This document shows, in pieces, positions 1 through 64,000 of a stretch of DNA of 64,000 nucleotides. Made by a program: the position numbers and the translations under genes. The stretch is taken from the NCBI RefSeq assembly GCF_023638035.1, contig NZ_JAKRVX010000001.1, positions 496,001-560,000 of the forward strand, read 5' to 3'. Position 1 is the first letter of the stretch, and each line of letters starts with the position of its first letter. Source of the DNA: Natronocalculus amylovorans (lineage in GTDB: Archaea > Halobacteriota > Halobacteria > Halobacteriales > Haloferacaceae). A model generated the notes under the pieces. That model was given only the letters and a program-made list of their open reading frames with translations, had not been told where the DNA came from and did no database searches.

Positions 1-1161
1 ATCGGAAGCGCATTCGGGATTCCGATTCAACTCAATTGGACGTTTCTATTGATCCTCCCGATTTTTGCGTGGATCATCGGTGGGAGTGTTGAACAAACAA
101 CGCTACTTATCAATCAGGTGCTTGGGGGAACTCTTGACGCTGCAGTGTTGACCACAGGAAACACGCCATGGATTCTAGGCACTGCAGCGGCGCTCGGGTT
201 ATTTTTTGGCGTCCTTCTTCACGAGTTCGGACACTCACTCACTGCGCTCCGGTATGATCTTGAAATTGAGTCGATCACACTCTGGCTCCTTGGCGGTGTT
301 GCAAGTTTTAAAGAGATGCCCGAAGATTGGAAACAGGAGTTCAATATTGCGATCGCAGGGCCGATCGTGAGTGTTCTCGTCGGTCTTGTATCATATGCTG
401 CGTTTGTCGTGACACCAGACAGCCTTGCAGAAGTGCAGTTCGTGCTTGGTTACTTGGCGTTCATGAACATTGCACTTGCGGTGTTTAACATGCTTCCAGG
501 GTTCCCAATGGATGGTGGCCGAGTGCTTCGGGCACTTCTTGCACGGAATCAGCCACACGCAAAAGCAACGCAGCAGGCCGCAGAAGTTGGCAAAGTGTTT
601 GCGTTCTTGATGGGTATTTTTGGGCTGTTTACATTCCAACTATTCCTCATCCTTCTTGCACTATTCATCTACATGGCTGCATCAGGTGAAGCACAGCAGT
701 CGACCCTCAAAGCAGCCTTCCAAGACGTCACCGTTCGCGATATTATGACGCCGAAAGAGCAGCTCAAAACGGTCGATCGCCGAACCTCGGTTTCGGAGCT
801 GATGAACCGAATGTTCCAAGAGCGCCACACTGGCTACCCAGTACTCCAAGATGGTGAGCTGGTTGGAATGGTTGCACTCGAAGATGCGCGAAGCGTTCGT
901 GACGTCGAGCGTGATGCATACCTCGTTGAAGAGATTATGAGTAGAGACATCACAAGCGTCACACCGGATGCAGATGCAATGTTGGCGCTTCGAACAATGC
1001 AAGAATCAAACGTTGGTCGCTTACCGGTGATCAGCGTGAACGGTGAATTAGTTGGGATTGTGTCGCGAACCGATCTGATGACCGCATTCAATATTATTCA
1101 GTCGGGTGGAAGCGCATCGCTCATCCGTCGTGACGATCCGTCAATAACCTCGATTAGATAA
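1..1161 (+). CDS. Site-2 protease-like membrane metalloprotease with CBS pair (5' partial)
   Basis: Open in frame from the first base, so the true start lies upstream; 386 residues are visible. An HEFGH zinc-protease motif sits near visible residue 74 in a membrane segment, and the second M50 motif (N-x-L-P-G-F-P-M-D-G-G-R) follows about 100 residues later. Several hydrophobic segments surround both. The last ~130 residues are two CBS repeats beginning at VRDIMT. This is the SpoIVFB/S2P-type architecture (M50B with CBS), which cleaves substrates inside the membrane; CBS domains in such proteins usually sense adenine nucleotides. The substrate is not deducible. The stop is TAA and the next gene is convergent only 5 bases away. 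Confidence 0.9.
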   Translation: MGSAFGIPIQLNWTFLLILPIFAWIIGGSVEQTTLLINQVLGGTLDAAVLTTGNTPWILGTAAALGLFFGVLLHEFGHSLTALRYDLEIESITLWLLGGVASFKEMPEDWKQEFNIAIAGPIVSVLVGLVSYAAFVVTPDSLAEVQFVLGYLAFMNIALAVFNMLPGFPMDGGRVLRALLARNQPHAKATQQAAEVGKVFAFLMGIFGLFTFQLFLILLALFIYMAASGEAQQSTLKAAFQDVTVRDIMTPKEQLKTVDRRTSVSELMNRMFQERHTGYPVLQDGELVGMVALEDARSVRDVERDAYLVEEIMSRDITSVTPDADAMLALRTMQESNVGRLPVISVNGELVGIVSRTDLMTAFNIIQSGGSASLIRRDDPSITSIR

Positions 1162-1166
1162 CAGCG

Positions 1167-1973
1167 TTATACGCAGGCCGCTTTGAGCTCTTTTTGACTT
1201 ATTTTTCCAAACTCTGCTTTTCTGTGACACAGAATACATAGTGAAACGAGATTTTCAAGATAGTGTGCATCTTCGACCATCATCACCGGCATCTCAACAA
1301 ACGCCCGAACGGGAATGATGTGGTGAACATCCGGATTTCGCCCAAGTTCCTCTTTTGTCGTGCCGCAGTGTTGGCAGGTATACGCATCGCGTTCGAGGGC
1401 TCTGCGGCGCATTTTTGCCCATCCCGGTCCGTAAGCGCTGGTCCCCGAAGATCCACCACGCCAGTGTGGATGATTTTCGCCGGTGTAGTGCTCTGAAAGC
1501 CAGGCCGATCGGCACTCAGTACCACAAAAGACACCATGTTCGCCCACATTGCTTGGATAGCGATGAACAGGGACGCCACAGGTCTCACACTCGAGTTTGA
1601 GCTTGCCGCCGTTCCATTTACCATTGTGTTCACCACTCAAATCAGGAGTGTTCCGCCAATTCTCGGTTTCAACGCACGTCGAACAGTAGAGTCCCTTTTT
1701 TTCAGAAGGATAGTAATCAAACTCACTAGCGCAGATCTCACATGTGGCTGTTTCTTTTGCACCCTGATAGTTTGGAGCGTGCTTACCGCTTCTTGGCACC
1801 GATCTCCGACACTCATCGGAGCAATATCGTTTTTGATGTGGTGAATAGAAGTCTGAATCGCACCATTGGCAAACATTGTTTGGTAATTTTTCGTCGTGAG
1901 CACTAGCGTGATGAACGGCTAGGCCTCGACGTGAACCAAATGATCGAGTACACGTAGGACAGTGGTGAGCCAT
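1167..1973 (-). CDS. HNH endonuclease-like protein with several zinc fingers
   Basis: 268 residues. In order: a C2H2-like finger at residues ~5-26, three more paired-Cys modules (about 36-57, 78-101 and 128-153), and a C-terminal HNH module (~199-255) with a CxxC knuckle, the VHHIIP core and a closing LCxxCH. The HNH residues needed for metal binding and catalysis look intact. The string of Cys pairs before the nuclease resembles treble-clef finger arrays in free-standing HNH proteins of phage and homing elements. It lies between a protease gene and tRNA-His, with no other mobile-element genes. It could be a stand-alone homing nuclease, a restriction-type nuclease or a domesticated DNA-repair enzyme; the sequence does not decide. 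Confidence 0.75.
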   Translation of the reverse strand: MAHHCPTCTRSFGSRRGLAVHHASAHDEKLPNNVCQWCDSDFYSPHQKRYCSDECRRSVPRSGKHAPNYQGAKETATCEICASEFDYYPSEKKGLYCSTCVETENWRNTPDLSGEHNGKWNGGKLKLECETCGVPVHRYPSNVGEHGVFCGTECRSAWLSEHYTGENHPHWRGGSSGTSAYGPGWAKMRRRALERDAYTCQHCGTTKEELGRNPDVHHIIPVRAFVEMPVMMVEDAHYLENLVSLCILCHRKAEFGKISQKELKAACV

Positions 1974-2050
1974 ACTAGCAATACTAGAATATGTAACTAG
2001 ATGGTTTAGATACCCTCAAAGTTTGTAACAATATTACTCTGAGTTATTGA

Positions 2051-2123
2051 GTCCGGATGCGAGAATTGAACCCACGTCTCAGCCTCCACAAGGCTGAAGG
2101 ATAACCATTACCCCAATCCGGAC
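2051..2123 (-). tRNA. tRNA-His (anticodon GTG)
   Basis: The reverse complement folds as a complete cloverleaf. The acceptor arm is 8 bp (GTCCGGAT with ATCCGGAC), which gives the extra G-1 paired to C73 that marks tRNA-His. A D arm GGGT...ATCC follows, then an anticodon stem CAGCC/GGCTG with loop TTGTGGA (anticodon GTG), and a T arm with GGTTCAATTC. No CCA is encoded, as usual in halophilic archaea. There is no intron. Confidence 0.95.
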
Positions 2124-2210
2124 ACGCAATTGATCCTACCGTGCTGAAAGTCAAATACGTTACGACTCCGATCGGCGATGCGTATGCGTATCACACTCCT
2201 GAACAGCTCC

Positions 2211-2237
2211 GATCGTGTCGATCGTGTCGATCGTCCG
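2211..2237. repeat. Tandem 9-mer GATCGTGTC (two copies plus a partial third)
   Basis: Between tRNA-His and the next gene, GATCGTGTC occurs at 2211-2219 and 2220-2228, and a diverged unit begins at 2229. The unit contains the TCGATCG core that is abundant across the window, so this may be a local slippage product rather than a functional site. Confidence 0.6.
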
Positions 2238-2260
2238 GAGCGCGACTTTTTTGGTATTTG

Positions 2261-2276
2261 ACCAACTACAGTTGGT
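2261..2276. promoter_or_regulatory. Perfect inverted repeat just before a GTG start
   Basis: ACCAACT and AGTTGGT are separated by AC, giving 7-bp arms. The repeat ends five bases before the GTG start at 2282. It could be an operator or a small hairpin at the 5' end of the transcript. No clear TATA box was seen at the ideal spacing. Confidence 0.4.
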
Positions 2277-2281
2277 AACTC

Positions 2282-2737
2282 GTGGCGATCACAGACAAGA
2301 TCTATATTAAAAATCACAGACAGCTCTCTTCGCAGGTAGAGGCAAACTTCCCAAAGAGCGCGTTTGCCGGTGCAACGCTCGATGTGCTCTTTACAGGAGA
2401 TGGGCTGGCGAAACTCGACAGTGCGACTCGCGACCGTGTGCTGGATTTCGCAGAAGATTTCTTAGACTGTGATTGTCAGTCAAATCCCTACTGTGGCTGT
2501 CCCGAACGGAAGTTTATCAACTATTTGCTCGAACTGCGAGCACAGGGGCTTGGACCGGACGCAATCGTGGACGTAATGGGTGATGAGTATCTGTTGTACG
2601 CGTATTCTGGCGATATCCTCTCGTTTCTCGATCAGTCCGTACGGACGCTCGAAGCAGTTGAAACGCTTGCAGACGTAGAGAGTAATCTCGAAATGCAAGA
2701 ACGAGCACGACAAGCAAAGCGCGATCTCACAGGATAG
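2282..2737 (+). CDS. Conserved haloarchaeal protein, DUF5814-like
   Basis: 151 residues from a GTG start. A Cys cluster (CDCxxNxxCGCPE) lies at ~61-72, where a small metal-binding knuckle would fit. The rest is predicted helical and acidic, ending in a charged helix. I recall similar short haloarchaeal proteins described as related to a C-terminal region of archaeal superfamily II helicases (DUF5814), but that comes from memory and no helicase motifs are present here. The function is unknown. The downstream neighbour is convergent with a 15-base gap, so this is probably a single-gene transcript. Confidence 0.7.
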   Translation: MAITDKIYIKNHRQLSSQVEANFPKSAFAGATLDVLFTGDGLAKLDSATRDRVLDFAEDFLDCDCQSNPYCGCPERKFINYLLELRAQGLGPDAIVDVMGDEYLLYAYSGDILSFLDQSVRTLEAVETLADVESNLEMQERARQAKRDLTG

Positions 2738-2752
2738 CTCTGCAGGCGATCG

Positions 2753-3160
2753 CTATCCAAGTCTGTATGGTTGCTCGTCAGTTTCGGCGTCTAACTCTTC
2801 TAAAAAGATTACATCTTCGTCTTCGGCTTCGGCAGAGAGCTGTTGATGCAGATAGTTTACGTATGCTTTGTGTTCATCAAGTTGCTCTCTGAGATGGTCG
2901 GCCTCAAGCTCGAGCCGTTCATGCTCGCGGATGAAGCTCTTTGGTACCTCAACAGTTGGTGGGAATGGTTCCTCGTCTCCGTCACGATGGAGTTCATTCT
3001 CTGGGACAACATTGACACGACCGTCGTGTGCAACAAGCGAATCGACATAGTCTCGAAACACAGCCGAAAGTGAGAGGTCGCGCTCTTCGGCGATCGATCG
3101 AAGTGTCTCAAACGTATCTTCGTTGACGCGAAAAGAGATTGTCTTGTTTTTGTTGCCCAT
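2753..3160 (-). CDS. Ribbon-helix-helix protein with acidic coiled-coil tail
   Basis: 135 residues. The first ~45 (KTISFRVNEDTFETLRSIAEE... to FRDYVDSLV) fit a CopG/Arc-type ribbon-helix-helix: a short strand with alternating residues followed by two helices. Residues ~85-115 form a heptad-like helix (EHERLELEADHLREQL), and the tail is very acidic. RHH proteins bind DNA as dimers and often repress their own genes or act as antitoxins. No toxin partner is adjacent, so a stand-alone regulator is more likely. Confidence 0.65.
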   Translation of the reverse strand: MGNKNKTISFRVNEDTFETLRSIAEERDLSLSAVFRDYVDSLVAHDGRVNVVPENELHRDGDEEPFPPTVEVPKSFIREHERLELEADHLREQLDEHKAYVNYLHQQLSAEAEDEDVIFLEELDAETDEQPYRLG

Positions 3161-3218
3161 GTTGTTGGAAGTTAGATATATGCTGCTGTTACTTAATTAT
3201 TTGTCAGACAGAGCCGAT

Positions 3219-3860
3219 CTACTGCGGGTCCGATACAGATTCGGTCGACTGTGTTGGTGTATCTGGACTTGAGTCACTTTCGTCAAGGCTTTCGAGCGCA
3301 GAAAGTGCCGTTGTACGGTACTCATCGGGTGGGAGGTCGTACTGCTCTTTTGCCATCCGGCCGTACTCGTTGCCTTCGTCGTCTAGGTGTTGGATTCGTT
3401 CAAGCGTCTGTTGTGCGGTCTCTGCAACCCAGCGATCGCGTGTGCCTGCATCAACAGCAGTGATCGACTCCGGACGCAGTGAGACGTTGACCGTTCCATC
3501 ATCAGTTTCGTAGGTTCGTGGTTTCCCGACAATCGAGACGTATGCAGGAGTCTCGAGATCACGGAGCGTGTTTGCTGCCTCTGGTTGATACTGTCCTGCG
3601 TACACAAAGAATGTCCCTGTTGGATCGACAATGCGACCACGCCAGTATTCACTTTCGTCACCAACGTCTTCGGTTTCAGTGAGTGTTCCAACAACGAGAA
3701 CGCGGTTTGCTCGTTCACCAGTCGGCAACAACAAGTACAGTGGTGCACGCTCGTCATCGGATTCTTTGAACGTGTAGCTTGCGTCGTTGAATTCACGGGC
3801 AAATACACGGCGAGCAACTTCACGGGTGGGGACGGAATCGGAAGATTGGTTTGAACTCAT
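3219..3860 (-). CDS. rpap: RPA-associated protein (Rpap, COG3390 type)
   Basis: 213 residues. The core (~15-190) contains an OB-like section (RVLVVGTLTE..., WRGRIVDPTGTFFVYAGQY) and ends in a Ser/Thr/Pro-rich acidic tail. Its start codon abuts the stop of the upstream RPA gene (TAAATG), the standard rpa-rpap arrangement in haloarchaea. There the partner protein forms a complex with its cognate RPA and helps in DNA repair and single-strand binding. Co-translation from one mRNA is expected. Homologues come as Rpap1 and Rpap3 types; the gene order here fits the rpa3/rpap3 pair better. Confidence 0.85.
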   Translation of the reverse strand: MSSNQSSDSVPTREVARRVFAREFNDASYTFKESDDERAPLYLLLPTGERANRVLVVGTLTETEDVGDESEYWRGRIVDPTGTFFVYAGQYQPEAANTLRDLETPAYVSIVGKPRTYETDDGTVNVSLRPESITAVDAGTRDRWVAETAQQTLERIQHLDDEGNEYGRMAKEQYDLPPDEYRTTALSALESLDESDSSPDTPTQSTESVSDPQ

Positions 3861-4790
3861 TTACATCGACCTCGCTTTGATAAGGATGGATTCAAGATCG
3901 GCAGGTGCGCCGAGCTGTTCGAACTCGTTTGCAAGTATGTATCGGCCATACGTTGGGCCGGTGACGCGGTAGTATCGTCCAAGAAGGTCACCACGGATCT
4001 CGTCGGCAACGACAGACGTGTCAAGTGCATCCATTGCCATTGTTTTGGCCTCTTCGAGCGTAAGTCCAGTGAGTTCCTCGGTTCGCTCGCGATTGAAGAT
4101 GATTTCATGAACCGTTACACCGTCATCTAAGACTGCTTTGATTCGAAGGTCAAACTCTCCGTCAACGCTTCCGTGCTCAGAACAGCGTCCGTTCTGTAGA
4201 ACTCGAGTACACTCCTCTTGTGGGCAGCGTTTGATAAGCCCAGATCCCGACTGGATATCAACGAGTGCGCCTTCCACAGATGCACTGTTATCACCTACTT
4301 CGATCTCTTCATCAAGCTCGGTGATGGTGGTTGTCCGATTAAGTTTCACCGAATAATTCCCTTGGTATTCATCAGTAACGACGTTTCCAAGCTTATATAC
4401 GGCGCCTTCTTCCAACTTTGGGAGTTCCGAGGTGGCAAAGGAGACGAACTTGATTGTTCCAGATTCATCGCCAATCAGTCCAACTTGTGAGATGGCATCG
4501 CTACCTGGCTCCCAGAGATCAACAAGCTTGACAGTGAGATCGACCCACTGTTCGTCTTCGTCGATATCGTTAACGAGTATTTCGCTTGCACCACCTTGGC
4601 TAATTTCATCCCGATCGAGGCCAGCCTCATCAAGGTAATTATTGATGACGCTCCGTCGAGCCTCATTAGCTGGAACCTTGTACTGTGTAACGAGATTCTC
4701 AAGTTGTGACTCAACGTCGTCTACTGTTATCTCTAGGTGATCGGAGAACTGTTCCGCAATCTCTTCGGCGTGTGTCCGCAATTCTGACAT
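3861..4790 (-). CDS. rpa: Replication protein A, single-stranded DNA-binding (RPA)
   Basis: 309 residues from the chosen start. After a helical N-terminus come OB-fold sections (WVDLTVKLVDLWEP..., RGDLLGRYYRVTGP) and a zinc finger at ~190-205 (CPxxECTRV...GRCSEHG), typical of haloarchaeal RPA. RPA coats single-stranded DNA during replication and repair. I chose the ATG at 4790 because MSELRTHAEEI matches how the family usually begins and because CCTCC (GGAGG on the coding strand) lies ten bases upstream. The longer ATG at 4829 adds 13 residues and is better placed for a leaderless start from the TATA box at 4851, so it stays possible. It is transcribed ahead of rpap. Confidence 0.9.
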   Translation of the reverse strand: MSELRTHAEEIAEQFSDHLEITVDDVESQLENLVTQYKVPANEARRSVINNYLDEAGLDRDEISQGGASEILVNDIDEDEQWVDLTVKLVDLWEPGSDAISQVGLIGDESGTIKFVSFATSELPKLEEGAVYKLGNVVTDEYQGNYSVKLNRTTTITELDEEIEVGDNSASVEGALVDIQSGSGLIKRCPQEECTRVLQNGRCSEHGSVDGEFDLRIKAVLDDGVTVHEIIFNRERTEELTGLTLEEAKTMAMDALDTSVVADEIRGDLLGRYYRVTGPTYGRYILANEFEQLGAPADLESILIKARSM

Positions 4791-4800
4791 GGTCTCACTG

Positions 4801-4805
4801 CCTCC
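4801..4805 (-). promoter_or_regulatory. Shine-Dalgarno GGAGG for rpa
   Basis: GGAGG on the coding strand stands ten bases before the ATG at 4790. Many haloarchaeal genes lack such a site, so its presence favours internal initiation at 4790 over the ATG at 4829. Confidence 0.5.
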
Positions 4806-4850
4806 ACGTTGTTTTTCGATGGGAGACATACGGAGGTTGGTTCTTAATCA

Positions 4851-4856
4851 TATAAA
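4851..4856 (-). promoter_or_regulatory. TATA box of the rpa-rpap operon
   Basis: TTTATA on the coding strand has its centre about 25 bases before the ATG at 4829 and 63 before 4790. Transcription should start at or very near 4829, giving either a leaderless mRNA or a ~39-base leader carrying the GGAGG. Confidence 0.55.
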
Positions 4857-4944
4857 ACATTCCGTCACCGGAGCGAAAGTGAACACCAGTCGGCTGTCGA
4901 AAGGCAGCCAACGGACATATAGCGATCGCTGACAAACATCGAGT

Positions 4945-5241
4945 ATGAGTGATCGGATTGGCGAGTTTCTTCGCGAGCGGCTTCGACAGGCGGGCCGCAG
5001 CTACGAAGAAGCAAAACACGCCTACCGAGACGGGAAAGCCACAGGCGAGTCACAGCCAGGCCCCGCAGATTCACTCCCCGCTGATGAACGTGGCCGATCA
5101 AAGATCGTCTGTCGTCGGCATGCGGAGCGACGTGCAGTTCCGATCGACACTGATGGAAAACCAGCCTGTTATGATAGCGAGCATCCGGATTGCCGCGGCT
5201 GCGTTGAGGATATCAAGAATGGATCGATCGAAGTCTGGTAG
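4945..5241 (+). CDS. Small Cys/His-rich conserved haloarchaeal protein
   Basis: 98 residues. The N-terminal half is a basic amphipathic helix (RIGEFLRERLRQAGRSYEEAK). The C-terminal half holds C-RRH, then CYDSEHPDCRGC, four Cys and two His that could form one zinc site. It resembles small zinc-binding haloarchaeal proteins of unknown function. It stands alone, divergent from rpa and convergent with the ferredoxin gene. Confidence 0.7.
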   Translation: MSDRIGEFLRERLRQAGRSYEEAKHAYRDGKATGESQPGPADSLPADERGRSKIVCRRHAERRAVPIDTDGKPACYDSEHPDCRGCVEDIKNGSIEVW

Positions 5242-5256
5242 TCCGGTAGCGGCTCG

Positions 5257-5616
5257 TTATTTCCGGCTCGCGTCAACATCGATCGCATCGACAGGACAGA
5301 TATCGACGCAGAGCATACAGTCAATACACTGATCTTCACGGGTTGGTTCGACTTTTGTATCACTCTCTGGATGGTCTGGCGTGTCAACCCATGTGAATAC
5401 GTCAACCGGACAGTTTTCCAGACAAGCACCATCCGCGATACAGATGTCATAGTCGACCGCAACGTGTGTCCCGTGAATACCGAGTTTCTCTGGCGGGTCA
5501 ATAAGCCCCCAGACATCAATCTCGTCATCGAACTCAACACCTGCATCCTCCATCGCCGCAAAATCATCCGCGGTCGCTTTTGGTTGATTGGTGTCGAAGT
5601 TTGGATCAATTCCCAT
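5257..5616 (-). CDS. Seven-iron type ferredoxin
   Basis: 119 residues, very acidic. Two cluster motifs lie in the C-terminal half: CIADGACLENCPV and CIDCMLCVDICPVD. The first lacks the usual second Cys (D/G in place), which favours a [3Fe-4S] plus [4Fe-4S] protein as in archaeal ZfX/7Fe ferredoxins. It is a soluble low-potential electron carrier. The N-terminal ~50 residues are a haloarchaeal extension without Cys. Redox partners cannot be told from the neighbours. Confidence 0.88.
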   Translation of the reverse strand: MGIDPNFDTNQPKATADDFAAMEDAGVEFDDEIDVWGLIDPPEKLGIHGTHVAVDYDICIADGACLENCPVDVFTWVDTPDHPESDTKVEPTREDQCIDCMLCVDICPVDAIDVDASRK

Positions 5617-5676
5617 TAGTTACTCACTGCGTGTGTGAGCTATTTAAGCACACATCTCTGCGGTTGTGTTTAGGGA

Positions 5677-5970
5677 CTATGTGCGCAGTATGCTATTGAT
5701 TTGGCAAAGGAGTTCGCGAGATCTAGCCTGTTCGTGGGGTGATGCCTCTGTAATATGTGAAACAAGCGCATCTCGGAGTATTTTCAGCTCATGTCGATCA
5801 AACTTTGATTGTCCTGTTTCGATCGAAATTAGTAGCTGAGCGATTGGTGTTGTATCACGACCAGATGCTGCTTCGCGATCGAGGTATGAAAGCAGCGCTG
5901 CGTGCAACAACCACGCATCCTCGCGTGAGTAACTGAGTGCAGGTGTGTGATCGTGCGTAGATGGCGTCAT
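5677..5970 (-). CDS. Small helical haloarchaeal protein of unknown function
   Basis: 97 residues from the ATG at 5970. It is predicted all-helical (EDAWLLHAALLSYLDRE..., RHELKILRDALVSHI). A longer reading to 6024 would translate the TATA box itself, so the shorter start is preferred. No motif is recognised; the layout resembles short conserved haloarchaeal domain proteins. Confidence 0.65.
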   Translation of the reverse strand: MTPSTHDHTPALSYSREDAWLLHAALLSYLDREAASGRDTTPIAQLLISIETGQSKFDRHELKILRDALVSHITEASPHEQARSRELLCQINSILRT

Positions 5971-5998
5971 CTCATCATCGACAGCTACTCGCTTGTCA

Positions 5999-6004
5999 TA
6001 TAAA
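5999..6004 (-). promoter_or_regulatory. TATA box for the gene starting at 5970
   Basis: TTTATA on the coding strand has its centre ~31 bases before the ATG, predicting a leader of only a few bases. It decides the start of that gene. Confidence 0.5.
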
Positions 6005-6044
6005 AGTGTGGCTGAAGTTAACACGCCTCATGGAAACTATTCAA

Positions 6045-6758
6045 TCAGGCAGTCGCTTCAGTATCAGCATGGGTTGTCTGTAACTCACGAACATACGCAG
6101 TGAAGTTCTCAAATAGCGATTTTACCTCACAGGCTTTGTTGTAGTTCTCTGCAGTGATGGTTTCAAGCACGGATGCGACCCGATCGGACCCAATTCGCTC
6201 TTCTTTCCCTTTGGTAACCGACTCTGCTGTGTTGCGATCGTACTCTGGGTGGAACTGGACACCGTAACAGTGACCCTTTCTAAATGCATGAATTCCGTAC
6301 TCGTTCTCTGCGAGCAGTGTTGCATCCGGCGGCAGTTCGACAACGGCGTCGCCGTGCGTCGTAAAGACAGTAAACTCGCGAGTGATACCGTTTAAAAGAG
6401 AGTCCTCAGCGACTTTCTCAACTGTATTGTATCCAATCTCGAACTCGCCCATTGCGTCAACAGCGCCACCGAGCGCCTCTGCAAGCACTTGATGCCCGTA
6501 ACAGACGCCAAGAACTGGAATGTCACGTGCTGCAGCATCACTAACGTAGTCGATGAGCTGCTCGATCCATGGCTCATCCCAGTAGACTGACGATCGAGAG
6601 CCGGTCACGACAACCGCATCATATGCAAAGTGTGTTGGGAGTTCTCCTTCCGGTGCATGAAATTCGACAAGATCGGCATCTAGTTCACGACGGAAGTTTC
6701 GACGCGTGTCGGCTCCATCGTGGGCAGCATTCAATAGTGCAAATCGCAAATTAGTCAT
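6045..6758 (-). CDS. Class I glutamine amidotransferase (GMP synthase-like)
   Basis: 237 residues. The nucleophile elbow is GVCYGHQ (Cys near residue 95) and the partner His-x-Glu is in VQFHPEYD near 180, so the glutaminase triad is complete. An oxyanion region VVVTGSRSSVY precedes it. It is the stand-alone GATase1 type related to the GMP synthase glutaminase subunit, but longer than a GuaA subunit, with a C-terminal helical tail. The real acceptor is unknown; annotators often call these GMP synthase-like. The ATG at 6758 is set by the TATA box 25 bases upstream; an extension to 6827 would read through the promoter. Confidence 0.85.
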   Translation of the reverse strand: MTNLRFALLNAAHDGADTRRNFRRELDADLVEFHAPEGELPTHFAYDAVVVTGSRSSVYWDEPWIEQLIDYVSDAAARDIPVLGVCYGHQVLAEALGGAVDAMGEFEIGYNTVEKVAEDSLLNGITREFTVFTTHGDAVVELPPDATLLAENEYGIHAFRKGHCYGVQFHPEYDRNTAESVTKGKEERIGSDRVASVLETITAENYNKACEVKSLFENFTAYVRELQTTHADTEATA

Positions 6759-6780
6759 TACCAACGGATATGTACCCCGG

Positions 6781-6786
6781 TATAAA
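6781..6786 (-). promoter_or_regulatory. TATA box for the glutamine amidotransferase gene
   Basis: TTTATA on the coding strand is centred ~25 bases before the ATG at 6758, which fits a leaderless transcript. Confidence 0.6.
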
Positions 6787-6823
6787 GTGCTTTGCGCCGG
6801 AAACGACTTCTGCCGATCTCTAG

Positions 6824-7612
6824 TCAATAGTATCCGTCCTCAATCTGTTCGTCAAGAAAGCCAAGAATATGATCGTTTACGACACGAGAGTGTTCGATCT
6901 GTGGAAGATGTCCTGCACTGTCGATCGGAATCAACTCACTACGTGGGAGGCCGTCCGCAAGCGCATTGGCGGCTTCAAGCGGTACAATCTGGTCAACTTC
7001 CCCATGCAAGACAAGCGATGGGACAGTACATTCGTACAATGGTGTTGCATCGTACGCAGAGCACGTTTCTGCAAGTGCACTCCACTGTTTGAGTGAGGCA
7101 TCTTCGCTCGATCGCCACTCGATAATCTGCTCAATAACAGTCGGCTGTTCGTCCGCAAAAGCGGCAGATACTGCGGTGGTTGTTGAGTCCCTGAGTGCGG
7201 CGTGGTCCTGTGGATCCGCAGCGAGTCGCGACAGTGGTAGCTCCGATCCGGTTGCTGCGGTTCCAATGAGTGTGAGTGTTTTGGCCCGGTTTGTTGTCTT
7301 AGCAGCGATAAGTGCAACGGCCCCACCAAGGCCACACCCAATAAGATGTGCAGATCGAGTGTCTGTTGCACGAAGAACCGAGACAAGGTCCGAGACGAGC
7401 GTCTCAAAATCGAACTCCGTTGTGTGTGTTTGCGATTGACCACACCCGCGTGTGTCAAACACAATTGTCTGATACGGCCCGGTCAATGCACGATACTGCC
7501 ATCCCCACGCCCATGCACCAAAACCAATTTCACCAAGAAAGACGACGGTCTCCGCAGCGTCACCACTTGCTTCATAATAAATCTCTGCGTCTGAGACGTT
7601 GACAGTCGGCAC
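6824..7612 (-). CDS. Alpha/beta hydrolase with Cys in the nucleophile elbow
   Basis: 262 residues, a normal length for the fold. The nucleophile elbow reads GCGLGG near residue 103, with Cys where most hydrolases have Ser. The acid is in HGEVDQIVP and the His in AGHLPQIEH, so a Cys-Asp-His triad is plausible, as in dienelactone hydrolases. The FDTRGCGQS strand-turn is typical of the family. The substrate is unknown. It lies upstream of the amidotransferase on the same strand but that gene has its own promoter. Confidence 0.85.
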   Translation of the reverse strand: MPTVNVSDAEIYYEASGDAAETVVFLGEIGFGAWAWGWQYRALTGPYQTIVFDTRGCGQSQTHTTEFDFETLVSDLVSVLRATDTRSAHLIGCGLGGAVALIAAKTTNRAKTLTLIGTAATGSELPLSRLAADPQDHAALRDSTTTAVSAAFADEQPTVIEQIIEWRSSEDASLKQWSALAETCSAYDATPLYECTVPSLVLHGEVDQIVPLEAANALADGLPRSELIPIDSAGHLPQIEHSRVVNDHILGFLDEQIEDGYY

Positions 7613-7679
7613 AGTTGCGGTTAGTTGTTCAGTGGTTAGTGTATGTCGACTTCGGAAATTATTGGTACCTGTGTCCGTT

Positions 7680-10448
7680 TCAAGCGTTTAGGAGCTGTTT
7701 GAGGACTGATTCAGCACTTTCGAGTGTCTCATCGAGTGCATCAACGTCTGGGCCCCCGCCTTGTGCAAAGTCGGCTGGGCCGCCACCGCCTCCGCCCACT
7801 TTGCCTGCAAGTTGCCCAACAACCTCACCAGCGTTCACACCGGAATCAGCAGGTGCGCCAACAACAAACTGTGCACTGCCGCCAGCGCCGGAACCAAGCA
7901 CAGCGACAGTCCCATCGTCGACGATCGCATTTGCCATCGCTCGAAGCTCTCCTGGATCGCTGTCAACGCGCTGGATGACGACTGGGACACCATCGATCGA
8001 GATTTCGTCGGCACCTGCGGCTGCACGGGCCTCTGCGAGCTCTTCTGTGAGTCGATCGATCTCTTTGCCCCGTTCTTTCCACTCGGTGAAAAACCGCTCT
8101 GCAGTCTCTGGGACGTCGAGTGGTGTTACGTCAAGCACGTCTGCGGCGTCATAGAGTGCGTCTTCAGTTCGTTGCGTCGCCTCGATGGCAGCCTCGCCAG
8201 CCGCAAAGACAATTCGTTCGACTCCGTCTTGTACGGGCTCCGTTTTGAGCACTTTGATTGTCCCAATCTCACCAGTTCGGCTGACGTGTGTGCCTCCACA
8301 TGCCTGCACGTCGTCACCGACATGAATCAAGCGGATGTTTGCTCCCGGTGGAATTCCACCCTGGTAGAGATCGAATCCATGCGCTTTTTCAGCCTCGTTT
8401 CGATGTGGCCACTCCTGTTTGACGGAGATATTTTCCATCACGAGTTGATTTGCAATGTGCTCGATCTGTTTGACTTCCTGACGAGTGATTCGCTCGTAGT
8501 GGCGAACATCCATCCGTGAGCTTGCAGTACCTTTTTGTGCGCCAGCCTGACGAATGTGATCTCCTAAAACCTGTCGGGTGGCATGTCCAATAATATGTGT
8601 GGCAGTGTGGTGGCGCATGAGGCGGCGGCGACGATCGATATCGATCTGTCCACGGACAAACTCACCCTTCCCAGGGTCGCGATCGGTGTGATGTAGAATC
8701 ACGTCATCGCGAATCTGAACGTCGAGTACTTCTGCGGTGACATCATCAGTGGTCAACGTCCCATGATCGGCTGGCTGTCCACCACCTTCTGGGTAGAACA
8801 TTGATTGATCGAGGACAACATCGTACCCCTCATCGCGCTCGAAAACATCAAGCACAATGGCTTCAAATTCGGTCCGCTGTTGATTATCGTAGTAGAGTTT
8901 CTCGGTTTTTGGGAGGTCAACAAGTCGCTCGTCCTCCTCGGCAGTATCTCCTGCGTTGGTAACATCATCATGGCGGGAGGCGACAAGCGAGTAGAAGTCA
9001 TCCGGAATTGAGACGATTGCGCCTCGATCGGTTGCGATCTCTTCGACCATGTCCGGTTGGATGCCGTGTGAGTCGTACAGTTCAATCAGTTCCGAGATAG
9101 GAATTGGCTCGTCGCTGCTTGCATACTCATCTGCAAGCTGTTCGACTTTTCGACCGCCACGTTCGAGCGTCTTTTTGTATTTTCTCTCCTCGGTACGGAC
9201 AATGTCGCGGATTGTATCTCGGTTTTCGTAACCGAGTCGCTCTGCTTGCATATCTACAAGTTCATCAAGCGGCGCATCAACGCCAACATTGTCAACAAGC
9301 CGCTTCATGCGGCGGAGGACCATTCGTGCAAGGTATCCAGTTGCAACGTTTGATGGGACAATCCCATCACCAAACATGTACGCGAGAGTCCGACAGTGAT
9401 CGGCGATCGCATAGATATCTTCGAGCGGCTCCATGAGCGTCTCAAGCTCTTCGGTTGGAACATCGAGCCGATCGGCGATCTCACTGCGCGCAGATTCCAT
9501 ATCTTCGGCCTCATCAATGTCCATCCGGCCAGCGAGCTTTGCAGCACGATGGATCAATGCTTCCTGTTCGTCGGTGTGTTCGATCCCAGCGTGTTCTTTG
9601 AGGAATGCGATCGTATCCGGATAGACCGCTTCATAAACGGTTGGCGTTCCTTGACTCATCCACGTCCATCGTTCGAGCCCGTAGCCGGTGTCGACGATGT
9701 AGGTGTCCATGAAGGAGTAGCGGTTACCATCTTTCATCTCATACTCGCCATCAGGGTCCTTCTCCATGCACATGAAAACGAGTGTAGCGAGTTCGGCACC
9801 TTTGTAGATGACTTCGATCGCAGGCCCGGCGTTACCGCCACCAACCCATGGATCCTCGATGTAAATAATTTCATCAAGGTTTGCACCAAGTGACTCAAAG
9901 AATCCATCACAGTATTCGACGGTTTCGTCTTTCCAGTACACCTCGCCCTCGTAGGCGTACTCTTTATTTGCGTCTTCGCGCGTGTTGAACGCGTGATGCG
10001 CCATCATTTCGAACGCCATTGTGTGACGGCCGGTTTTGCCCACGTTGTCGATATCCTGCATCCGAATACACGGCTGTGAAATCGTTAGGGGATTTGCCGG
10101 TGGTGGAGTCTGTCCGGATGTAACGAGCGGCTGGAAATCATAGATCGATGCTTGTGTCAGAAGAACATCGTCGCGCCACCGGTTCGCAGCAACGGGATAC
10201 GGATCAATGCGCGCGTGATCGTGTCCCTCAAAGTATGAGAGGAATTTTTCGCGCATCTCAGTGAGCGTAAACTCCTCATCGAATCCGGGATTGTCAATGA
10301 AACTGTAATCTTCACACGGTGGCTCTCCACACAGTTCCCGACTGTGGTCGCGTGTCCAAAAGTGTGCCCCACAGGAGGAACACTCCTTCCGTTCGAAGCC
10401 TTCCTCCGCAAAATAATCGAGGCGGTATTCCTCCTCTAGTGAACTCAT
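7680..10448 (-). CDS. alaS: Alanyl-tRNA synthetase
   Basis: 922 residues, full length for the archaeal enzyme, which charges tRNA-Ala. An N-terminal zinc-like section ([23 protein letters not shown], ~19-42) precedes the class II core. The editing domain carries HHTATH near 600 and the distal CGGTH; both parts needed to clear mischarged Ser and Gly are intact. The C-terminal end is a Gly-rich oligomerisation domain (GGGGGG). The start ATG at 10446-10448 fits the conserved N-terminus. It is divergent from the kinase gene over a 120-base gap. Confidence 0.98.
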
Positions 10449-10568
10449 TACTCAACAGTTGGCTCATGACCGTCTAAAGAACTTTCGAGCCAAGCCTGTC
10501 AAATGATGCTCGGCGGCGTAACTGTTATTACAGTGGTTTACATTCTTTCTGCCAGTAGGTAACACTGA

Positions 10569-12866
10569 ATGTCTGACAGGATCCAGAATGTCTTGCTACT
10601 CACAACAGAAGACCTTCAGGAGGCACTTGAGACAACGCTGTCACCAGCATTTACTGTCAAGACAAAAACACCACCAGCAAACAGGGCAACAATCGTCGAG
10701 GCAGACTGTATTGTGACGACTGAATTGCTTACGACAACCGTGGATACACCAGTCGTCTACTGTGGGGATGAGTCTGTGGATTCGATCGGTCAATCATACC
10801 GAGTTGATGCACTGATACGACCGTCTCAGATCGAAATGGCTGTAGAACAGGTTCGAGTTGCAGTACGGAATCAGCGGGACGAACAGTCCCGGATCGATCG
10901 CCTCCACGAAGCGGCAACTGAGCTAATAACTGCCGAGACACACGAAGAGGTCTACACGCGTATTGGTGAGGTTGCAAACCGCGTGCTTGAGTTCGAAGAC
11001 TGTTATCTTGGAATTGTTGAGAATGAGATGTTCATTCCAAAGTTTTCAGTGAGCAAGGAGGTTGGCCCACGGCCACTAAAATATGGCCAGCTTGGCGAAA
11101 CATACAGAACTAAGAAATCGACACTTATCCACGACTTAGGGGCCGAATCATCGGCAACCCCCGCGCGCCAGCGGTACCGATCGGGCATTAGCGTCCCTAT
11201 TGGAAAGTATGGTGTACTGCAAGTCATTGGTGCTGAGACCCATAGCTTCACACAACGTGATCTTGAACTCGCAGAACTCCTTGCAACGTATGCGGTTGGC
11301 ACACTCTCACGCATTGAGTCAGAAAGCGAACTTCGGGAGAGCCGACGAAGGACCGAGAATCTACAAGAAGGCGCAACAACGCTTGCAACGGTTATTGAGG
11401 AGCAGGATGCATTTGAGACAATGGTCGATATTGCAGAGCGAATTCTTTCGTTCGACCGATGCGTTGTGATGGATGTCGATGGCGAGTACCTGACCCCACG
11501 TGCGTACTCCACAAATGCACAGCCAGATGATGCAGCACCAATGCATATTTCCGAGGGACTATGCGGGTGGTGTTATCGGAACAGTGAATCAAGAGTGGTG
11601 AGCGATCTCGCAACAGATACAAAGTCAAATCCACAGAAGGCGGAGTATCGATCAGGAATAAGCATCCCGATTGGAGAGTTTGGCGTCTTTCAAGCAGTTT
11701 CAACCGATCCAGATGCGTTCACAGATCGAGATAAAGAGCTCGGTGAGTTGTTAGCATCACATGTTCGAGAGACGCTCGACAGGATTCTTGCCGAACAAAA
11801 ACGGAACGCCGAACGCGATCGACTCGCAACGCTGTTTGAAAACATCCCAGATGCAGGCGTTGCATTCGAGTATCGCCATGGTGAGCCAATTATCAAACGG
11901 GTCAATACCGCATTTGAGCGGGTATTTGGATATGAGGAAACAACCGTTCTTGGAAAGAGTTTGGACGAATTCATACTGCCGACAGATGACCCGTTAAAAC
12001 AGGCAGAGGCAGACCGGCTAAATAGACGGTTGCAAGCCGGTGACAATGTTCGAGTGGAGGTTGAGCGAATCGCTGCAGATGGTTCGCGATACTTTTTATT
12101 ACACGTTGTTCCGCTTCAACTCGATGCGGAAAATGTCAATGGATATGCAATCTACACCGACCTCACAACACAAAAAGAGCGAGAACAAGAGCTCACAGCA
12201 CAAAACAAGCAGCTCGATGAGTTTGCAAGTATTGTAAGCCATGACCTCCGAAACCCGATCAATGTTGCGTCGGGCTATCTCGAACTTGCGCGCGAGACTG
12301 GCGAGGATGCATATCTTATGCAAGTGAGTGATGCAATTAATCGGATGGATACACTGGTGGGAGACCTTTTGTTATTAGCACGGAAAGGTACGGAGATCCA
12401 AGAACAGACCACGCTCGATCTGTTCTCAATCGCAAACCAAGCGTGGGACAACGTCGATACAAAAGAGGCAGTGTTGGAAATCGACGAAACAATCACACTT
12501 AAAGCCGATCGAGGGCGGCTATTAGAGCTCTTTGAGAATCTGTTTCGGAATGCAATCGAACACGCAGGTCCTACAACCAAAGTGACGATTGGGCCGATCG
12601 ATAATGAACGTGGATTCTACGTTGCTGACGATGGACCTGGAATCGGTCAAGAAAGTATCGAACGAATATTTGAGACCGGATACACAACGATGGAGGATGG
12701 AACTGGACTCGGCCTTGCCATCACAGAGCGTATTGCAGATGCACATGGCTGGGACTGTACCGTTCATACGGGAGACGTTGGTGGTGCACGATTTGAATTT
12801 GTTACCGACGTTTCAGCGTCAAACGGCACCGAAGATACATCTTCAGTAACGAGAACAAACCGTTAG
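10569..12866 (+). CDS. Sensor histidine kinase with two GAF domains and a PAS domain
   Basis: 765 residues with no membrane segment, so soluble. Residues ~1-100 look like a degenerate receiver-like domain without the usual Asp triad. GAF1 spans ~105-250 and GAF2 ~265-410; both share an RSGIS-PIG-(F/Y)GV core, suggesting an internal duplication. A PAS domain follows (~415-540), then HisKA with the phospho-acceptor in SHDLRNP, and HATPase_c with the N box (FRNAIEH), DDGPGI and GTGLGLAI. It should autophosphorylate in response to a small ligand or redox signal. No response regulator is nearby. Its stop overlaps the convergent threonine aldolase stop. Confidence 0.93.
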   Translation: MSDRIQNVLLLTTEDLQEALETTLSPAFTVKTKTPPANRATIVEADCIVTTELLTTTVDTPVVYCGDESVDSIGQSYRVDALIRPSQIEMAVEQVRVAVRNQRDEQSRIDRLHEAATELITAETHEEVYTRIGEVANRVLEFEDCYLGIVENEMFIPKFSVSKEVGPRPLKYGQLGETYRTKKSTLIHDLGAESSATPARQRYRSGISVPIGKYGVLQVIGAETHSFTQRDLELAELLATYAVGTLSRIESESELRESRRRTENLQEGATTLATVIEEQDAFETMVDIAERILSFDRCVVMDVDGEYLTPRAYSTNAQPDDAAPMHISEGLCGWCYRNSESRVVSDLATDTKSNPQKAEYRSGISIPIGEFGVFQAVSTDPDAFTDRDKELGELLASHVRETLDRILAEQKRNAERDRLATLFENIPDAGVAFEYRHGEPIIKRVNTAFERVFGYEETTVLGKSLDEFILPTDDPLKQAEADRLNRRLQAGDNVRVEVERIAADGSRYFLLHVVPLQLDAENVNGYAIYTDLTTQKEREQELTAQNKQLDEFASIVSHDLRNPINVASGYLELARETGEDAYLMQVSDAINRMDTLVGDLLLLARKGTEIQEQTTLDLFSIANQAWDNVDTKEAVLEIDETITLKADRGRLLELFENLFRNAIEHAGPTTKVTIGPIDNERGFYVADDGPGIGQESIERIFETGYTTMEDGTGLGLAITERIADAHGWDCTVHTGDVGGARFEFVTDVSASNGTEDTSSVTRTNR

Positions 12867-13882
12867 TGAAGAACCGAATCAATTCGGTCAATTGCTACAT
12901 CAATATCGGCATCAGTTACGTCCCAGTTGGTACAGAACCGTGTGATGTATTCGTTAAAAGCACCACCCAACACATCCACACCAGCACACTCAGCAACGAA
13001 CTCCGACGCAGAGAGGTCTGCATCGCTGCTGTCAACGACAACAATATTCGTATCCGGTGTTGGAACTGCGAGTCCCGCGATTTCATCAAGCCCTGCTGCG
13101 AGGCGGGTTGCTCGTTTGTGATCGTCTCCGAGCCGGTCGATGTTCTCAAGCGCGAGCAGTCCTGGTGCAGCGATGATCCCTGCTTGCCGCATCCCACCAC
13201 CAAGCAGTTTTCGCGTTCGTCGGGCCTGATCAATGAATGATTGTGGGCCAGCAAGGATGGAACCGATCGGTGCGCCCAGTCCCTTCGAGAGACAGAACAT
13301 AACCGTGTCGACGTGCTCAAGCAGGTCTGGAGCAGGTGTCTCAAGGGCAACAGCAGCATTGAACAATCGAGCACCGTCAAGATGGACAGGGACATCGAGT
13401 TCGTGTGCCGCAGTTGCTGCAGCATCGATCGCATCTTTTGGGACCGCAGTACCACCACGGTAGTTGTGTGTGTTTTCGAGCGTGAGAAGGCCAGTCCCCG
13501 GACGGTGGAGATCCTCTGCTACGTAGTTGTCGTGAATCTGTGCAGGCGTTGGGACACAACGGTCGCCTGAGTCAATAATTCGTGTTTGTACCTGTGCAAG
13601 CTGTGCAGCACCAGCAAGCTCCCAGCGGTAGATGTGAGACTCTGAATCTAAAAGCAGTTCATTACCACGCTCTGTGTGGACACGCACTGCGATCTGATTG
13701 CCCATCGTTCCTGATGGGACAAACAGTGCGGCTTCCATGCCGACTGCGGCGGCGGCTGCAGCTTCGAGTTGGTTTACTGTTGGATCGTCGCGATAGACAT
13801 CATCGCCAACATCGGCGTTTCGAGCTGCGTCGCGCATTTCATCGCTTGGCTTGGTAACCGTATCACTGCGAAGGTCAATCAT
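12863..13882 (-). CDS. ltaE: Low-specificity L-threonine aldolase
   Basis: 339 residues. A PLP-dependent fold type I enzyme that splits threonine or allo-threonine to glycine and acetaldehyde. The N-terminal signature MIDLRSDTVTKP is diagnostic. The PLP Lys is in CLSKGLGAPIGS (~200), and HLDGAR supplies the Asp that binds the pyridine nitrogen. The last bases overlap the stop of the kinase gene tail to tail (TTAG). Confidence 0.92.
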   Translation of the reverse strand: MIDLRSDTVTKPSDEMRDAARNADVGDDVYRDDPTVNQLEAAAAAAVGMEAALFVPSGTMGNQIAVRVHTERGNELLLDSESHIYRWELAGAAQLAQVQTRIIDSGDRCVPTPAQIHDNYVAEDLHRPGTGLLTLENTHNYRGGTAVPKDAIDAAATAAHELDVPVHLDGARLFNAAVALETPAPDLLEHVDTVMFCLSKGLGAPIGSILAGPQSFIDQARRTRKLLGGGMRQAGIIAAPGLLALENIDRLGDDHKRATRLAAGLDEIAGLAVPTPDTNIVVVDSSDADLSASEFVAECAGVDVLGGAFNEYITRFCTNWDVTDADIDVAIDRIDSVLH

Positions 13883-13988
13883 ACAGAGTGCACTCTTGGT
13901 GGGTGCAAATAGCCAGCGGTCCCGGAACTATGGGCAACTGAGGGATGGGATCGAAAGGACTTCACGGCAGTATTCGCCACTCTTTGGC

Positions 13989-15068
13989 ATGGATCCACGA
14001 ATCCGCGAGCACGCGGAAACGATCGTCGAACATTCGGTCTCGCTGCAAGCTGGCGACAACGTTGTTATTCAACTCCCTCCGGAAGCAGAAGACCTCGCAG
14101 TGGCACTGTATGAACAGTGTGGAGATATCGGAGCCAATCCAATCTGGATTGCTAATTCGGGGCGTGCCGATCGAGGCTATTTGCGCTCAAGCGAGGAGTT
14201 CGAAACACCAGCGCACCAACTTTCATTCTACGAGGATGCGGATGCGTTTATTATTGCACGTGGTGGGTCGAATGTAACAGAGTCAAGTGACGTCCCGCCA
14301 GAGACAAATGCAGCCTATCGCCGTGCGATGAAGCCAGTACAGAAAGAGCGGCTCTCAAAACGCTGGTGTCTCACGCAGTATCCGACAAGCGGTCACGCAC
14401 AACTAGCTGGAATGAGCACCGAAGGCTACGAAAATTTCGTCTGGGATGCGGTGTCTCTCGACTGGGACACACAACGGGAGTTCCAAGCGAATATGGTCGA
14501 GGTTCTTGACCCTGCAGATGAGGTCAGAATCACCGCGGGTGAGGAGACCGACCTGACGATGTCTGTTGCTGGAAATTCGACGCTTAACGACTACGGTGAA
14601 AAGAACCTCCCTGGTGGAGAGGTGTTTACTGCGCCAGTCAAAGAGAGCGTGAGCGGATCGGTGTACTTTGATCTGCCACTCTATCGCTACGGGCGTGAGA
14701 TCGAAGGTGTCCGCCTAACATTTGAGGATGGGCAAGTTGTCTCCCATAGCGCAGAACGAAATGAAGCGTTGCTCACAGGTATCTTAGAGACTGATGATGG
14801 TGCACGCTATCTTGGTGAGCTTGGAATTGGAATGAATCGAGCGATCGATCAGTTCACCTACAACATGCTCTTTGATGAGAAGATGGGTGACACCGTCCAC
14901 ATGGCAGTTGGTGCCGCATACCCAGAGACGGTTAGTGAGGAGAATGAACTTAACGAGTCTGCAGAGCATGTTGACATGATTGTCGATATGAGCGAAGACT
15001 CAACCATCGAGGTAGATGGCGAGGTCGTCCAACGGAACGGAACGTTTGTGTTCGAAGACGAGTTCTAA
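13989..15068 (+). CDS. M29-family aminopeptidase (aminopeptidase T type)
   Basis: 359 residues from MDPRIREHAE. M29 metallo-aminopeptidases remove N-terminal residues from peptides. Family residues are seen in the C-terminal half: E in AERNEALL, LGELGIGMN, FDEKMGDTVHMAVGAAYPE, which carry the metal-binding Glu, His and Tyr. Only the reading frame upstream to 13851 is open; the ATG at 13989 matches the family start, and an earlier start would run into the divergent gene's promoter. Confidence 0.92.
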   Translation: MDPRIREHAETIVEHSVSLQAGDNVVIQLPPEAEDLAVALYEQCGDIGANPIWIANSGRADRGYLRSSEEFETPAHQLSFYEDADAFIIARGGSNVTESSDVPPETNAAYRRAMKPVQKERLSKRWCLTQYPTSGHAQLAGMSTEGYENFVWDAVSLDWDTQREFQANMVEVLDPADEVRITAGEETDLTMSVAGNSTLNDYGEKNLPGGEVFTAPVKESVSGSVYFDLPLYRYGREIEGVRLTFEDGQVVSHSAERNEALLTGILETDDGARYLGELGIGMNRAIDQFTYNMLFDEKMGDTVHMAVGAAYPETVSEENELNESAEHVDMIVDMSEDSTIEVDGEVVQRNGTFVFEDEF

Positions 15069-15084
15069 GCGAATTGAACGAGAA

Positions 15085-15543
15085 TTACTCGGTGGCGTCG
15101 AGTTCGAACTGCTGATTCTCCGCAACCGCATTGAGCACGACGCTTGTGTTCGACTCGCGGATATCAACATCAGTTAGCAGCTCTTTGATTTGATCGTTCA
15201 TCCCGTCGGTGTCTGTGAATTTACCGATCGCAATAATATCGTAATCACCCGTCACCTCGTAGACACTGATCATCTGTTTCTGTTCACGGAGCCGGTCTGT
15301 AATCTCTGGAAGTGCACTTCCCTCAACTTTGAGCTGAATAATTGCCGTGACATCGTATCCAAGTGCACCATAATCAACGATCGGTGTATATCCTCTGACA
15401 ACACCCTCCGATTCAAGATCACGTAGATGATTTGAAACGGTTGTGACAGAAACATCGAGTTCTTCACCAAGGCTTCTGAGACTTGCTCGCCCATTGCCTA
15501 ACAGTGCATTGATCAACTTGGCGTCCAGGTTTTCGTACGTCAT
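15085..15543 (-). CDS. lrp: Lrp/AsnC-family transcriptional regulator next to glnA
   Basis: 152 residues. An N-terminal winged HTH ([26 protein letters not shown], ~5-55) is followed by a RAM/ACT-type ligand domain. It is divergent from glnA with a 125-base gap. In Halobacterium an Lrp homologue beside glnA controls glutamine synthetase, so local regulation of glnA and of itself is the likely role. Confidence 0.92.
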
Positions 15544-15632
15544 TACACTTCAGGTCACACTGGGGGCATTAGAATTTTACGAATATCCAATTCTGAGCAA
15601 GACTCGGGGTTATTGCACTAAGCGATAAGGTC

Positions 15633-15638
15633 TTTATA
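15633..15638 (+). promoter_or_regulatory. TATA box of glnA
   Basis: TTTATA centred ~33 bases before the glnA ATG predicts a start with a leader of roughly 6-8 bases. The region from 15544 to here is the shared lrp/glnA control region. Confidence 0.6.
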
Positions 15639-15668
15639 CTGGCAGTATTCTTTGGGAATGTTCAGAAC

Positions 15669-17042
15669 ATGACGGAAGAAAACATCGTAACTGATGGTGG
15701 ATTGTCCGCTAAAGAGCAGGAAGTAGTTGACAAAATTGAAGAAGAAGGAGTCGACTTCCTTCGGCTACAATTCACAGATATTCTCGGTACGGTGAAAAAC
15801 GTCTCTGTCCCAGCACGTCAGGCAGAGAAAGCATTTACTGAGGGGATCTATTTCGACGGATCCTCAATCGAAGGGTTCGTTCGTATCCAAGAGTCCGATA
15901 TGCGTCTCAAACCGGACCCAGAAACGTTTGCGATTCTCCCATGGAGGAAAAAGGAAGACAGCGCCGCAGCACGTCTTATTTGTGATGTAATCAACACCTC
16001 AACAGGCGAGCCGTTCGAGGGTGACCCACGATATATCCTCAAAAAGACGCTCAAACGCGCAGAAGAGATGGGATACACGGTCAACGCGGCACCGGAGCCG
16101 GAGTTCTTCCTCTTCGAAGAGGATGAGGATGGGCGTGCAACAACGAAAACAAACGATGCAGGTGGGTACTTTGATCTCGCACCAAAAGACCTCGCACAGG
16201 ATGTCCGTCGTGACATCATCTACGGTCTCGAATCGATGGGCTTCGAGATTGAGGCAAGCCACCACGAAGTGGCACAGGGACAGCACGAGATCAACTTCAC
16301 CTACGACGATGCCCTTGCAACCGCAGACAACGTCGGAACCTTCCGAACCGTGGTTCGTGCGATCGCCGCACAGCACGATCTACACGCAACGTTCATGCCA
16401 AAGCCGATCGCCCGCATCAACGGCTCAGGAATGCACACCCACATCTCGCTGTTTGATGAGGATGGCAACAACGCATTCCATGACGATGATGATGAGTTCA
16501 ACCTGAGCGAGACCGCACACTCGTTCCTTGCAGGAATCCTTGAGCACGCACCAGCGATCACCGCAATTTCAAACCCAACAGTGAACAGCTACAAACGGCT
16601 TGTTCCAGGATACGAAGCACCGGTGTACATTGCATGGTCCGATCGTAACCGTTCAGCACTGATCCGTAAACCAGCCGCACGTGTGCCAGCAGCAAGCCGT
16701 ATTGAGGCTCGCTTCCCTGACCCATCGTGTAACGCATACCTTGCATTCGCCGCGCTCATTCACGCTGGTCTTGAGGGTATTGAGAATGATCTCGAAGCAC
16801 CGGATCCAGTCCGTGAGAACATCTACGACTTCGATGAGGAGAAACGCGAAGAATACGGCATTGAGACCCTTCCAACGAACCTCGGTGAGGCAGTCGACGC
16901 ACTCGAGGAAGACGAAGTTATCTACGGTGCGCTTGGTGAGCACATCGGACCGAAGTTTGTCGAAGCAAAGAAATCCGAGTTTGAAGACTACATCATCGAA
17001 GTCTCCCAGTGGGAGCTCGATCGATACCTCGAAACGTTCTAA
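15669..17042 (+). CDS. glnA: Glutamine synthetase type I
   Basis: 457 residues. It makes glutamine from glutamate, ammonia and ATP. Seen motifs: FDGSSIEGF (~60), PEPEFFLFE metal site, the FMPKPI and NGSGMHTH nucleotide/metal region (~245), [13 protein letters not shown], and the [15 protein letters not shown] glutamate flap side. The active-site ligands look intact. There is no GlnB/PII gene in the window. Expression is probably under Lrp, encoded divergently upstream. Confidence 0.98.
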
Positions 17043-17069
17043 CACAGAACGAACTCGGCGTACTACTAT

Positions 17070-17999
17070 TCACGCATCGACATTCGAAGATACCGGATTT
17101 TTTTGAACCCACCCAGCAAATAGCGGTGCCAATATAATACAGCCAATTGCGGCAGCGCTCAGGAAGATTGTCACAACGATCGGGAGCGAAACACTGTATG
17201 CAGTAATCCATAATCCACCGGTGAGTGGCAATACGATCGCAAGTTCACGGAGCCGGAGCGGTGGTGCAAACACCGCCTGAGTACCGTAGCGCATCCATAC
17301 AAGAACACCCCCAAGAGCGGTCCCGATCGACACTGCAGCCTGTGTCGCTTCACGCGGATGTCCTTGGGATGTTGAAACAACCAATCCAGCAACTGCAATA
17401 GCCCCCGCAAGAATAAACAACGGCATCGGTGAGAGCGATCGATCAGGCTGCAGAACAAACTGAGCAGTGAATACAAGCAGTACAACGCCGAGTCCAATAC
17501 CCGCAACGACGTCAATCGGATTGTGAACTTGGATCACAACCCTGGAGAGACCGACTGCAAAAATAAACGCTCCCGCAGCAAGCCACCGCCGGCGACGTGT
17601 CCAGACGCGAAGCAGTAGCGCAAACCCACCGTAAAAAACCGTTGCAGCGATCGCATGACCGCTGGGAAAGCCATATCCATCAATTGCCGTTTCCGAGCGG
17701 ATTAGTGTCGTTGCAAACTCAGGCAACCACAGAGGCGCCTCCGGAACTGTTGGAGGCCGTGGAACTGCAGTAACCGATTTAATTGTCAGTGTCACCGCAA
17801 GTGCAGCAACCGCAAGACCAACAATCGTGATTGCGATTCGGCGTGCGTCAGGAATCGACTCAGGAGCAAGCCAGTAGAGTACCGACAACACTGCAAACAA
17901 AAGCACAGCGTCACCCAATAGCGTAATGAGAACAAAAACGGGGATCAGTACCTCGGGAACACTGCTGGCAACATGAAACAGGACGGTATATTGAAGCAT
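17070..17999 (-). CDS. PAP2-superfamily membrane phosphatase
   Basis: 309 residues with about eight hydrophobic segments. The three PAP2 signatures are complete: KSVTAVPRP (~77), PSGH (~113) and SRVVIQVHNPID (~155). Such enzymes remove phosphate from lipid phosphates such as phosphatidate or polyprenyl diphosphate in the membrane. The last third is an additional hydrophobic domain after the catalytic core. The substrate is not determined. Confidence 0.9.
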   Translation of the reverse strand: MLQYTVLFHVASSVPEVLIPVFVLITLLGDAVLLFAVLSVLYWLAPESIPDARRIAITIVGLAVAALAVTLTIKSVTAVPRPPTVPEAPLWLPEFATTLIRSETAIDGYGFPSGHAIAATVFYGGFALLLRVWTRRRRWLAAGAFIFAVGLSRVVIQVHNPIDVVAGIGLGVVLLVFTAQFVLQPDRSLSPMPLFILAGAIAVAGLVVSTSQGHPREATQAAVSIGTALGGVLVWMRYGTQAVFAPPLRLRELAIVLPLTGGLWITAYSVSLPIVVTIFLSAAAIGCIILAPLFAGWVQKNPVSSNVDA

Positions 18000-18023
18000 A
18001 CAGTGCGACAGTGAGCGCAGAAA

Positions 18024-19379
18024 TTAGTTGCGTCGATCGCGGACAAAATCAAGGATTCTGCCCGGACCGCCAGCGAGGTTCAATCCAACACCAACAACGA
18101 CAAAGATGACGTACAGCCCAAGCGTTGAGAGGAAAATAATGAGCATTGCGAGGATCGCAACCCAGTCACTCTGTAAGTAGTAGAATGCACCAAGCGTCAT
18201 TGCCGTACCGTACAGTAACACAAGGTACGGTCCCCAACCGCGGGCGTGTCCACGACGCATTCGTTTTCGGACGTATCCTTTGAGCTCGGATTCGACCTCC
18301 GGCTTTTTGATAGTCCGGTTATTAATATCTGACTCAAACGAATCAAGGTCGGCGCGGAGTTCAGAGAGTTGTTCGTTCAGTTCCGAGATATCTGGTGCAC
18401 CGGCTGGAGAAACCGATTCGCGATCCTGCTCATCGTCCGGCCTCGATCGGTCCCCTACACCAGTCGTCGAGTCGCGGTCCGTTCGCTCGCTCGCCATGTA
18501 TTCTGATTGTCGCAGCGGTCCCTGTTGTAGTTGCCGGTCCGATGCAGAAATTGTACCAGATGTGTGATCGTCATCAAAATCATCTAGGCTTCGATTTCCA
18601 GCGAGCACTGCATTGACCACTGCGCCAAATATAATCAGTACTGCAGCAATGTAGAGCCAGGTGACAAGTAATAAGATTGCACCAATAACGCCGTACACCT
18701 GATACTGAGCCGCTCCTGCGGCGTATATTTGAAATCCAGCCTGCAGAGCAGTCCAGCCAATTGCTGCAAACGCAGCCCCCGGCAGTGCCTCTTTAAAAGT
18801 GATTGGTGGATTTGGGAACTGCCGGTACATCGGAAGGAAGACACCAATCAAAAGGAGTGGAAGGATGGCAATCCCAACAATCCGACTAAATGGACCCAAT
18901 GGAACTGCAGCGACGACTGCACCGATAACAAGCATGCTCGCAATGCCGACACCGATCGAAAATGCAGAGACTGCAGCGTCACGGAGTTGACCGATGAATG
19001 AGGCAGTCTCTGTCTGGCCGTACACGGTCAAAAATGCTGTATCAAGCGCACGAAATACTTTGAGCGTACCCCACGCTAAGACAGCAAAGCTCACGATTGT
19101 TGCGCCACCGCGTCCAGCTGCGTTTTCGATTGCCCCCTCAATCACTTCCTGTCCTGCTGGAGTGAGGAAATCCTGTGTGAGTTCAAGTAGCTGTGTGGCA
19201 AACGCCTCGCCACCGATCGCAGAGGCAAGAATCAATAACAAAAGCAGCGAGGGGATAAGCGAAACAAACGCGTAGTATGCGACGCTCGCTGCAAGGAACG
19301 TAATCTGGGCATTACCCGCAGTATCAACGATCGTTTTGAGCAGATCAACTGGGGAGAGAGAGGGTCGCTCGACTGACAC
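18024..19379 (-). CDS. YihY/virulence factor BrkB-family membrane protein
   Basis: 451 residues from the GTG at 19379; the frame stays open to 19412. The first ~270 residues hold the six-helix YihY core (AASVAYYAFVSLIPSLLLL, RALDTAFLTVYG, GAVVNAVLAG). A hydrophilic acidic section with a coiled-coil stretch (ISELNEQLSELRADL) follows, and then two more hydrophobic segments at the end. The family is often mislabelled RNase BN; transport of small solutes has been proposed but not shown. The second membrane pair after the linker is an extension of the basic family. Confidence 0.88.
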   Translation of the reverse strand: MSVERPSLSPVDLLKTIVDTAGNAQITFLAASVAYYAFVSLIPSLLLLLILASAIGGEAFATQLLELTQDFLTPAGQEVIEGAIENAAGRGGATIVSFAVLAWGTLKVFRALDTAFLTVYGQTETASFIGQLRDAAVSAFSIGVGIASMLVIGAVVAAVPLGPFSRIVGIAILPLLLIGVFLPMYRQFPNPPITFKEALPGAAFAAIGWTALQAGFQIYAAGAAQYQVYGVIGAILLLVTWLYIAAVLIIFGAVVNAVLAGNRSLDDFDDDHTSGTISASDRQLQQGPLRQSEYMASERTDRDSTTGVGDRSRPDDEQDRESVSPAGAPDISELNEQLSELRADLDSFESDINNRTIKKPEVESELKGYVRKRMRRGHARGWGPYLVLLYGTAMTLGAFYYLQSDWVAILAMLIIFLSTLGLYVIFVVVGVGLNLAGGPGRILDFVRDRRN

Positions 19380-19454
19380 GACATACGTTTTGTGTGTACC
19401 ACAAAAAAGCACCCGGGTCTTTCCGTACCCGACGAAGCGGTAACAACTGCTTAC

Positions 19455-20582
19455 TCAGTCTTTTTCTGGTGCCGCAGCAGCCTCAATCGTCTTAATCGTC
19501 TCTGGGCATTTGAATGCCGTTCCGCTGTAGTGTGCGTTGCTTGCGTCATATCCTGCATCGTGGAGCGCAGAAATAAACTCGTCCATACTGTTTGCTGGGA
19601 CGCCCCATAGCTCACAGAGTTTATGTTGATCGTAGTGTGTTGGTGTGTTAATTTCGCCTTCGATCGTCTCTAAGAGCCGATGTGCGCGTTTGTATGTGCC
19701 CATCTCTTCGCTAAGATGCGATCGAACGACACCAGCAAACGCAGCTTCTGCGGTTGGGCCGAGCCAGAGTGGTCCAGCAGTGAGTGTCCGGTTGCTGTCA
19801 CAGTGTGGGCAGTGTTCGGGGACTGACTGTGGAAAGAGCCCATATTCGTGGTCACGCTCGAGGCAGTCTTCGCAGTGATGAATGAAGCCGAGCTGTTCGA
19901 TCGCTCGATCGGCACGAGTTGCCCGGTTATCCAACTCAAGATACGTCCGGACGTAGTGGCGGCTTACGTGCGACAAGATCGGTGTCGCTGCGGTATCATA
20001 TCGGGCCGCAGTTCTGATGAGCGCACCAAGTAGGATCCGAAGACCCATCTCCGGGTGGTAGTCGGTGTTCTGCGGAAGCGAACTATATTTTCGAATCCCA
20101 CTTTTTTGATGGGCCCCACAGAGTGGGGCAGTGTCAGTTGCAGTAACACAGACAAGATCTCTGGTATTTGCAAACGCAGCGTCCGCAAATGGCATTGGAG
20201 TTCCAAACGGATCGATGTCAACAATGTCATAGTAGCCGTCGTGGAGCACTGCGTTGACGTCTCGGTGAATCGCTTCGCCATCAAATCCGTTTCCAGCAAG
20301 ATTCTCTTTTGCGAGGTCGATCGCGTCAACATCAATATCCGCACAGGTAACGCTGTAGCCTTCGTTTGCGGCACGAACACCACGAATGCCCGATGCAGCC
20401 ATCGCATCAAGGTATGTCTCTGCACGTGGTTCACGATCGCGGTATGCTCGAAGGACAGCAACCGTAATATCCCGATTGAGTTCCTGTGTAGGATTAAAAA
20501 AGACGCTGTCGCCGCTGCCATCTTGTGCTCCATCTCGTGCGTCGGCCACAGTAATTTCAAGGCCACCTTCCGCAATGCGCAT
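19455..20582 (-). CDS. trm1: tRNA (guanine26-N2)-dimethyltransferase Trm1
   Basis: 375 residues from [10 protein letters not shown]. It methylates G26 of tRNAs using SAM. The SAM site is [17 protein letters not shown] (~65) and the catalytic motif IV is DIDPFGTP (~145). A zinc ribbon lies in the C-terminal half (CEDC...CPHCDSN). The longer reading frame to 20903 runs into the divergent gene and carries no family sequence, so the shorter start is used. Confidence 0.95.
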
Positions 20583-20676
20583 ATCACATCTGGACGATGC
20601 GCTGCGAAAAGGCCACCGTTCGTGGTTTGTTCGTCGTATCGAACGTATTTTGCCACCTGCACAACAACGAACGAAT

Positions 20677-21024
20677 ATGGTCGACACAAAGCCGTGGTTA
20701 GCGCCACTTATTGAGGAGAAAGCGCTGACGCCGGAGGCTGTGTCGGCGATTTTGACTGCACACGGCGATCGTGGCCGACAAGCGATCGAAGCGGTTTCCG
20801 AAGAGCGAGTGAAACGATATCGTGATTTTACGGTTGTCGTTGGATTCAGTGATGAGTATGTCGTCGAGGAGGGTCGGTGTATGTGTAAGGACTCATCATA
20901 CAATTTAGACCAGCAAGATCCAGCACAACGGTGCTGGCATGCAATTGCCGTAGATATTGCAGAAGCGATCGAGGCGGTTGACCATCACGATATGTGGTAC
21001 TCGGAAGTTCGGGAGTTTTTGTGA
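20677..21024 (+). CDS. Small SWIM zinc-finger protein
   Basis: 115 residues. A SWIM pattern stands at ~70-90: CMC, about 14 residues, then CWH (C-x-C-xn-C-x-H). Before it is a small beta section ([18 protein letters not shown]) and an N-terminal helix pair. SWIM proteins act in nucleic-acid work; in eukaryotes and some archaea a SWIM protein (Sws1/Shu type) partners RAD51 paralogues. There is no recombinase next door, so that role is only a possibility. It is divergent from trm1 over ~95 bases. Confidence 0.75.
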
Positions 21025-21690
21025 TCAAACCGCATCGATCGTAATCGCATAGCCGACCGCGGGAGCAACGATTGCAGCGATTGCTGAGGCAACCCATGTT
21101 GCAAGGACAGACGCCAGCACAAAGCCAGCAACAAGGAGCGACCCGCCAAGAAGCATGCCGCCGATAACAAGCTGTTTTCTGGTTGTTGGAGTGAAAATCG
21201 GTCCAGTGTGGTGTGCGTAAAGGATTCCGGAGAGTAACAAGAGGCCGCCGCCGATCGCACCGTATGGGGAGCCGCCAACAAGTGGATTAACCCAAAGAAG
21301 CGTGGCTCCAAGAATGAGTGTCGAAACAAACCCAACACCTGCAGAAACGGGTGCCCTCCCGTATACCACGCTGTATGCTGCAACAGGGAGAAATACGAGA
21401 AGCGCAAGCGAAGCGCCGTACATAATTGCACGTGGTGTTCCAACACGTCCAACATCAAGTAACACAAGCAACCCAGCAATTGCGCCACCGATCAAAATTG
21501 GTTGTGGAAATAACACCGTTGTCGGCTCATCATCGTGAACAACGGCATATGCCGCAAACGGATAACAGAGCACAGCACCTGCAAGCACTGCTTGATAAAG
21601 GCTCCCGCTGAACACTAGGGCCGTCGCAAACATGGTTCCACCGAGAACAAGCCCAACAATAAGCGCCAGTTCTGGAGCGCGGGTGGTCAT
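21025..21690 (-). CDS. Multi-pass membrane protein, haloarchaeal
   Basis: 221 residues, about seven hydrophobic segments separated by very short loops (for example LALIVGLVLGGTMFATALVF, LLVLLDVGRVG, LVIGGMLLGGSLLVAGFVLA). No motif of a known transporter or enzyme was recognised. Its stop directly follows that of the convergent SWIM gene. Confidence 0.75.
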   Translation of the reverse strand: MTTRAPELALIVGLVLGGTMFATALVFSGSLYQAVLAGAVLCYPFAAYAVVHDDEPTTVLFPQPILIGGAIAGLLVLLDVGRVGTPRAIMYGASLALLVFLPVAAYSVVYGRAPVSAGVGFVSTLILGATLLWVNPLVGGSPYGAIGGGLLLLSGILYAHHTGPIFTPTTRKQLVIGGMLLGGSLLVAGFVLASVLATWVASAIAAIVAPAVGYAITIDAV

Positions 21691-21812
21691 GATATCAATT
21701 AGATGTCTAACGGAATATATCTCTCGTCATCGGGTGTATCACGTGTAATGTGAGCAGTTGTCGAACAGCCGTAGACGGAAAGGTAAAGACAACCCCGTGA
21801 GTATCATTTTCC

Positions 21813-22292
21813 ATGCCAGAGTGTCCATTGGCAGATGACTGCCCGGAGTTTTCAGAGCGAATCAACGGAATGGGGTGTCAACATTACGGCGATCGAGGTG
21901 GCGCAGAATGGTGTCAGCACTATGAGCGACCAATACACGAACTGAAACAACAACCGGTAAAGGCCGGTGAAGAGGTTGTTGTGACGGTTACAGATATCCA
22001 TGAAAGCGGTGCCGGTGTTGGTCGAACCGAAGATGGATTTATTGTGTTTGTTGACGGCATTCTTCCAGATGCCCGTGCAAAAGTCCGTATCGACCAGGTA
22101 AAATCGAGTCACGCGCGGGCGAAGACAATTGTTGAGCGGCTCCCGCTGGAAGAGGAGGACGAAGCGGAAGACGAGTCCGATGGGACCACAGGATACCAGG
22201 GTCGAGACGAAAACCGTGGCCGGGGCCGAGGTCGAGGTCGAGGGCGGCGTGGTGAGGCGCTCGGAAGTCGAGAGAACTTCTGGGGCAAGTAA
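21813..22292 (+). CDS. TRAM-domain protein with Cys-rich head and RG-rich tail
   Basis: 159 residues. Residues 1-38 contain C-x5-C, a later CQH and WCQHYE, which could bind zinc. Residues ~50-112 are a TRAM domain (GEEVVVTVTDIHESGAGVGRTEDGF to VRIDQVKSSHARAKTI), an RNA-binding beta barrel. After an acidic linker the tail has a run of about five Arg-Gly repeats (~137-146). TRAM-only proteins in archaea act as RNA chaperones, similar to cold-shock proteins; the RG tail would add non-specific RNA contact. Confidence 0.85.
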   Translation: MPECPLADDCPEFSERINGMGCQHYGDRGGAEWCQHYERPIHELKQQPVKAGEEVVVTVTDIHESGAGVGRTEDGFIVFVDGILPDARAKVRIDQVKSSHARAKTIVERLPLEEEDEAEDESDGTTGYQGRDENRGRGRGRGRGRRGEALGSRENFWGK

Positions 22293-22369
22293 CATCAATC
22301 GCGGATATCCGCGAGACCAATGGACAGTCGGGACTGTAGCTTTTTCAGCGTGTATCTCATAGGGCGGGT

Positions 22370-22858
22370 ATGGGAGATGGCGGGGAAGACCGATCGGTTG
22401 AGACAGATATAGACACGGTAAGCGAATTGCTCTCTGAGATCGGATTTAACCCGGAGACAAATGTATTAACAAAAAGACAGGCAGAAGTGCTTGCACTCCG
22501 CGAACAGGGTGCAAAGCAGCAGACGATCGCACGAATGCTTGGGACATCCCGTGCAAATGTCTCAAGTATTGAATCAAGTGCGCGAGAAAACATTCAAAAA
22601 GCACATGAAACGATTGCATTCGCCGAAGCGTTGTCCGCGCCCGTGAGGCTCGCAATCGACACTGGTACCGATCTGTATGATGTGCCAAAGTTGGTGTATG
22701 ATGCCTGTGATGCCGCAGGTGTCAAAGTCAACTACACTGCACCAGACCTGATGAAAGTCGTTAGTGATGCTGCAGGAGGTGCGATCGACGGTCGGGAAGT
22801 AAAACAACCATTAACCGTCGGCGTTACAAGCGATGGGAGCGTTCGCGTTCGAAGATAA
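22370..22858 (+). CDS. Tfx-family DNA-binding protein
   Basis: 162 residues. The HTH lies at ~32-75 (LTKRQAEVLALREQGAKQQTIARMLGTSRANVSSIE), a LuxR-like helix-turn-helix typical of archaeal Tfx regulators. A mixed alpha/beta section follows. The Methanothermobacter Tfx binds downstream of the fmdECB promoter; other targets are unknown. It is convergent with the FeS reductase gene. Confidence 0.88.
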   Translation: MGDGGEDRSVETDIDTVSELLSEIGFNPETNVLTKRQAEVLALREQGAKQQTIARMLGTSRANVSSIESSARENIQKAHETIAFAEALSAPVRLAIDTGTDLYDVPKLVYDACDAAGVKVNYTAPDLMKVVSDAAGGAIDGREVKQPLTVGVTSDGSVRVRR

Positions 22859-22876
22859 CAGTCCGTGTCAGTATCG

Positions 22877-25060
22877 TTAGTCTGCTGTTGCAGGCGGGGA
22901 GCTATCGTCGGAGTCGGTTTGAGATTGGGACACAGTTTCGATCGATCCTGAGACGTCAAGCGCCTCTATCAGTAGCTCTGCAATATCGACGATCTCGATC
23001 GCGTCTTCGAAGTTGCCTGTTTTACGACCATCTTCAAACATCGTTGTACACATTGGACATGCAACGACAAACTTCTCAATGCGATCGCCAGCCTCGGTGT
23101 CCTCAAGCGCTTCTCTAAGGCGTTCCTCGCTTGGTTTGACATCTTCTTCGAGATCCATCCAGAGACCACCACCGCCACCGCCACAACAGAACGAGTCGTC
23201 GTGGCTTCGCGGCATCTCATAAAGCTCTGCACCGGTTGCACGGATCAGGGCGCGTGGCGCCTCATACTCGTCATTGTAGCGGCCCAAGTGACACGGATCG
23301 TGGTAGGTAACAGTATAATCTAGCTCCGTGCCGGAAAGGCCAAGCCGACCATCCGAAACAAGCTGTTCAACAACCTGCGTCCAATGTAACACCTGTATGT
23401 CTCCGTCCGCATTCCAGTACTCGTCATACTCGAACGGCATAATTGGGTCATCAGCGAACTCGGCAAAGTCGATCTCTGGATACTCATTTTTCATCGTGTT
23501 ATACGAGTGTGGGTCGGTACAGACGATCTGATCGAACTCGCACGCCTCAAACGACTCCACGTGGTGGCCGGCAAGTTCGAGATAGAGGAACTCTTCACCA
23601 ACGCGACGGATGTCATTACCATCGTATTTTTCATCGTCAAATAGAATCCCAAAGGAGACGCCAGCGGCCTCAAAAAGGGTTGCGAGCGATCGAGCGACCT
23701 TTTTATTTCGCTCATCGTAGCTTGGATAATCACCGACGTACCAGAGATACTCAACCGACGTCTCGCGGGCATCTGGGATATCAAACTCAAGTTCGGCTGC
23801 CCAGTCAGCCCGTTTCCGTGGTGCCTCGCCGAATGTATTGCCTTTCTGCATGAGATTCCCGAAGACATCCTGCATGCTCGACTTAATTGCGCCCTCGTCA
23901 GTGAGTTGGCGATTCATCCGAGTGAAGCTTGAGAGGTGCTCAATCTCAACCGGACAGGCATCCATACACGCCATACATGCCATACATGACTCCATCGTCT
24001 CTGCGGCAATGACCGAATTGCCGCCGTCTGCGATAATTGGTGTTGGCTCTGCGCCATTATCTAATCCTTCACGGTAGCTTTTGAGATCGAGAATCACATC
24101 TCGTGGATCAAGCGGGCGACCGGATGCCTTTGCTGGACAGGCAGACGAGCAGCGACCACATTTGGTACAGGCATCTTGGTCAAGGAGTTCTTTCCATGTG
24201 AAATCATCAATTGATTCCGCATTAACGTGATCAAGGTCTGCAGGAACACTCGGGAGCCGAGCGCCTGCCTTCTCATCACGAACCACGATATTTCCGAACG
24301 AGGAGATCATGTGGAACGGTTTTGCGTACGGAATCCATGCGATGAATGCAAACGCAAGCAGTGAGTGATGCCACCAGACCCACGGATACAGTGTGGCAGC
24401 CAGTGCAGCATCCATACCGATCGCACGGAAGCCTTCAGCCATCGCAAAGCCAACAAAACTGACCGTCTCAGTTGCACGCTGTGGCTGTCCAACCATCGAG
24501 ATTGCTTGAACGAGGAAGCCACCAACACCGAGCAAAAAGAGCGCCCAGACGAAGAGATCGTCTTCTAAGGAGGTGTGTTTACCCCACAGACGGTGGTTGT
24601 GAACGACATAGCGGCGATAGATCGCCATCCCTACGCCAATCACAAACAGAAGTCCGAAGGCATCAACAACGAACTGGTACGCCAAATAGAAGTCACCAAC
24701 CCAGAACGACTCACCCATGAGTGGACGATACAGATCAATATCGAACCCAAGGATCGCGGTCGCAACGACAAGGACGAGGAACCCCCAGAGAATGAACGTA
24801 TGCATGATACCTGCGTAGATATCCCGATCAAACTGCTTCTCGTTCGTCGCAACCAGTTTCGTCGCAGTGCGTAGCCGCGTACCGAGATCGCCCAGTCGAT
24901 CGAGCGGATCATCACTTCCCTGTGTGTATCTCATAAACCGCGCATACACGCCGTATAAAAAGACAAGAATGGCGACTGCCGCAAGGTAGTAAAACACCGC
25001 CTTGCCCGTTGACCCGATCAGCCAAAACGTCTCCCGGGTCGCTGCTTGGAAAACTATCAT
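22877..25060 (-). CDS. Membrane-bound Hdr-type iron-sulfur reductase
   Basis: 727 residues. The N-terminal ~250 residues are a NarI/HdrE-like membrane domain with about six segments and His residues for haem. Two [4Fe-4S] motifs follow at ~295 (CTKCGRCSSACP) and ~360 (CMACMACMDACP). The C-terminal half has the HdrD-like CCG region: the second unit is complete (DPCHLGR ... CCGGGGG), the first unit lacks the paired Cys. Fused proteins like this pass electrons between the quinone pool and a soluble donor, often an electron-transfer flavoprotein in haloarchaea. No etf genes lie beside it. Length is normal for the fused family. Confidence 0.9.
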   Translation of the reverse strand: MIVFQAATRETFWLIGSTGKAVFYYLAAVAILVFLYGVYARFMRYTQGSDDPLDRLGDLGTRLRTATKLVATNEKQFDRDIYAGIMHTFILWGFLVLVVATAILGFDIDLYRPLMGESFWVGDFYLAYQFVVDAFGLLFVIGVGMAIYRRYVVHNHRLWGKHTSLEDDLFVWALFLLGVGGFLVQAISMVGQPQRATETVSFVGFAMAEGFRAIGMDAALAATLYPWVWWHHSLLAFAFIAWIPYAKPFHMISSFGNIVVRDEKAGARLPSVPADLDHVNAESIDDFTWKELLDQDACTKCGRCSSACPAKASGRPLDPRDVILDLKSYREGLDNGAEPTPIIADGGNSVIAAETMESCMACMACMDACPVEIEHLSSFTRMNRQLTDEGAIKSSMQDVFGNLMQKGNTFGEAPRKRADWAAELEFDIPDARETSVEYLWYVGDYPSYDERNKKVARSLATLFEAAGVSFGILFDDEKYDGNDIRRVGEEFLYLELAGHHVESFEACEFDQIVCTDPHSYNTMKNEYPEIDFAEFADDPIMPFEYDEYWNADGDIQVLHWTQVVEQLVSDGRLGLSGTELDYTVTYHDPCHLGRYNDEYEAPRALIRATGAELYEMPRSHDDSFCCGGGGGGLWMDLEEDVKPSEERLREALEDTEAGDRIEKFVVACPMCTTMFEDGRKTGNFEDAIEIVDIAELLIEALDVSGSIETVSQSQTDSDDSSPPATAD

Positions 25061-25138
25061 ACTTAATCACCTGAATACAATCCTGTTAAATCTTCCCACT
25101 AACCATGGGGCACTCATGCGGTTGTTGGCGTATTTGGT

Positions 25139-25849
25139 TCACCGGAGTACAACTGGTAAACTGAGAAAAACGATCGAAAGCAGGAGTATCGGGATATCAA
25201 GTTTTGTAAATACGAGCCGTGGAAGTGTCGGATTCCATGCAAAACATCGAGTCGAGAGCGCAAGCGAAAGCCGATCGGCATGCGCAAACGATCGGCGGAC
25301 TGCAGCCGTTGTGAACAGTTCAATTCGCGATCGAAGCGGGCGTTCAGAACCAAGTCTGGCCGCTTCCGCGTCTCTGATCGACAGCAGTTCAGTTCGAAGG
25401 ATTGGGAGATAGCGGAAGACAAGCGAAACACCAACCCCAAGCAGTGCCCCTGGTTTGCCTGGAATCGTCCGTTGGATTGCCGCACGAGAGTCGCGGATTG
25501 GGGTTGTTCGGACGTATGCTGCAGAGACGATGAAAATCAGTACGATACGATAGCTGGAAAGCGCCGGCTCAACAGCGTCAGCAGGGGTGAATTCGAGTGG
25601 AAAGACCGAAAGAGACGCAATAAGTGGTGCCCCAAGGAGGAACGGGAAGAGAAACCGAACCGACCAGAGTGTTTGGCGTACAGAGATTGACGCTGCCAGT
25701 GCAACAACAGCGGCAACAAGAGTGAGCGCAACGAGCCCACGTGGTGTTGTGTATGCAAACGCAACGACCGCAAACGCGATCTGAAAGAGGAGCTTCGATC
25801 GAGGATCAAGCCGATGAAACAGCGTCTGTCCCGATCGGTAGCCGATCAT
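25139..25849 (-). CDS. bioN: ECF transporter transmembrane component of biotin system
   Basis: 236 residues with five or so hydrophobic segments. The coupling helices carry the EcfT short motifs around EAARLG and STRCFAW (~175 and ~205), close to the usual A-R-G pattern. The start overlaps the ATPase stop (ATGA), and BioY is upstream, so it belongs to bioY-bioM-bioN. It links the two ATPase subunits to the substrate-binding protein BioY. Confidence 0.9.
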   Translation of the reverse strand: MIGYRSGQTLFHRLDPRSKLLFQIAFAVVAFAYTTPRGLVALTLVAAVVALAASISVRQTLWSVRFLFPFLLGAPLIASLSVFPLEFTPADAVEPALSSYRIVLIFIVSAAYVRTTPIRDSRAAIQRTIPGKPGALLGVGVSLVFRYLPILRTELLSIRDAEAARLGSERPLRSRIELFTTAAVRRSFAHADRLSLALSTRCFAWNPTLPRLVFTKLDIPILLLSIVFLSLPVVLR

Positions 25850-26586
25850 AATGATTCTGGCTCTGATTCTCCTTCTGGTTCTGATACTGGCGGCACATAC
25901 ACAGCCGCATCCGAAAGCGCGTCGCGAGCGTCAGTAGATGGGCAGTCGATCGCAACAGCGCCTGCATTCATTGCGATAACTCGATCGCAACAGTCAATCA
26001 GGTCTCGAAGATCGTGAGTAACGACAATAACGCTTGTCCCACGTTCTGAGAGTGTCTTGAGATGTTCGAGGACGGACTGGCGTGCCGGCTCGTCAAGCCC
26101 AGTGAATGGTTCATCAAGCACGAGATGGTCCGGTTCCATTGCAAGTGCGCCAGCAATACCAACGCGAGCCATCTCTCCCCCGGAAAGCGAGTCAATACGG
26201 TCTGGTTCACGGTCCGAAAGATTGACTGCTGCAAGTGCGTTTGTCACACGGCGATTGATCTCGTCGTGAGAGAGTCCCAAGTTTTCCGGGCCGAATGCAA
26301 CATCTGCGCCGATCGTTGCGGCAACAAACCCATCTTGTGGATGTTGAAAAACCATGCCAACCGCGGTTCGAGCAGCCACCACGTCTTCGGAAACTGGCAT
26401 TGCGTTCACCTGAACAGTACCGCTAGTTGGCGTTCGAAGCCCATTGAAATGTCGAACAAGCGTCGTTTTTCCGGAGCCGTTTGGACCGGTAATAAGCACA
26501 AACTCGCCGTCGTTGATTGTGAGCGAGACAGTATCAACAGCAGTTGTCTCACCGAACTGCTGTGTGAGCGATTGCACCTCGATCAT
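25846..26586 (-). CDS. bioM: ECF transporter ATPase component of biotin system
   Basis: 246 residues. An ABC ATPase: Walker A GPNGSGKTT (~36), Q-loop in FQHPQDG, signature LSGGEMARVGIAGAL (~140), Walker B HLVLDEPFTGLD, H-switch VTHD. It drives biotin uptake together with BioN and BioY. The C-terminal 20 residues are an acidic halophilic tail. Three bases separate it from bioY. Confidence 0.95.
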   Translation of the reverse strand: MIEVQSLTQQFGETTAVDTVSLTINDGEFVLITGPNGSGKTTLVRHFNGLRTPTSGTVQVNAMPVSEDVVAARTAVGMVFQHPQDGFVAATIGADVAFGPENLGLSHDEINRRVTNALAAVNLSDREPDRIDSLSGGEMARVGIAGALAMEPDHLVLDEPFTGLDEPARQSVLEHLKTLSERGTSVIVVTHDLRDLIDCCDRVIAMNAGAVAIDCPSTDARDALSDAAVYVPPVSEPEGESEPESL

Positions 26587-26589
26587 TAA

Positions 26590-27183
26590 TTAGGCAGCAG
26601 CGATCGCATCGCTTTTTATAATCCCAACCGCAGCAGCGATCTTGAGTGCCTCAAATGGAATGAATGCAACCGCAGAAATGAGGAATGCCTCATAGAGTGA
26701 GACGCTTTGGACCACTGCAAAGCCGATCGTCCCAATCGCGTAGATAATCGTCGTTCCTGCAACCATTGCACCAACGAGAATTGGCATTGAGACCGCTGCA
26801 TAGTCACGGATATCGACGCCTCGGTGAACAACAAGACCAATTACTGCGGCAGCGATTGGGTACGACCACAAGTAGCCAAGCGTCGGACTGCCAATGAGAA
26901 ACCCGAGCCCAGCAGCGCCACCGGAGAACACCGGTGCGCCGACAGCACCAGCAGCGAGATAGAGAATCATTGCAACTGCGCCCCAAACAGGCCCAAGCAT
27001 GATTCCAGCGAGAAAGACACCGAGTACTTGAAGCGTCACAGGAACACCGACTGCAAGCGGATTCGGAAACGAAACGTATGCAAATCCACCCATCAATGCA
27101 GCAAAGAGGGCTGCACGAGCAATGTTTGCAGTAACCTCATCGCCCACAAGGTCGACAGAGTCCGTCTGGGTTGCCATTGACAC
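26590..27183 (-). CDS. bioY: Biotin transporter substrate-binding protein BioY
   Basis: 197 residues with six membrane segments. The family signature stretches are present: VPVTLQVLGVFLAGIMLGPVWG (~50-70), YLAAGAVGAPVFSGGAAG and FLIGSPTLGYLWSYP. BioY binds biotin and delivers it to the ECF module. It heads the operon; the promoter is in the 27184-27290 gap. The start may be the ATG at 27183 or the one two codons later. Confidence 0.96.
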   Translation of the reverse strand: MSMATQTDSVDLVGDEVTANIARAALFAALMGGFAYVSFPNPLAVGVPVTLQVLGVFLAGIMLGPVWGAVAMILYLAAGAVGAPVFSGGAAGLGFLIGSPTLGYLWSYPIAAAVIGLVVHRGVDIRDYAAVSMPILVGAMVAGTTIIYAIGTIGFAVVQSVSLYEAFLISAVAFIPFEALKIAAAVGIIKSDAIAAA

Positions 27184-27290
27184 AGTTCTCTCGTTAACCC
27201 TCTTGAACTATTTGGTTTACGACGGGTTACCCACCAGCTACTGAGGAGCGGGGGCAGATTTTTGTACTCCGACGATGTGAGTACGCAACC

Positions 27291-27890
27291 ATGGACGAGA
27301 AGACGGCTGAGTTACGAGATCTCTTCATTAATACAACTGGTTCGGAGACGGTGACTGAGAATCAAGAAGAGACACCAGGGTCGCTTACTGACGAACGAAA
27401 AGCTGCAAGCGAACGTGTCCCAGCGCTCATTTCGATGATGCGCGATCGCTACACGTTTGAATCAACTCTCTCAGACGACGACATTGAGGCCGTTGTTCGA
27501 GGCTACTACGATGAGCAAACGGATACTGAAATTGCGGACGCAATCAGTACAGAGCAAGCGGAGGTTTTCACTGCACGAATGGATCTGCACTTAGTTCGAG
27601 ACAGCGATCGGGATGCACCATTTAAACTTGCAACGCTCCGAAGGCTGCTGGTTGAAGATCGAACGATCGAAGAATGTGCAGCTGAATTGGAGAGGGATAT
27701 CGAAACCGTTACTCACTATGTTGCGGTCGCAACAGCCGATATCGAGTCTACGCGTGCAAACGATCGGTTCCGTGACGAGTTCCGCGAGCTGCTCACTGAC
27801 TCCGATCTTGAGCAGTCGCATGCTCGAACGGCACGCGAGGATGGACTGAGAGACGCGACAGAAGATCTCGAAACGGACGTCTCATTCTAG
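27291..27890 (+). CDS. Conserved haloarchaeal helical protein (cmi4-like)
   Basis: 199 residues, acidic and helical. The middle (~60-160) reads as two HTH-like units (DDIEAVVRGYYDEQTDTEIADAI, LLVEDRTIEECAAELERDIETV). From memory it resembles the haloarchaeal proteins called conditioned medium-induced protein 4, which begin with a similar DEKTAELRDLF stretch; this is not checked. A role in transcription is possible from the HTH-like units. It stands 38 bases before the Cas4-like gene, which has its own promoter. Confidence 0.7.
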   Translation: MDEKTAELRDLFINTTGSETVTENQEETPGSLTDERKAASERVPALISMMRDRYTFESTLSDDDIEAVVRGYYDEQTDTEIADAISTEQAEVFTARMDLHLVRDSDRDAPFKLATLRRLLVEDRTIEECAAELERDIETVTHYVAVATADIESTRANDRFRDEFRELLTDSDLEQSHARTAREDGLRDATEDLETDVSF

Positions 27891-27897
27891 CCGTAAT

Positions 27898-27903
27898 TTT
27901 ATA
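27898..27903 (+). promoter_or_regulatory. TATA box of the Cas4-like gene
   Basis: TTTATA centred ~28 bases before the GTG at 27929 supports that start and a leaderless transcript independent of the gene upstream. Confidence 0.55.
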
Positions 27904-27928
27904 TGTAAACACGTGGCGACTGCGTGTT

Positions 27929-28648
27929 GTGTCCTCGGACAGTGATTGTAGTAATAAAAGTGAGCGTGGGAGGGTGAGTGTTAGTTTTAGTTCGCTTGCA
28001 CGAGCAGCATACTGTCCTCGGCAGTTGTACTATGCCCGCAAAGAGGAGGATTGGTCACGTCCGGACGAATCCAAGCGGAGACAGCAACTGTGTCATCGCT
28101 ACAACACGCTTCACGAACAAGATGCAGCGGCGCTCCGATCGGAGCCGATCGACGTGGAACCACACGTATACCTTGATCGGGTCGAATCGCTATCGACACG
28201 AGCGTATTGGCCGGCGATCGCGGAGCCATCTCAGACGGCTGTGTTTGTGGAGGGTCGGGATTGTCATGGGCGAATCACGAAGGTTCTTGAGCCGGATACG
28301 CAGGACCTCTGTGATCACCCACTTCCGACGCTTGCATCGCCCGGAAAGCCACCGGAAACAGGTGTATGGGAGCCACAGTCGGTTCGGGCAGTTGCCGCAG
28401 CGTACGCACTCTCGTGGGAGCGAGAGAGACCAATTGAGTATGCGCTTGTTGAGTATCCTGCATACGGAGTCGTGCGAACGGTTACGCTAACAACACGGCG
28501 CGCAGCGACCTATCGCCGGGTGCTCCGAACAGTTCGATCGATGGACGGCCCGCCGCCACGAGTGGATGACGATCGGTGTCACTCCTGTAGATATCGAGAT
28601 CGGTGTGGGGTCAAAACCCGATCGCTGGCGTCACTGCTTGGCTTCTGA
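27929..28648 (+). CDS. Stand-alone Cas4-like PD-(D/E)XK family protein
   Basis: 239 residues from GTG. The four Cas4 cluster Cys are present: one in AYCPRQLYY (~29) and three in RCHSCRYRDRCG (~213-223). In between, the nuclease core appears altered: the section expected to hold the catalytic Asp reads GRITKV and the section expected to hold E-x-K reads EYPAYG, so the Asp and Lys seem to be missing. No CRISPR array or other cas gene is in the window. Orphan Cas4 homologues are known in haloarchaea; their role is unknown. Its end overlaps the convergent methyltransferase gene by 18 bases. Confidence 0.8.
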   Translation: MSSDSDCSNKSERGRVSVSFSSLARAAYCPRQLYYARKEEDWSRPDESKRRQQLCHRYNTLHEQDAAALRSEPIDVEPHVYLDRVESLSTRAYWPAIAEPSQTAVFVEGRDCHGRITKVLEPDTQDLCDHPLPTLASPGKPPETGVWEPQSVRAVAAAYALSWERERPIEYALVEYPAYGVVRTVTLTTRRAATYRRVLRTVRSMDGPPPRVDDDRCHSCRYRDRCGVKTRSLASLLGF

Positions 28649-29128
28649 CGGGGTCGGGAGCCATCGAGGAACGGTCTCACAGTACTGTTCATACGCCTCA
28701 CCGTGCAGTTCGAAAAGGTGTGGCTCTTCATACTCGATGACTCGTCGATGGAATCCCAGTGCACAAACAAGGAGCCACCAACAGATATGGACCGATCGAT
28801 ACCGAACGGCTTGGCCTCCAATCAATAACAGTACCGCAATGTACATCGGATTTCTGGTGTACTGATATATGCCAGACGTTACGAGTTCGGTTGTCTCATG
28901 TGTTGGAGACGGAGTTCCATCTCCATCTTTCACAAACAGCCATGCGGTGTAAAGATACAACAGGAGCCCGATCGCAAACAGTAGCCGACCACACACGCGA
29001 ACAAGTGGGTGAGAAAAAATCGTACTTTCACGATCGTATGTTGCCAACAGATGCGGAATTGCACCAGCAACAGTCCCTGGAACGAGGAGCGAAAAGATGG
29101 CCGTGTTAGTGAGTGTATTTCGTGACAT
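28631..29128 (-). CDS. Membrane methyltransferase of the ICMT/PEMT type
   Basis: 165 residues with four to five membrane segments. The C-terminal SAM-binding signature is seen: GIYQYTRNPMYIA (~88-100), then EEPHLFELHGEAYEQYCETVPRWLP. Family members methylate isoprenylcysteine or phospholipids at the membrane. The substrate in haloarchaea is unclear. Confidence 0.88.
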   Translation of the reverse strand: MSRNTLTNTAIFSLLVPGTVAGAIPHLLATYDRESTIFSHPLVRVCGRLLFAIGLLLYLYTAWLFVKDGDGTPSPTHETTELVTSGIYQYTRNPMYIAVLLLIGGQAVRYRSVHICWWLLVCALGFHRRVIEYEEPHLFELHGEAYEQYCETVPRWLPTPSEAKQ

Positions 29129-29178
29129 GCACCCACATACTATCGAGTGAGTTGTAGCTGTATGGTTTTACCAACGGA

Positions 29179-29793
29179 TCACAACGATGATTCCGCGAGC
29201 CACGCCTCGATCGCATCAGCATCAGCTCCACGACGATGAATAACGCCCTGACTCACATCGACAACAGTACTTGCACCGCCGGGTGTCTCTCCACCATCAA
29301 TCACAACCGCGACCTGCTCACGGATTGACTGTGGGAGCGCGGTTGGCTTTCGAATACTTGGTTTCCCACTTTTATTTGCGCTTGTTGCGGTGACAGGGAG
29401 CGGCTTGACCAGTTCCAGCAGCTCAAGTGCAATGGGGTGGTCGGGAATACGGATACCAATCCGATCGCCACCGTCCGTGAGTGCATCAGGCAGATCAGGG
29501 TTCCGTTCAACGACAACGGTTGCTGGACCGGGGAGAAACCGATCGATGAATGCTCGATCACGGTCGGTTAGCCGTGCCCACTGTTCGGCGGTCGAAAGAT
29601 CAGGAACGCCGATCGAGAGCGGCTTGTCGTGTGGCCGGTTTTTAATCGTAAACACCGTTTCAACCGCAGCAGCGTTGCTCGCGTCTACACCTAATCCATA
29701 GACGGTTTCGGTGGGGTACACAACAGCCTCCCCCTCGGTGAGTGCGGCCGCCCCAGCGCGAAGTGAAGACGGAAGGGTGTCTTCTGAATCCAT
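29179..29793 (-). CDS. tsaC: L-threonylcarbamoyladenylate synthase (YrdC/Sua5 domain)
   Basis: 204 residues, the single-domain form without the C-terminal Sua5 domain. Motifs: YPTETVYGLG (~26), KNRPHDKPLS (~52), TSANKSGKPS (~138). It makes threonylcarbamoyl-AMP from threonine, bicarbonate and ATP for the t6A37 modification of tRNAs that read ANN codons. Length is right for the YrdC type. Confidence 0.93.
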   Translation of the reverse strand: MDSEDTLPSSLRAGAAALTEGEAVVYPTETVYGLGVDASNAAAVETVFTIKNRPHDKPLSIGVPDLSTAEQWARLTDRDRAFIDRFLPGPATVVVERNPDLPDALTDGGDRIGIRIPDHPIALELLELVKPLPVTATSANKSGKPSIRKPTALPQSIREQVAVVIDGGETPGGASTVVDVSQGVIHRRGADADAIEAWLAESSL

Positions 29794-29847
29794 TAGGGGT
29801 TTCTAACTCTCTCGGCTGAAAAAGCGTAGCGTTTGTCAGTGTGCTCG

Positions 29848-30360
29848 TTATAGTGCGTCTTTGAGTTCCGCTTCCAGCTCATCATAGTCCGGGAATTCAG
29901 GCCACTCGGATGCAATCCATGAGTGTTCGATCGTTCGATCCTCGGAAAGCAAAAAGAACGAGAGCCGTGGTTCGCTCACACCAGCCATTCCATCGAGATC
30001 ATGGGCGACCCCATAGTCGGCTGCAACCTCATTTGAGGGATCCGAAAAGAGCGAGACATCCGTGAGATTTCGATCGTCAAGGAATGATTTGTGGTCGTAC
30101 GGCGTCGAAATTGTGATACCGACAACAGAGAGGAGATCGCTCCACTCACGATCGCGGAGTTCGTTCCAGACGTAGGTTGCGGGGAACGCACCGTTCATTG
30201 AGTAGAAGACAAGGAGTGTCGGTCCATCTGCCGTGACCGCAGAAAGCGACGTATTCTCCCAATATTCGTCGTTGACGAGCGGGCGTGTGAAGTCAGGCGC
30301 AACCTCACCAGCCGTAGGGGCATCTGCAGGCTCGAACTCGACAACGTCAAACTCAACCAT
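29848..30360 (-). CDS. Peroxiredoxin-fold protein without cysteine
   Basis: 170 residues with an AhpC/TSA-type thioredoxin fold (GEVAPDFTRPLVN..., TLLVFYSMNGAFPATYVWNELRD, LFSDPSNEVAADYGV). The peroxidatic Cys position is occupied in the section YSMNGAFPATY and there is no Cys anywhere in the protein, so it cannot work as a Cys peroxidase. The ATG overlaps the stop of the upstream glutaredoxin-like gene (TGATG), so the two are co-translated. It may be a binding or regulatory partner of that protein. Confidence 0.85.
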   Translation of the reverse strand: MVEFDVVEFEPADAPTAGEVAPDFTRPLVNDEYWENTSLSAVTADGPTLLVFYSMNGAFPATYVWNELRDREWSDLLSVVGITISTPYDHKSFLDDRNLTDVSLFSDPSNEVAADYGVAHDLDGMAGVSEPRLSFFLLSEDRTIEHSWIASEWPEFPDYDELEAELKDAL

Positions 30361-30629
30361 CAGTTCTCACCTCCGTTTCCGTAGGTTCGGTCGAGATAGG
30401 TAACGATATTTCCGCTTTCGGACATTGTCACACCGGTATCTGTGTCAACGATTGCGGGCACGGATCGTTTGCCGCTGATACGTTTGACAACGTTTCGATC
30501 CGAGTGCATCGGTTCGACAAATCGCGATCGGTAGGTGAGATTATACTGTTCAAGTGTACGAACGACACGTTCACAGTAGGGACACGCCTGAAGTCGATAC
30601 AACGTAATCGACGGCTCGTCTGTAGACAT
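30360..30629 (-). CDS. Glutaredoxin/GST N-terminal-like protein
   Basis: 89 residues, a single thioredoxin fold. Active-site CPYC at ~16-19, cis-Pro in SVPAIVD (~57), and the SESGNIVTYLDR end typical of GST N-domains. A dithiol site suggests disulfide exchange. Haloarchaea have gamma-glutamylcysteine in place of glutathione, so that could be the thiol. It is translationally coupled to the Cys-less peroxiredoxin-fold gene. Confidence 0.9.
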   Translation of the reverse strand: MSTDEPSITLYRLQACPYCERVVRTLEQYNLTYRSRFVEPMHSDRNVVKRISGKRSVPAIVDTDTGVTMSESGNIVTYLDRTYGNGGEN

Positions 30630-30755
30630 ACCCGGCTATTGGAAGGGAACACACCTAATCGCTTCGTCTACGATAACAATGAAGACAAACAGGGCGTTTA
30701 TTGTCGGTCACGAGGGCAATCCTTAATTTCAGCCGCGGGAAACTGTTTATGGTAC

Positions 30756-32144
30756 ATGGGTTTGTCGCTCTTACCGACGCTTCTCTGGCTGGCTGATACC
30801 GCAATCCAGTTGCAGTCACTGGGTGTCAATATTGATGATAGAACGTTGACCATAATGGGGGCGGCGTCGATCGTCGTGCTGATTGCACTATCCGGATTCT
30901 TCTCCTCTTCTGAAATCGCATTCTTTTCGCTCCCGCAGCATCGCATCGACTCGATGGTCGAAGAGGGCGTGAAGCACGCAGATACAGTCAAAGCGCTCAA
31001 AGACAATCCGCACCGTCTTTTGGTGACGATTCTTGTTGGAAACAACATTGTCAATATCGCAATGTCATCGATCGCAACGACACTGTTTGCAATCTATCTG
31101 AGCCAAGGACAGGCCGTTGTAGCAGCGACGTTTGGGATTACCGCAATCGTGTTGCTGTTCGGTGAAAGCGCGCCGAAGTCCTATGCTGTTGAACACACTG
31201 AATCATGGGCACTGCGAATCTCGAAGCCGCTCAAATACTCGGAGTACGCACTGTATCCGTTAGTTATCATATTCGATCGGCTTACGCGGGTCGTCAACAA
31301 ACTCACCGGAAGTGATACTGCGATCGAATCTCCGTACGTCACACGTGATGAGATCCAAGACATCATCGAAACAGGTGAAAGAGAGGGCGTCATCGAAGAG
31401 GAAGAGCGTGAAATGCTCAACCGGATCTTTCGATTTAATTCGACGATTGCAAAAGAGGTCATGACCCCCCGGCTTGATGTGACCGCTGTTGAGGTCGATT
31501 CAACGCTTGAGGAAGCGATCGAAACCTGTGTGACATATGATCATGTCCGCGTGCCGGTGTATGACGGAAATCTCGACAACGTTGTTGGAATCGTGAATAT
31601 CCGTGATCTCGTTCGCGAACAGTACTACGGTGAAGGAAACGGTGAGATCATGAATGTTGTGAAGCCAACACTGCACGTTCCGGAGTCAAAGAACGTTGAT
31701 GAGCTGCTAACGGAGATGCAAGAGAATCGGCTCCAGATGGTAATCGTGATTGATGAGTTCGGAACGACGGAGGGGCTTGTCACCCTTGAGGATATGGTCG
31801 AAGAAATTGTCGGAGATATTCTCGAAGGTGACGAAGAGGAAGCATTCGAGGTTATCGATGAACAGACCTCGATCATTCGCGGTGAGACAAACATTGATGA
31901 GGTAAACGAGATTCTTGAGATCGAACTCCCAGAGGGAGAGGAGTTCGAGACGCTTGCAGGGTTCATATTCAACCGGGCAGGCAGACTTGTTGAAGAGGGT
32001 GAGACCTTCGAATACAATGGGATTATTATTGAAATCGAGGAAGTCGATAATACACGGATTCTGAAAGCGCGTGTCACCGTGACAGAAGAGTACCCACTGG
32101 ATGAACAGGAGGTCGAAGCATCGAACGGTGTCGACGAATCATAG
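30756..32144 (+). CDS. CorC/HlyC-family membrane protein with CBS pair
   Basis: 462 residues from MGLSLLPTLLW. In order: a DUF21/CNNM-like domain with four membrane segments (~20-190; SGFFSSSEIAFFSL, GNNIVNIAMSSI), a CBS pair (~210-340; VMTPRLDVTAVEV, DEFGTTEGLVTLEDMVEEIVGDI) and a C-terminal CorC_HlyC domain (~365-450). The family is linked to Mg2+ or other divalent cation efflux. The frame is open upstream to 30504, but that overlaps the opposite-strand glutaredoxin gene, so the ATG at 30756 is chosen. Confidence 0.92.
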   Translation: MGLSLLPTLLWLADTAIQLQSLGVNIDDRTLTIMGAASIVVLIALSGFFSSSEIAFFSLPQHRIDSMVEEGVKHADTVKALKDNPHRLLVTILVGNNIVNIAMSSIATTLFAIYLSQGQAVVAATFGITAIVLLFGESAPKSYAVEHTESWALRISKPLKYSEYALYPLVIIFDRLTRVVNKLTGSDTAIESPYVTRDEIQDIIETGEREGVIEEEEREMLNRIFRFNSTIAKEVMTPRLDVTAVEVDSTLEEAIETCVTYDHVRVPVYDGNLDNVVGIVNIRDLVREQYYGEGNGEIMNVVKPTLHVPESKNVDELLTEMQENRLQMVIVIDEFGTTEGLVTLEDMVEEIVGDILEGDEEEAFEVIDEQTSIIRGETNIDEVNEILEIELPEGEEFETLAGFIFNRAGRLVEEGETFEYNGIIIEIEEVDNTRILKARVTVTEEYPLDEQEVEASNGVDES

Positions 32145-32150
32145 GCGCGG

Positions 32151-33341
32151 CTAAAACAGCGTGATGAGCGAATAGACACCGAACGCGATGACAAACGAGA
32201 GAATAAGCGACCCAATCCACGCTAATACGGTATAGACCATCTTTTTCTGGCTCACACCCGCATCACCAGCGGCAAGTCCACTGCCAACGATCGCGCTCAC
32301 AATAATTTGGTTGAACGAGACTGGAATACCGAATGCAACCGCAACCTGTGCGATCGCAAACGATGGAATGAGGGCAGCGATCGACCGGCGTGGCCCCATC
32401 GATGCGTAATCTTGCGCAATCGCCTTGATCATTCGAGGTGCGCCAGTCCACGATCCAAGGAGCAACCCAAACCCACCCCCAACGAGGAGTGCAATAAGTG
32501 GGATTGATGTTTCACCTATCAGTGGGACAAGTGGGCCGATCGCAAGGCCAACCTGGCTCCCACCAGCAGAGAAGGCGACAAGCGCACCCAACACAAGGAG
32601 GAAATGGCGCTGGCCGACTTCCCGATTACGACCCAAATCAAGCCACAAGAGAGCCGCAGCGATCGCTGCGATCGCAAGCGTGAGCACAATTCGTCCAACA
32701 TCGAAACCAAAGAGTGTAGAAAAACCGAGGCCAGGTCCGAGCGTTCCAGCAACTGACCCTTGCCCATCTGATGGACCAAGAAATGCAAAGCCAATATTGG
32801 CAATAATGACACCAATTATCCCTGCAAGCCCAGCAGTAAGTAGTCGCTCAGGGATGCTCTCATCCCGAAGCAAACGTGCAGTTGCGTACGCAATCCCACC
32901 ACCGACAAATGGCGTCAGTGTCCAGAGGGTGAGAATTTCACCGTATTTTACCCATGCTGGATCACCACCCATTGCAATACCGACACCCACGATCGCACCG
33001 GTCACGGTGAACGCGGTTGCGATCGGATAGCCCGCAAACACACCGATCGCAACCAACACCGCGGCTGTAATTAGCCCAATAATCGCAGCAGTTGCGGAGA
33101 GTGTAACACCACCGATGAGCTCTGCCCCAACCGCTTCAGTAACATTCGCACCCTGTAAGACCGCGCCGAGAAACCCCAAGACACCGACAATCAGTCCCGC
33201 GCGCATCACAGAAATTGCGTTTGCGCCGACCGCAGGTGCAAATGGGGTTGATCCCGATGATCCTGCGCCGATTGCCCACGTCATAAAGAGGCTCGCGATC
33301 GCTGCAACAATAAACGTCAGAATCGTTTCAATTCCGGTCAT
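32151..33341 (-). CDS. pit: Pit-family inorganic phosphate transporter
   Basis: 396 residues with ten or more membrane segments. The paired PHO4 signatures are seen, the first as GAGSSGSTPFAPAVGANAIS (~26-45) and the second near GDAGVSQKKMVYTVLAW at the C-terminal side. It imports phosphate, or metal-phosphate, with H+ or Na+. No PhoU-like protein is adjacent. Confidence 0.9.
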   Translation of the reverse strand: MTGIETILTFIVAAIASLFMTWAIGAGSSGSTPFAPAVGANAISVMRAGLIVGVLGFLGAVLQGANVTEAVGAELIGGVTLSATAAIIGLITAAVLVAIGVFAGYPIATAFTVTGAIVGVGIAMGGDPAWVKYGEILTLWTLTPFVGGGIAYATARLLRDESIPERLLTAGLAGIIGVIIANIGFAFLGPSDGQGSVAGTLGPGLGFSTLFGFDVGRIVLTLAIAAIAAALLWLDLGRNREVGQRHFLLVLGALVAFSAGGSQVGLAIGPLVPLIGETSIPLIALLVGGGFGLLLGSWTGAPRMIKAIAQDYASMGPRRSIAALIPSFAIAQVAVAFGIPVSFNQIIVSAIVGSGLAAGDAGVSQKKMVYTVLAWIGSLILSFVIAFGVYSLITLF

Positions 33342-33431
33342 GGTGCAGTTAGTAACAGCATATACAGATATCAGTAGTCACAATATATTGGGGATTCGAT
33401 TCTACCCAGCGTTGTCGATACGGTATGAAGG

Positions 33432-33566
33432 TCACTCTTGCCCTTTTTTATACCCCTCGCGAAGCCCCAACACGGTTCGTCGGGCGAGTAAGTACCCGAA
33501 GAAGAAGAACAGCAGTAAGACAACAAGGATCCCGACGAACACCGGATCGAGACGATCAAGTACCAT
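33432..33566 (-). CDS. 44-residue single-span membrane protein
   Basis: Found by reading the gap between pit and the phosphoesterase. It starts MVLDRLDPVFVG, has one hydrophobic stretch (ILVVLLLFFFFGYLLA, ~13-28) and a basic cytosolic tail (RRTVLGLREGYKKGQE), ending in TGA. The frame shows good codon use and normal protein topology. The function is unknown. Confidence 0.6.
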   Translation of the reverse strand: MVLDRLDPVFVGILVVLLLFFFFGYLLARRTVLGLREGYKKGQE

Positions 33567-33614
33567 ACCCGCCGTTTCACCGCGACAATAAAAGGCGTTT
33601 CGGCGTTCGGAACA

Positions 33615-34124
33615 CTACGGTTCGATTGTAAACTCAACGAACGTCTCTCCATCAGGCGTGTGAATTCCTCCGGCGAGTGCATCACCCATCGGTTCAAGCG
33701 TTGCATACCCTGGCCGGTATCCACGTGGCTGCGCGTGGCTGCCGGGATTGATGAGCGGGAGGAGCCCAGACCGCTCGAATGTCGGCTTGTGACTGTGTCC
33801 AAAAATAACCGCGTCAGCGTTCCGTTCTCGGCCAAACATGGTAAGCGCAGTCTCACCGCCGCGACGTGTATGTGTCACCGCAAACTGAAACCCATTGTAT
33901 TCGATTGTTCGTGCTGAAGGGAGTCGTGATCGAATCGCTGCATCGTCGTTGTTGCCGTAGACGCCATAAAATGAGCCATTGACGGAGAGAAACGAATCAA
34001 GCACAGACGCACGCATGAAGTCACCCGCATGAACGACCATTTCGGCCTCCGCAACCTGCTTACGGAGATGATCCGTCAGACGGTGACCATCTATACTGTG
34101 TGTATCAGACAGAATCAAGAGCAT
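33615..34124 (-). CDS. Metallophosphoesterase, YfcE/MJ0936 family
   Basis: 169 residues. All metal ligands are visible: SDTH (6-9), HAGDF (~37), GNND (~59), HTRRGG region and the GHSH pair (~104-107), then NPGSHAQPRG. Archaeal members hydrolyse phosphodiesters in vitro; the natural substrate is unknown. Confidence 0.93.
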   Translation of the reverse strand: MLLILSDTHSIDGHRLTDHLRKQVAEAEMVVHAGDFMRASVLDSFLSVNGSFYGVYGNNDDAAIRSRLPSARTIEYNGFQFAVTHTRRGGETALTMFGRERNADAVIFGHSHKPTFERSGLLPLINPGSHAQPRGYRPGYATLEPMGDALAGGIHTPDGETFVEFTIEP

Positions 34125-34162
34125 ACCGTATTTTTCGATCGATCGATGCTAATCGGTTTCGG

Positions 34163-34609
34163 TCACAAAACGCGTATTTCATACCGACTGAGCGAACCAT
34201 CTGGGGGTTCGAATGAGACTACGAACTCAACAGTCTGACCAGCATCAAGCTGCTCGCCAACCGTTTCACCAGGTGCAACCTCGCCAGACGGAAACCGTAT
34301 CTGCGCCTCCTGCTCGTCGATCGGTTCCTCTCCAGCGCCGTAAAATGCGGTCGTCACCGTTGGTGTGTCGATCCCGTCGCTGGTTTCGTTTGTGAGCGAG
34401 CCACGAACGGTGAGCGCTCCGCGGTAGCGAAACAGCGTCCCAGACGCCCACGATTGGTGCTCAGTGACAGTTACAGCGGTTTCATTACTCGCAACCTCAC
34501 CGGAGACATCACCGACACGGCCACCAAGACAACCGGCAGTAGCGGTTAGTGCAGGAAGGGATGCAAACGCAAACGATCGGCGAAGCAGCGATCGGCGAGA
34601 CAACGACAT
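34163..34609 (-). CDS. Tat-type lipoprotein
   Basis: 148 residues. A twin-arginine signal (SRRSLLRRSF), a hydrophobic stretch and a lipobox ATAGC give a membrane-anchored protein from Cys ~27. The mature part is a small beta domain (FRYRGALTVRGSLTNE..., VEFVVSFEPPDG) like FxLD/FxLYD-type extracellular domains. The function is unknown. Confidence 0.85.
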   Translation of the reverse strand: MSLSRRSLLRRSFAFASLPALTATAGCLGGRVGDVSGEVASNETAVTVTEHQSWASGTLFRYRGALTVRGSLTNETSDGIDTPTVTTAFYGAGEEPIDEQEAQIRFPSGEVAPGETVGEQLDAGQTVEFVVSFEPPDGSLSRYEIRVL

Positions 34610-34660
34610 ATACGTACAAATATGAACGGCGGATCCAAAAGGGTCGCGAATTGGCGCTTT

Positions 34661-35635
34661 TTATGCATCTAATGCGAGCGATGCGAGCAGCGCCTCTAGT
34701 TGCACTTGTTCGTTCGCACCCTCTGTAATTCGATAATCCGCCTCACCGATTCGCTCCATGAGTCGAACCGCTTGCCGCTCAGTAAGATCGAACTCCCACA
34801 CCGATCGGTGCAGTTGGTCAATTACATCACCGCCAGCCATCCCTGTCTCAGTCAACAGCGTATCAAGCGTCGATCGGGATTTTGAGAAATCGCCCGCAAT
34901 CGCATCAGTCACCATTGCCTCAATGACTTCTGGGCGCGCAGTCGAAGTGATTGCATACACTGCTTCTTCATCAACAATTTCTCCGGTTGTCGCGGCTGCT
35001 TGTAGCGAATTAATCCCTCGGCGCATATCTCCGCTTGCAGCGTAAATGAGTGCCTCTCGGCCATCCGCAGTGAGTTCGATCGATTCGGACTCCGCAATAC
35101 GGTCAATCTGCTGGCCAACTGCTGCATCGGAGAGCGGTGCAAAGCGGAAGACAGCACATCGAGATTGAATCGGATCGATAATTTTCGACGAGTAGTTACA
35201 GGAGAGAATAAATCGAGTATTATCCGAGAACTGCTCCATTGTCCGACGAAGCGCAGATTGGGCATCGCTTGTAAGCGAGTCTGCCTCATCAAGGAAAATA
35301 ATTCGATAATCGAATCCGCCGAAAGACGCACGGGCGAAGTTTTTGATTCGATCGCGGACAACATCAATTCCACGCTCGTCGGACGCGTTGAGTTCGAGGA
35401 AGTTTCCCCGCCAGTTGTCGGCGTAGAGCTCACGAGCGATCGCGGTCGCTGCGGTCGTTTTTCCAACGCCGGCAGGCCCTGAAAACAGAAGATGCGGTAG
35501 TTCTTGCTGGTTTATGTAGCTCTGTAAGCGCTCAATGATCTTTTCTTGACCGGAGATTTCCGCAAGCGTCTGTGGACGATATTTTTCGATCCAAATTTCC
35601 CGTCCAGGAGTTTGTGTTCCCTCAGCGTCGGTCAT
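34661..35635 (-). CDS. rfcS: Replication factor C small subunit
   Basis: 324 residues from [14 protein letters not shown]+ clamp loader subunit: Walker [10 protein letters not shown] (~51), Walker B IIFLDEAD (~115), SRC arginine finger in IQSRCAVF (~155), sensor 2 in GDMRRGIN (~210). It loads PCNA at primer ends with RFC large subunit. No intein is present, which is worth noting because haloarchaeal rfc genes often carry them. The frame is open to 35890 only by chance. Confidence 0.96.
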
Positions 35636-35704
35636 ACTTTCTGTTGGGATTCGGCGGTGCATAAACTCCCCGAGACACGGTGCCGATCGGTGAAATCGAC
35701 CGGC

Positions 35705-35710
35705 TTTAGT
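35705..35710 (+). promoter_or_regulatory. TATA-like box of the SAMP2-like gene
   Basis: TTTAGT centred ~26 bases before the ATG at 35733, which supports that start and a leaderless mRNA. Confidence 0.4.
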
Positions 35711-35732
35711 GCGCAGCAGAAACACTCCCCAT

Positions 35733-35945
35733 ATGGATGTCACGGTGGATGTTGTTGGTGAGGACACACATGAGCTCACAGTGGATGCGGAGACAACGTA
35801 TGCAGACCTTGTCCGCGAAACGGGGTGGAGTCCACAAGAAGTCACCGTGCTTGTCGACGGAACGCCAGTCCCTGAGGACCAGCGAGTCACCGTTGATCAC
35901 GTGACCATTCTTCGGTTAATCAAGGGCGGCTCGCAAAGGGCCTGA
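35733..35945 (+). CDS. samp2: SAMP2-like ubiquitin-fold modifier
   Basis: 70 residues, MoaD/ThiS-type beta-grasp ([18 protein letters not shown] ..., [14 protein letters not shown] ..., [10 protein letters not shown]). In Haloferax SAMP2 the chain ends at the Gly-Gly that is adenylated by UbaA for protein conjugation and tRNA thiolation. Here four residues (SQRA) follow the Gly-Gly, so a protease such as a JAMM enzyme would have to expose it. The start is the ATG at 35733, not the frame upstream. Confidence 0.85.
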
Positions 35946-36000
35946 CAACGCGAGTACACACCTGGCATGGGTTTTTCCATCAGAAAGACAAAAAGCAGGT

Positions 36001-36501
36001 ATGAGTACAGAAATCTCCGGCGCTGCCCTGGAATTTGCGCTCCCAAACGGTGGCAACGGACCAAATCCACTCTCGCTCTCCGCACTTGACGCCTCGTTTG
36101 CAGTGTTGTTGTTCCAGCGTGACCATTTCTGTGGCAACTGTCGTAAGCAGGTTCAAGCAGTAGCCGATCGATACGATGAGTTCCAACAGTTGGATGCTGA
36201 AGTGGTTTCAGTCCTTCCAGAGCCGGTAGAGCGGGCCCGAGAATGGGCCGAAAGCTATGATCTTCCGTTTCCGATCATTGCAGATGAGGATACAACCGTC
36301 TCCGATGCCTACGGGCAGCCAGTTCGGTTCGGCTTCCTTGGGAACCTGCATAACCTCATTGGCCGAATGCCAGAAGCGGTCATTGTTGATCTCCGTGACG
36401 AGCCACGGAGCATGTACACCTATGTTGGGACGGCACCGGCCGATCGGCCAAGCATCGATGCGCTCTTAGCGGAGATTGCACAGGCGGCAGGTACGGTGTG
36501 A
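36001..36501 (+). CDS. Peroxiredoxin-like thiol protein
   Basis: 166 residues, AhpC/TSA-type fold. The active site reads RDHFCGNCRKQ (~41-51), a CxxC in the position of the peroxidatic Cys. Followed by VVSVLPEPVERAREWAESYDLPFPIIADE and RMPEAVIVDL. The CxxC makes a thiol-disulfide function, or an atypical two-Cys peroxidase, possible. The GNAT gene starts inside its last codons (GTGA). Confidence 0.88.
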   Translation: MSTEISGAALEFALPNGGNGPNPLSLSALDASFAVLLFQRDHFCGNCRKQVQAVADRYDEFQQLDAEVVSVLPEPVERAREWAESYDLPFPIIADEDTTVSDAYGQPVRFGFLGNLHNLIGRMPEAVIVDLRDEPRSMYTYVGTAPADRPSIDALLAEIAQAAGTV

Positions 36502-36890
36502 CAGAGACACAAACAAGAGCTGCGACGCAGGAGGATGTTGTTGCGGTACTCAGGCTGATAGAGGGTGCGCTGCTTGAAATCACTCCGGAAGCGGTTCGAG
36601 AAGCGATCGAATCGGAGACGGACGTCGTCTGTGTTGCGCTCCGACACGATCGGATCATCGGAACAGCCGTGTTCCGTGATACACCCGCAGGCGGTCACGT
36701 TGTCGCGATCGCGGTCCATCCACAGCGACGTGGGAATGGTGTTGGTCGATCACTTATTGGGTATGGTGCCGATCGGTTTCAGACGCTCTCTGCGGAGTTC
36801 GCTGAGAAGGTAACGCCGTTTTACGAGCGCCTTGGGTTTACGATAGAACCGATCGAAGGCTCCGATCGATATCAGGGAAGATTGTCATAA
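36498..36890 (+). CDS. GNAT-family N-acetyltransferase
   Basis: 130 residues from a GTG that overlaps the preceding stop by four bases. The acetyl-CoA site is VAIAVHPQRRGNGVGRSLI (~71-88), followed by VTPFYERLGF. The target is unknown. It is co-translated with the thiol peroxidase-like gene. Confidence 0.88.
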   Translation: MTETQTRAATQEDVVAVLRLIEGALLEITPEAVREAIESETDVVCVALRHDRIIGTAVFRDTPAGGHVVAIAVHPQRRGNGVGRSLIGYGADRFQTLSAEFAEKVTPFYERLGFTIEPIEGSDRYQGRLS

Positions 36891-36962
36891 CGCGTGTGAG
36901 CGCCTCACAGACGGGTATATGGAGCGAAGCGGCTAACCGGCTCCGCCGCAAATTCGGGGGCA

Positions 36963-37739
36963 ATGGGACGACGCGATCACTATTATAATAAAGCAAAACA
37001 GGAGGGCTACCGGAGTCGGGCAGCCTACAAACTCAAACAGCTTGACGAGGATGCAGGACTGTTTGGCCCGGGAAACACGGTTGTTGACCTTGGTGCTGCA
37101 CCGGGTGGATGGCTTGAAGTTGCGGCTGAGCGAGTTGGCGATCACGGAAAGGTCGTCGGTGTCGATCTCCAACGCATCAAAGATGTCGATGCCCACACCG
37201 TCACCACGATTAAGGGCGACATGACCGTTGATGAGACGAAAGCGGCGCTCAAAGAGCGGGTCGGTGACAGCGGCGCTGATGTTGTCCTTTCGGATATGGC
37301 ACCGAACATGACTGGCGAGTATAATCTGGATCATGCCCGATCGGTCTATCTCGCACGACAAGCATTCGAAGTGGCAATGGAGCTTCTTGGCACTGGTGGC
37401 GATCTCGCCGTGAAGGTGTTCGAAGGACAAGATCTCAAAGCGCTCGAAGACGACATGAAAAACGAGTTCCGCTATGTTCGCCGGATTAAGCCGGATGCTT
37501 CCCGTGACTCATCTTCGGAGCTGTATCTCGTTGGAAAGCATTACCTGACCGCACCGGTTCGGTCGGGAGATGAAATTGCGGTCGAAATTATTGATGTTGG
37601 AAGCGAAGGCGACGGGATTGCGAAAGTTGAGGACTTTACCGTATTTGTCCCCGAAACGGAAACCGGAGAGACGCATACCGTTCGAATTACCGACGTAAAG
37701 CCACGGTTTGCGTTCGCGGACGTGATTGAGAAGCGCTAA
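36963..37739 (+). CDS. rlmE: 23S rRNA 2'-O-ribose methyltransferase with TRAM domain
   Basis: 258 residues. RrmJ/FtsJ methyltransferase: SAM site DLGAAPGGWLEVA (~41-53) and the K-D-K-E tetrad from RAAYKLK, LSDMAPN, LAVKVFEGQ and SSELYLVG. A C-terminal TRAM domain (~195-258) is the archaeal addition that helps RNA binding. It modifies a uridine in the 23S rRNA A loop. The last four bases overlap the convergent yhhQ gene. Confidence 0.95.
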   Translation: MGRRDHYYNKAKQEGYRSRAAYKLKQLDEDAGLFGPGNTVVDLGAAPGGWLEVAAERVGDHGKVVGVDLQRIKDVDAHTVTTIKGDMTVDETKAALKERVGDSGADVVLSDMAPNMTGEYNLDHARSVYLARQAFEVAMELLGTGGDLAVKVFEGQDLKALEDDMKNEFRYVRRIKPDASRDSSSELYLVGKHYLTAPVRSGDEIAVEIIDVGSEGDGIAKVEDFTVFVPETETGETHTVRITDVKPRFAFADVIEKR

Positions 37740-38437
37740 TTGTACGCTGAGGGTGTTTTCGATCGAAGCGCCGAAACAACTGCATACACAAACGGTGTGT
37801 CAGCAACTGCAATCACAAGTTTGAGCAGATACTGACCGATAATGAGTGCAATCACCTCGCTCCATGGAAGCGCAAATCCAACGCCAAGCAGTTGTGGTGC
37901 GACGATAAACGCAACCGAAACGAAAATTACGGTGTCGATCGCTTGGCTCGTTCCCGTCGAGACAATATTTCGGAGCCACAGGTACGCACCGTCTGTTGCG
38001 TCGCGGATCCGATGAAAGACAATTACATCATAGTTTTGGCTCACAATATACGCAAGCAAACTCCCAAGAACAATGTTTCCCGCCGGTGCGAGCGCCTCCT
38101 CAAAAAGGGCTGCAAACTCAGGGTCTGCACCCGGTGCAGCGATCGTTGACCAGACAAGCGCAAGCACAACAAAGTTCATCGCAAATGCGACGTTGACCAT
38201 GATCTGTGCGGAACGACGACCGTACAGCTCAGCATAGCAATCAGATGCGAAGAATGTTATCGCGTATGCGAGTGCTGCACCGGGCAGAATGATGGACGCA
38301 CCAACAACTGGTAGCTCAACCGGGAGTGAAAATGCAAGCAGTTTCGCCGCAGTCAGCTGCGCAGTGACAAGCGCGGTGACAAACAGCGCGATTAGCGTGA
38401 TCTGTCCGAATACAAGGGTAGCGTGCTCGTTACTCAT
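37736..38437 (-). CDS. yhhQ: Queuosine/archaeosine precursor transporter (YhhQ family)
   Basis: 233 residues from MSNEHATLVFGQ, with about six membrane segments (LTAAKLLAF, YAITFFASDCYAELYG, TGTSQAIDTVIFVSVAFI). The FASDCYAELYG and SQAIDT stretches are diagnostic of DUF165/YhhQ, importers of preQ0/preQ1. In archaea the precursor would feed archaeosine. An upstream extension to 38503 adds no family sequence. Confidence 0.92.
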   Translation of the reverse strand: MSNEHATLVFGQITLIALFVTALVTAQLTAAKLLAFSLPVELPVVGASIILPGAALAYAITFFASDCYAELYGRRSAQIMVNVAFAMNFVVLALVWSTIAAPGADPEFAALFEEALAPAGNIVLGSLLAYIVSQNYDVIVFHRIRDATDGAYLWLRNIVSTGTSQAIDTVIFVSVAFIVAPQLLGVGFALPWSEVIALIIGQYLLKLVIAVADTPFVYAVVSALRSKTPSAYN

Positions 38438-38441
38438 TCGT

Positions 38442-38624
38442 CTACGGTTCAACGTCGTCCGGGAGGCGGCCGTGTCGTTCATCAATCTCATCAAGCAGAT
38501 CAAGCGTCTTGCGGATCGATGCGCGGACTGCTTCGCTCCGATTCACGAATTTTCCGTCCTCACCCACATGGCGATCGAGGTCAGCTAAGAGTTCGTCTGG
38601 AATTTCAACGCTTATTTTGGCCAT
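38442..38624 (-). CDS. Ribbon-helix-helix (CopG-type) regulator
   Basis: 60 residues. It starts with a beta strand (KISVEIPDELLADLDRHV), then helix 1 and helix 2 (NRSEAVRASIRKTL). It lies four bases before the YhhQ gene on the same strand, so it may be in one transcript and control it. NikR-like metal sites are absent. Confidence 0.85.
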   Translation of the reverse strand: MAKISVEIPDELLADLDRHVGEDGKFVNRSEAVRASIRKTLDLLDEIDERHGRLPDDVEP

Positions 38625-38731
38625 ACTGAGGGATTATCCTGCGAATATATCAACGATATGATCGACACAGGCCAGTCATGGTTTGCCGGGATACCCACTA
38701 CTTTCAACGTGGCCAAAGCGATGTGACATAG

Positions 38732-39925
38732 ATGGCAACGTGGCGTCTTGTTTCGATGATTCTGTTTTGGCAGGTTGCCGCCAGCATCATCTACTACTCC
38801 GTCTTTGCCGCGACACCGTTTTTTCGAGATGAGTTCCAACTCTCTGGATTTGCGGTTGGATTAGTTGTCACCTCGCTCACGCTTGGTTATGCGGTGTTTT
38901 TGTTACCGCTTGGAGCGATGACCGATCGGTTCGGAGAGCGTCGAACGCTCACCGTTGGAATCCTTGGGCTCTCGGTTGGGGCGCTGTTAGTGACCGTTGC
39001 ATGGTCATACCCCGCGTTACTGCTTGCGGCATTTCTGCTTGGGTCGTTGTACGGCACAGCGATGCCCGGGACAAACAAAGCAATCTTCGATAACGTTGCA
39101 GCCGGGCGACAGAACCTTGCAATGGGTATCAAACAGGTCGGTGTCACCGCAGGCTCCGGCATTAGTGCGTTGCTTGTGACGTGGATTGCAGGGATACTGT
39201 TCTGGCAAGCAGGGTTCATCACCGCAGCGATTTTTGGGCTGCTTGCTGCAGTGCTCTTCTTCGGATTCTACCGAGATGGCGGCGGCAGTGGCGCTGCATC
39301 ATATCCCGATTTTGGTGGATTAGCACGGAACAAACCGTACCGATCGCTCACCATTGCAGGCTTCTTTTTGGGTGCAGGACTGTTCACAACAACCGGCTAC
39401 ACAATTCTATTTATTGATGAGTCGATCGGGGCGACGGTTGCCTATGGCGGTGTTGTGCTTGCACTCTTGCAAGTGTCTGGAAGCGTTGGTCGTGTTCTTA
39501 CTGGATGGCTCAGTGACGTACTGCCCGGTGAGCCGCGAAAATCGATCGGCGCGATCCTGCTCATTCAAACGATCGCTGGCGTGATACTCTTTGTTGTTGT
39601 TGCGTTCAGTGATACCGTGCTTACGGCAACAGCCGCACTCATTGGACTTGGCTTTTTTGTGCTTGGGTTTACCGGCGTCTACTACTCTTGTATGGCAACG
39701 CTCGTCGGGCCGGATGAGATGGGAAGCGCAACTGGTGGTGGACAGTTGTCGCTCACATCAGGTGCGCTTGTTGCACCACCTGCATTTGGCTATCTGGCAG
39801 ATATATACGGCTATCAAGCCTCGTGGTTGTTGCTTGCTGGGTTTGGTTGTTTGGCGATCGGGTTCATCATTTACGTTATCCGAACTGAACCACCTGTTAC
39901 ACGAACCGCTGCAGCAGTCGAATAA
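38732..39925 (+). CDS. MFS transporter
   Basis: 397 residues with twelve hydrophobic segments in two halves. The loop-2 motif (PLGAMTDRFGERRT, ~65-78) and its loop-8 counterpart (GWLSDVLPGEPRK) are present. It resembles the antiporter-type or oxalate/nitrate-type permeases; the substrate cannot be told. No co-transcribed enzyme is nearby. Confidence 0.92.
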   Translation: MATWRLVSMILFWQVAASIIYYSVFAATPFFRDEFQLSGFAVGLVVTSLTLGYAVFLLPLGAMTDRFGERRTLTVGILGLSVGALLVTVAWSYPALLLAAFLLGSLYGTAMPGTNKAIFDNVAAGRQNLAMGIKQVGVTAGSGISALLVTWIAGILFWQAGFITAAIFGLLAAVLFFGFYRDGGGSGAASYPDFGGLARNKPYRSLTIAGFFLGAGLFTTTGYTILFIDESIGATVAYGGVVLALLQVSGSVGRVLTGWLSDVLPGEPRKSIGAILLIQTIAGVILFVVVAFSDTVLTATAALIGLGFFVLGFTGVYYSCMATLVGPDEMGSATGGGQLSLTSGALVAPPAFGYLADIYGYQASWLLLAGFGCLAIGFIIYVIRTEPPVTRTAAAVE

Positions 39926-39977
39926 TCGCTATTGCCGTCAGGAAAATTCTCATGTGCACAGCCAAACCAGAGAGAGT

Positions 39978-40361
39978 ATGCCGCTTCTTCAGCTTGACAC
40001 AACCTACGATCTAACGGAACAAGAACGCAGAAACTGCACCAAGATGCTCACACAATTGTACGTTGAAGAGATGGAGACAACCGCAGGTCACGTTGCCGTT
40101 GTTGTTCGATCGCACCCAGCGGAGTCGCTTTCGATCGGTCGGGCCGTTGATGGACCGCTCGCCTTCCTTGATGCGGACATTCGATCGGGGCGATCGTTTG
40201 AGATGAAACGATCGTTCGGACTCGCCGCGATGAACTATCTCCATGCGGAGTGGGATGTCCCAGAGCCAAACCTCAAGGTTGCATTCACCGAACATCCCGG
40301 AGAGCAGCTGATGGGAGTCGATCGGGTTGGCGGTGACTGGACACCTGACGACACGACTTAA
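39978..40361 (+). CDS. Tautomerase-family (MIF/4-OT-like) protein
   Basis: 127 residues from MPLLQLDTT. Pro-2 is present as the possible catalytic base. The rest fits the beta-alpha-beta tautomerase unit: AGHVAVVVRSH, then a second unit ending NLKVAFTEHPGEQLMGVD. The frame upstream to 39591 is only a shadow of the MFS gene. Its last four bases overlap the convergent glyoxalase gene. Confidence 0.75.
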   Translation: MPLLQLDTTYDLTEQERRNCTKMLTQLYVEEMETTAGHVAVVVRSHPAESLSIGRAVDGPLAFLDADIRSGRSFEMKRSFGLAAMNYLHAEWDVPEPNLKVAFTEHPGEQLMGVDRVGGDWTPDDTT

Positions 40362-40732
40362 TCGAGGCGCTCAACCAGTTCGACAACATAGCCGTCAGGG
40401 TCTTCAACGAATGCCACACGGCGAGAGATCTGTTCCAGTGTCGTTGGTGGCTCATGTACTGGTGGATCTTCGCGCTCGATTAGTTGTTCAAAAGCCTCAT
40501 CAGTGCTTTCGACACCAATCGCAATATGATCCACACCACCGCCACCCCCAGTTTCGTACTCCCCATCAGGATCGTATTTGCACTGGAGTTCGCCGTGTGC
40601 GCCACCAAGGTAGACATTGCGAACACCGTCGCTTGTGAACTCCCAATTGTGCTCAAGCCCCAAGCCTTCGGTGTAGTACTCGATCGTCCGGTCAATATCT
40701 GAGACCCAAAGCGCGGTATGAATAACGTCCAT
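40358..40732 (-). CDS. gloA: Glyoxalase I-like VOC protein
   Basis: 124 residues. Two betaalphabetabetabeta units of the vicinal-oxygen-chelate fold: MDVIHTALWVSDIDRTIEYYTEGLGL and VDHIAIGVESTDEAFEQL, with the metal His in IHTALWV and DHIAIGV and the Glu in LQCKY/YVVELVERL. Typical lactoylglutathione lyase type; haloarchaea would use another thiol. Start at the ATG 40730-40732. Confidence 0.9.
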   Translation of the reverse strand: MDVIHTALWVSDIDRTIEYYTEGLGLEHNWEFTSDGVRNVYLGGAHGELQCKYDPDGEYETGGGGGVDHIAIGVESTDEAFEQLIEREDPPVHEPPTTLEQISRRVAFVEDPDGYVVELVERLD

Positions 40733-40801
40733 AGTACATGTCTTGAGAACGTCAGTGTAAAGTACTGGTATTACACACAGAGTCGCCGCGGACACATCTT
40801 T

Positions 40802-40822
40802 GATATATAATCACGATATATC
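40802..40822. promoter_or_regulatory. Inverted repeat over the TATA box of the UspA gene
   Basis: GATATAT at 40802-40808 and ATATATC at 40816-40822 form 7-bp arms with a 7-base spacer. The left arm includes the TATA box (centre ~24 bases before the ATG at 40831), so a bound protein would block TBP. Confidence 0.5.
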
Positions 40823-40830
40823 TACGACGT

Positions 40831-41265
40831 ATGTATCGAATCTTGCTACCGGTAGATAGCGACAAAGAGCGAGCGAAACGACAAATCAATACAGTGCAAT
40901 CCCTGCCACGAGGGCATGACGTTGAAGTCATACTCTTGCATGTACACGAACCGATCGACTCGCCAGGGGATGAAGCAGGAGGGAGTGTTATCGACGAAAT
41001 TAATCAGTCACTTGCTGAAATACAGGGGACGCCAGCGTCGGTCGAGGAGGCGTATGAGTCACTGACGGAGGCTGGATTCTCGACGCGTGTTGGAACGGCA
41101 ACAGGCGAGCCGGTAGACTGCATTCTCGAGGTGGCTGCCGATGAAGACGTAGATATGATTGTTATTGCAGGTCGAGAACGATCGCCGGTTGGCAAAGCAC
41201 TCTTCGGGAGCGTAACACAGGGCGTTATTCTCCGGAGCGACCTCCCAGTAACGGTTGCAAAATAA
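40831..41265 (+). CDS. Universal stress protein (UspA family)
   Basis: 144 residues. Starts MYRILLPVDSD (nucleotide loop) and ends with the ATP-binding signature G-x2-G-x9-G-S (GRERSPVGKALFGSVTQGVI). Binds ATP and is usually induced by stress. Its stop overlaps the start of the SDR gene (TAATG), so it is in the same transcript as the catabolic genes. Confidence 0.92.
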   Translation: MYRILLPVDSDKERAKRQINTVQSLPRGHDVEVILLHVHEPIDSPGDEAGGSVIDEINQSLAEIQGTPASVEEAYESLTEAGFSTRVGTATGEPVDCILEVAADEDVDMIVIAGRERSPVGKALFGSVTQGVILRSDLPVTVAK

Positions 41266-42068
41266 TGCCACCAGAACTAGACGGAACACGATGTCTGCTC
41301 ACCGCTGCAAGTAAGGGGCTTGGTCGGGCGGCCGCTGAAGCGCTTGTTGCCGGTGGCGCAACGGTGGTGATTACCTCACGGAGCGAAGCAAACCTCGCTG
41401 CAGCCCGTGAATCAATCTGCAATGTAACAGGTGTAGAGAAAGGGCGTGTACAGACGACAGTGTGTGATTTAGCTGACGAGGACGGGATCGTCACGGCAGT
41501 CGAAACCGCCGTTGAACTGCTCGGTGGCTTGGATGTGCTGGTGACGAATCACGGCGGGCCATCAGTTCAGCCGATCGCAGAGACGAGTGTGTCAGAGTTC
41601 GACGCGGTGTATGAGCGTGTGCTGCGGAGTACGTTCCTCACGCTCAAAACAGCGCTTCCCCATCTCACCGCAGATGACGGTGGGTCAATCGTCAATATCG
41701 TCTCTGCAACAGCAGCGGAGCCAAAAGCAGGCGACGTGTTTCAGGCTTCGCTTCGTCCCGGCATCTATGGCCTCTCAAAAAGTCTCGCAAACGAGTATGG
41801 ACCGGATGGGGTGCGCGTGAACTGTGTGCGTCCGCGGGGAATAATGACTGACCGGTTGGTCGAGAAAATCGAGTACCTAGCAGAAAAAGAGGGTGTGAGC
41901 GTTGCCGAAGCGGAAGCAATGCGGTCCGCTGAGCTTCCCGTTCGACGCCTTGGCGAGCCCGGTGAGTTAGGGGATGCAGTTGCCTTCCTTGCAAGCGATG
42001 AATCGAGCTACATAACTGGCGAAACGCTTGCGCTCGATGGTGGCTGGTCACGGGGTGCGTTCCCATGA
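41265..42068 (+). CDS. SDR-family oxidoreductase
   Basis: 267 residues, classical short-chain dehydrogenase. NAD(P) site TAASKGLGRAAAEAL (~11), NHGG (~92), Ser in VNIVSAT, and YGLSK providing the Tyr and Lys of the catalytic site. C-terminal family end ITGETLALDGGW. Probable role in the cluster: oxidation or reduction of a hydroxy/keto intermediate. Overlaps the MmgE/PrpD gene start by four bases. Confidence 0.92.
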   Translation: MPPELDGTRCLLTAASKGLGRAAAEALVAGGATVVITSRSEANLAAARESICNVTGVEKGRVQTTVCDLADEDGIVTAVETAVELLGGLDVLVTNHGGPSVQPIAETSVSEFDAVYERVLRSTFLTLKTALPHLTADDGGSIVNIVSATAAEPKAGDVFQASLRPGIYGLSKSLANEYGPDGVRVNCVRPRGIMTDRLVEKIEYLAEKEGVSVAEAEAMRSAELPVRRLGEPGELGDAVAFLASDESSYITGETLALDGGWSRGAFP

Positions 42069-43489
42069 GCGAACCCTCAATTGCAGCCAGGCTTGCAGCT
42101 CATGCAGTTGAAACCACGCCTGCGGAGCTAACACCGGAGGTGACGGATACAATCGGGAAGGTAACCCTTGATTGGCTTGGCCTTGTGGTCGGTGGGGAAG
42201 CGATCGCAGGCTCAACCGAGAGCGTCACTGCAGGCATGCAGGCGCTTACAGGGGACACAGGATCGAGCAACGGCGCGACAGGTGATGGCCGTGCAACGGT
42301 GCTGCCAACAGGCGAGCGGGTTGCGCCCGATCGGGCTGCGCTGCTCAACGGAACCTACGCACATAGTCTTGATTTTGATGATACACACCGTTCTTCATCC
42401 TCTCACCCCGCAGCGCCAGTTATTGCTGCTGCGATGGCCGCAGCAGAGGCAACAAACTCCTCGGCGAGTGAGCTAACGACAGCGATCGCTGTCGGCTACG
42501 ATGTTGCCTGCCGAATGGGTGAAGCGGTCAATCCAGACGGCCACTATGGTCGTGGCTTCCACATCACGGCAACGTGTGGAACGTTCGGTGCAACAGCTGC
42601 GGCTGGTCGGTTGTGGGGGGTATCAGTTGAAGAGCTCACCTCCGCGTTTGGGATCAACGGAAGCCAGGTTGCTGGATCGCTCCAATTTTTGGAAAACGGT
42701 GCATGGAACAAACGGCTCCATCCGGGGCTTGCGGCGAGCCGTGCGATCGAGGCAGTCTCGCTTGCAGCATCCGGCTTCCGTGGCTCCGAGAAACCAATTG
42801 AAGGAACACACGGGTTCTTTGCTGGGTATACTGATGATCCGATTCCATCGATCCTTGATGACATTCAGACCGGTGATGCGGTCTTAGAGACCGCGTTGAA
42901 GCCATACCCTTGCTGTCGGTATATGCACGCCGCAATTGATGCACTCATCGAGCTCGCAACAACACACAATATCGATCCGGCGACCGTCACGGCTGTTTCA
43001 GTTGATCTTCCTGCAGCAGGTGTGACACTAACTGGCGATCCAATCGACAGAAAACAGCGACCGCAGAACTTTGTCGACTGCCAGTTCAGTATGCCGTTCG
43101 CCGCCGCGTTGGCGCTTTCAGGGCGGGATGTTGGGCTTGCAGCGTTCCGTGAGGCTCAGTCCACCCTTGATTCACCATCCCGAAAGGAGTTGATGGATAC
43201 CGTGTCCGTCACAACAACCGATCGGACCCGATCTCGGTTCCCGGAAGTTTGGGCTGCGGGGGTGACGATCGAGACGGAGACAGACAGCTATGAACGGTTC
43301 ACCGAATACGCTCGTGGAGAGCCGGAAAACCCACTCACATGGGACGAGACTGTTGCTAAATTTGAAGAGTTAGCGACTGCTGCCGCGATCGATAGAGAAA
43401 CGCAACAGGCTGCAATCACGGTCTGCCAGGAGCTTTCAAACAGCGATCGGGAGACCGTTACCGAATCACTGTACGGCATCTGTCGGTGA
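42065..43489 (+). CDS. MmgE/PrpD-family protein
   Basis: 474 residues, full length. Family stretches: HSLDFDDTHRSSSSHPAA (~97), AVGYDVACRMGEA, GFHITATCGTFGATAAA, KPYPCCRYMHAAIDA (~278), DCQFSMPFAAALAL. Members are 2-methylcitrate dehydratase, cis-aconitate decarboxylase and others with unknown substrate. The D, H and K residues that line the active site are present in these motifs. The start overlaps SDR (ATGA). Confidence 0.93.
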   Translation: MSEPSIAARLAAHAVETTPAELTPEVTDTIGKVTLDWLGLVVGGEAIAGSTESVTAGMQALTGDTGSSNGATGDGRATVLPTGERVAPDRAALLNGTYAHSLDFDDTHRSSSSHPAAPVIAAAMAAAEATNSSASELTTAIAVGYDVACRMGEAVNPDGHYGRGFHITATCGTFGATAAAGRLWGVSVEELTSAFGINGSQVAGSLQFLENGAWNKRLHPGLAASRAIEAVSLAASGFRGSEKPIEGTHGFFAGYTDDPIPSILDDIQTGDAVLETALKPYPCCRYMHAAIDALIELATTHNIDPATVTAVSVDLPAAGVTLTGDPIDRKQRPQNFVDCQFSMPFAAALALSGRDVGLAAFREAQSTLDSPSRKELMDTVSVTTTDRTRSRFPEVWAAGVTIETETDSYERFTEYARGEPENPLTWDETVAKFEELATAAAIDRETQQAAITVCQELSNSDRETVTESLYGICR

Positions 43490-43561
43490 GCACGCGATCG
43501 GTTTCTCGGAAACCTTTGTTCGGACCCAACCGCCTAAATCACAGTACCATGATTATTATAA

Positions 43562-44767
43562 ATGATGGTTACGCAGTGGCGAAATAACATTTCACTGACC
43601 GAAACACAAGAGTCGGTTCGAACAGAGATTAGCGCGCTGTGTTCGGATTTTGACGAGGCGTATTGGCGACAGAAAGATGCAGAGGGAGAGTATCCGTTTG
43701 ATTTTGTTGAGACACTCGCGGCAGAAGGGTGGCTTGGAACGCTTGTCCCCGAAGAGTACGGTGGCAAAGGCCTTGGAACCGAAGAAACCGTTGTCATGAT
43801 GAACGAGATTGCTGCAAGCGGGGCAGGGTTTAGCGGTGCACAGACCGTTCATGCGGCAATCTACAACTCCTCACCGCTTGTTGCATACGCGAGCGAAGAG
43901 ATGAAACAAGACCTGCTTCCACGGGTGGCAAGTGGTGACGCTTGGATCCAATGTTTCAGTTTAACCGAACCAAAGGCGGGATCTGACTCAACCGCAATGA
44001 CAACCGAGGCGGTTCGTGATGGAGACGAATACGTTGTCAACGGCGAGAAGTTGTGGACCTCTCGGATCGACGTGAGCGACTATCTTGTACTCGCAGCGCG
44101 CACAACCCCGCGCGAAGATGTGGAGAAAAAAACGCAGGGCGTGTCGCTGTTTTTAGTTGATATTGAAGCCGGTCGTGAGAACGGATCGATCGAACTCGAA
44201 GAGATTGACAAGACCGTAAGCGGCGTTGTCCATTCGTTCCGCGTAACATACGATGACCTCCGGATTCCGGCGTCGAATCTCATTGGAGAGGAAGGACGGG
44301 GGTTCTACCACGTGTTGGATGGATTGAACGAAGAGCGGCTTGTAATCGCTGCAGAGTGTGTTGGGTTGGGCGAGTTAGCGATTGAAAAAGGCGTCGAGTA
44401 TGCGAATGAACGAGAGGTGTTCGGTCGAAAAATTGGGCAGAATCAGGGCCTTCAACACCCGCTTGCAGATGCCTATGCACAGATCCAGGGTGCAAAACAG
44501 GTGACATTCAATGCGGCCCAGCAGACGGATGCCGATCGAAAAACGGTCGGCGCACAGGCAAATACTGCAAAGTACCTCTCCGCAGAAGCAGCCTTTGCAG
44601 CCGCAGATGCAGCTGTTCAAGTTCACGGTGGCAGAGGTGTCGATCGCGAATATGACGTTGAGCGATACTTCCGAGAAGCGCGGCTGACACGACTGGTTCC
44701 GATAACACAGGAACTGGCACTCAACTACCTTGGGGAGAACGTCCTTGGGCTTCCACGATCATACTAA
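43562..44767 (+). CDS. Acyl-CoA dehydrogenase
   Basis: 401 residues. FAD motifs: CFSLTEPKAGSD (~125), VVNGEKLWTSR (~159) and the C-terminal QVHGGRGVDREYDVERYFREARL. After that the usual IYEGT carrying the catalytic Glu reads LVPITQELALNY, so the base is not in the MCAD position. The end VLGLPRSY is shared with a group of acyl-CoA dehydrogenases of unclear substrate. A gap of 72 bases before it may contain its own promoter. Confidence 0.93.
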   Translation: MMVTQWRNNISLTETQESVRTEISALCSDFDEAYWRQKDAEGEYPFDFVETLAAEGWLGTLVPEEYGGKGLGTEETVVMMNEIAASGAGFSGAQTVHAAIYNSSPLVAYASEEMKQDLLPRVASGDAWIQCFSLTEPKAGSDSTAMTTEAVRDGDEYVVNGEKLWTSRIDVSDYLVLAARTTPREDVEKKTQGVSLFLVDIEAGRENGSIELEEIDKTVSGVVHSFRVTYDDLRIPASNLIGEEGRGFYHVLDGLNEERLVIAAECVGLGELAIEKGVEYANEREVFGRKIGQNQGLQHPLADAYAQIQGAKQVTFNAAQQTDADRKTVGAQANTAKYLSAEAAFAAADAAVQVHGGRGVDREYDVERYFREARLTRLVPITQELALNYLGENVLGLPRSY

Positions 44768-44775
44768 AAAAAACA

Positions 44776-45351
44776 ATGACTGACGAAAACAATACAAAAA
44801 AACAGCTCGTTGAGGGATGGCACGGACGCTACTACGAAGATTTCAGCGTCGGAGATATCTACAAACATCCGTTTGGCCGAACCGTTACCGAAACCGACAA
44901 TGTGTGGATGACGAACATCACAATGAATCTCAATCCGATGCATTTCAACGAAGCATATGCAGCGGAGACGGAGTTTGGCGAGCGGCTTGTGGATGGAACG
45001 TTCGTTATTGCACTTGCCGTTGGAATGAGCGTAATTGATGTTTCGGTGAACGCAACCGCCAACCTTGGTTATGATACGATTCGCCATCATGCACCGGTGT
45101 ATCATGGAGATACGATTTTTGCAGAGAGCGAAGTGATCAAAAAGCGTGAGAGTAGTTCGCGTGATCATGTCGGGATTGTGACCACGGAGCTGCGAGCATA
45201 CAACCAAGACGGAACAAAGGTGCTCTCGCTCGAGCGGACACCGATGGTACTCAAACGAGCGTATGCAGAGCCATCAGCCGCACAGCCACCTGGATGGCCG
45301 GAAGGAATTGGTGTGCAGCCGGACACAACGCAAACACCAACAGACGAATGA
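44776..45351 (+). CDS. MaoC-family (R)-enoyl-CoA hydratase-like protein
   Basis: 191 residues, hot-dog fold. RYYEDFSVGDIYKHPFGRTVTETDN (~15-40), then NPMHFNEAYAAETEFGERLVDG, where the Asn/His-type hydratase site (N-P-M-H) replaces the usual D-x-N-x-x-H slightly. Probably hydrates an unsaturated CoA ester, next step after the dehydrogenase. The stop overlaps the CoA-transferase ATG. Confidence 0.9.
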   Translation: MTDENNTKKQLVEGWHGRYYEDFSVGDIYKHPFGRTVTETDNVWMTNITMNLNPMHFNEAYAAETEFGERLVDGTFVIALAVGMSVIDVSVNATANLGYDTIRHHAPVYHGDTIFAESEVIKKRESSSRDHVGIVTTELRAYNQDGTKVLSLERTPMVLKRAYAEPSAAQPPGWPEGIGVQPDTTQTPTDE

Positions 45352-46808
45352 GTTTCGACCCACAAGATGGGCGGATTCAGGGTGCGGTTCCACGCAGTAC
45401 TGCGGACAAAGCCGCAGCACTCGTCCCGACGGATGCCGTCATTCCGGTCAGTGGCTTTGGTGGTGTTGGCTACCCGAAATCCGTGACACGATCGATCGCA
45501 GCGGATGATCGAGAGATGGAACTCACAGTCATCAGCGGTGGTGGTGTTGGTGCGGAAGTTGATGATGCACTCGTCGAGGCAGGTAAGCTCGCACGAAGAT
45601 ACCCATTCCAGACCCGACGCAAAGTACGCGATGCAATCAACGAGGGGACCGTTGCGTTCCACGATCGACACATCTCTCGCGTGGGCGATGAAGTCCGGCT
45701 TGGTGATTTTGGTGAGCCGGATGTTGCGATTGTTGAGGCCGTTGCGGTCGGCGAAGACTGGTTGATCCCCTCAACCTCAATCGGAAATACACCAGCGTTT
45801 GTTGCAGCCGCTGATGCACTAATTGTTGAAGTAAATCATGCCCAACCGATCGAGCTGGCACAGGTACACGATGTGTACACGCGGGCGTTGCCACCGGATC
45901 GAGCACCAATTCCGCTTGGTGGGCCGATCGATCGGATCGGAACGCCAAAGATCGAGTTCCCGAGCGAGAAGCTCATTGCAGTTGTCGAGACCGATCGATC
46001 GGATACTCCCTACGAGTTCCGCGATCCAACCGCTGTTGACCTACAGATTGCAGCGAATCTCGGATCGTTCCTTGAGGCGGAACTCGAACGAAATCCAATG
46101 CTCAAAGAGCGCGTCCATCTACAGTTTGGCGTCGGCAGCATGGGCAATGCATTAATGGGAGCGTTAGATGAGATCGAGTTCGGTGATCGTGATGTGATCT
46201 ACTTCGGAGAGGTGTTCCAAGATGGGCTGCTCGATAGCATCGATAGCGGACTGCTTACTGGGGCAAGTGCGACATCGTTGGCGCTGTCTCTGGATGGGCA
46301 GGAGCGGCTGTTTGCGGATATCGATCGATATGCCACGGATGTTGTGCTCCGACCGGCAGACATCTCGAACAATGCGGCGCTCATCGAGCGATTTGGTGTT
46401 GTCGGAATTAATAGTGCAGTCGAGGTAGATCTGTACGGAAATGCAAATGCAACGCATATCAATGGGACACATGTGATTAATGGCATTGGTGGTGGGGGAG
46501 ACTTCAATCGGAACTGCCGTCTAGGCATTATTGCGCTTCCATCCACCGCAGCAGGTGGAGACATCTCAAAGATCGTGCCGATGACACCACACGTGGATCA
46601 TACCGAACATGATCTATCTGTGGTTGTCACCGAACACGGTGTTGCTGACCTGCGTGGGTTAAGTCCGCGTGAGCGTGCTGAGGAAATGATTGCGGTTGCT
46701 GACCCACAGTACAGAGAACAACTGGAGCGTTACCGATCCCGAGCAAAAAAATCAAGCGGAAATATCATGCACGATTTTGCGACAACCCACCGCTGGGAGA
46801 CTGAATGA
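45348..46808 (+). CDS. Acetyl-CoA hydrolase/CoA-transferase family protein
   Basis: 486 residues from MSFDPQDGRIQG. Cat1-like family I CoA-transferase: N-terminal half with PVSGFGGVGYPKSV, C-terminal half with GINSAVEVDLYGNANATH holding the likely catalytic Glu, GIGGGGDFNRNC and VVTEHGVADLRG. It would activate an organic acid by taking CoA from a donor such as acetyl- or succinyl-CoA. ATGA overlap with MaoC shows co-translation. Confidence 0.93.
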   Translation: MSFDPQDGRIQGAVPRSTADKAAALVPTDAVIPVSGFGGVGYPKSVTRSIAADDREMELTVISGGGVGAEVDDALVEAGKLARRYPFQTRRKVRDAINEGTVAFHDRHISRVGDEVRLGDFGEPDVAIVEAVAVGEDWLIPSTSIGNTPAFVAAADALIVEVNHAQPIELAQVHDVYTRALPPDRAPIPLGGPIDRIGTPKIEFPSEKLIAVVETDRSDTPYEFRDPTAVDLQIAANLGSFLEAELERNPMLKERVHLQFGVGSMGNALMGALDEIEFGDRDVIYFGEVFQDGLLDSIDSGLLTGASATSLALSLDGQERLFADIDRYATDVVLRPADISNNAALIERFGVVGINSAVEVDLYGNANATHINGTHVINGIGGGGDFNRNCRLGIIALPSTAAGGDISKIVPMTPHVDHTEHDLSVVVTEHGVADLRGLSPRERAEEMIAVADPQYREQLERYRSRAKKSSGNIMHDFATTHRWETE

Positions 46809-46923
46809 GATTGGGATATAAATGCCAATATAATTATTTATTAAAATGTGAGTTGGAAATTTTTGCGAGAACAGCGGCTGAAACAGGGGTTTAGTTGCGG
46901 AATATCTCATCAACTGCGACACC

Positions 46924-46930
46924 CTTATAC
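46924..46930 (+). promoter_or_regulatory. TATA-like box of the TAXI binding-protein gene
   Basis: CTTATAC is centred ~29 bases before the ATG at 46956. The 147-base gap between the CoA-transferase and this gene is AT-rich, so the transporter may be transcribed separately. Confidence 0.5.
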
Positions 46931-46955
46931 CAACGAAAGAATATGATGGATACGT

Positions 46956-48005
46956 ATGCCTACAGGTGACATGCCATCACGGCGCGATATGCTCAAGGGC
47001 GCAGCGACGCTGGGGGTTATCGGGTTAGCTGGTTGTACAGGCGATGACGATGATGGAACGACGACCATCACGATTGGTGGAACGTCTTCGGGTTCCTCTA
47101 CACAACAGGCTGGCCAGGCGCTCGCGCGAGCAGCGAGCCAGCACAGCGACATTGTCGAGATTTCAGTCCAGCAGACAGATGGATGGACTGCAAATCTGTA
47201 TGAGTATGATGAAGGACAGATTCCTGCGATGGGTGTTGACAACAACTCGTTGTCACAGGCGCTGAATGATTCAGGACCGTTCGGAGATGAGCCTGTTGAG
47301 AGTCTGCCCCACCAAGGATTTCAGTTTACTTCGTTGGAGATGCACTGGGTTGCACTCGAAGGGAGTGGTATTGAATCCACGGAGGATATTCGAGAGGGTG
47401 GATATACGATCTATCCAATCCAGCCTGGCTTCGGTACACGCCTCCTGACGGAGGATGTTATTCGTGAAGCTGACATGTGGGATCAAAACGAGATCTCTAA
47501 TGTAGATACAGATGACATTCCAGGTGCAGTTGAGGAAGACCGAGTAGATGCACTCTGTCTCTACGGTTCAAACGGTGTTGACCTTGCGAGCTGGTGTCAA
47601 GAGGTCGATGTTCGAAGTAATGAACGCCTCAACCTGATTGAGGTTGATGATGACTTTATTCAGACGATTGATGACCATCCTGGAGCAATCCTTCTCGAGG
47701 ATTTCGAGCCGTACGGCTACCAACAGGATGTAGACGCAATCACAGATACCTCAGCAGGATGGGCCCTTGCAGGCCAGTGGGCATTTAGTCCAGAGATCCC
47801 TGCGGAGGCAACCCGTGAAGTCTGCCGCCTTGCAATAGAACACGAGGAGACGCTCCGTGAGGCAGACCCAACAACGCTCGAATACTCGCCAGAGGTTATG
47901 ACAGAGACAGTCATCCCGGAGCTTGAAATCCATGAAGGGGTTGCAGACTTCTTCGAAGATGAAGGCGTTTGGGACGACTCCTGGACTCGTGGCGAAGCAG
48001 AATAA
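46956..48005 (+). CDS. TAXI-type TRAP transporter solute-binding lipoprotein
   Basis: 349 residues. Tat signal (SRRDMLKG, residues 8-15), lipobox LAGC (~26), then acidic and Ser/Thr linker. The body matches TAXI binding proteins: TITIGGTSSGSSTQQAGQALARAAS at the start, DNNSLSQALND, and AGWALAGQWAFSP at the ligand cleft. It captures an organic acid outside the cell for the permease that follows 34 bases later. Confidence 0.93.
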   Translation: MPTGDMPSRRDMLKGAATLGVIGLAGCTGDDDDGTTTITIGGTSSGSSTQQAGQALARAASQHSDIVEISVQQTDGWTANLYEYDEGQIPAMGVDNNSLSQALNDSGPFGDEPVESLPHQGFQFTSLEMHWVALEGSGIESTEDIREGGYTIYPIQPGFGTRLLTEDVIREADMWDQNEISNVDTDDIPGAVEEDRVDALCLYGSNGVDLASWCQEVDVRSNERLNLIEVDDDFIQTIDDHPGAILLEDFEPYGYQQDVDAITDTSAGWALAGQWAFSPEIPAEATREVCRLAIEHEETLREADPTTLEYSPEVMTETVIPELEIHEGVADFFEDEGVWDDSWTRGEAE

Positions 48006-48039
48006 GTAACAAATAATCTTTATTTAGGGACGCAGACGG

Positions 48040-50271
48040 ATGGTAGACACAACTAAAGAAACGGCTGTATCGCCCGGTTCAGATAGTACAGATGATGAGC
48101 AACTGCTCGCAGATTCCGAGTCACTGGTTCTTGCAGAGGGAAGTAGAGGTCGCAAACAGCTTACGTTACTTGTCGCTGCAGTTGGATTTTGGATATTCAA
48201 CTTTTGGATATTACCTCAGTTCCTTCCAGGTACCATACAAGCGGTGATTGTTGCGCTTGGGTTGGCGGTATTCGTTGGGGGGATCTTGAAACTCTCCTCA
48301 ACCGTCGACGATCGACTTCGGTTTGCACTACTTCACGGGTCATTACCATTCTGGTTGAGCGTGATGTGGTACTCAAGCACACAGTTGATTCCACGGGGGC
48401 AATTTGGGGTTGCATTCTTGGGTGGCATTCTCGTGTTATATGTCATTTCGCAACTTGCAGATCCAATCAACAACAGGAACTACCTCGATCTGTTTGGTCT
48501 GCTTTCCTCGGCAGTAATTGCAACTGTCACCTGTGCGTATCTATACACGAATTATCAAGCAGTAGCAATTGATTCGGTTGGCCGGGCAACACAGCCGGAA
48601 CTGGTTATGGCAGTTGCATTTACGGCTGCAATGATTTTCCTTACGTGGCGAGCGTTCGGAATGACGTTCCTTGTGGTGGTTCTTGCAGGGATTGGATACG
48701 GACTGTTTGGGATGTTCGCACCAGGAGCGCTAAATCACCCTGGCCTTTCAGGAACCCGTATACTCCGTATTCTCGTCGTGAGTGTAGATGGATTCTTCGG
48801 GTTCCTTAACCGGCTTGTCGCAGCATGGATTGCACTGTTCCTCTTGTATGCCGGATTGCTGAAGGCGTATGGTGCATTTGATCTTATTCTTCGGCTTGCA
48901 GTTCGATCGGCAAAATACATTGATTCGGGAATCGCACAAACAGCAGTTGTCGCGAGTGCAGTGATTGGATCGGTAAACGGGAGCCAAACGGCAAATGCAG
49001 GCATGACTGGCTCATTTACCATCCCACTCATGAAAGAAGCCGGTATCGAGCCGGAAACTGCAGGTGGTATTGAGTCGGTTGCATCAACTGCTGGGCAGGT
49101 GCTTCCACCAGTGATGGGTGCAGGTGCATTCGTCATGGCATCGCTGATCACTGGCGTCTCCTACGTTGACGTGATTATTGCAGGACTGATCCCTGCATTC
49201 ATCTTGGTTGTCTCGATCGTTATTGCAGTGCACTACGTTGCAGCGCCACAGATCGAAGATCCATCGATGTCTGGATTGATTGGCGATCCACTACCGACAC
49301 AACAAATCGTTCTCGAGGCGATCAAATATGGAGTTCCGCTAGCAGTCTTGATCTTCATTCTCGGCGTGCTTCAGTGGACCGTGATGACGGCTGCACTCTA
49401 CACCTCGGTATCGATGATCCTATTTGGGATTGGAATTCCAATTATTTCTGCAGCACTCAATCGAGAAAGCATCATTACCGCATTCATCGACACCATCAAA
49501 CAGACGCTCGATGGTGCGAGAGAGGGAGTTATTGTCTTAGCACCGGTGGCGATCATTCTCGCGTCGATCAACGGTGTTGTTGATATTCTACAGACAACCG
49601 GTGTTCCAACCGCAATTTCGCTCACACTCATCGAGCTTTCCGGTGGTGTACTGCTGATTGCAGTCATCCTTGCAATGATCATTTGTATTCTACTTGGCCT
49701 CGGTATGCCAACGACTGCAGCATACACGATCGTTGCACTGCTGATCGCACCAACACTGATCAATCAGTTCTTTATCCCTGACTTCGCATCACACTTCTTC
49801 GTGTTCTACGCAGCGATCTTAGCAGGGTTAACGCCGCCAATCGCAACCTGTGTGGCTGTGACATGTGGTATCTCCGGCGGAGGCTTTTGGACAAGCTGTC
49901 GGGAAGCATTAAAAATCTCGGCACCGCTTTTCGTCCTGCCATTCGCCTTTATTTACCATCCGGAAATCGTGTCGGGAGTGTTCAACTACGCATCACTCTC
50001 TGCAGGAGCGCTCGCACTTGTTGGGGCAATCTCGATCATCCACGGAATTAATTACCGATTCGCCTTTGGACGAGCTCCAAAATACGGGCTCCGGGTGGCG
50101 TTCTTCGTGCTTGGTATTGTTGTGATGGTCTATCCAGAACAGCTGGTCCAGTTGGGTGGAGTCGCCGCAATCGGAGCGCTCTACATGCTCCAGATTGTCG
50201 CTGGAAGCGCCGCACCGCTTGATACGTTGAAAGGGATTGTTGGAACGGTCACTGGACGACGCGATCAGTAG
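48040..50271 (+). CDS. TRAP transporter fused permease (TAXI type)
   Basis: 743 residues with about 18 hydrophobic segments, equal to the fused DctQ-like (~40-230) and DctM-like (~230-640) parts. Family stretches: SVNGSQTANAGMTGSFTIPLMK (split in the DctM core), STAGQVLPPVMGAGAFVMA, LLGLGMPTTAAYTIVALLIAP. It moves organic acids with Na+. The extra C-terminal segments are typical for fused TAXI permeases. Confidence 0.95.
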   Translation: MVDTTKETAVSPGSDSTDDEQLLADSESLVLAEGSRGRKQLTLLVAAVGFWIFNFWILPQFLPGTIQAVIVALGLAVFVGGILKLSSTVDDRLRFALLHGSLPFWLSVMWYSSTQLIPRGQFGVAFLGGILVLYVISQLADPINNRNYLDLFGLLSSAVIATVTCAYLYTNYQAVAIDSVGRATQPELVMAVAFTAAMIFLTWRAFGMTFLVVVLAGIGYGLFGMFAPGALNHPGLSGTRILRILVVSVDGFFGFLNRLVAAWIALFLLYAGLLKAYGAFDLILRLAVRSAKYIDSGIAQTAVVASAVIGSVNGSQTANAGMTGSFTIPLMKEAGIEPETAGGIESVASTAGQVLPPVMGAGAFVMASLITGVSYVDVIIAGLIPAFILVVSIVIAVHYVAAPQIEDPSMSGLIGDPLPTQQIVLEAIKYGVPLAVLIFILGVLQWTVMTAALYTSVSMILFGIGIPIISAALNRESIITAFIDTIKQTLDGAREGVIVLAPVAIILASINGVVDILQTTGVPTAISLTLIELSGGVLLIAVILAMIICILLGLGMPTTAAYTIVALLIAPTLINQFFIPDFASHFFVFYAAILAGLTPPIATCVAVTCGISGGGFWTSCREALKISAPLFVLPFAFIYHPEIVSGVFNYASLSAGALALVGAISIIHGINYRFAFGRAPKYGLRVAFFVLGIVVMVYPEQLVQLGGVAAIGALYMLQIVAGSAAPLDTLKGIVGTVTGRRDQ

Positions 50272-50600
50272 CTCCGTTCTCGCTGTTATTTATTCTGGCA
50301 ACTCTTTTTGAGGCGTGGAAACTGGGCAGAATAATCGGAGATCGGAGCAGCGGAAATACGTGGGCCCAGTCATGCCAGTCGATCGGACGCTACCAACGAT
50401 CGAACGCAGGGAAATACTAAAATAGGGCCTCAGCGAAGCCACCATCTCTCAGAGATTTGCTTCCCCTCAAAAGCAAGTAAGATACAAGACAGCGATCATG
50501 TTTATAAACAGCCGTTAATTGTGGAGCCAAAAACCGCAGATATATACTGGTATATATCAATCATAGATAATTTTACACAATCTGTGTATATGGATATGGT
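50272..50600. other. 329-base gap without a protein gene
   Basis: AT-rich toward its right end. It holds a short hairpin-like stretch around 50459-50482 (TTTGCTT with AAAGCAA) and the palindrome at 50539-50558. No tRNA fold, promoter for a longer frame or coding frame was seen elsewhere. Confidence 0.5.
50539..50558. promoter_or_regulatory. Perfect 20-base palindrome upstream of a lipoprotein gene
   Basis: GATATATAC-TG-GTATATATC, 9-bp arms and 2-base centre, ending 42 bases before the ATG at 50601. It overlaps TATA-like sequence, so it could be an operator at the promoter of the following gene. Confidence 0.55.
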
Positions 50601-51092
50601 ATGCCCCTCCACGATCGACGAGATGTGTTACGAGGTGTAGGATTGATGCTACCACTATCAACGACCGGTTGCCTCGGACTCACAACTCAAGATTCAATTG
50701 AACTCGAGTATTGGATGTACGGGGTGATAACGGACGGAATGGAAACAGAGAGAACAGGGGCAGAAGAACTGTTGGACGCTCTGGGACGAGACGACGAGAC
50801 ATGGGTAGTTGTTAGAGTTCTGATGAAATATGGGGAAATCAAATCGAGTGACTTGTTTAGAGGAACACAAGTGGAAGCAAACGGATATACTGGTTCTATG
50901 GTTGGATTATCGCTCGTTGTGCCGACTCAACAAAAACCAATCACCTCATCTGAGGAGAATTTTGTCCTGGAAGAAGGAATGTTGGCTCTTATGTATTATC
51001 ACCTAGACCACACCGTAGAACAGGCCGAATGGCTTACAGGAGGCCTTGAGAGCAAATTTGACAGTATCACCCTCATACATCGGGGATCGTAG
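50601..51092 (+). CDS. Orphan Tat lipoprotein
   Basis: 163 residues. Signal HDRRDVLRGVGLMLPLSTTGC gives a twin-arginine with DRRDVLRG and lipobox STTGC; mature protein from Cys ~24. The remaining ~140 residues have alternating helix and strand without a known motif. Composition is more AT-rich than that of neighbours, which may indicate a recent arrival. Convergent with tatC2. Confidence 0.75.
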   Translation: MPLHDRRDVLRGVGLMLPLSTTGCLGLTTQDSIELEYWMYGVITDGMETERTGAEELLDALGRDDETWVVVRVLMKYGEIKSSDLFRGTQVEANGYTGSMVGLSLVVPTQQKPITSSEENFVLEEGMLALMYYHLDHTVEQAEWLTGGLESKFDSITLIHRGS

Positions 51093-51134
51093 TGTAATAA
51101 CTGCTCTTTTTATTTTATTGTCTCAGTTCATCAC

Positions 51135-53405
51135 TCAGGCCAGGATCTCCGCCGGCGGCGCAAGGTCGCGCCGGCCACCGAAGGTGATGAAGAACAGCAC
51201 ACCCAGCCCTACCGCATACGCGAACAAGAGCGGGATCGTCACAAGGAACATGGTCATGATGTCCGCTGGCGTAAACACCGCAGCGAATGTCAGCATGGTA
51301 ATAAAGACCTCACGCCAGCGCTTTCGCATCGATCGGTACGGCACACCAGCACTGTTCAGAAGTACCATCATGATTGGGATATCCGCAAGGAACCCAATGC
51401 CGAGCGTGGTGAAAATGATCAGCCACATGAAGTCGTTAATCCGATAGCTGATAATCATGTTCGCTGCGAGCGCATCAGCTGCGAGGAACGAGATTGTCAC
51501 CGGGGCGATAATCGAGTATCCTAGTGCAAAGCCACCGACCATCCCTGCCGTAAGTGCGCCAGTCCAAATGTAGACCGATCGCTGATGGCCACGGACAAAC
51601 CCAAGCTCTCTGAGCGATGGCCACGCATAGTACGCGATAACAGGCAGTGTAACAAAGATTGCAACAAGCACCGAGAACTTGACCATAAATATCAGTGCCT
51701 CAACCGGATGCAGCGTAATAACTGAAACGGCGTCACCGGGAGAACCCTCAAGCAGCACTGCGGTTCCTTGTTCGAACCCAGGATGTGTCCCATCGCCGCC
51801 GGAGACTACTTCGGCCGGCATCCGGCTGAAAAAGTCCTCTCGGACGTCGCGAAGTCCACCCACATAGAGCCACGCAAAGATACCACCCATTGCGAGCAGG
51901 AATGTTCCGACGATACGGAATGATCGCGATCGGAGGCTGTCGAAAATAAAGACGATATCTTTGTAGTAGCCGCCAATATCGTCCGAGTCGGTCTCGCCGT
52001 CGGTAAACTCACCAAGGAACGTGTCGCTTGCCCGTGAGGTTCGATCGCTGATGCTCTCAGACTCGCCGGATGTCTCTTCTGCGGTACCTCCCTCTCCGTC
52101 CGCGTTTTCGTCACTGGAATCCTCACGGAGATCTTCAGTTTCGTCGAACCGATCGATAATCGCTTGTGCTTTCTCCGTGTCGTCATTCTCCAGTGCTTGG
52201 GATGCATACCCCATCGCTTCATTTTCAGAGAGTGAAGCAAACGCTTCCGGGGGCGCAGCCTGGATACCTGCAGCATCAAGCGTTGTCAGATCAAGCGCGG
52301 TTGGGTCACCGAGGTTACTCTCTGGACTTCGGGTTGCGGCATCGAGTGCAACGTAGACGTAGTAAGCAACACCAAAGAGGGCGAATATCAACCCGAGGAG
52401 TGCACCGTAGATGAGCAACGAAATTTCCGCGGATGCAAAGCCAGCGTCAGGAGGGAGAATACGGTAGTCGCTCCCAACGCGGGCTAAGAGATCATTCGTT
52501 GCGGTTCGACCACCGTATTCGTGGTAGCCGTAGACCACAGCCATTCCGGTCGCAAATAGTCCGATAAGGACGTTCCAATGTGCTCGGATTGCAGCCTTGA
52601 CATCAATCCGCTCGCTCCCGCGTTTTGCGGTGACAACAATCTTGGCGAGATAGAGGCTGAGTCCGTACAAAACGATCAACGGAACCGCCCACATGATCTG
52701 TGTAAACGGATCTGGTGGCGAAAAGAACGCACCGAAGATGAAAATACCGAGCACAGCATGTCGCCATTTGTCTCGGAACGTTTCATACGGAACAATTTCC
52801 GCGTATGAGAGTGCGGTAATGAATAGCGGCATCTGCGCAGCAAGCCCGAAGGAGACTGTCAAAAGAACGATAAACTCGGTCCACATGACGATCGAATACG
52901 TCGGTTCAAATCCGGCATCAAAACCGAACTCCGCAAGGAAGCCGAACATGAACGGGAAGAAGACATTAAAGCCGTACGCAGCACCGCCGAGGAACAGCAA
53001 GATCGCAAATCCACCAATTGAAAATAGCTTCCAACGCGGAATCGGTGCTTGTGGCCAGTAGCCTCGCTCTCTCAGGGCATCCCGCGAAAAGTACAACAAA
53101 ACCGGAAGTGCGACAAAGATACCAACTACAAGTCCGATCTTTGCTTGCAAGAGGATAACGTCGAACGGTGTTGTCGCAATGATTTCGAAACTCTGTCCAA
53201 CCTCGGCGCGCATCCGAGATTCTGTGATGGCTTTGAGCCAGTCCCAAATGTACGTTCGGAGCGTCCAGAACGTAACGAGAAATCCAATAAGAAATGCGAC
53301 GAAGACTTTCTGAAGATCCTTCTGGGCGGATCGAAGGATCGCGTACAATGTATCACGACCTTCCAGCAATGTTTGCTGTGTATCTTCGCCGAGCGCGCTA
53401 GACAT
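51135..53405 (-). CDS. tatC2: Fused double TatC (TatCt type)
   Basis: 756 residues from MSSALGEDTQQTLLEG. Two TatC halves (~15-270 and ~530-740) are joined by an acidic central linker (~385-470, with a DSSDENADGEGG-like stretch) and added membrane spans. Each half shows the TatC membrane pattern (FLVTFWTLRTYIWDW..., LSYAEIVPYETFRDKWRHAVLGIFIFGAFFSPPDP; then PYRSMRKRWREVFITMLTFAAVFTPAD). Halophilic archaea have this fused form with a separate TatCo. It recognises twin-arginine signals. Start at the ATG 53403-53405; upstream frame to 53435 is not supported. Confidence 0.93.
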   Translation of the reverse strand: MSSALGEDTQQTLLEGRDTLYAILRSAQKDLQKVFVAFLIGFLVTFWTLRTYIWDWLKAITESRMRAEVGQSFEIIATTPFDVILLQAKIGLVVGIFVALPVLLYFSRDALRERGYWPQAPIPRWKLFSIGGFAILLFLGGAAYGFNVFFPFMFGFLAEFGFDAGFEPTYSIVMWTEFIVLLTVSFGLAAQMPLFITALSYAEIVPYETFRDKWRHAVLGIFIFGAFFSPPDPFTQIMWAVPLIVLYGLSLYLAKIVVTAKRGSERIDVKAAIRAHWNVLIGLFATGMAVVYGYHEYGGRTATNDLLARVGSDYRILPPDAGFASAEISLLIYGALLGLIFALFGVAYYVYVALDAATRSPESNLGDPTALDLTTLDAAGIQAAPPEAFASLSENEAMGYASQALENDDTEKAQAIIDRFDETEDLREDSSDENADGEGGTAEETSGESESISDRTSRASDTFLGEFTDGETDSDDIGGYYKDIVFIFDSLRSRSFRIVGTFLLAMGGIFAWLYVGGLRDVREDFFSRMPAEVVSGGDGTHPGFEQGTAVLLEGSPGDAVSVITLHPVEALIFMVKFSVLVAIFVTLPVIAYYAWPSLRELGFVRGHQRSVYIWTGALTAGMVGGFALGYSIIAPVTISFLAADALAANMIISYRINDFMWLIIFTTLGIGFLADIPIMMVLLNSAGVPYRSMRKRWREVFITMLTFAAVFTPADIMTMFLVTIPLLFAYAVGLGVLFFITFGGRRDLAPPAEILA

Positions 53406-53527
53406 ATGTGAAAAAAGCCGACTCGTTGTTATCAACTTTTTCTCTCGGGTCGCATGGTATTCGAATTGTTATCAGCGTAGATCAATCCGAAAAGGCCTAT
53501 AACGGATCACGAATGATTCACTAGTGA

Positions 53528-54628
53528 ATGGGAGAGAAGTCGGAACGCTCACCCCACGACGAATCGACCGATCGTGATCGAAAAGAGCGTTCATCCGACG
53601 ATTCGTCGGAGCAGCCTTCCTCGGAAGAGACAAGCGAGGAAACAGTCACCGAAGGTAGAGAGAGTGACGACGACGTGGGTCTGGCTGCAAGGGATATCGA
53701 TGTGAACGGTACGAACACAGAAAGGGATACAAACGAAACCGACCAGCCAGAAGATTCCGAAGACACAGAAGATGTCGAAGAGGAGGTAGACGCTGAAGAA
53801 ACATCAACAGACGGTGGGTCTACAGCATCTGTTGGTGTTGGAAGCGAGATCGATTCGGGAACCGAAACCGGAGGTTCAGATGACGTCGACGAAGAGTTAT
53901 TTGAAGCTCCCGACGAAGATGAGGAGATGCCGCTCGCAGATCACATTGATGAGATGATGCGGCGTCTCGGTGTCGTCTTCGCGTTTGGTGGGGTTGCGAT
54001 GTTGATCACATATCCATGGGCAGGAGATACAATCAATTACCTATGGGGCACACACATCCCACAGCCAAATGTGAATGCTCCTCGAATTTACGGCCCGTTG
54101 GAGTTTATTCTTACAAAACTGAAGGTAGCAGGCCTTGCAGGGTTGTTGGTTGGGCTCCCGGTGTTCGTGTATCAGACATACCGATTCATGAAGCCTGGGC
54201 TCTATCGGAATGAACGGAAATACTACCTTGCATCAGTCCCGACGAGCCTCGTTCTCGGGATTGTTGGCGTGCTCTTTGCACATTTCATAATCTTACCGTT
54301 TATTTTTAGCTACTTTACCGTCTACACAGAGGATGCAGCAGCAGTTGCATTTGGCCTCCGAGAGACGTTTGCAATGATGCTTGCGTTGATGGGCTACATG
54401 GCCGTGATTTTCCAGATCCCGCTATTCATCATGCTTGCAATTATGATGGGCCTTGTGACGCGAAAATGGCTCGAAGACAAACGGCTCATCTTCTGGGGGT
54501 TGTTCGTGGGAGTTGCATTCACGTTCACTGCTGTCGATCCAACAGGAATGGCACCAATCATTATCGCATTAACGATGATTGCCCTCTTTGAGATCACGCT
54601 CGCGCTCCTTCGGTGGACCGGGAATTAG
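53528..54628 (+). CDS. tatC1: TatC, single form (TatCo type)
   Basis: 366 residues. The first ~135 are very acidic and Ser/Glu-rich and lie in the cytosol; then a six-span TatC core (~136-366): PLADHIDEMMRRLGVVFAFGG, VYQTYRFMKPGLYRNERKYY, SYFTVYTEDAAAVAFGLRETFAMM, FTAVDPTG. Divergent from tatC2; both promoters lie in the 53406-53527 gap. Confidence 0.95.
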   Translation: MGEKSERSPHDESTDRDRKERSSDDSSEQPSSEETSEETVTEGRESDDDVGLAARDIDVNGTNTERDTNETDQPEDSEDTEDVEEEVDAEETSTDGGSTASVGVGSEIDSGTETGGSDDVDEELFEAPDEDEEMPLADHIDEMMRRLGVVFAFGGVAMLITYPWAGDTINYLWGTHIPQPNVNAPRIYGPLEFILTKLKVAGLAGLLVGLPVFVYQTYRFMKPGLYRNERKYYLASVPTSLVLGIVGVLFAHFIILPFIFSYFTVYTEDAAAVAFGLRETFAMMLALMGYMAVIFQIPLFIMLAIMMGLVTRKWLEDKRLIFWGLFVGVAFTFTAVDPTGMAPIIIALTMIALFEITLALLRWTGN

Positions 54629-54640
54629 CCGATAGAGCGA

Positions 54641-54916
54641 TCAGTCTGTCTTTGTCTCCCCCTCGTTTTCAAACCGATCATACAGATCGGCTTCATCGAC
54701 ACGAAATTTGTAGGCAGGTCGATCGTCGATACAGATATACGGAACCCGCTCACCGTACTCCGATTGGAGCGCTGGGTCCGTGTCAACATCAATTTCGGTG
54801 AGCGAGATGTCAGTGTTTGTGTCGTCGCTGATCCGCTCGATCGTCTGTTTGGCCTCATCACACAGGTGACAGTTCTCTCGGGAATAGACGGTGATTGAGA
54901 TAGGCTCGGGAGTCAT
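54641..54916 (-). CDS. Glutaredoxin-like protein
   Basis: 91 residues from MTPEPISITVY. Active site CHLC at ~14-17, cis-Pro in RVPYICID (~57). A thiol-disulfide exchange protein with a Leu/His centre rather than CPYC. It is convergent with tatC1 (12 bases apart). Confidence 0.9.
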   Translation of the reverse strand: MTPEPISITVYSRENCHLCDEAKQTIERISDDTNTDISLTEIDVDTDPALQSEYGERVPYICIDDRPAYKFRVDEADLYDRFENEGETKTD

Positions 54917-54972
54917 ACTCAATCTCTCGTCGGTAGAGCAAAGATTACACCGATATCATGAGAAGACAGTGT

Positions 54973-55587
54973 ATGGCGACGATCGTGCTAGTTCGACACG
55001 GAGAGACAACATGGAACGCAGACGGACGAGTTCAGGGATGGGCACCAGTCCCGCTGAGCGGTCGCGGCCATGAACAAGCAACCACGCTTGCAACAGCGCT
55101 TGCCGAACGATACAGCGTCGATCGGCTCATCAGTTCGGATTTACGACGAACGCTCGAAACAGCAAGACCGATCGCCCGTGAAACAGGCGTTGCGGTTGAG
55201 CCAGATTCCGCATGGCGTGAACGAGATTTTGGGTCGTTACAAGGACTTGATTATCGGGCGTTATTTCTGGGTTATCCGGAGTTTGCGTTGACAGAGGTGG
55301 GCTATACGGCAGCAACAGCTCGGCCGGAGAGCGGTGAGAGCTTATTGGATCAACGCGACCGTGTGTTGGCTGCGTTCGATCGGCTTGTGGACTCTCTTAG
55401 TGAAGATGAAACAGTAGTTGTCGTGACGCATGGTGGAACGCTGTACCTGATTATGGGATGGCTCAACGGATTAGACATCATCGCAACTGTGACAGAGCAA
55501 GAGCAAGGAAACTGTGCGATCAATGAGTTAGATGTCAATTCAGAGAATGGAAAGACATCAATTATTTCTGAAAATGTTACAAAATAA
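54973..55587 (+). CDS. Histidine phosphatase-family protein
   Basis: 204 residues from MATIVLVRHGETTWN. The RHG motif with His-9, second His in VTHGGT (~155), Arg in SDLRRTLETA, and Glu in WRERDFGSLQG: the full phosphatase set. Members include phosphoglycerate mutase, cobalamin phosphatase CobC and nonspecific phosphatases; this one is closest by motif to the CobC/GpmB type. An ATG five codons earlier (54958) is also possible. Confidence 0.92.
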   Translation: MATIVLVRHGETTWNADGRVQGWAPVPLSGRGHEQATTLATALAERYSVDRLISSDLRRTLETARPIARETGVAVEPDSAWRERDFGSLQGLDYRALFLGYPEFALTEVGYTAATARPESGESLLDQRDRVLAAFDRLVDSLSEDETVVVVTHGGTLYLIMGWLNGLDIIATVTEQEQGNCAINELDVNSENGKTSIISENVTK

Positions 55588-55595
55588 TAACAGAG

Positions 55596-57707
55596 TCATT
55601 CGTGCAAGATATCAAGTGACGGAATATCATTCTGTTTAAAATGTGTTGCATGCTCAATAAATTCTACGGAGAGATCGTACGGGTAATAAATAGGTATATT
55701 TGCGAACGTGGAGGTCGGTGATTCCGAAAGGATATGTAGTATCTCTTCGTTCGAGAGTGCTACTGTTTTCGAAGCGATAGTTCCCATCAGTTGGAACGAG
55801 CCTTCCTCAAAGAATTGGTCAAATATTTTGACGGATCCAATCGGATGGTGATTAGTGAACGAAGACGTTGTTGTAAGTTCAAATAGGTCGTCTGTGATTG
55901 GAGAAAGGTCAAATTCTGCAGGAACTCTTCCATCAGGTTGGAGCACAATCTGTTGAGTAGTAGCTCCAATTAATTGAGAAGAGACGGGAATGCTTGAAGC
56001 AACTTGAGAGACAGAGATACCAGCGGCTATTAACACACTCATTGAAAATAAGTCAACAACATCCGGATGTCGATTAAATGACATTCCACAAAGCAAACCA
56101 ACATGGTTCAGCTGTCTGAGGTTTTGGAGATCAGTATCATTGACAACTGAAATGACAGAAGGTAGTTCACTAGTTATTGATGATAGATCTACAGTCCCAT
56201 CTGAGCATCGTACGAGTCCATCTGAGATTGGATGATCAATATATATGAGATCAGCATCCGACTGAAAAACACGCTGAAGTTGAGCCACGGTTGGTGCTGT
56301 AATAATAGTGCGACGATTATCCAATAAGGCAGAGAACCTGTTTGGTGCGGTGCTAAACAGTTGTTCAAGGGTTTCTGCGCGGTGTGTATCTGTAAACACG
56401 AATACGGCTGAAAATTCGGACGGATCAACTGCAGTGTATGAGAGCCCAGTACGATAGGAATCAGTCGTTAGAAGCGTTTTTCCAGTCGCAGGGGAGACTG
56501 TGGTTCCATGAATAGATGATTTGTTGTATTTTGATGATGTATAAGCATCTAAATTCTGGCCGACACGAATATTTGCGAGGTCATTACACAAATATGGTAA
56601 TAGTTCCATATCATCCGGGCCTTCTCGAAGCGTAGCAGATAGAGGCCACTTTGGAAGATATGGTTCAAGAGTATCGAACGGAACTTCTAAGTACTCCATA
56701 AGTTGTTCAGAGAGGGTCAACTCAGAGAGGTTCTCTGGATAGAATGGAAGTTTCTCTGCAACGTACTCATACTCCTGTCGAGGAAGTGAATAGTATCCAC
56801 CGATTCGAGTTATAGTATCCAAATAGAAACAGCTGGACAGTAGTCGATTGACAGTTTCTGTGAGCGAATGTGTGGGTGTTTCCAATGGTTCAGCGTAACC
56901 TAGGTCAAGATGCAGTGCTGGCTCGTCACCAAGTTCGAGGTCGGCCCCGAAATAATATACAAGTGGTGTAACGCGATATAAGTCTGCATACGACGGTTTG
57001 ACAGTGACTCGGATACCGGTGTCCGGTTTGGAGAGGTGCTCAGGGATATAGATTTCAGACCCATGTTCTATTTGCGGTGGATGCCCTCGTAGTGACGGCC
57101 AGGATCGTTCAGGTGAGAATTCTTTAATTGAAGATCCAAGATACGGGAGTACACGAGCCAACGACTCAGGTGAATCGGGAACAGTAATCGTTGCCTCAGG
57201 TAGTGTATGATTTGATCGAGCGCCAAGTACAATATTGGTCGAAGTGTCGAACGTGACTGTGAACTCAGTATCAGAGTGATACCCACCAGCGAATGCTGCT
57301 GAAAATGCACCATCACAGACTCGGATATAGATTTTGATGTCAGCAGTAATATCGAGGCAATATGTCCCTCTTGAGAGATCTCGTGGAGTCGTAGAGAACG
57401 AACCAAGATCATCACCGTACTCGTCACGTAGTCGAATTGTGGTTTGTGACTGGAATGTAAGTTTCTCCGTCTCAAACGAGATCGCATTATCAACAGGGAA
57501 TAAAAACCGATCGGTCAGCGCAGGTTGGACCGTGGATAATCCGTCAGCGTCCACCTGTAATGAGCCGCCGCCAAGTGTATCCTTGATTGTGACAGTACTG
57601 TCAGAGATAGAAAATGTAACGCGATCAGATCCCGCACCCGTATCGTTCACAGGGAGTAAAATACAGCAACCTATTTGACTGTGTTGGAGTGATTCATTTA
57701 CTGACAA
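55596..57707 (-). CDS. Large protein with a degenerate CHAT-like C-terminus
   Basis: 703 residues. I do not recognise the N-terminal ~300 residues, which are beta-rich. Further on, about residues 500-620, the layout DLIYIDHPISDG, CSDGTVDLSSI, then SVVNDTDLQNL and LFSMSVLIAAGISVSQVA parallels the CHAT/caspase-fold region of a haloarchaeal protein family, where from memory the Gly-His and Asn-Ala-Cys positions carry the active His and Cys. Here the His remains but the Cys position reads Asn-Asp-Thr, so protease activity looks lost. Base and codon use are AT-richer than neighbours. It is convergent with the phosphatase gene. Confidence 0.7.
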   Translation of the reverse strand: MSVNESLQHSQIGCCILLPVNDTGAGSDRVTFSISDSTVTIKDTLGGGSLQVDADGLSTVQPALTDRFLFPVDNAISFETEKLTFQSQTTIRLRDEYGDDLGSFSTTPRDLSRGTYCLDITADIKIYIRVCDGAFSAAFAGGYHSDTEFTVTFDTSTNIVLGARSNHTLPEATITVPDSPESLARVLPYLGSSIKEFSPERSWPSLRGHPPQIEHGSEIYIPEHLSKPDTGIRVTVKPSYADLYRVTPLVYYFGADLELGDEPALHLDLGYAEPLETPTHSLTETVNRLLSSCFYLDTITRIGGYYSLPRQEYEYVAEKLPFYPENLSELTLSEQLMEYLEVPFDTLEPYLPKWPLSATLREGPDDMELLPYLCNDLANIRVGQNLDAYTSSKYNKSSIHGTTVSPATGKTLLTTDSYRTGLSYTAVDPSEFSAVFVFTDTHRAETLEQLFSTAPNRFSALLDNRRTIITAPTVAQLQRVFQSDADLIYIDHPISDGLVRCSDGTVDLSSITSELPSVISVVNDTDLQNLRQLNHVGLLCGMSFNRHPDVVDLFSMSVLIAAGISVSQVASSIPVSSQLIGATTQQIVLQPDGRVPAEFDLSPITDDLFELTTTSSFTNHHPIGSVKIFDQFFEEGSFQLMGTIASKTVALSNEEILHILSESPTSTFANIPIYYPYDLSVEFIEHATHFKQNDIPSLDILHE

Positions 57708-57732
57708 TACTCACTATACAGAGGAATCACGC

Positions 57733-58599
57733 TCAGTGTGTTGGATACTCTTGGGAAAACACGTTATCGATTGCCTCTTGCTCACTATATGCATCGTTTG
57801 CAGGGCTTACGCTACCGGTCTCGTATCCATGCAGATCGAGTGTAACATGATCGAAGCCGACCTTAGAAAGGTGTTCTCTTGCAGCATCAACAAAGTCCGG
57901 GTTGAGCGCGGCGGCGAACTCCTCGCGAGCAATTTCAATGCGAGCGAGACCATCATGATCTCGGACACGGAACTGAGAGAACCCCCACGTCCGAAGGATG
58001 CGCTCTGCTTTCTCAACACGGGAGAGCCGTTCTTTTGTGACGGAGAGACCGGTTGGAATGCGAGAAGAGAGACATGCCATCGATGGTTTGTCCGCAACAG
58101 ACAGCGCGTACTCGTCCGCGATTTCCCGCACTTCGTCTTTCGAGATATTGTGTTCAAGCAGGGGTGACCGTATCTCAAGTTCTTCAACAGCACGAAGCCC
58201 GGGTCTGTGGCCTTCACCCGGGTCAGATGCATTAGTACCATCACAAACCGTCTCAATACCGAGATCGTGAGCGGCGTCATACATTTTTCCGAGCCGCATT
58301 GTTCGGCAGTGGTAACACCGATCGGCGTCATTCACGACGAAGTCTGGATTTTCTAATTCAGAAAACTCGACAATCTCGTGTGAGATACCAATTTCCGCTG
58401 CGACGGATACTGCATCTTCCAGTTCTGCTTCTGGGAGCGTCTCGCTTTTTGCAGTGCACGCAACGGCATTGTCCCCGAGTACGTCGTGTGCCAGTGCAGC
58501 AACCACACTTGAGTCAACACCGCCCGAAAATGCGATGAGAACTCCGTCCCGATCGGCAAGATCATCGCGTACGGCGGCTGCTTTCTCGGTGGCGTTCAT
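57733..58599 (-). CDS. larE: ATP-dependent sulfur transferase LarE
   Basis: 288 residues. PP-loop AFSGGVDSSVVAAL (~23-36), RCYHCRTMRLG (~93), DGTNASDPGEGHRPGLRAVEEL, KPSMACLSSRIPTG (~173-186). The Cys in ACLSSR matches the sacrificial Cys of the Lactobacillus enzyme, which gives its sulfur to the pyridinium dicarboxylate precursor of the nickel-pincer cofactor. larB, larC and lactate racemase are not in the window, so the gene acts apart from its partners or has another sulfur acceptor. Confidence 0.92.
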   Translation of the reverse strand: MNATEKAAAVRDDLADRDGVLIAFSGGVDSSVVAALAHDVLGDNAVACTAKSETLPEAELEDAVSVAAEIGISHEIVEFSELENPDFVVNDADRCYHCRTMRLGKMYDAAHDLGIETVCDGTNASDPGEGHRPGLRAVEELEIRSPLLEHNISKDEVREIADEYALSVADKPSMACLSSRIPTGLSVTKERLSRVEKAERILRTWGFSQFRVRDHDGLARIEIAREEFAAALNPDFVDAAREHLSKVGFDHVTLDLHGYETGSVSPANDAYSEQEAIDNVFSQEYPTH

Positions 58600-58700
58600 G
58601 CCCGTCGTTGGTGGGCGGATGAGAAAAGCGCATTGTATAGCTGTGCAAACTGTGAGATACCCACAAGCTTTTGGGGATACCCCGAACTACTCAGAATCGA

Positions 58701-60677
58701 ATGGAACTCGAATCGATCCCCGGGATTGGATCGAAAACCGCAGACGCACTTGCCGCAGTAGACGATCCGGAAACGATTATTGAGACAGGGGATGTCCTTG
58801 CACTCTCTCGCGTCCGTGGCATTTCTGAAGGCCGGGCAGCACTCATTGCGCGTGGAGCAATTAGACGACGGCATGACGACCCGGGTGGATTTCTTGCGAC
58901 CGATCGGGCAAAATCACTGTACGGTGATGCGCTCTCACTGCTTCAAGAGCGAGCGGTGACGCGCTACGGTAAAAAGCGATTAGAGACCTTCTATCCCAGT
59001 GGCGTACAGTCCCGAATTGACGAAGCACAGGCAATCGTTGAGACAGCGATGGAGCGTGAGCCATCGGACGCAGTCCGAGACGCGTTACAGGGTGTAGAGC
59101 CGTTAGCCGACCCGACAGGGCTTCGTATCCGCGATCGATGTCTAGCAACGGGTGATGGTGAGCGGTATGCCGAAGCAAAGCGGCGCTATCCGGAGATATC
59201 CGTTGAAACAGCGGAGGATGCACGATCGATCGACGAGCTTGCTCGGTCATACTCGACGGTCATCGTCCTTGATGAGCAGTTTGCAGGGCTTGATTGGAGC
59301 GGTGATGTGACGGTCGAGCCAGCAGCGCTTGACCAACCCGAACTTGTTGCACCAGAGCGACTCTTAGCATTTTTTGCAGTCAACCGCAGTCGATTGGAAG
59401 CCGCAGCAGCAGTACATCGGATCACGGGAATGGAGCCGGCGTGTGATCTCGAAACACTCGCAGATGTGCTTTCTCGAGTACATGATGACGGGACGATCGT
59501 CGGAGATGAAGAACTGACGCGATTGAATGTGGCTGTCGATGATCTTGATGCGGCAGTAGGAACCGCAACCACGGTTGCAGACAATCATCTCCGAGATGCG
59601 ATCAAAAAGCAAGACGTCACAATACAAGGCCAAGATTTCCTCTCCCTAGTCGAACAGGGTGCACGAGTCGATTCGCTGCTTGCACGAGAGCTGTCTGATG
59701 AGTATGATGCTGCAATTGAAAAGGCACGCTATGAGTTGGTAACAGCCTTACAGTTGGATGAGGGTGAGGCTGAGTTCGTAGAACAGATCTTTGGCGGCGA
59801 ACCAACGTTCCCAGTTACCTATCGTGAAGATGCCGTCAGTCGGTTCCGAACAGAATTAACAGCAGAGCGCGATCGTCGGGCGAACAAACTCAAAGCGACG
59901 CTTGCAGCGGAACTCGCGACGCTTCAAGAGCCAGTAGAGGAGCTTGTCAGGGCGGCACTTGAGATCGATGTTGAGCAGGCAATTGCAACGTTTGCGCGCG
60001 ACTATGATTGCGTTCTTCCAACGGTAACAGCGACCGGTGGATTCACAATTGAAGCAGGTAGATCACCACTGCTTGATGTCGAATTTACCAATGTCGAGCC
60101 GGTTGATTACAGTGTGTCCGGCGTAACACTCCTTTCTGGCGTTAATTCAGGTGGAAAGACATCGACACTTGATTTGGTCGGCTTGGTTGTGATCTTTGCG
60201 CACATGGGGATGCCAGTACCCGCAGCGCGAGCAGAGATCCAACGGTTCAGCGAACTACACTACTACGCAAAATCACAAGGGACACTAGATGCAGGCGCTT
60301 TCGAATCAACACTTCGTGACTTTGGCTCGTTGGTTGATGGTGCAGACGGGCGGCTCGTACTTGTTGATGAACTGGAAAGTATTACTGAGCCCGGTGCATC
60401 TGCAAAAATAATTGCGGGGATTCTTGAGGCACTCACCGAGACAGATACGACTGCGGTGTTTGTCTCCCACCTTGCGGGGGAGATACAGGATGCAGCAGCA
60501 GTATCAATCGCCGTCGATGGAATCCGCGCAAAAGGGCTGGTTGATGGAGAGCTACAGGTCGATCGATCGCCGAAGAAGGATCATTTAGCGCGATCGACAC
60601 CGGAGCTCATTGTCGAGAAACTTGCTGGAGAGGCGAAGGATAGCAGATTCTATGAATCGTTATTAGAGAAGTTCTAA
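58701..60677 (+). CDS. HhH-MutS-family ATPase (MutS5/MutS2-like)
   Basis: 658 residues from MELESIPGIG. The N-terminus has two helix-hairpin-helix units (IPGIGSKTADAL, VRGISEGRAALIARGAI), then a long coiled-coil-bearing core and a C-terminal MutS ABC ATPase: Walker A GVNSGGKTST (~490), Walker B LVLVDELES (~562), and signature ITEPGASAK. The mismatch-sensing domain of MutS1 is absent. Archaeal HhH-MutS proteins of this kind are thought to act in recombination or branched DNA processing. The frame upstream to 58671 is not the start. Confidence 0.9.
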   Translation: MELESIPGIGSKTADALAAVDDPETIIETGDVLALSRVRGISEGRAALIARGAIRRRHDDPGGFLATDRAKSLYGDALSLLQERAVTRYGKKRLETFYPSGVQSRIDEAQAIVETAMEREPSDAVRDALQGVEPLADPTGLRIRDRCLATGDGERYAEAKRRYPEISVETAEDARSIDELARSYSTVIVLDEQFAGLDWSGDVTVEPAALDQPELVAPERLLAFFAVNRSRLEAAAAVHRITGMEPACDLETLADVLSRVHDDGTIVGDEELTRLNVAVDDLDAAVGTATTVADNHLRDAIKKQDVTIQGQDFLSLVEQGARVDSLLARELSDEYDAAIEKARYELVTALQLDEGEAEFVEQIFGGEPTFPVTYREDAVSRFRTELTAERDRRANKLKATLAAELATLQEPVEELVRAALEIDVEQAIATFARDYDCVLPTVTATGGFTIEAGRSPLLDVEFTNVEPVDYSVSGVTLLSGVNSGGKTSTLDLVGLVVIFAHMGMPVPAARAEIQRFSELHYYAKSQGTLDAGAFESTLRDFGSLVDGADGRLVLVDELESITEPGASAKIIAGILEALTETDTTAVFVSHLAGEIQDAAAVSIAVDGIRAKGLVDGELQVDRSPKKDHLARSTPELIVEKLAGEAKDSRFYESLLEKF

Positions 60678-60744
60678 CCATGATTCTGGAGTGAGTTAGG
60701 AGATCATGTGTTTGGCTGACGCGGCTAAGACGGGATGGACAGGA

Positions 60745-60750
60745 TTTTAA
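60745..60750 (+). promoter_or_regulatory. TATA-like box of the L39e operon
   Basis: TTTTAA centred ~30 bases before the ATG at 60777; probably drives L39e-L31e-eIF6. Confidence 0.45.
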
Positions 60751-60776
60751 GCCGGCCGCGGGTAGGATATCCCACT

Positions 60777-60929
60777 ATGGGTAAAAAATCGAAGGCCAAA
60801 AAGAAACGTCTGGCAAAACTCGAGCGTCAGAACACGCGTGTCCCAACGTGGGTCATGCTCAAGACCGACATGAAGGTAACACGAAATCCAAAACGGCGTA
60901 ACTGGCGGCAAAGCGACACTGACGAGTAA
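60777..60929 (+). CDS. rpl39e: Ribosomal protein L39e
   Basis: 50 residues, basic ([23 protein letters not shown], then [12 protein letters not shown]), a full-length member of the family. It sits in the peptide exit tunnel of the large subunit. Five bases upstream of L31e. The frame to 60735 is longer but has no support. Confidence 0.97.
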
Positions 60930-60934
60930 GAACA

Positions 60935-61210
60935 ATGAGTACAAGCGACTTCGAAGAACGTGTTGTAACGGTTCCGCTTCGTGACGCAAAAAAGAAGCCA
61001 ATCCAACAGCGCGCAGACGCAGCAATGAGAATTATCCGCGAACATCTCGCGAAACACTTCTCCGTTGAGGAGGGCGACGTCCGCCTTGATCCATCGATCA
61101 ACGAGGCAGTTTGGGAACGCGGCCGTCAGAACCCGCCAAGCAAACTCCGTGTCCGTGCGGCACGGTTCGTTGAGGACGGCGAAGCAGTCGTCGAAGCAGA
61201 ATCTGCATAA
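60935..61210 (+). CDS. rpl31e: Ribosomal protein L31e
   Basis: 91 residues. Family core: ERVVTVPLRDAKKKP, RADAAMRIIREHLAKHF, VRLDPSINEAVWERG. It binds near the tunnel exit. In the operon L39e-L31e-eIF6 common in archaea. Confidence 0.97.
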   Translation: MSTSDFEERVVTVPLRDAKKKPIQQRADAAMRIIREHLAKHFSVEEGDVRLDPSINEAVWERGRQNPPSKLRVRAARFVEDGEAVVEAESA

Positions 61211-61218
61211 ATTAAATC

Positions 61219-61884
61219 GTGTTACGTGCTTCCGTTTCCGGTTCATCGTACGTCGGTGTGTTTGCTCGGACAACCAACGACTGTCTACTCGTCCGGCGGG
61301 ACATTGATGACGAGGTAATCGAGGAGATGGCCGACGAGCTTTCGGTCGATGCAGTCCCAACAACGATCGGTGGCTCCGGAACAGTCGGGGCGTTAGCCGT
61401 CGGTAACGAAAATGGCCTCCTCGTCTCCAGTCGCGTCGCGTCGACCGAGATGGAGACAATCGAGGATGAAACGGGACTTGAGGTGCACGAACTCCCCGGG
61501 AGAATCAACGCAGCAGGAAACGTCGTGCTTGCGAATGATTACGGCGCATATGTCCATCCAGACCTGACGCGGGAAGCAGTCCTGACAGTGAAGAATGCAC
61601 TCGATGTCCCAGTGCTCCGAGGAGATATTGGCGATGTAAAGACGGTTGGAACCGCTGCAGTCGCTACAAACAGCGGTGTGCTATGCCATCCGAAAGCCCG
61701 AGAACCAGAGCTTGAGGCTCTTGAAGAGCATCTTGATGTGTACGCCGATCTTGGAACAATCAACTACGGTGGGCCACTGATTGGCTCTGGGTTAGTTGCA
61801 AACGACAACGGCTATATTGTTGGCCAAGATACGACAGGCCCTGAGCTTGGTCGGATCGAAGATACACTCGGCTACCTCGAGTAG
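61219..61884 (+). CDS. eif6: Translation initiation factor 6 (anti-association factor)
   Basis: 221 residues from GTG. Five-fold pentein repeat ([85 protein letters not shown]). It binds the large subunit and keeps subunits apart. Eight bases after L31e. Confidence 0.97.
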
Positions 61885-61981
61885 TCTACCGCTTTTTTGA
61901 TGGACGTCTACGGATGTGAATAGCTTTCACACCAGCACAGAGTAGGAAGATACTTCCCGCTCTGTACCCCATTTGCCGTAC

Positions 61982-62158
61982 ATGAGTCAATTTACAGTCA
62001 ACGGAAAGTTCCAAGCCCGTGGTGGGTTCCAGGAATTCACGAAAGAGATCGAAGCAGTAAACGAAAACGTTGCAAAAGAGCACGTGCTTTCGCAGATCGG
62101 AAGTGAGCACGGTCTCAAACGAACCCAGATCGAAATAACGGGTGTGTCCGCAGCATGA
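61982..62158 (+). CDS. rplX: Ribosomal protein LX (L18a)
   Basis: 58 residues from MSQFTVNGKF. Family: FTVNGKFQARGGFQEFTKE, HVLSQIGSEHGLKRTQIEI. Its last four bases overlap the prefoldin alpha start. A gap of 97 bases lies before it. Confidence 0.96.
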   Translation: MSQFTVNGKFQARGGFQEFTKEIEAVNENVAKEHVLSQIGSEHGLKRTQIEITGVSAA

Positions 62159-62619
62159 TGGGTGGCGGTGGTCAACAGCAGCTTCAACAGTTGTCCCAAG
62201 AGCTGCAAGCGATCGACGCCGAAATCGAAGAATTGCAAACAGATATTGAGGGCCTCCGTACCGAGCAGTCGGAGATCGACGAGGCAGTCGAAGCGATCAA
62301 CACCCTCGAAAGCGGCTCAACCGTGCAGGTGCCGCTTGGCGGTGGCGCATACGTCCGCGCAGAAGTCGATGACATTGACGAGATTGTCGTGAGCCTCGGT
62401 GGCGGCTACGCTGCAGAGCAGGCCCAAGGTGGTGCGATCGAAACGCTCCATCGGAAACAGGATGCGCTGGACGATCGGATCGCAGATGTTGAATCCGAGA
62501 TTGACGAGCTCGAGCAGGAGAGCGCACAGATCGAACAGCAGGCCCAACAGATGCAACAGCAGATGCAGCAACAGCAGATGCAGCAGATGCAACAGCTACA
62601 GGAAGACCAGGACGAGTAA
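62155..62619 (+). CDS. pfdA: Prefoldin alpha subunit
   Basis: 154 residues. Coiled-coil alpha-type prefoldin: helix, two beta hairpins in the centre (SGSTVQVPLGGGAYVRAEV, IVVSLGGGYAAEQ), helix, then a tail rich in Gln and Met (~130-150). The hexamer of alpha and beta subunits takes nascent proteins to the thermosome. ATGA overlap with LX. Confidence 0.96.
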   Translation: MMGGGGQQQLQQLSQELQAIDAEIEELQTDIEGLRTEQSEIDEAVEAINTLESGSTVQVPLGGGAYVRAEVDDIDEIVVSLGGGYAAEQAQGGAIETLHRKQDALDDRIADVESEIDELEQESAQIEQQAQQMQQQMQQQQMQQMQQLQEDQDE

Positions 62620-62622
62620 ACC

Positions 62623-63810
62623 GTGTTTGACGGACTGAAAGACAAGCTGAACAAGTTCCGGAAGAACGTTGAGGAGACGGCAGAAGAGAAATCTGAAGCC
62701 GAAGTCGAAGCCGGATCTGAGACCGAATCTGAACCAAAAACAGAGCCAGCGCTGGAGCCAGAAGCGGATGAACCCGTAGACGCTACGGCAGAACCAGCCA
62801 CTGAAACTGGAAAGACAGGATCTGGGTCAGAACCGGAGCCAGAGCCAGAGCTGGAACCAGAACCGGCGTCTGAGCCAACGCAGACGGATGCTGAATCCGG
62901 CGACAGTGAAGATAGCTCAGGGCCGAGCGCGTTCAAGCGCGCGGCAGCGTTTGCAACTGGGAAGATCATCATCGAGGAAGAGGATCTCGAAGACCCGCTC
63001 TGGGAGCTTGAGATGGCACTCATTCAAAGCGACGTTGAGATGAGTGTTGCAGAGGAGATGCTTGAGACAATCCGTGAGAAGATGATCGGCGAGACGCGAA
63101 AGCAGGTCGACACAACTGGTGAACTCGTCGAAGAGGCGCTCAAGGATGCCTTGTTGGATGTTATCAGCGTCGGACAGTTCGATTTCGATCAGCGCATTGC
63201 AGATGCAGACAAACCGGTGACGATCGTGTTCACTGGTGTCAACGGCGTTGGAAAGACAACAAGTATCGCAAAACTCTCAGAATACCTTGGAAACCAAGGC
63301 TACTCAGTCGTGCTTGCAAACGGTGATACCTATCGTGCAGGTGCAAACGAGCAGATCAAATCCCATGCAGATAATCTCGGTCGAAAGCTGATCTCTCACG
63401 AACAGGGTGGCGATCCAGCAGCAGTGCTGTATGACGGGGTTAAATATGCTGAATCAAACGATATCGATATCGTCCTTGGTGATACAGCAGGACGGCTTCA
63501 TACGAGCGACGATCTGATGTCTCAGTTGGCAAAAATCGATCGGGTAGTCGATCCGGATATGACGCTGTTTGTCGATGAGGCGGTTGCGGGACAAGACGCA
63601 GTCCAGCGAGCCAAGAAGTTCAATGAGGCAGCCGCGATTGATGGCACAGTACTAACGAAAGCAGATGCAGATTCCTCCGGTGGTGCCGCAATTTCGATCG
63701 CATACGTCACTGGAAAACCAATCCTGTTCCTCGGTGTTGGACAAGACTACAATGATATTGAGCGGTTCGACCCAGAGCTCCTAGTCGAGCGCCTCCTTGG
63801 CGACGAGTAA
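62623..63810 (+). CDS. ftsY: Signal recognition particle receptor FtsY
   Basis: 395 residues from GTG, three bases after pfdA. The first ~105 residues form an acidic Glu/Pro-rich A domain with repeated E-P-E-P; then the NG domain: G1 TGVNGVGKTTSIAKL (~204), DTAGRLHT (~287), TKADADSSGG (~347), end GVGQDYNDIERFDPELLVERLLG. Receives SRP-ribosome complexes at the membrane. Confidence 0.97.
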   Translation: MFDGLKDKLNKFRKNVEETAEEKSEAEVEAGSETESEPKTEPALEPEADEPVDATAEPATETGKTGSGSEPEPEPELEPEPASEPTQTDAESGDSEDSSGPSAFKRAAAFATGKIIIEEEDLEDPLWELEMALIQSDVEMSVAEEMLETIREKMIGETRKQVDTTGELVEEALKDALLDVISVGQFDFDQRIADADKPVTIVFTGVNGVGKTTSIAKLSEYLGNQGYSVVLANGDTYRAGANEQIKSHADNLGRKLISHEQGGDPAAVLYDGVKYAESNDIDIVLGDTAGRLHTSDDLMSQLAKIDRVVDPDMTLFVDEAVAGQDAVQRAKKFNEAAAIDGTVLTKADADSSGGAAISIAYVTGKPILFLGVGQDYNDIERFDPELLVERLLGDE

Positions 63811-63854
63811 TCCCGCTGCGATACTTTTTCAGAGCGTATCACGTAGAGTTCGTA

Positions 63855-64000
63855 GTGACATCTATTCGTGGCCCTGGAGTGTTAGATCCAACCGATCCGC
63901 AGTCGCTTGCAGAGCGATCGAATCGGCTCCTTGCGGCAGTTCGAAAGCGCGAAGAGACCGACTGGCTCGTCGACGAGTTGGAAACATACGATCGCGAGAC
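63855..64000 (+). CDS. Start of a gene of unknown function (3' partial)
   Basis: From a GTG the frame reads VTSIRGPGVLDPTDPQSLAE and stays open to the end of the window (48 full codons). The section is charged and helical (RSNRLLAAVRKREETDWL). It does not match the N-terminus of SRP54, which often follows ftsY. The start is a guess; 44 bases separate it from ftsY. Confidence 0.45.
   Translation, partial: MTSIRGPGVLDPTDPQSLAERSNRLLAAVRKREETDWLVDELETYDRE

Follow-up and report, generated by a model that had tools for sequence, protein, structure and literature searches.

The window analyzed here is a stretch of 64,000 nucleotides from the haloarchaeon Natronocalculus amylovorans. ORF and family profile searches reveal eight genes on its + strand between positions 40831 and 50271, running from a UspA-family gene through to a fused TRAP permease (Table 1). 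An earlier note, made from the sequence of the window, had listed these eight genes on one strand, and the families and positions that it gave are borne out. Its gene set, families, and linkage therefore stand, but its count of stop/start overlaps does not: four junctions had been named, and three overlaps were found, with TAATG at UspA/SDR and ATGA at both SDR/MmgE and MaoC/CoA-transferase.

Table 1. Genes of the cluster and its upstream neighbors, by position in the window.
Feature	Position	Strand	Basis
MFS transporter	38732-39925	+	Pfam MFS_1
Glyoxalase/VOC-family protein, divergent from cluster	40358-40732	-	PF00903
UspA-family protein, gene 1	40831-41265	+	PF00582
Short-chain dehydrogenase (SDR)	41265-42068	+	PF13561; YxxxK present
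MmgE/PrpD-family protein	42065-43489	+	PF03972 + PF19305
Acyl-CoA dehydrogenase (ACAD)	43562-44767	+	Identity to Mcd; tree
MaoC hydratase, RipB/Ich-like	44776-45351	+	Best NCBIfam match RipB_Ich
Class I (Cat1-type) CoA-transferase	45348-46808	+	PF02550/PF13336
TAXI-family TRAP solute-binding lipoprotein	46956-48005	+	PF16868, TIGR02122
Fused TRAP permease, TAXI-type	48040-50271	+	TIGR02123

The remaining junctions contain gaps of 72 bp (MmgE/ACAD), 8 bp (ACAD/MaoC), 147 bp (CoA-transferase/TAXI), and 34 bp (TAXI/permease). Given this pattern of overlaps and gaps, the cluster may comprise two or three transcripts, UspA-SDR-MmgE, ACAD-MaoC-CoA-transferase, and TAXI-TRAP, and we infer that its genes are co-regulated. 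When the DNA was scanned for TATA-like sites at the spacing expected for leaderless starts, the clearest was found ~26 bp upstream of UspA; those before TAXI and before the permease are weak, and the region upstream of ACAD showed no convincing site. Scans for bacterial sigma-70 promoters, which are uninformative for an archaeon, stayed at chance level, and terminator scans, equally uninformative here, barely exceeded it.

The same eight genes are found in the same order in one other haloarchaeal genome, and seven of the eight in two more, where only the ACAD is missing from the cluster. Both of the latter, one of which is Halalkalirubrum salinum, carry a 67% identical ACAD orthologue elsewhere. 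The absence of the ACAD from the cluster in these two syntenic genomes led us to reject it as a constant component. Because the arrangement recurs in diverged genomes, the linkage of the genes exceeds chance. The note's reading of the cluster as a linked uptake and CoA-dependent catabolic module is supported, and the module is conserved in other haloarchaea. The note did not know the combination as described in haloarchaea, and we likewise found no account of it there in the literature consulted; in bacteria, the combination of MmgE, ACAD, hydratase, CoA-transferase, and TRAP is known and has an assigned function.

A scan of contigs with short, highly conserved patterns detected the MaoC gene in 142 of 391 haloarchaeal genomes, about one third. 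Bacterial relatives at ~50% identity escape such patterns and were taken from plasmid records instead. Across 80 haloarchaeal loci the MaoC protein is 75-92% identical, and in most cases its gene lies next to that of a CoA-transferase and frequently next to that of this ACAD. The neighbor counts at these loci are lower bounds, because some loci stop at contig ends. A class I CoA-transferase directly follows MaoC in at least 39 of the 80 and a class III enzyme in at least 10, the two never occurring together at one locus; the ACAD directly precedes MaoC in at least 30.

The best NCBIfam match of the window MaoC is RipB_Ich, with a score of 180.2 bits that lies below the RipB/Ich equivalog cut-off of 340. 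Its N-x4-H dyad is common to RipB and to domain 2 of mesaconyl-CoA hydratase, and the best match among solved structures is mesaconyl-C1-CoA hydratase (beta-methylmalyl-CoA dehydratase). The best bacterial plasmid match (54%) lies in a Rubrobacter MaoC-MmgE-ACAD operon, whose MmgE groups in the tree with the methylsuccinate isomerase Msi of Pseudomonas aeruginosa. We propose that the MaoC protein is a hydratase that converts mesaconyl-C4-CoA or itaconyl-CoA to citramalyl-CoA.

The CoA-transferase scores 510 bits against the succinate CoA-transferase subfamily, under the curated cut-off, and 488.7 bits against the succinyl-CoA:acetate CoA-transferase model, for which the cut-off is 500. It aligns with the latter enzyme over its full length and retains the active-site glutamate motif. 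A role as succinyl-CoA:dicarboxylate CoA-transferase is proposed. Acetate is used by closely related class I enzymes, an observation that counts against a dicarboxylate substrate. The near-threshold score would also suit an ordinary acetate/propionate CoA-transferase operon that contains generic oxidation genes and lacks dicarboxylate specificity, but this is scarcely credible: class III enzymes of the dicarboxylate type take the same slot elsewhere, and the ACAD and MaoC subfamilies together with the TRAP transporter indicate dicarboxylates.

The ACAD is 46.5% identical to P. aeruginosa Mcd, the methylsuccinyl-C4-CoA dehydrogenase, and at most 35% identical to the paralogues in its own genome. 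In a phylogenetic tree the haloarchaeal cluster ACADs form one clade (support 100/98), which joins Mcd and its relatives from CoA-transferase/MaoC/lyase/TRAP operons (100/99), as sister to the bacterial Mcd clade and not within it. The paralogues from the same genome fall apart from this joint clade.

The MmgE/PrpD protein belongs to its superfamily by scores above cut-off for PF03972 and PF19305 and by its fold. Assignment as the 2-methylcitrate dehydratase (PrpD) equivalog was rejected, at 34.9 bits against an NCBIfam cut-off of 950. Seven residues, His-100, Asp-103, His-114, Tyr-161, His-166, Lys-216, and Lys-279, match the catalytic set of IDS epimerase and methylsuccinate isomerase, including the tyrosine of the two-base epimerase mechanism (residues as in PMC12290011), and all are invariant in both MmgE lineages seen in such loci. 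The model is nearest to IDS epimerase (Z 41) and cis-aconitate decarboxylase (Z 40), scores that do not separate the two activities. With both enzymes it shares the fold and the catalytic His/Lys set, and with the epimerase the tyrosine as well, but it is just 22-26% identical to them and their operon context differs.

Were the protein a cis-aconitate decarboxylase, aconitate would yield itaconate for a RipAB-like breakdown, a role for which the tied fold match and the RipB-like MaoC could be cited. We regard this as very improbable, since the epimerase tyrosine is present whereas a one-base mechanism has been proposed for the decarboxylase (PMC12290011), and since the ACAD would be left without a role. 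We instead propose that the MmgE protein is a free-acid isomerase or epimerase, which agrees with its earlier interpretation as a CoA-free step. Its phylogeny counts against a methylsuccinate route: it groups with MmgE proteins of Shinella, Bosea, and Sphingobium, is 31.6% identical to P. aeruginosa Msi, and lies outside the Msi clade for which methylsuccinate isomerase activity has been tested; Msi groups with Rubrobacter and Deinococcus proteins. Other MmgE lineages fill the slot in other genomes.

The transporter is of the TAXI type, consisting of a TAXI binding protein and a single fused permease. The permease scores 374.8 bits against TIGR02123 (cut-off 320.65); the binding protein exceeds the cut-off for PF16868 (49.3 versus 27 bits) but not that for TIGR02122 (69.3 versus 84.35).

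Citramalyl-CoA is a tertiary alcohol, which cannot be oxidized to a 3-keto acid and has no thiolase route. The missing step would thus be a C-C lyase, with the SDR off the main line. Citramalyl-CoA is the hydrated product in the matching bacterial pathway (PMC12290011), so the earlier description of a beta-oxidation-like spiral without thiolase is unsupported and, on this comparison, should read as a C5-dicarboxylate route requiring a lyase. No lyase is encoded near the window cluster. The sole HpcH/HpaI protein of the genome is a RipC/CitE-like lyase on another contig (C14:426117-426944), which scores 194 bits against a RipC cut-off of 375. A CitE-like lyase lies near MaoC in just 3 of the 80 loci, again a lower bound; in Halobellus captivus a RipC-like lyase is divergent from the orthologous MaoC-CoA-transferase pair. 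The lyase occurs in 340 of the 391 haloarchaeal genomes, in 134 of 141 MaoC-positive ones versus 205 of 250 others (p=1.6e-4, ignoring phylogeny). Its presence was rejected as strong support, since a near-universal gene is weak evidence.

The lyase also bears on a route through the C1 esters, in which methylsuccinyl-C1-CoA would be converted via mesaconyl-C1-CoA and beta-methylmalyl-CoA into propionyl-CoA plus glyoxylate, in connection with enzymes of the methylaspartate cycle. The best structural match of the MaoC protein is to a hydratase of this kind, and haloarchaea possess such mesaconyl-C1-CoA-type enzymes (PMC5592240). The lyase, however, scores only 51.6 bits against the haloarchaeal malyl-CoA lyase model (cut-off 500), the two-domain mesaconyl-CoA hydratase was not found in this genome, and the ACAD is related to a C4-specific dehydrogenase, so that we give this route little credence. 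The methylaspartate cycle resembles the window in its branched C5 CoA-ester chemistry and MaoC-superfamily hydratase, but its mesaconate CoA-transferase and mesaconyl-CoA hydratase both work with the C1 ester, its hydratase has two domains (~358 residues, model length), and the window CoA-transferase is of class I.

The best functional match is the itaconate-methylsuccinate cluster of P. aeruginosa (PA0878-PA0886) and C. necator, which likewise combines MmgE/PrpD, ACAD, hydratase, and CoA-transferase. There the MmgE/PrpD protein interconverts (S)- and (R)-methylsuccinate, and the ACAD acts as a methylsuccinyl-C4-CoA dehydrogenase (enzymology in PMC12290011; transporter and deletions in PMC9875883). 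The P. aeruginosa order is Ich, Mcd, VOC, Msi, Ict, Ccl, then a TRAP transporter; the C. necator cluster is of the Ich-Mcd-[VOC]-Msi-Ict-Ccl type, TRAP being noted for P. aeruginosa. Like the window, P. aeruginosa has a VOC gene and also a TRAP transporter, but its transporter is DctPQM rather than fused TAXI-type, and its CoA-transferase Ict is of class III. The window hydratase is RipB-type, with no BLAST match to the P. aeruginosa Ich type, Ccl is missing, and UspA, SDR, and the archaeal host are additional. Because its MmgE lies outside the Msi clade, its CoA-transferase is of class I, and no lyase is linked, the module is not this cluster by descent, and we conclude that it was put together separately in haloarchaea. 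Y. pestis RipABC similarly has a class I CoA-transferase (acetyl-CoA hydrolase/transferase superfamily) adjoining a RipB-like MaoC, and the window MaoC is 50% identical to a RipB. The window CoA-transferase, however, is closer to succinate/acetate enzymes than to RipA-like ones (38% over 220 residues), RipC is unlinked, and ACAD, MmgE, and the transporter are additional.

From the genes, their families and catalytic residues, their conserved linkage, and their phylogenetic position, we infer the substrates and activities of a route, including its C4 over C1 regiochemistry and its lyase step. The cluster is probably a haloarchaeal module for uptake and breakdown of branched C5 dicarboxylates, with methylsuccinate the likeliest substrate and itaconate and mesaconate as further entry points. 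This accords with the expectation of an acid other than a fatty acid, in the form of a short branched dicarboxylic acid. The TAXI-TRAP transporter would bring the acid in, and MmgE/PrpD would bring (S)- and (R)-methylsuccinate into equilibrium by removing and restoring a proton (His-114/Tyr-161). Succinyl-CoA would donate CoA to the acid via the class I CoA-transferase, and the ACAD would form mesaconyl-C4-CoA. The RipB-like MaoC would then hydrate this ester, or isomerize and hydrate itaconyl-CoA, to citramalyl-CoA, which the lyase on contig C14 would cleave to acetyl-CoA and pyruvate.

Another branched or substituted succinate, such as a 2-alkylsuccinate with a longer chain or an acid resembling aconitate or tricarballylate, could follow the same order of reactions and finish with a different lyase or with a thiolase. 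This alternative is unlikely, though less so than those above. It would suit the position of the MmgE outside the tested clade and the exchange of MmgE lineages, as well as the methylsuccinate isomerase pocket, which by prediction could accommodate larger substrates (PMC12290011). A thiolase adjoins the module in some Natrialbaceae, which misfits citramalyl-CoA, and in Halomarina BND7 a gene annotated tcuA lies beside MaoC. However, the near-constancy of MaoC in every context argues for a single substrate, and the families closest to it hydrate C5 dicarboxylyl-CoA esters.

The chances are about even that haloarchaea built a methylsuccinate/itaconate route of their own, which would be a third arrangement alongside those of Y. 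pestis and P. aeruginosa. Class I or III CoA-transferases and at least two separate MmgE lineages would have been slotted in with a near-invariant RipB-like hydratase and an ACAD clade that is sister to Mcd and private to haloarchaea, with the lyase supplied by the near-universal chromosomal RipC/CitE-like gene. If so, the bacterial pathway of 2025 would extend to Archaea, parts would be swapped within one route, and brines would offer branched C5 dicarboxylates as a significant source of carbon. Genes annotated by family alone would gain testable substrates (methylsuccinate, itaconate, and mesaconate), and a function would be suggested for the CitE-like lyase.

The SDR and UspA are accessory in the proposed pathway; an SDR homologue (at least 45% identity) lies near MaoC in at least 7 of the 80 loci. 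The VOC gene, retained at 71-81% identity in three syntenic genomes, is a peripheral member of the cluster. It was rejected as an orthologue of PA0880, to which it is 28% identical, its NCBIfam match being closer to lactoylglutathione lyase. The MFS transporter is probably another peripheral member, as a second transporter; it is 70-81% identical in three syntenic genomes, and a homologue is found in at least 13 of the 80 MaoC loci.

All eight genes proposed in the earlier note (UspA, SDR, MmgE/PrpD, acyl-CoA dehydrogenase (ACAD), MaoC hydratase, CoA-transferase, TAXI binding protein and fused TRAP permease) were found on the plus strand, each in the family named. The source genome is haloarchaeal (3.26 Mb, 20 contigs, 99% complete). 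Of the four stop/start overlaps reported, those at UspA/SDR, SDR/MmgE and MaoC/CoA-transferase were confirmed, and the other four junctions are gapped, with 72 bp at MmgE/ACAD, 8 bp at ACAD/MaoC, 147 bp at CoA-transferase/TAXI and 34 bp at TAXI/permease. TATA-like elements are clearest upstream of UspA, with weaker ones upstream of TAXI and the permease. It is possible that the eight genes form more than one transcript.

Locations of the window, neighbouring genes and related loci
Feature	Location	Strand	Observation
Window	G000:C2:496001-560000		N. amylovorans contig
TatC gene of divergent pair	51135-53435 (window)	-	766-aa product with two TatC matches
TatC gene of divergent pair	53528-54628 (window)	+	
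Locus of RipC/CitE-like lyase gene	L041:9115-10517 (G000:C14)		divergent from second RipB-like MaoC (42% to window MaoC); lyase gene also adjoins a glutamate dehydrogenase gene
ACAD-MaoC pair, orthologous	L199:5657-8964 (Halomarina BND7)		neighbours a gene annotated as tcuA (tricarballylate dehydrogenase) and one of the isocitrate lyase family
TnpB-like frame (RNA-guided endonuclease family)	L071:11716-12594		between CoA-transferase and thiolase genes, Natronorubrum copy

The same gene order was sought in other haloarchaea by searching the MmgE protein against 60 relatives and retrieving the flanks. G035 has the whole order; G001 and G028, which belong to a different genus, retain all but one of the eight genes. 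Identities to the window range from 51 to 92% per gene, and an upstream MFS gene and a divergent VOC gene are retained in all three. The gene missing from the G001 and G028 clusters is ACAD, for which a 67% orthologue is located elsewhere in the genome.

In a broader survey with the window MaoC protein as bait, a MaoC 75–92% identical is encoded at 80 haloarchaeal loci; within the class, 142 of 391 genomes carry it. ACAD lies immediately upstream at 30/80 loci and anywhere within about 10 kb at 47/80. A CoA-transferase directly follows MaoC at 39 loci (class I) or 10 (class III), never both together. MmgE is upstream at 16 loci and nearby at 29 (7 window-like, 22 of other lineages), and TAXI plus TRAP follow at 17. 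These counts point to a conserved heart of [MmgE]-ACAD-MaoC-CoA-transferase, with a more variable transporter, SDR and UspA; the same neighbours ranked highest when adjacent reading frames were clustered without supervision. The MmgE/PrpD family is strongly expanded in some haloarchaea, with 10 matches in G026; in this genome (L039) and on a Halalkalicoccus plasmid (L047), four distinct MmgE/PrpD genes adjoin in alternating orientation.

The experimentally studied match is the itaconate/methylsuccinate cluster of Pseudomonas aeruginosa and Cupriavidus necator (PMC12290011; PMC9875883). Reference proteins were taken from a P. aeruginosa plasmid copy of this region (L200), in which VOC and TRAP genes are also in place. 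Shinella has the P. aeruginosa type of gene combination, and Azospirillum and Rubrobacter have an equivalent one with a RipB-type hydratase. The window ACAD is 46.5% identical to P. aeruginosa methylsuccinyl-C4-CoA dehydrogenase (Mcd) and at most 35% to the six other ACADs of its own genome. Careful tree building places the cluster ACADs of haloarchaea in one clade (support 100/98), which joins bacterial Mcd and ACADs adjoining CoA-transferases, MaoC, CoA-ester lyases and TRAP transporters (100/99); the tree places the window ACAD as sister to Mcd, not nested within it. For MaoC, the top NCBIfam model is RipB/Ich, with a score under the cut-off. Among solved structures, the closest to it is beta-methylmalyl-CoA (mesaconyl-CoA) dehydratase, and MaoC shares the N-x4-H pair with RipB proteins. 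The CoA-transferase is of class I, closest to succinate/acetate CoA-transferases, and retains the active-site glutamate motif.

The full IDS-epimerase/methylsuccinate isomerase (Msi) residue set (H100, D103, H114, Y161, H166, K216, K279) is invariant in ten haloarchaeal MmgE proteins of two lineages. It includes the tyrosine proposed to mark two-base epimerases as opposed to the one-base decarboxylase (PMC12290011). The fold of the MmgE model (mean pLDDT 80, pTM 0.87) matches IDS epimerase (Z 41) and cis-aconitate decarboxylase (Z 40) in a tie, with 2-methylcitrate dehydratase more distant (33–37). We do not name the protein Msi because a quick-method tree groups it with MmgE of Shinella, Bosea and Sphingobium, apart from tested Msi. 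In that tree, the MmgE slot in other haloarchaea is filled by a lineage closer to IDS epimerase.

For the lyase step, the genome encodes a single HpcH/HpaI protein, which is RipC/CitE-like (194 and 205 bits, both under cut-off) and unlike haloarchaeal malyl-CoA lyase; its gene neighbours that of a second RipB-like MaoC. Such a lyase is near-universal in the class (340/391 genomes); it occurs in 134/141 MaoC-positive genomes versus 205/250 others, above background when kinship is ignored (p=1.6e-4). In Halobellus captivus (L064) a RipC-like lyase is divergent from an orthologous MaoC-CoA-transferase pair, which ties the cluster hydratase to a lyase of this kind. A rival route through mesaconyl-C1-CoA is disfavored by the lyase type and by a search of the genome for a two-domain mesaconyl-CoA hydratase, which found none.

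We infer that the window cluster works like the bacterial methylsuccinate/itaconate cluster, with predicted activities throughout; it belongs to neither known type. The latter follows from the defining features tested (MmgE clade, CoA-transferase class, Ich type and linked lyase), which the window cluster does not show, and it is therefore described as a new haloarchaeal variant. The open-access literature searched yielded no description of the pathway for haloarchaea.

A different substrate is kept as a possibility, mainly because a thiolase adjoins the module in some Natrialbaceae. At L068, L071, L072, L073 and L076 (Natronorubrum/Natrinema), a thiolase gene follows the MaoC module. In most of these loci the module includes ACAD and a class III CoA-transferase, and in most it is also followed by an MmgE from a different lineage. 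A thiolase is at odds with citramalyl-CoA as the product.
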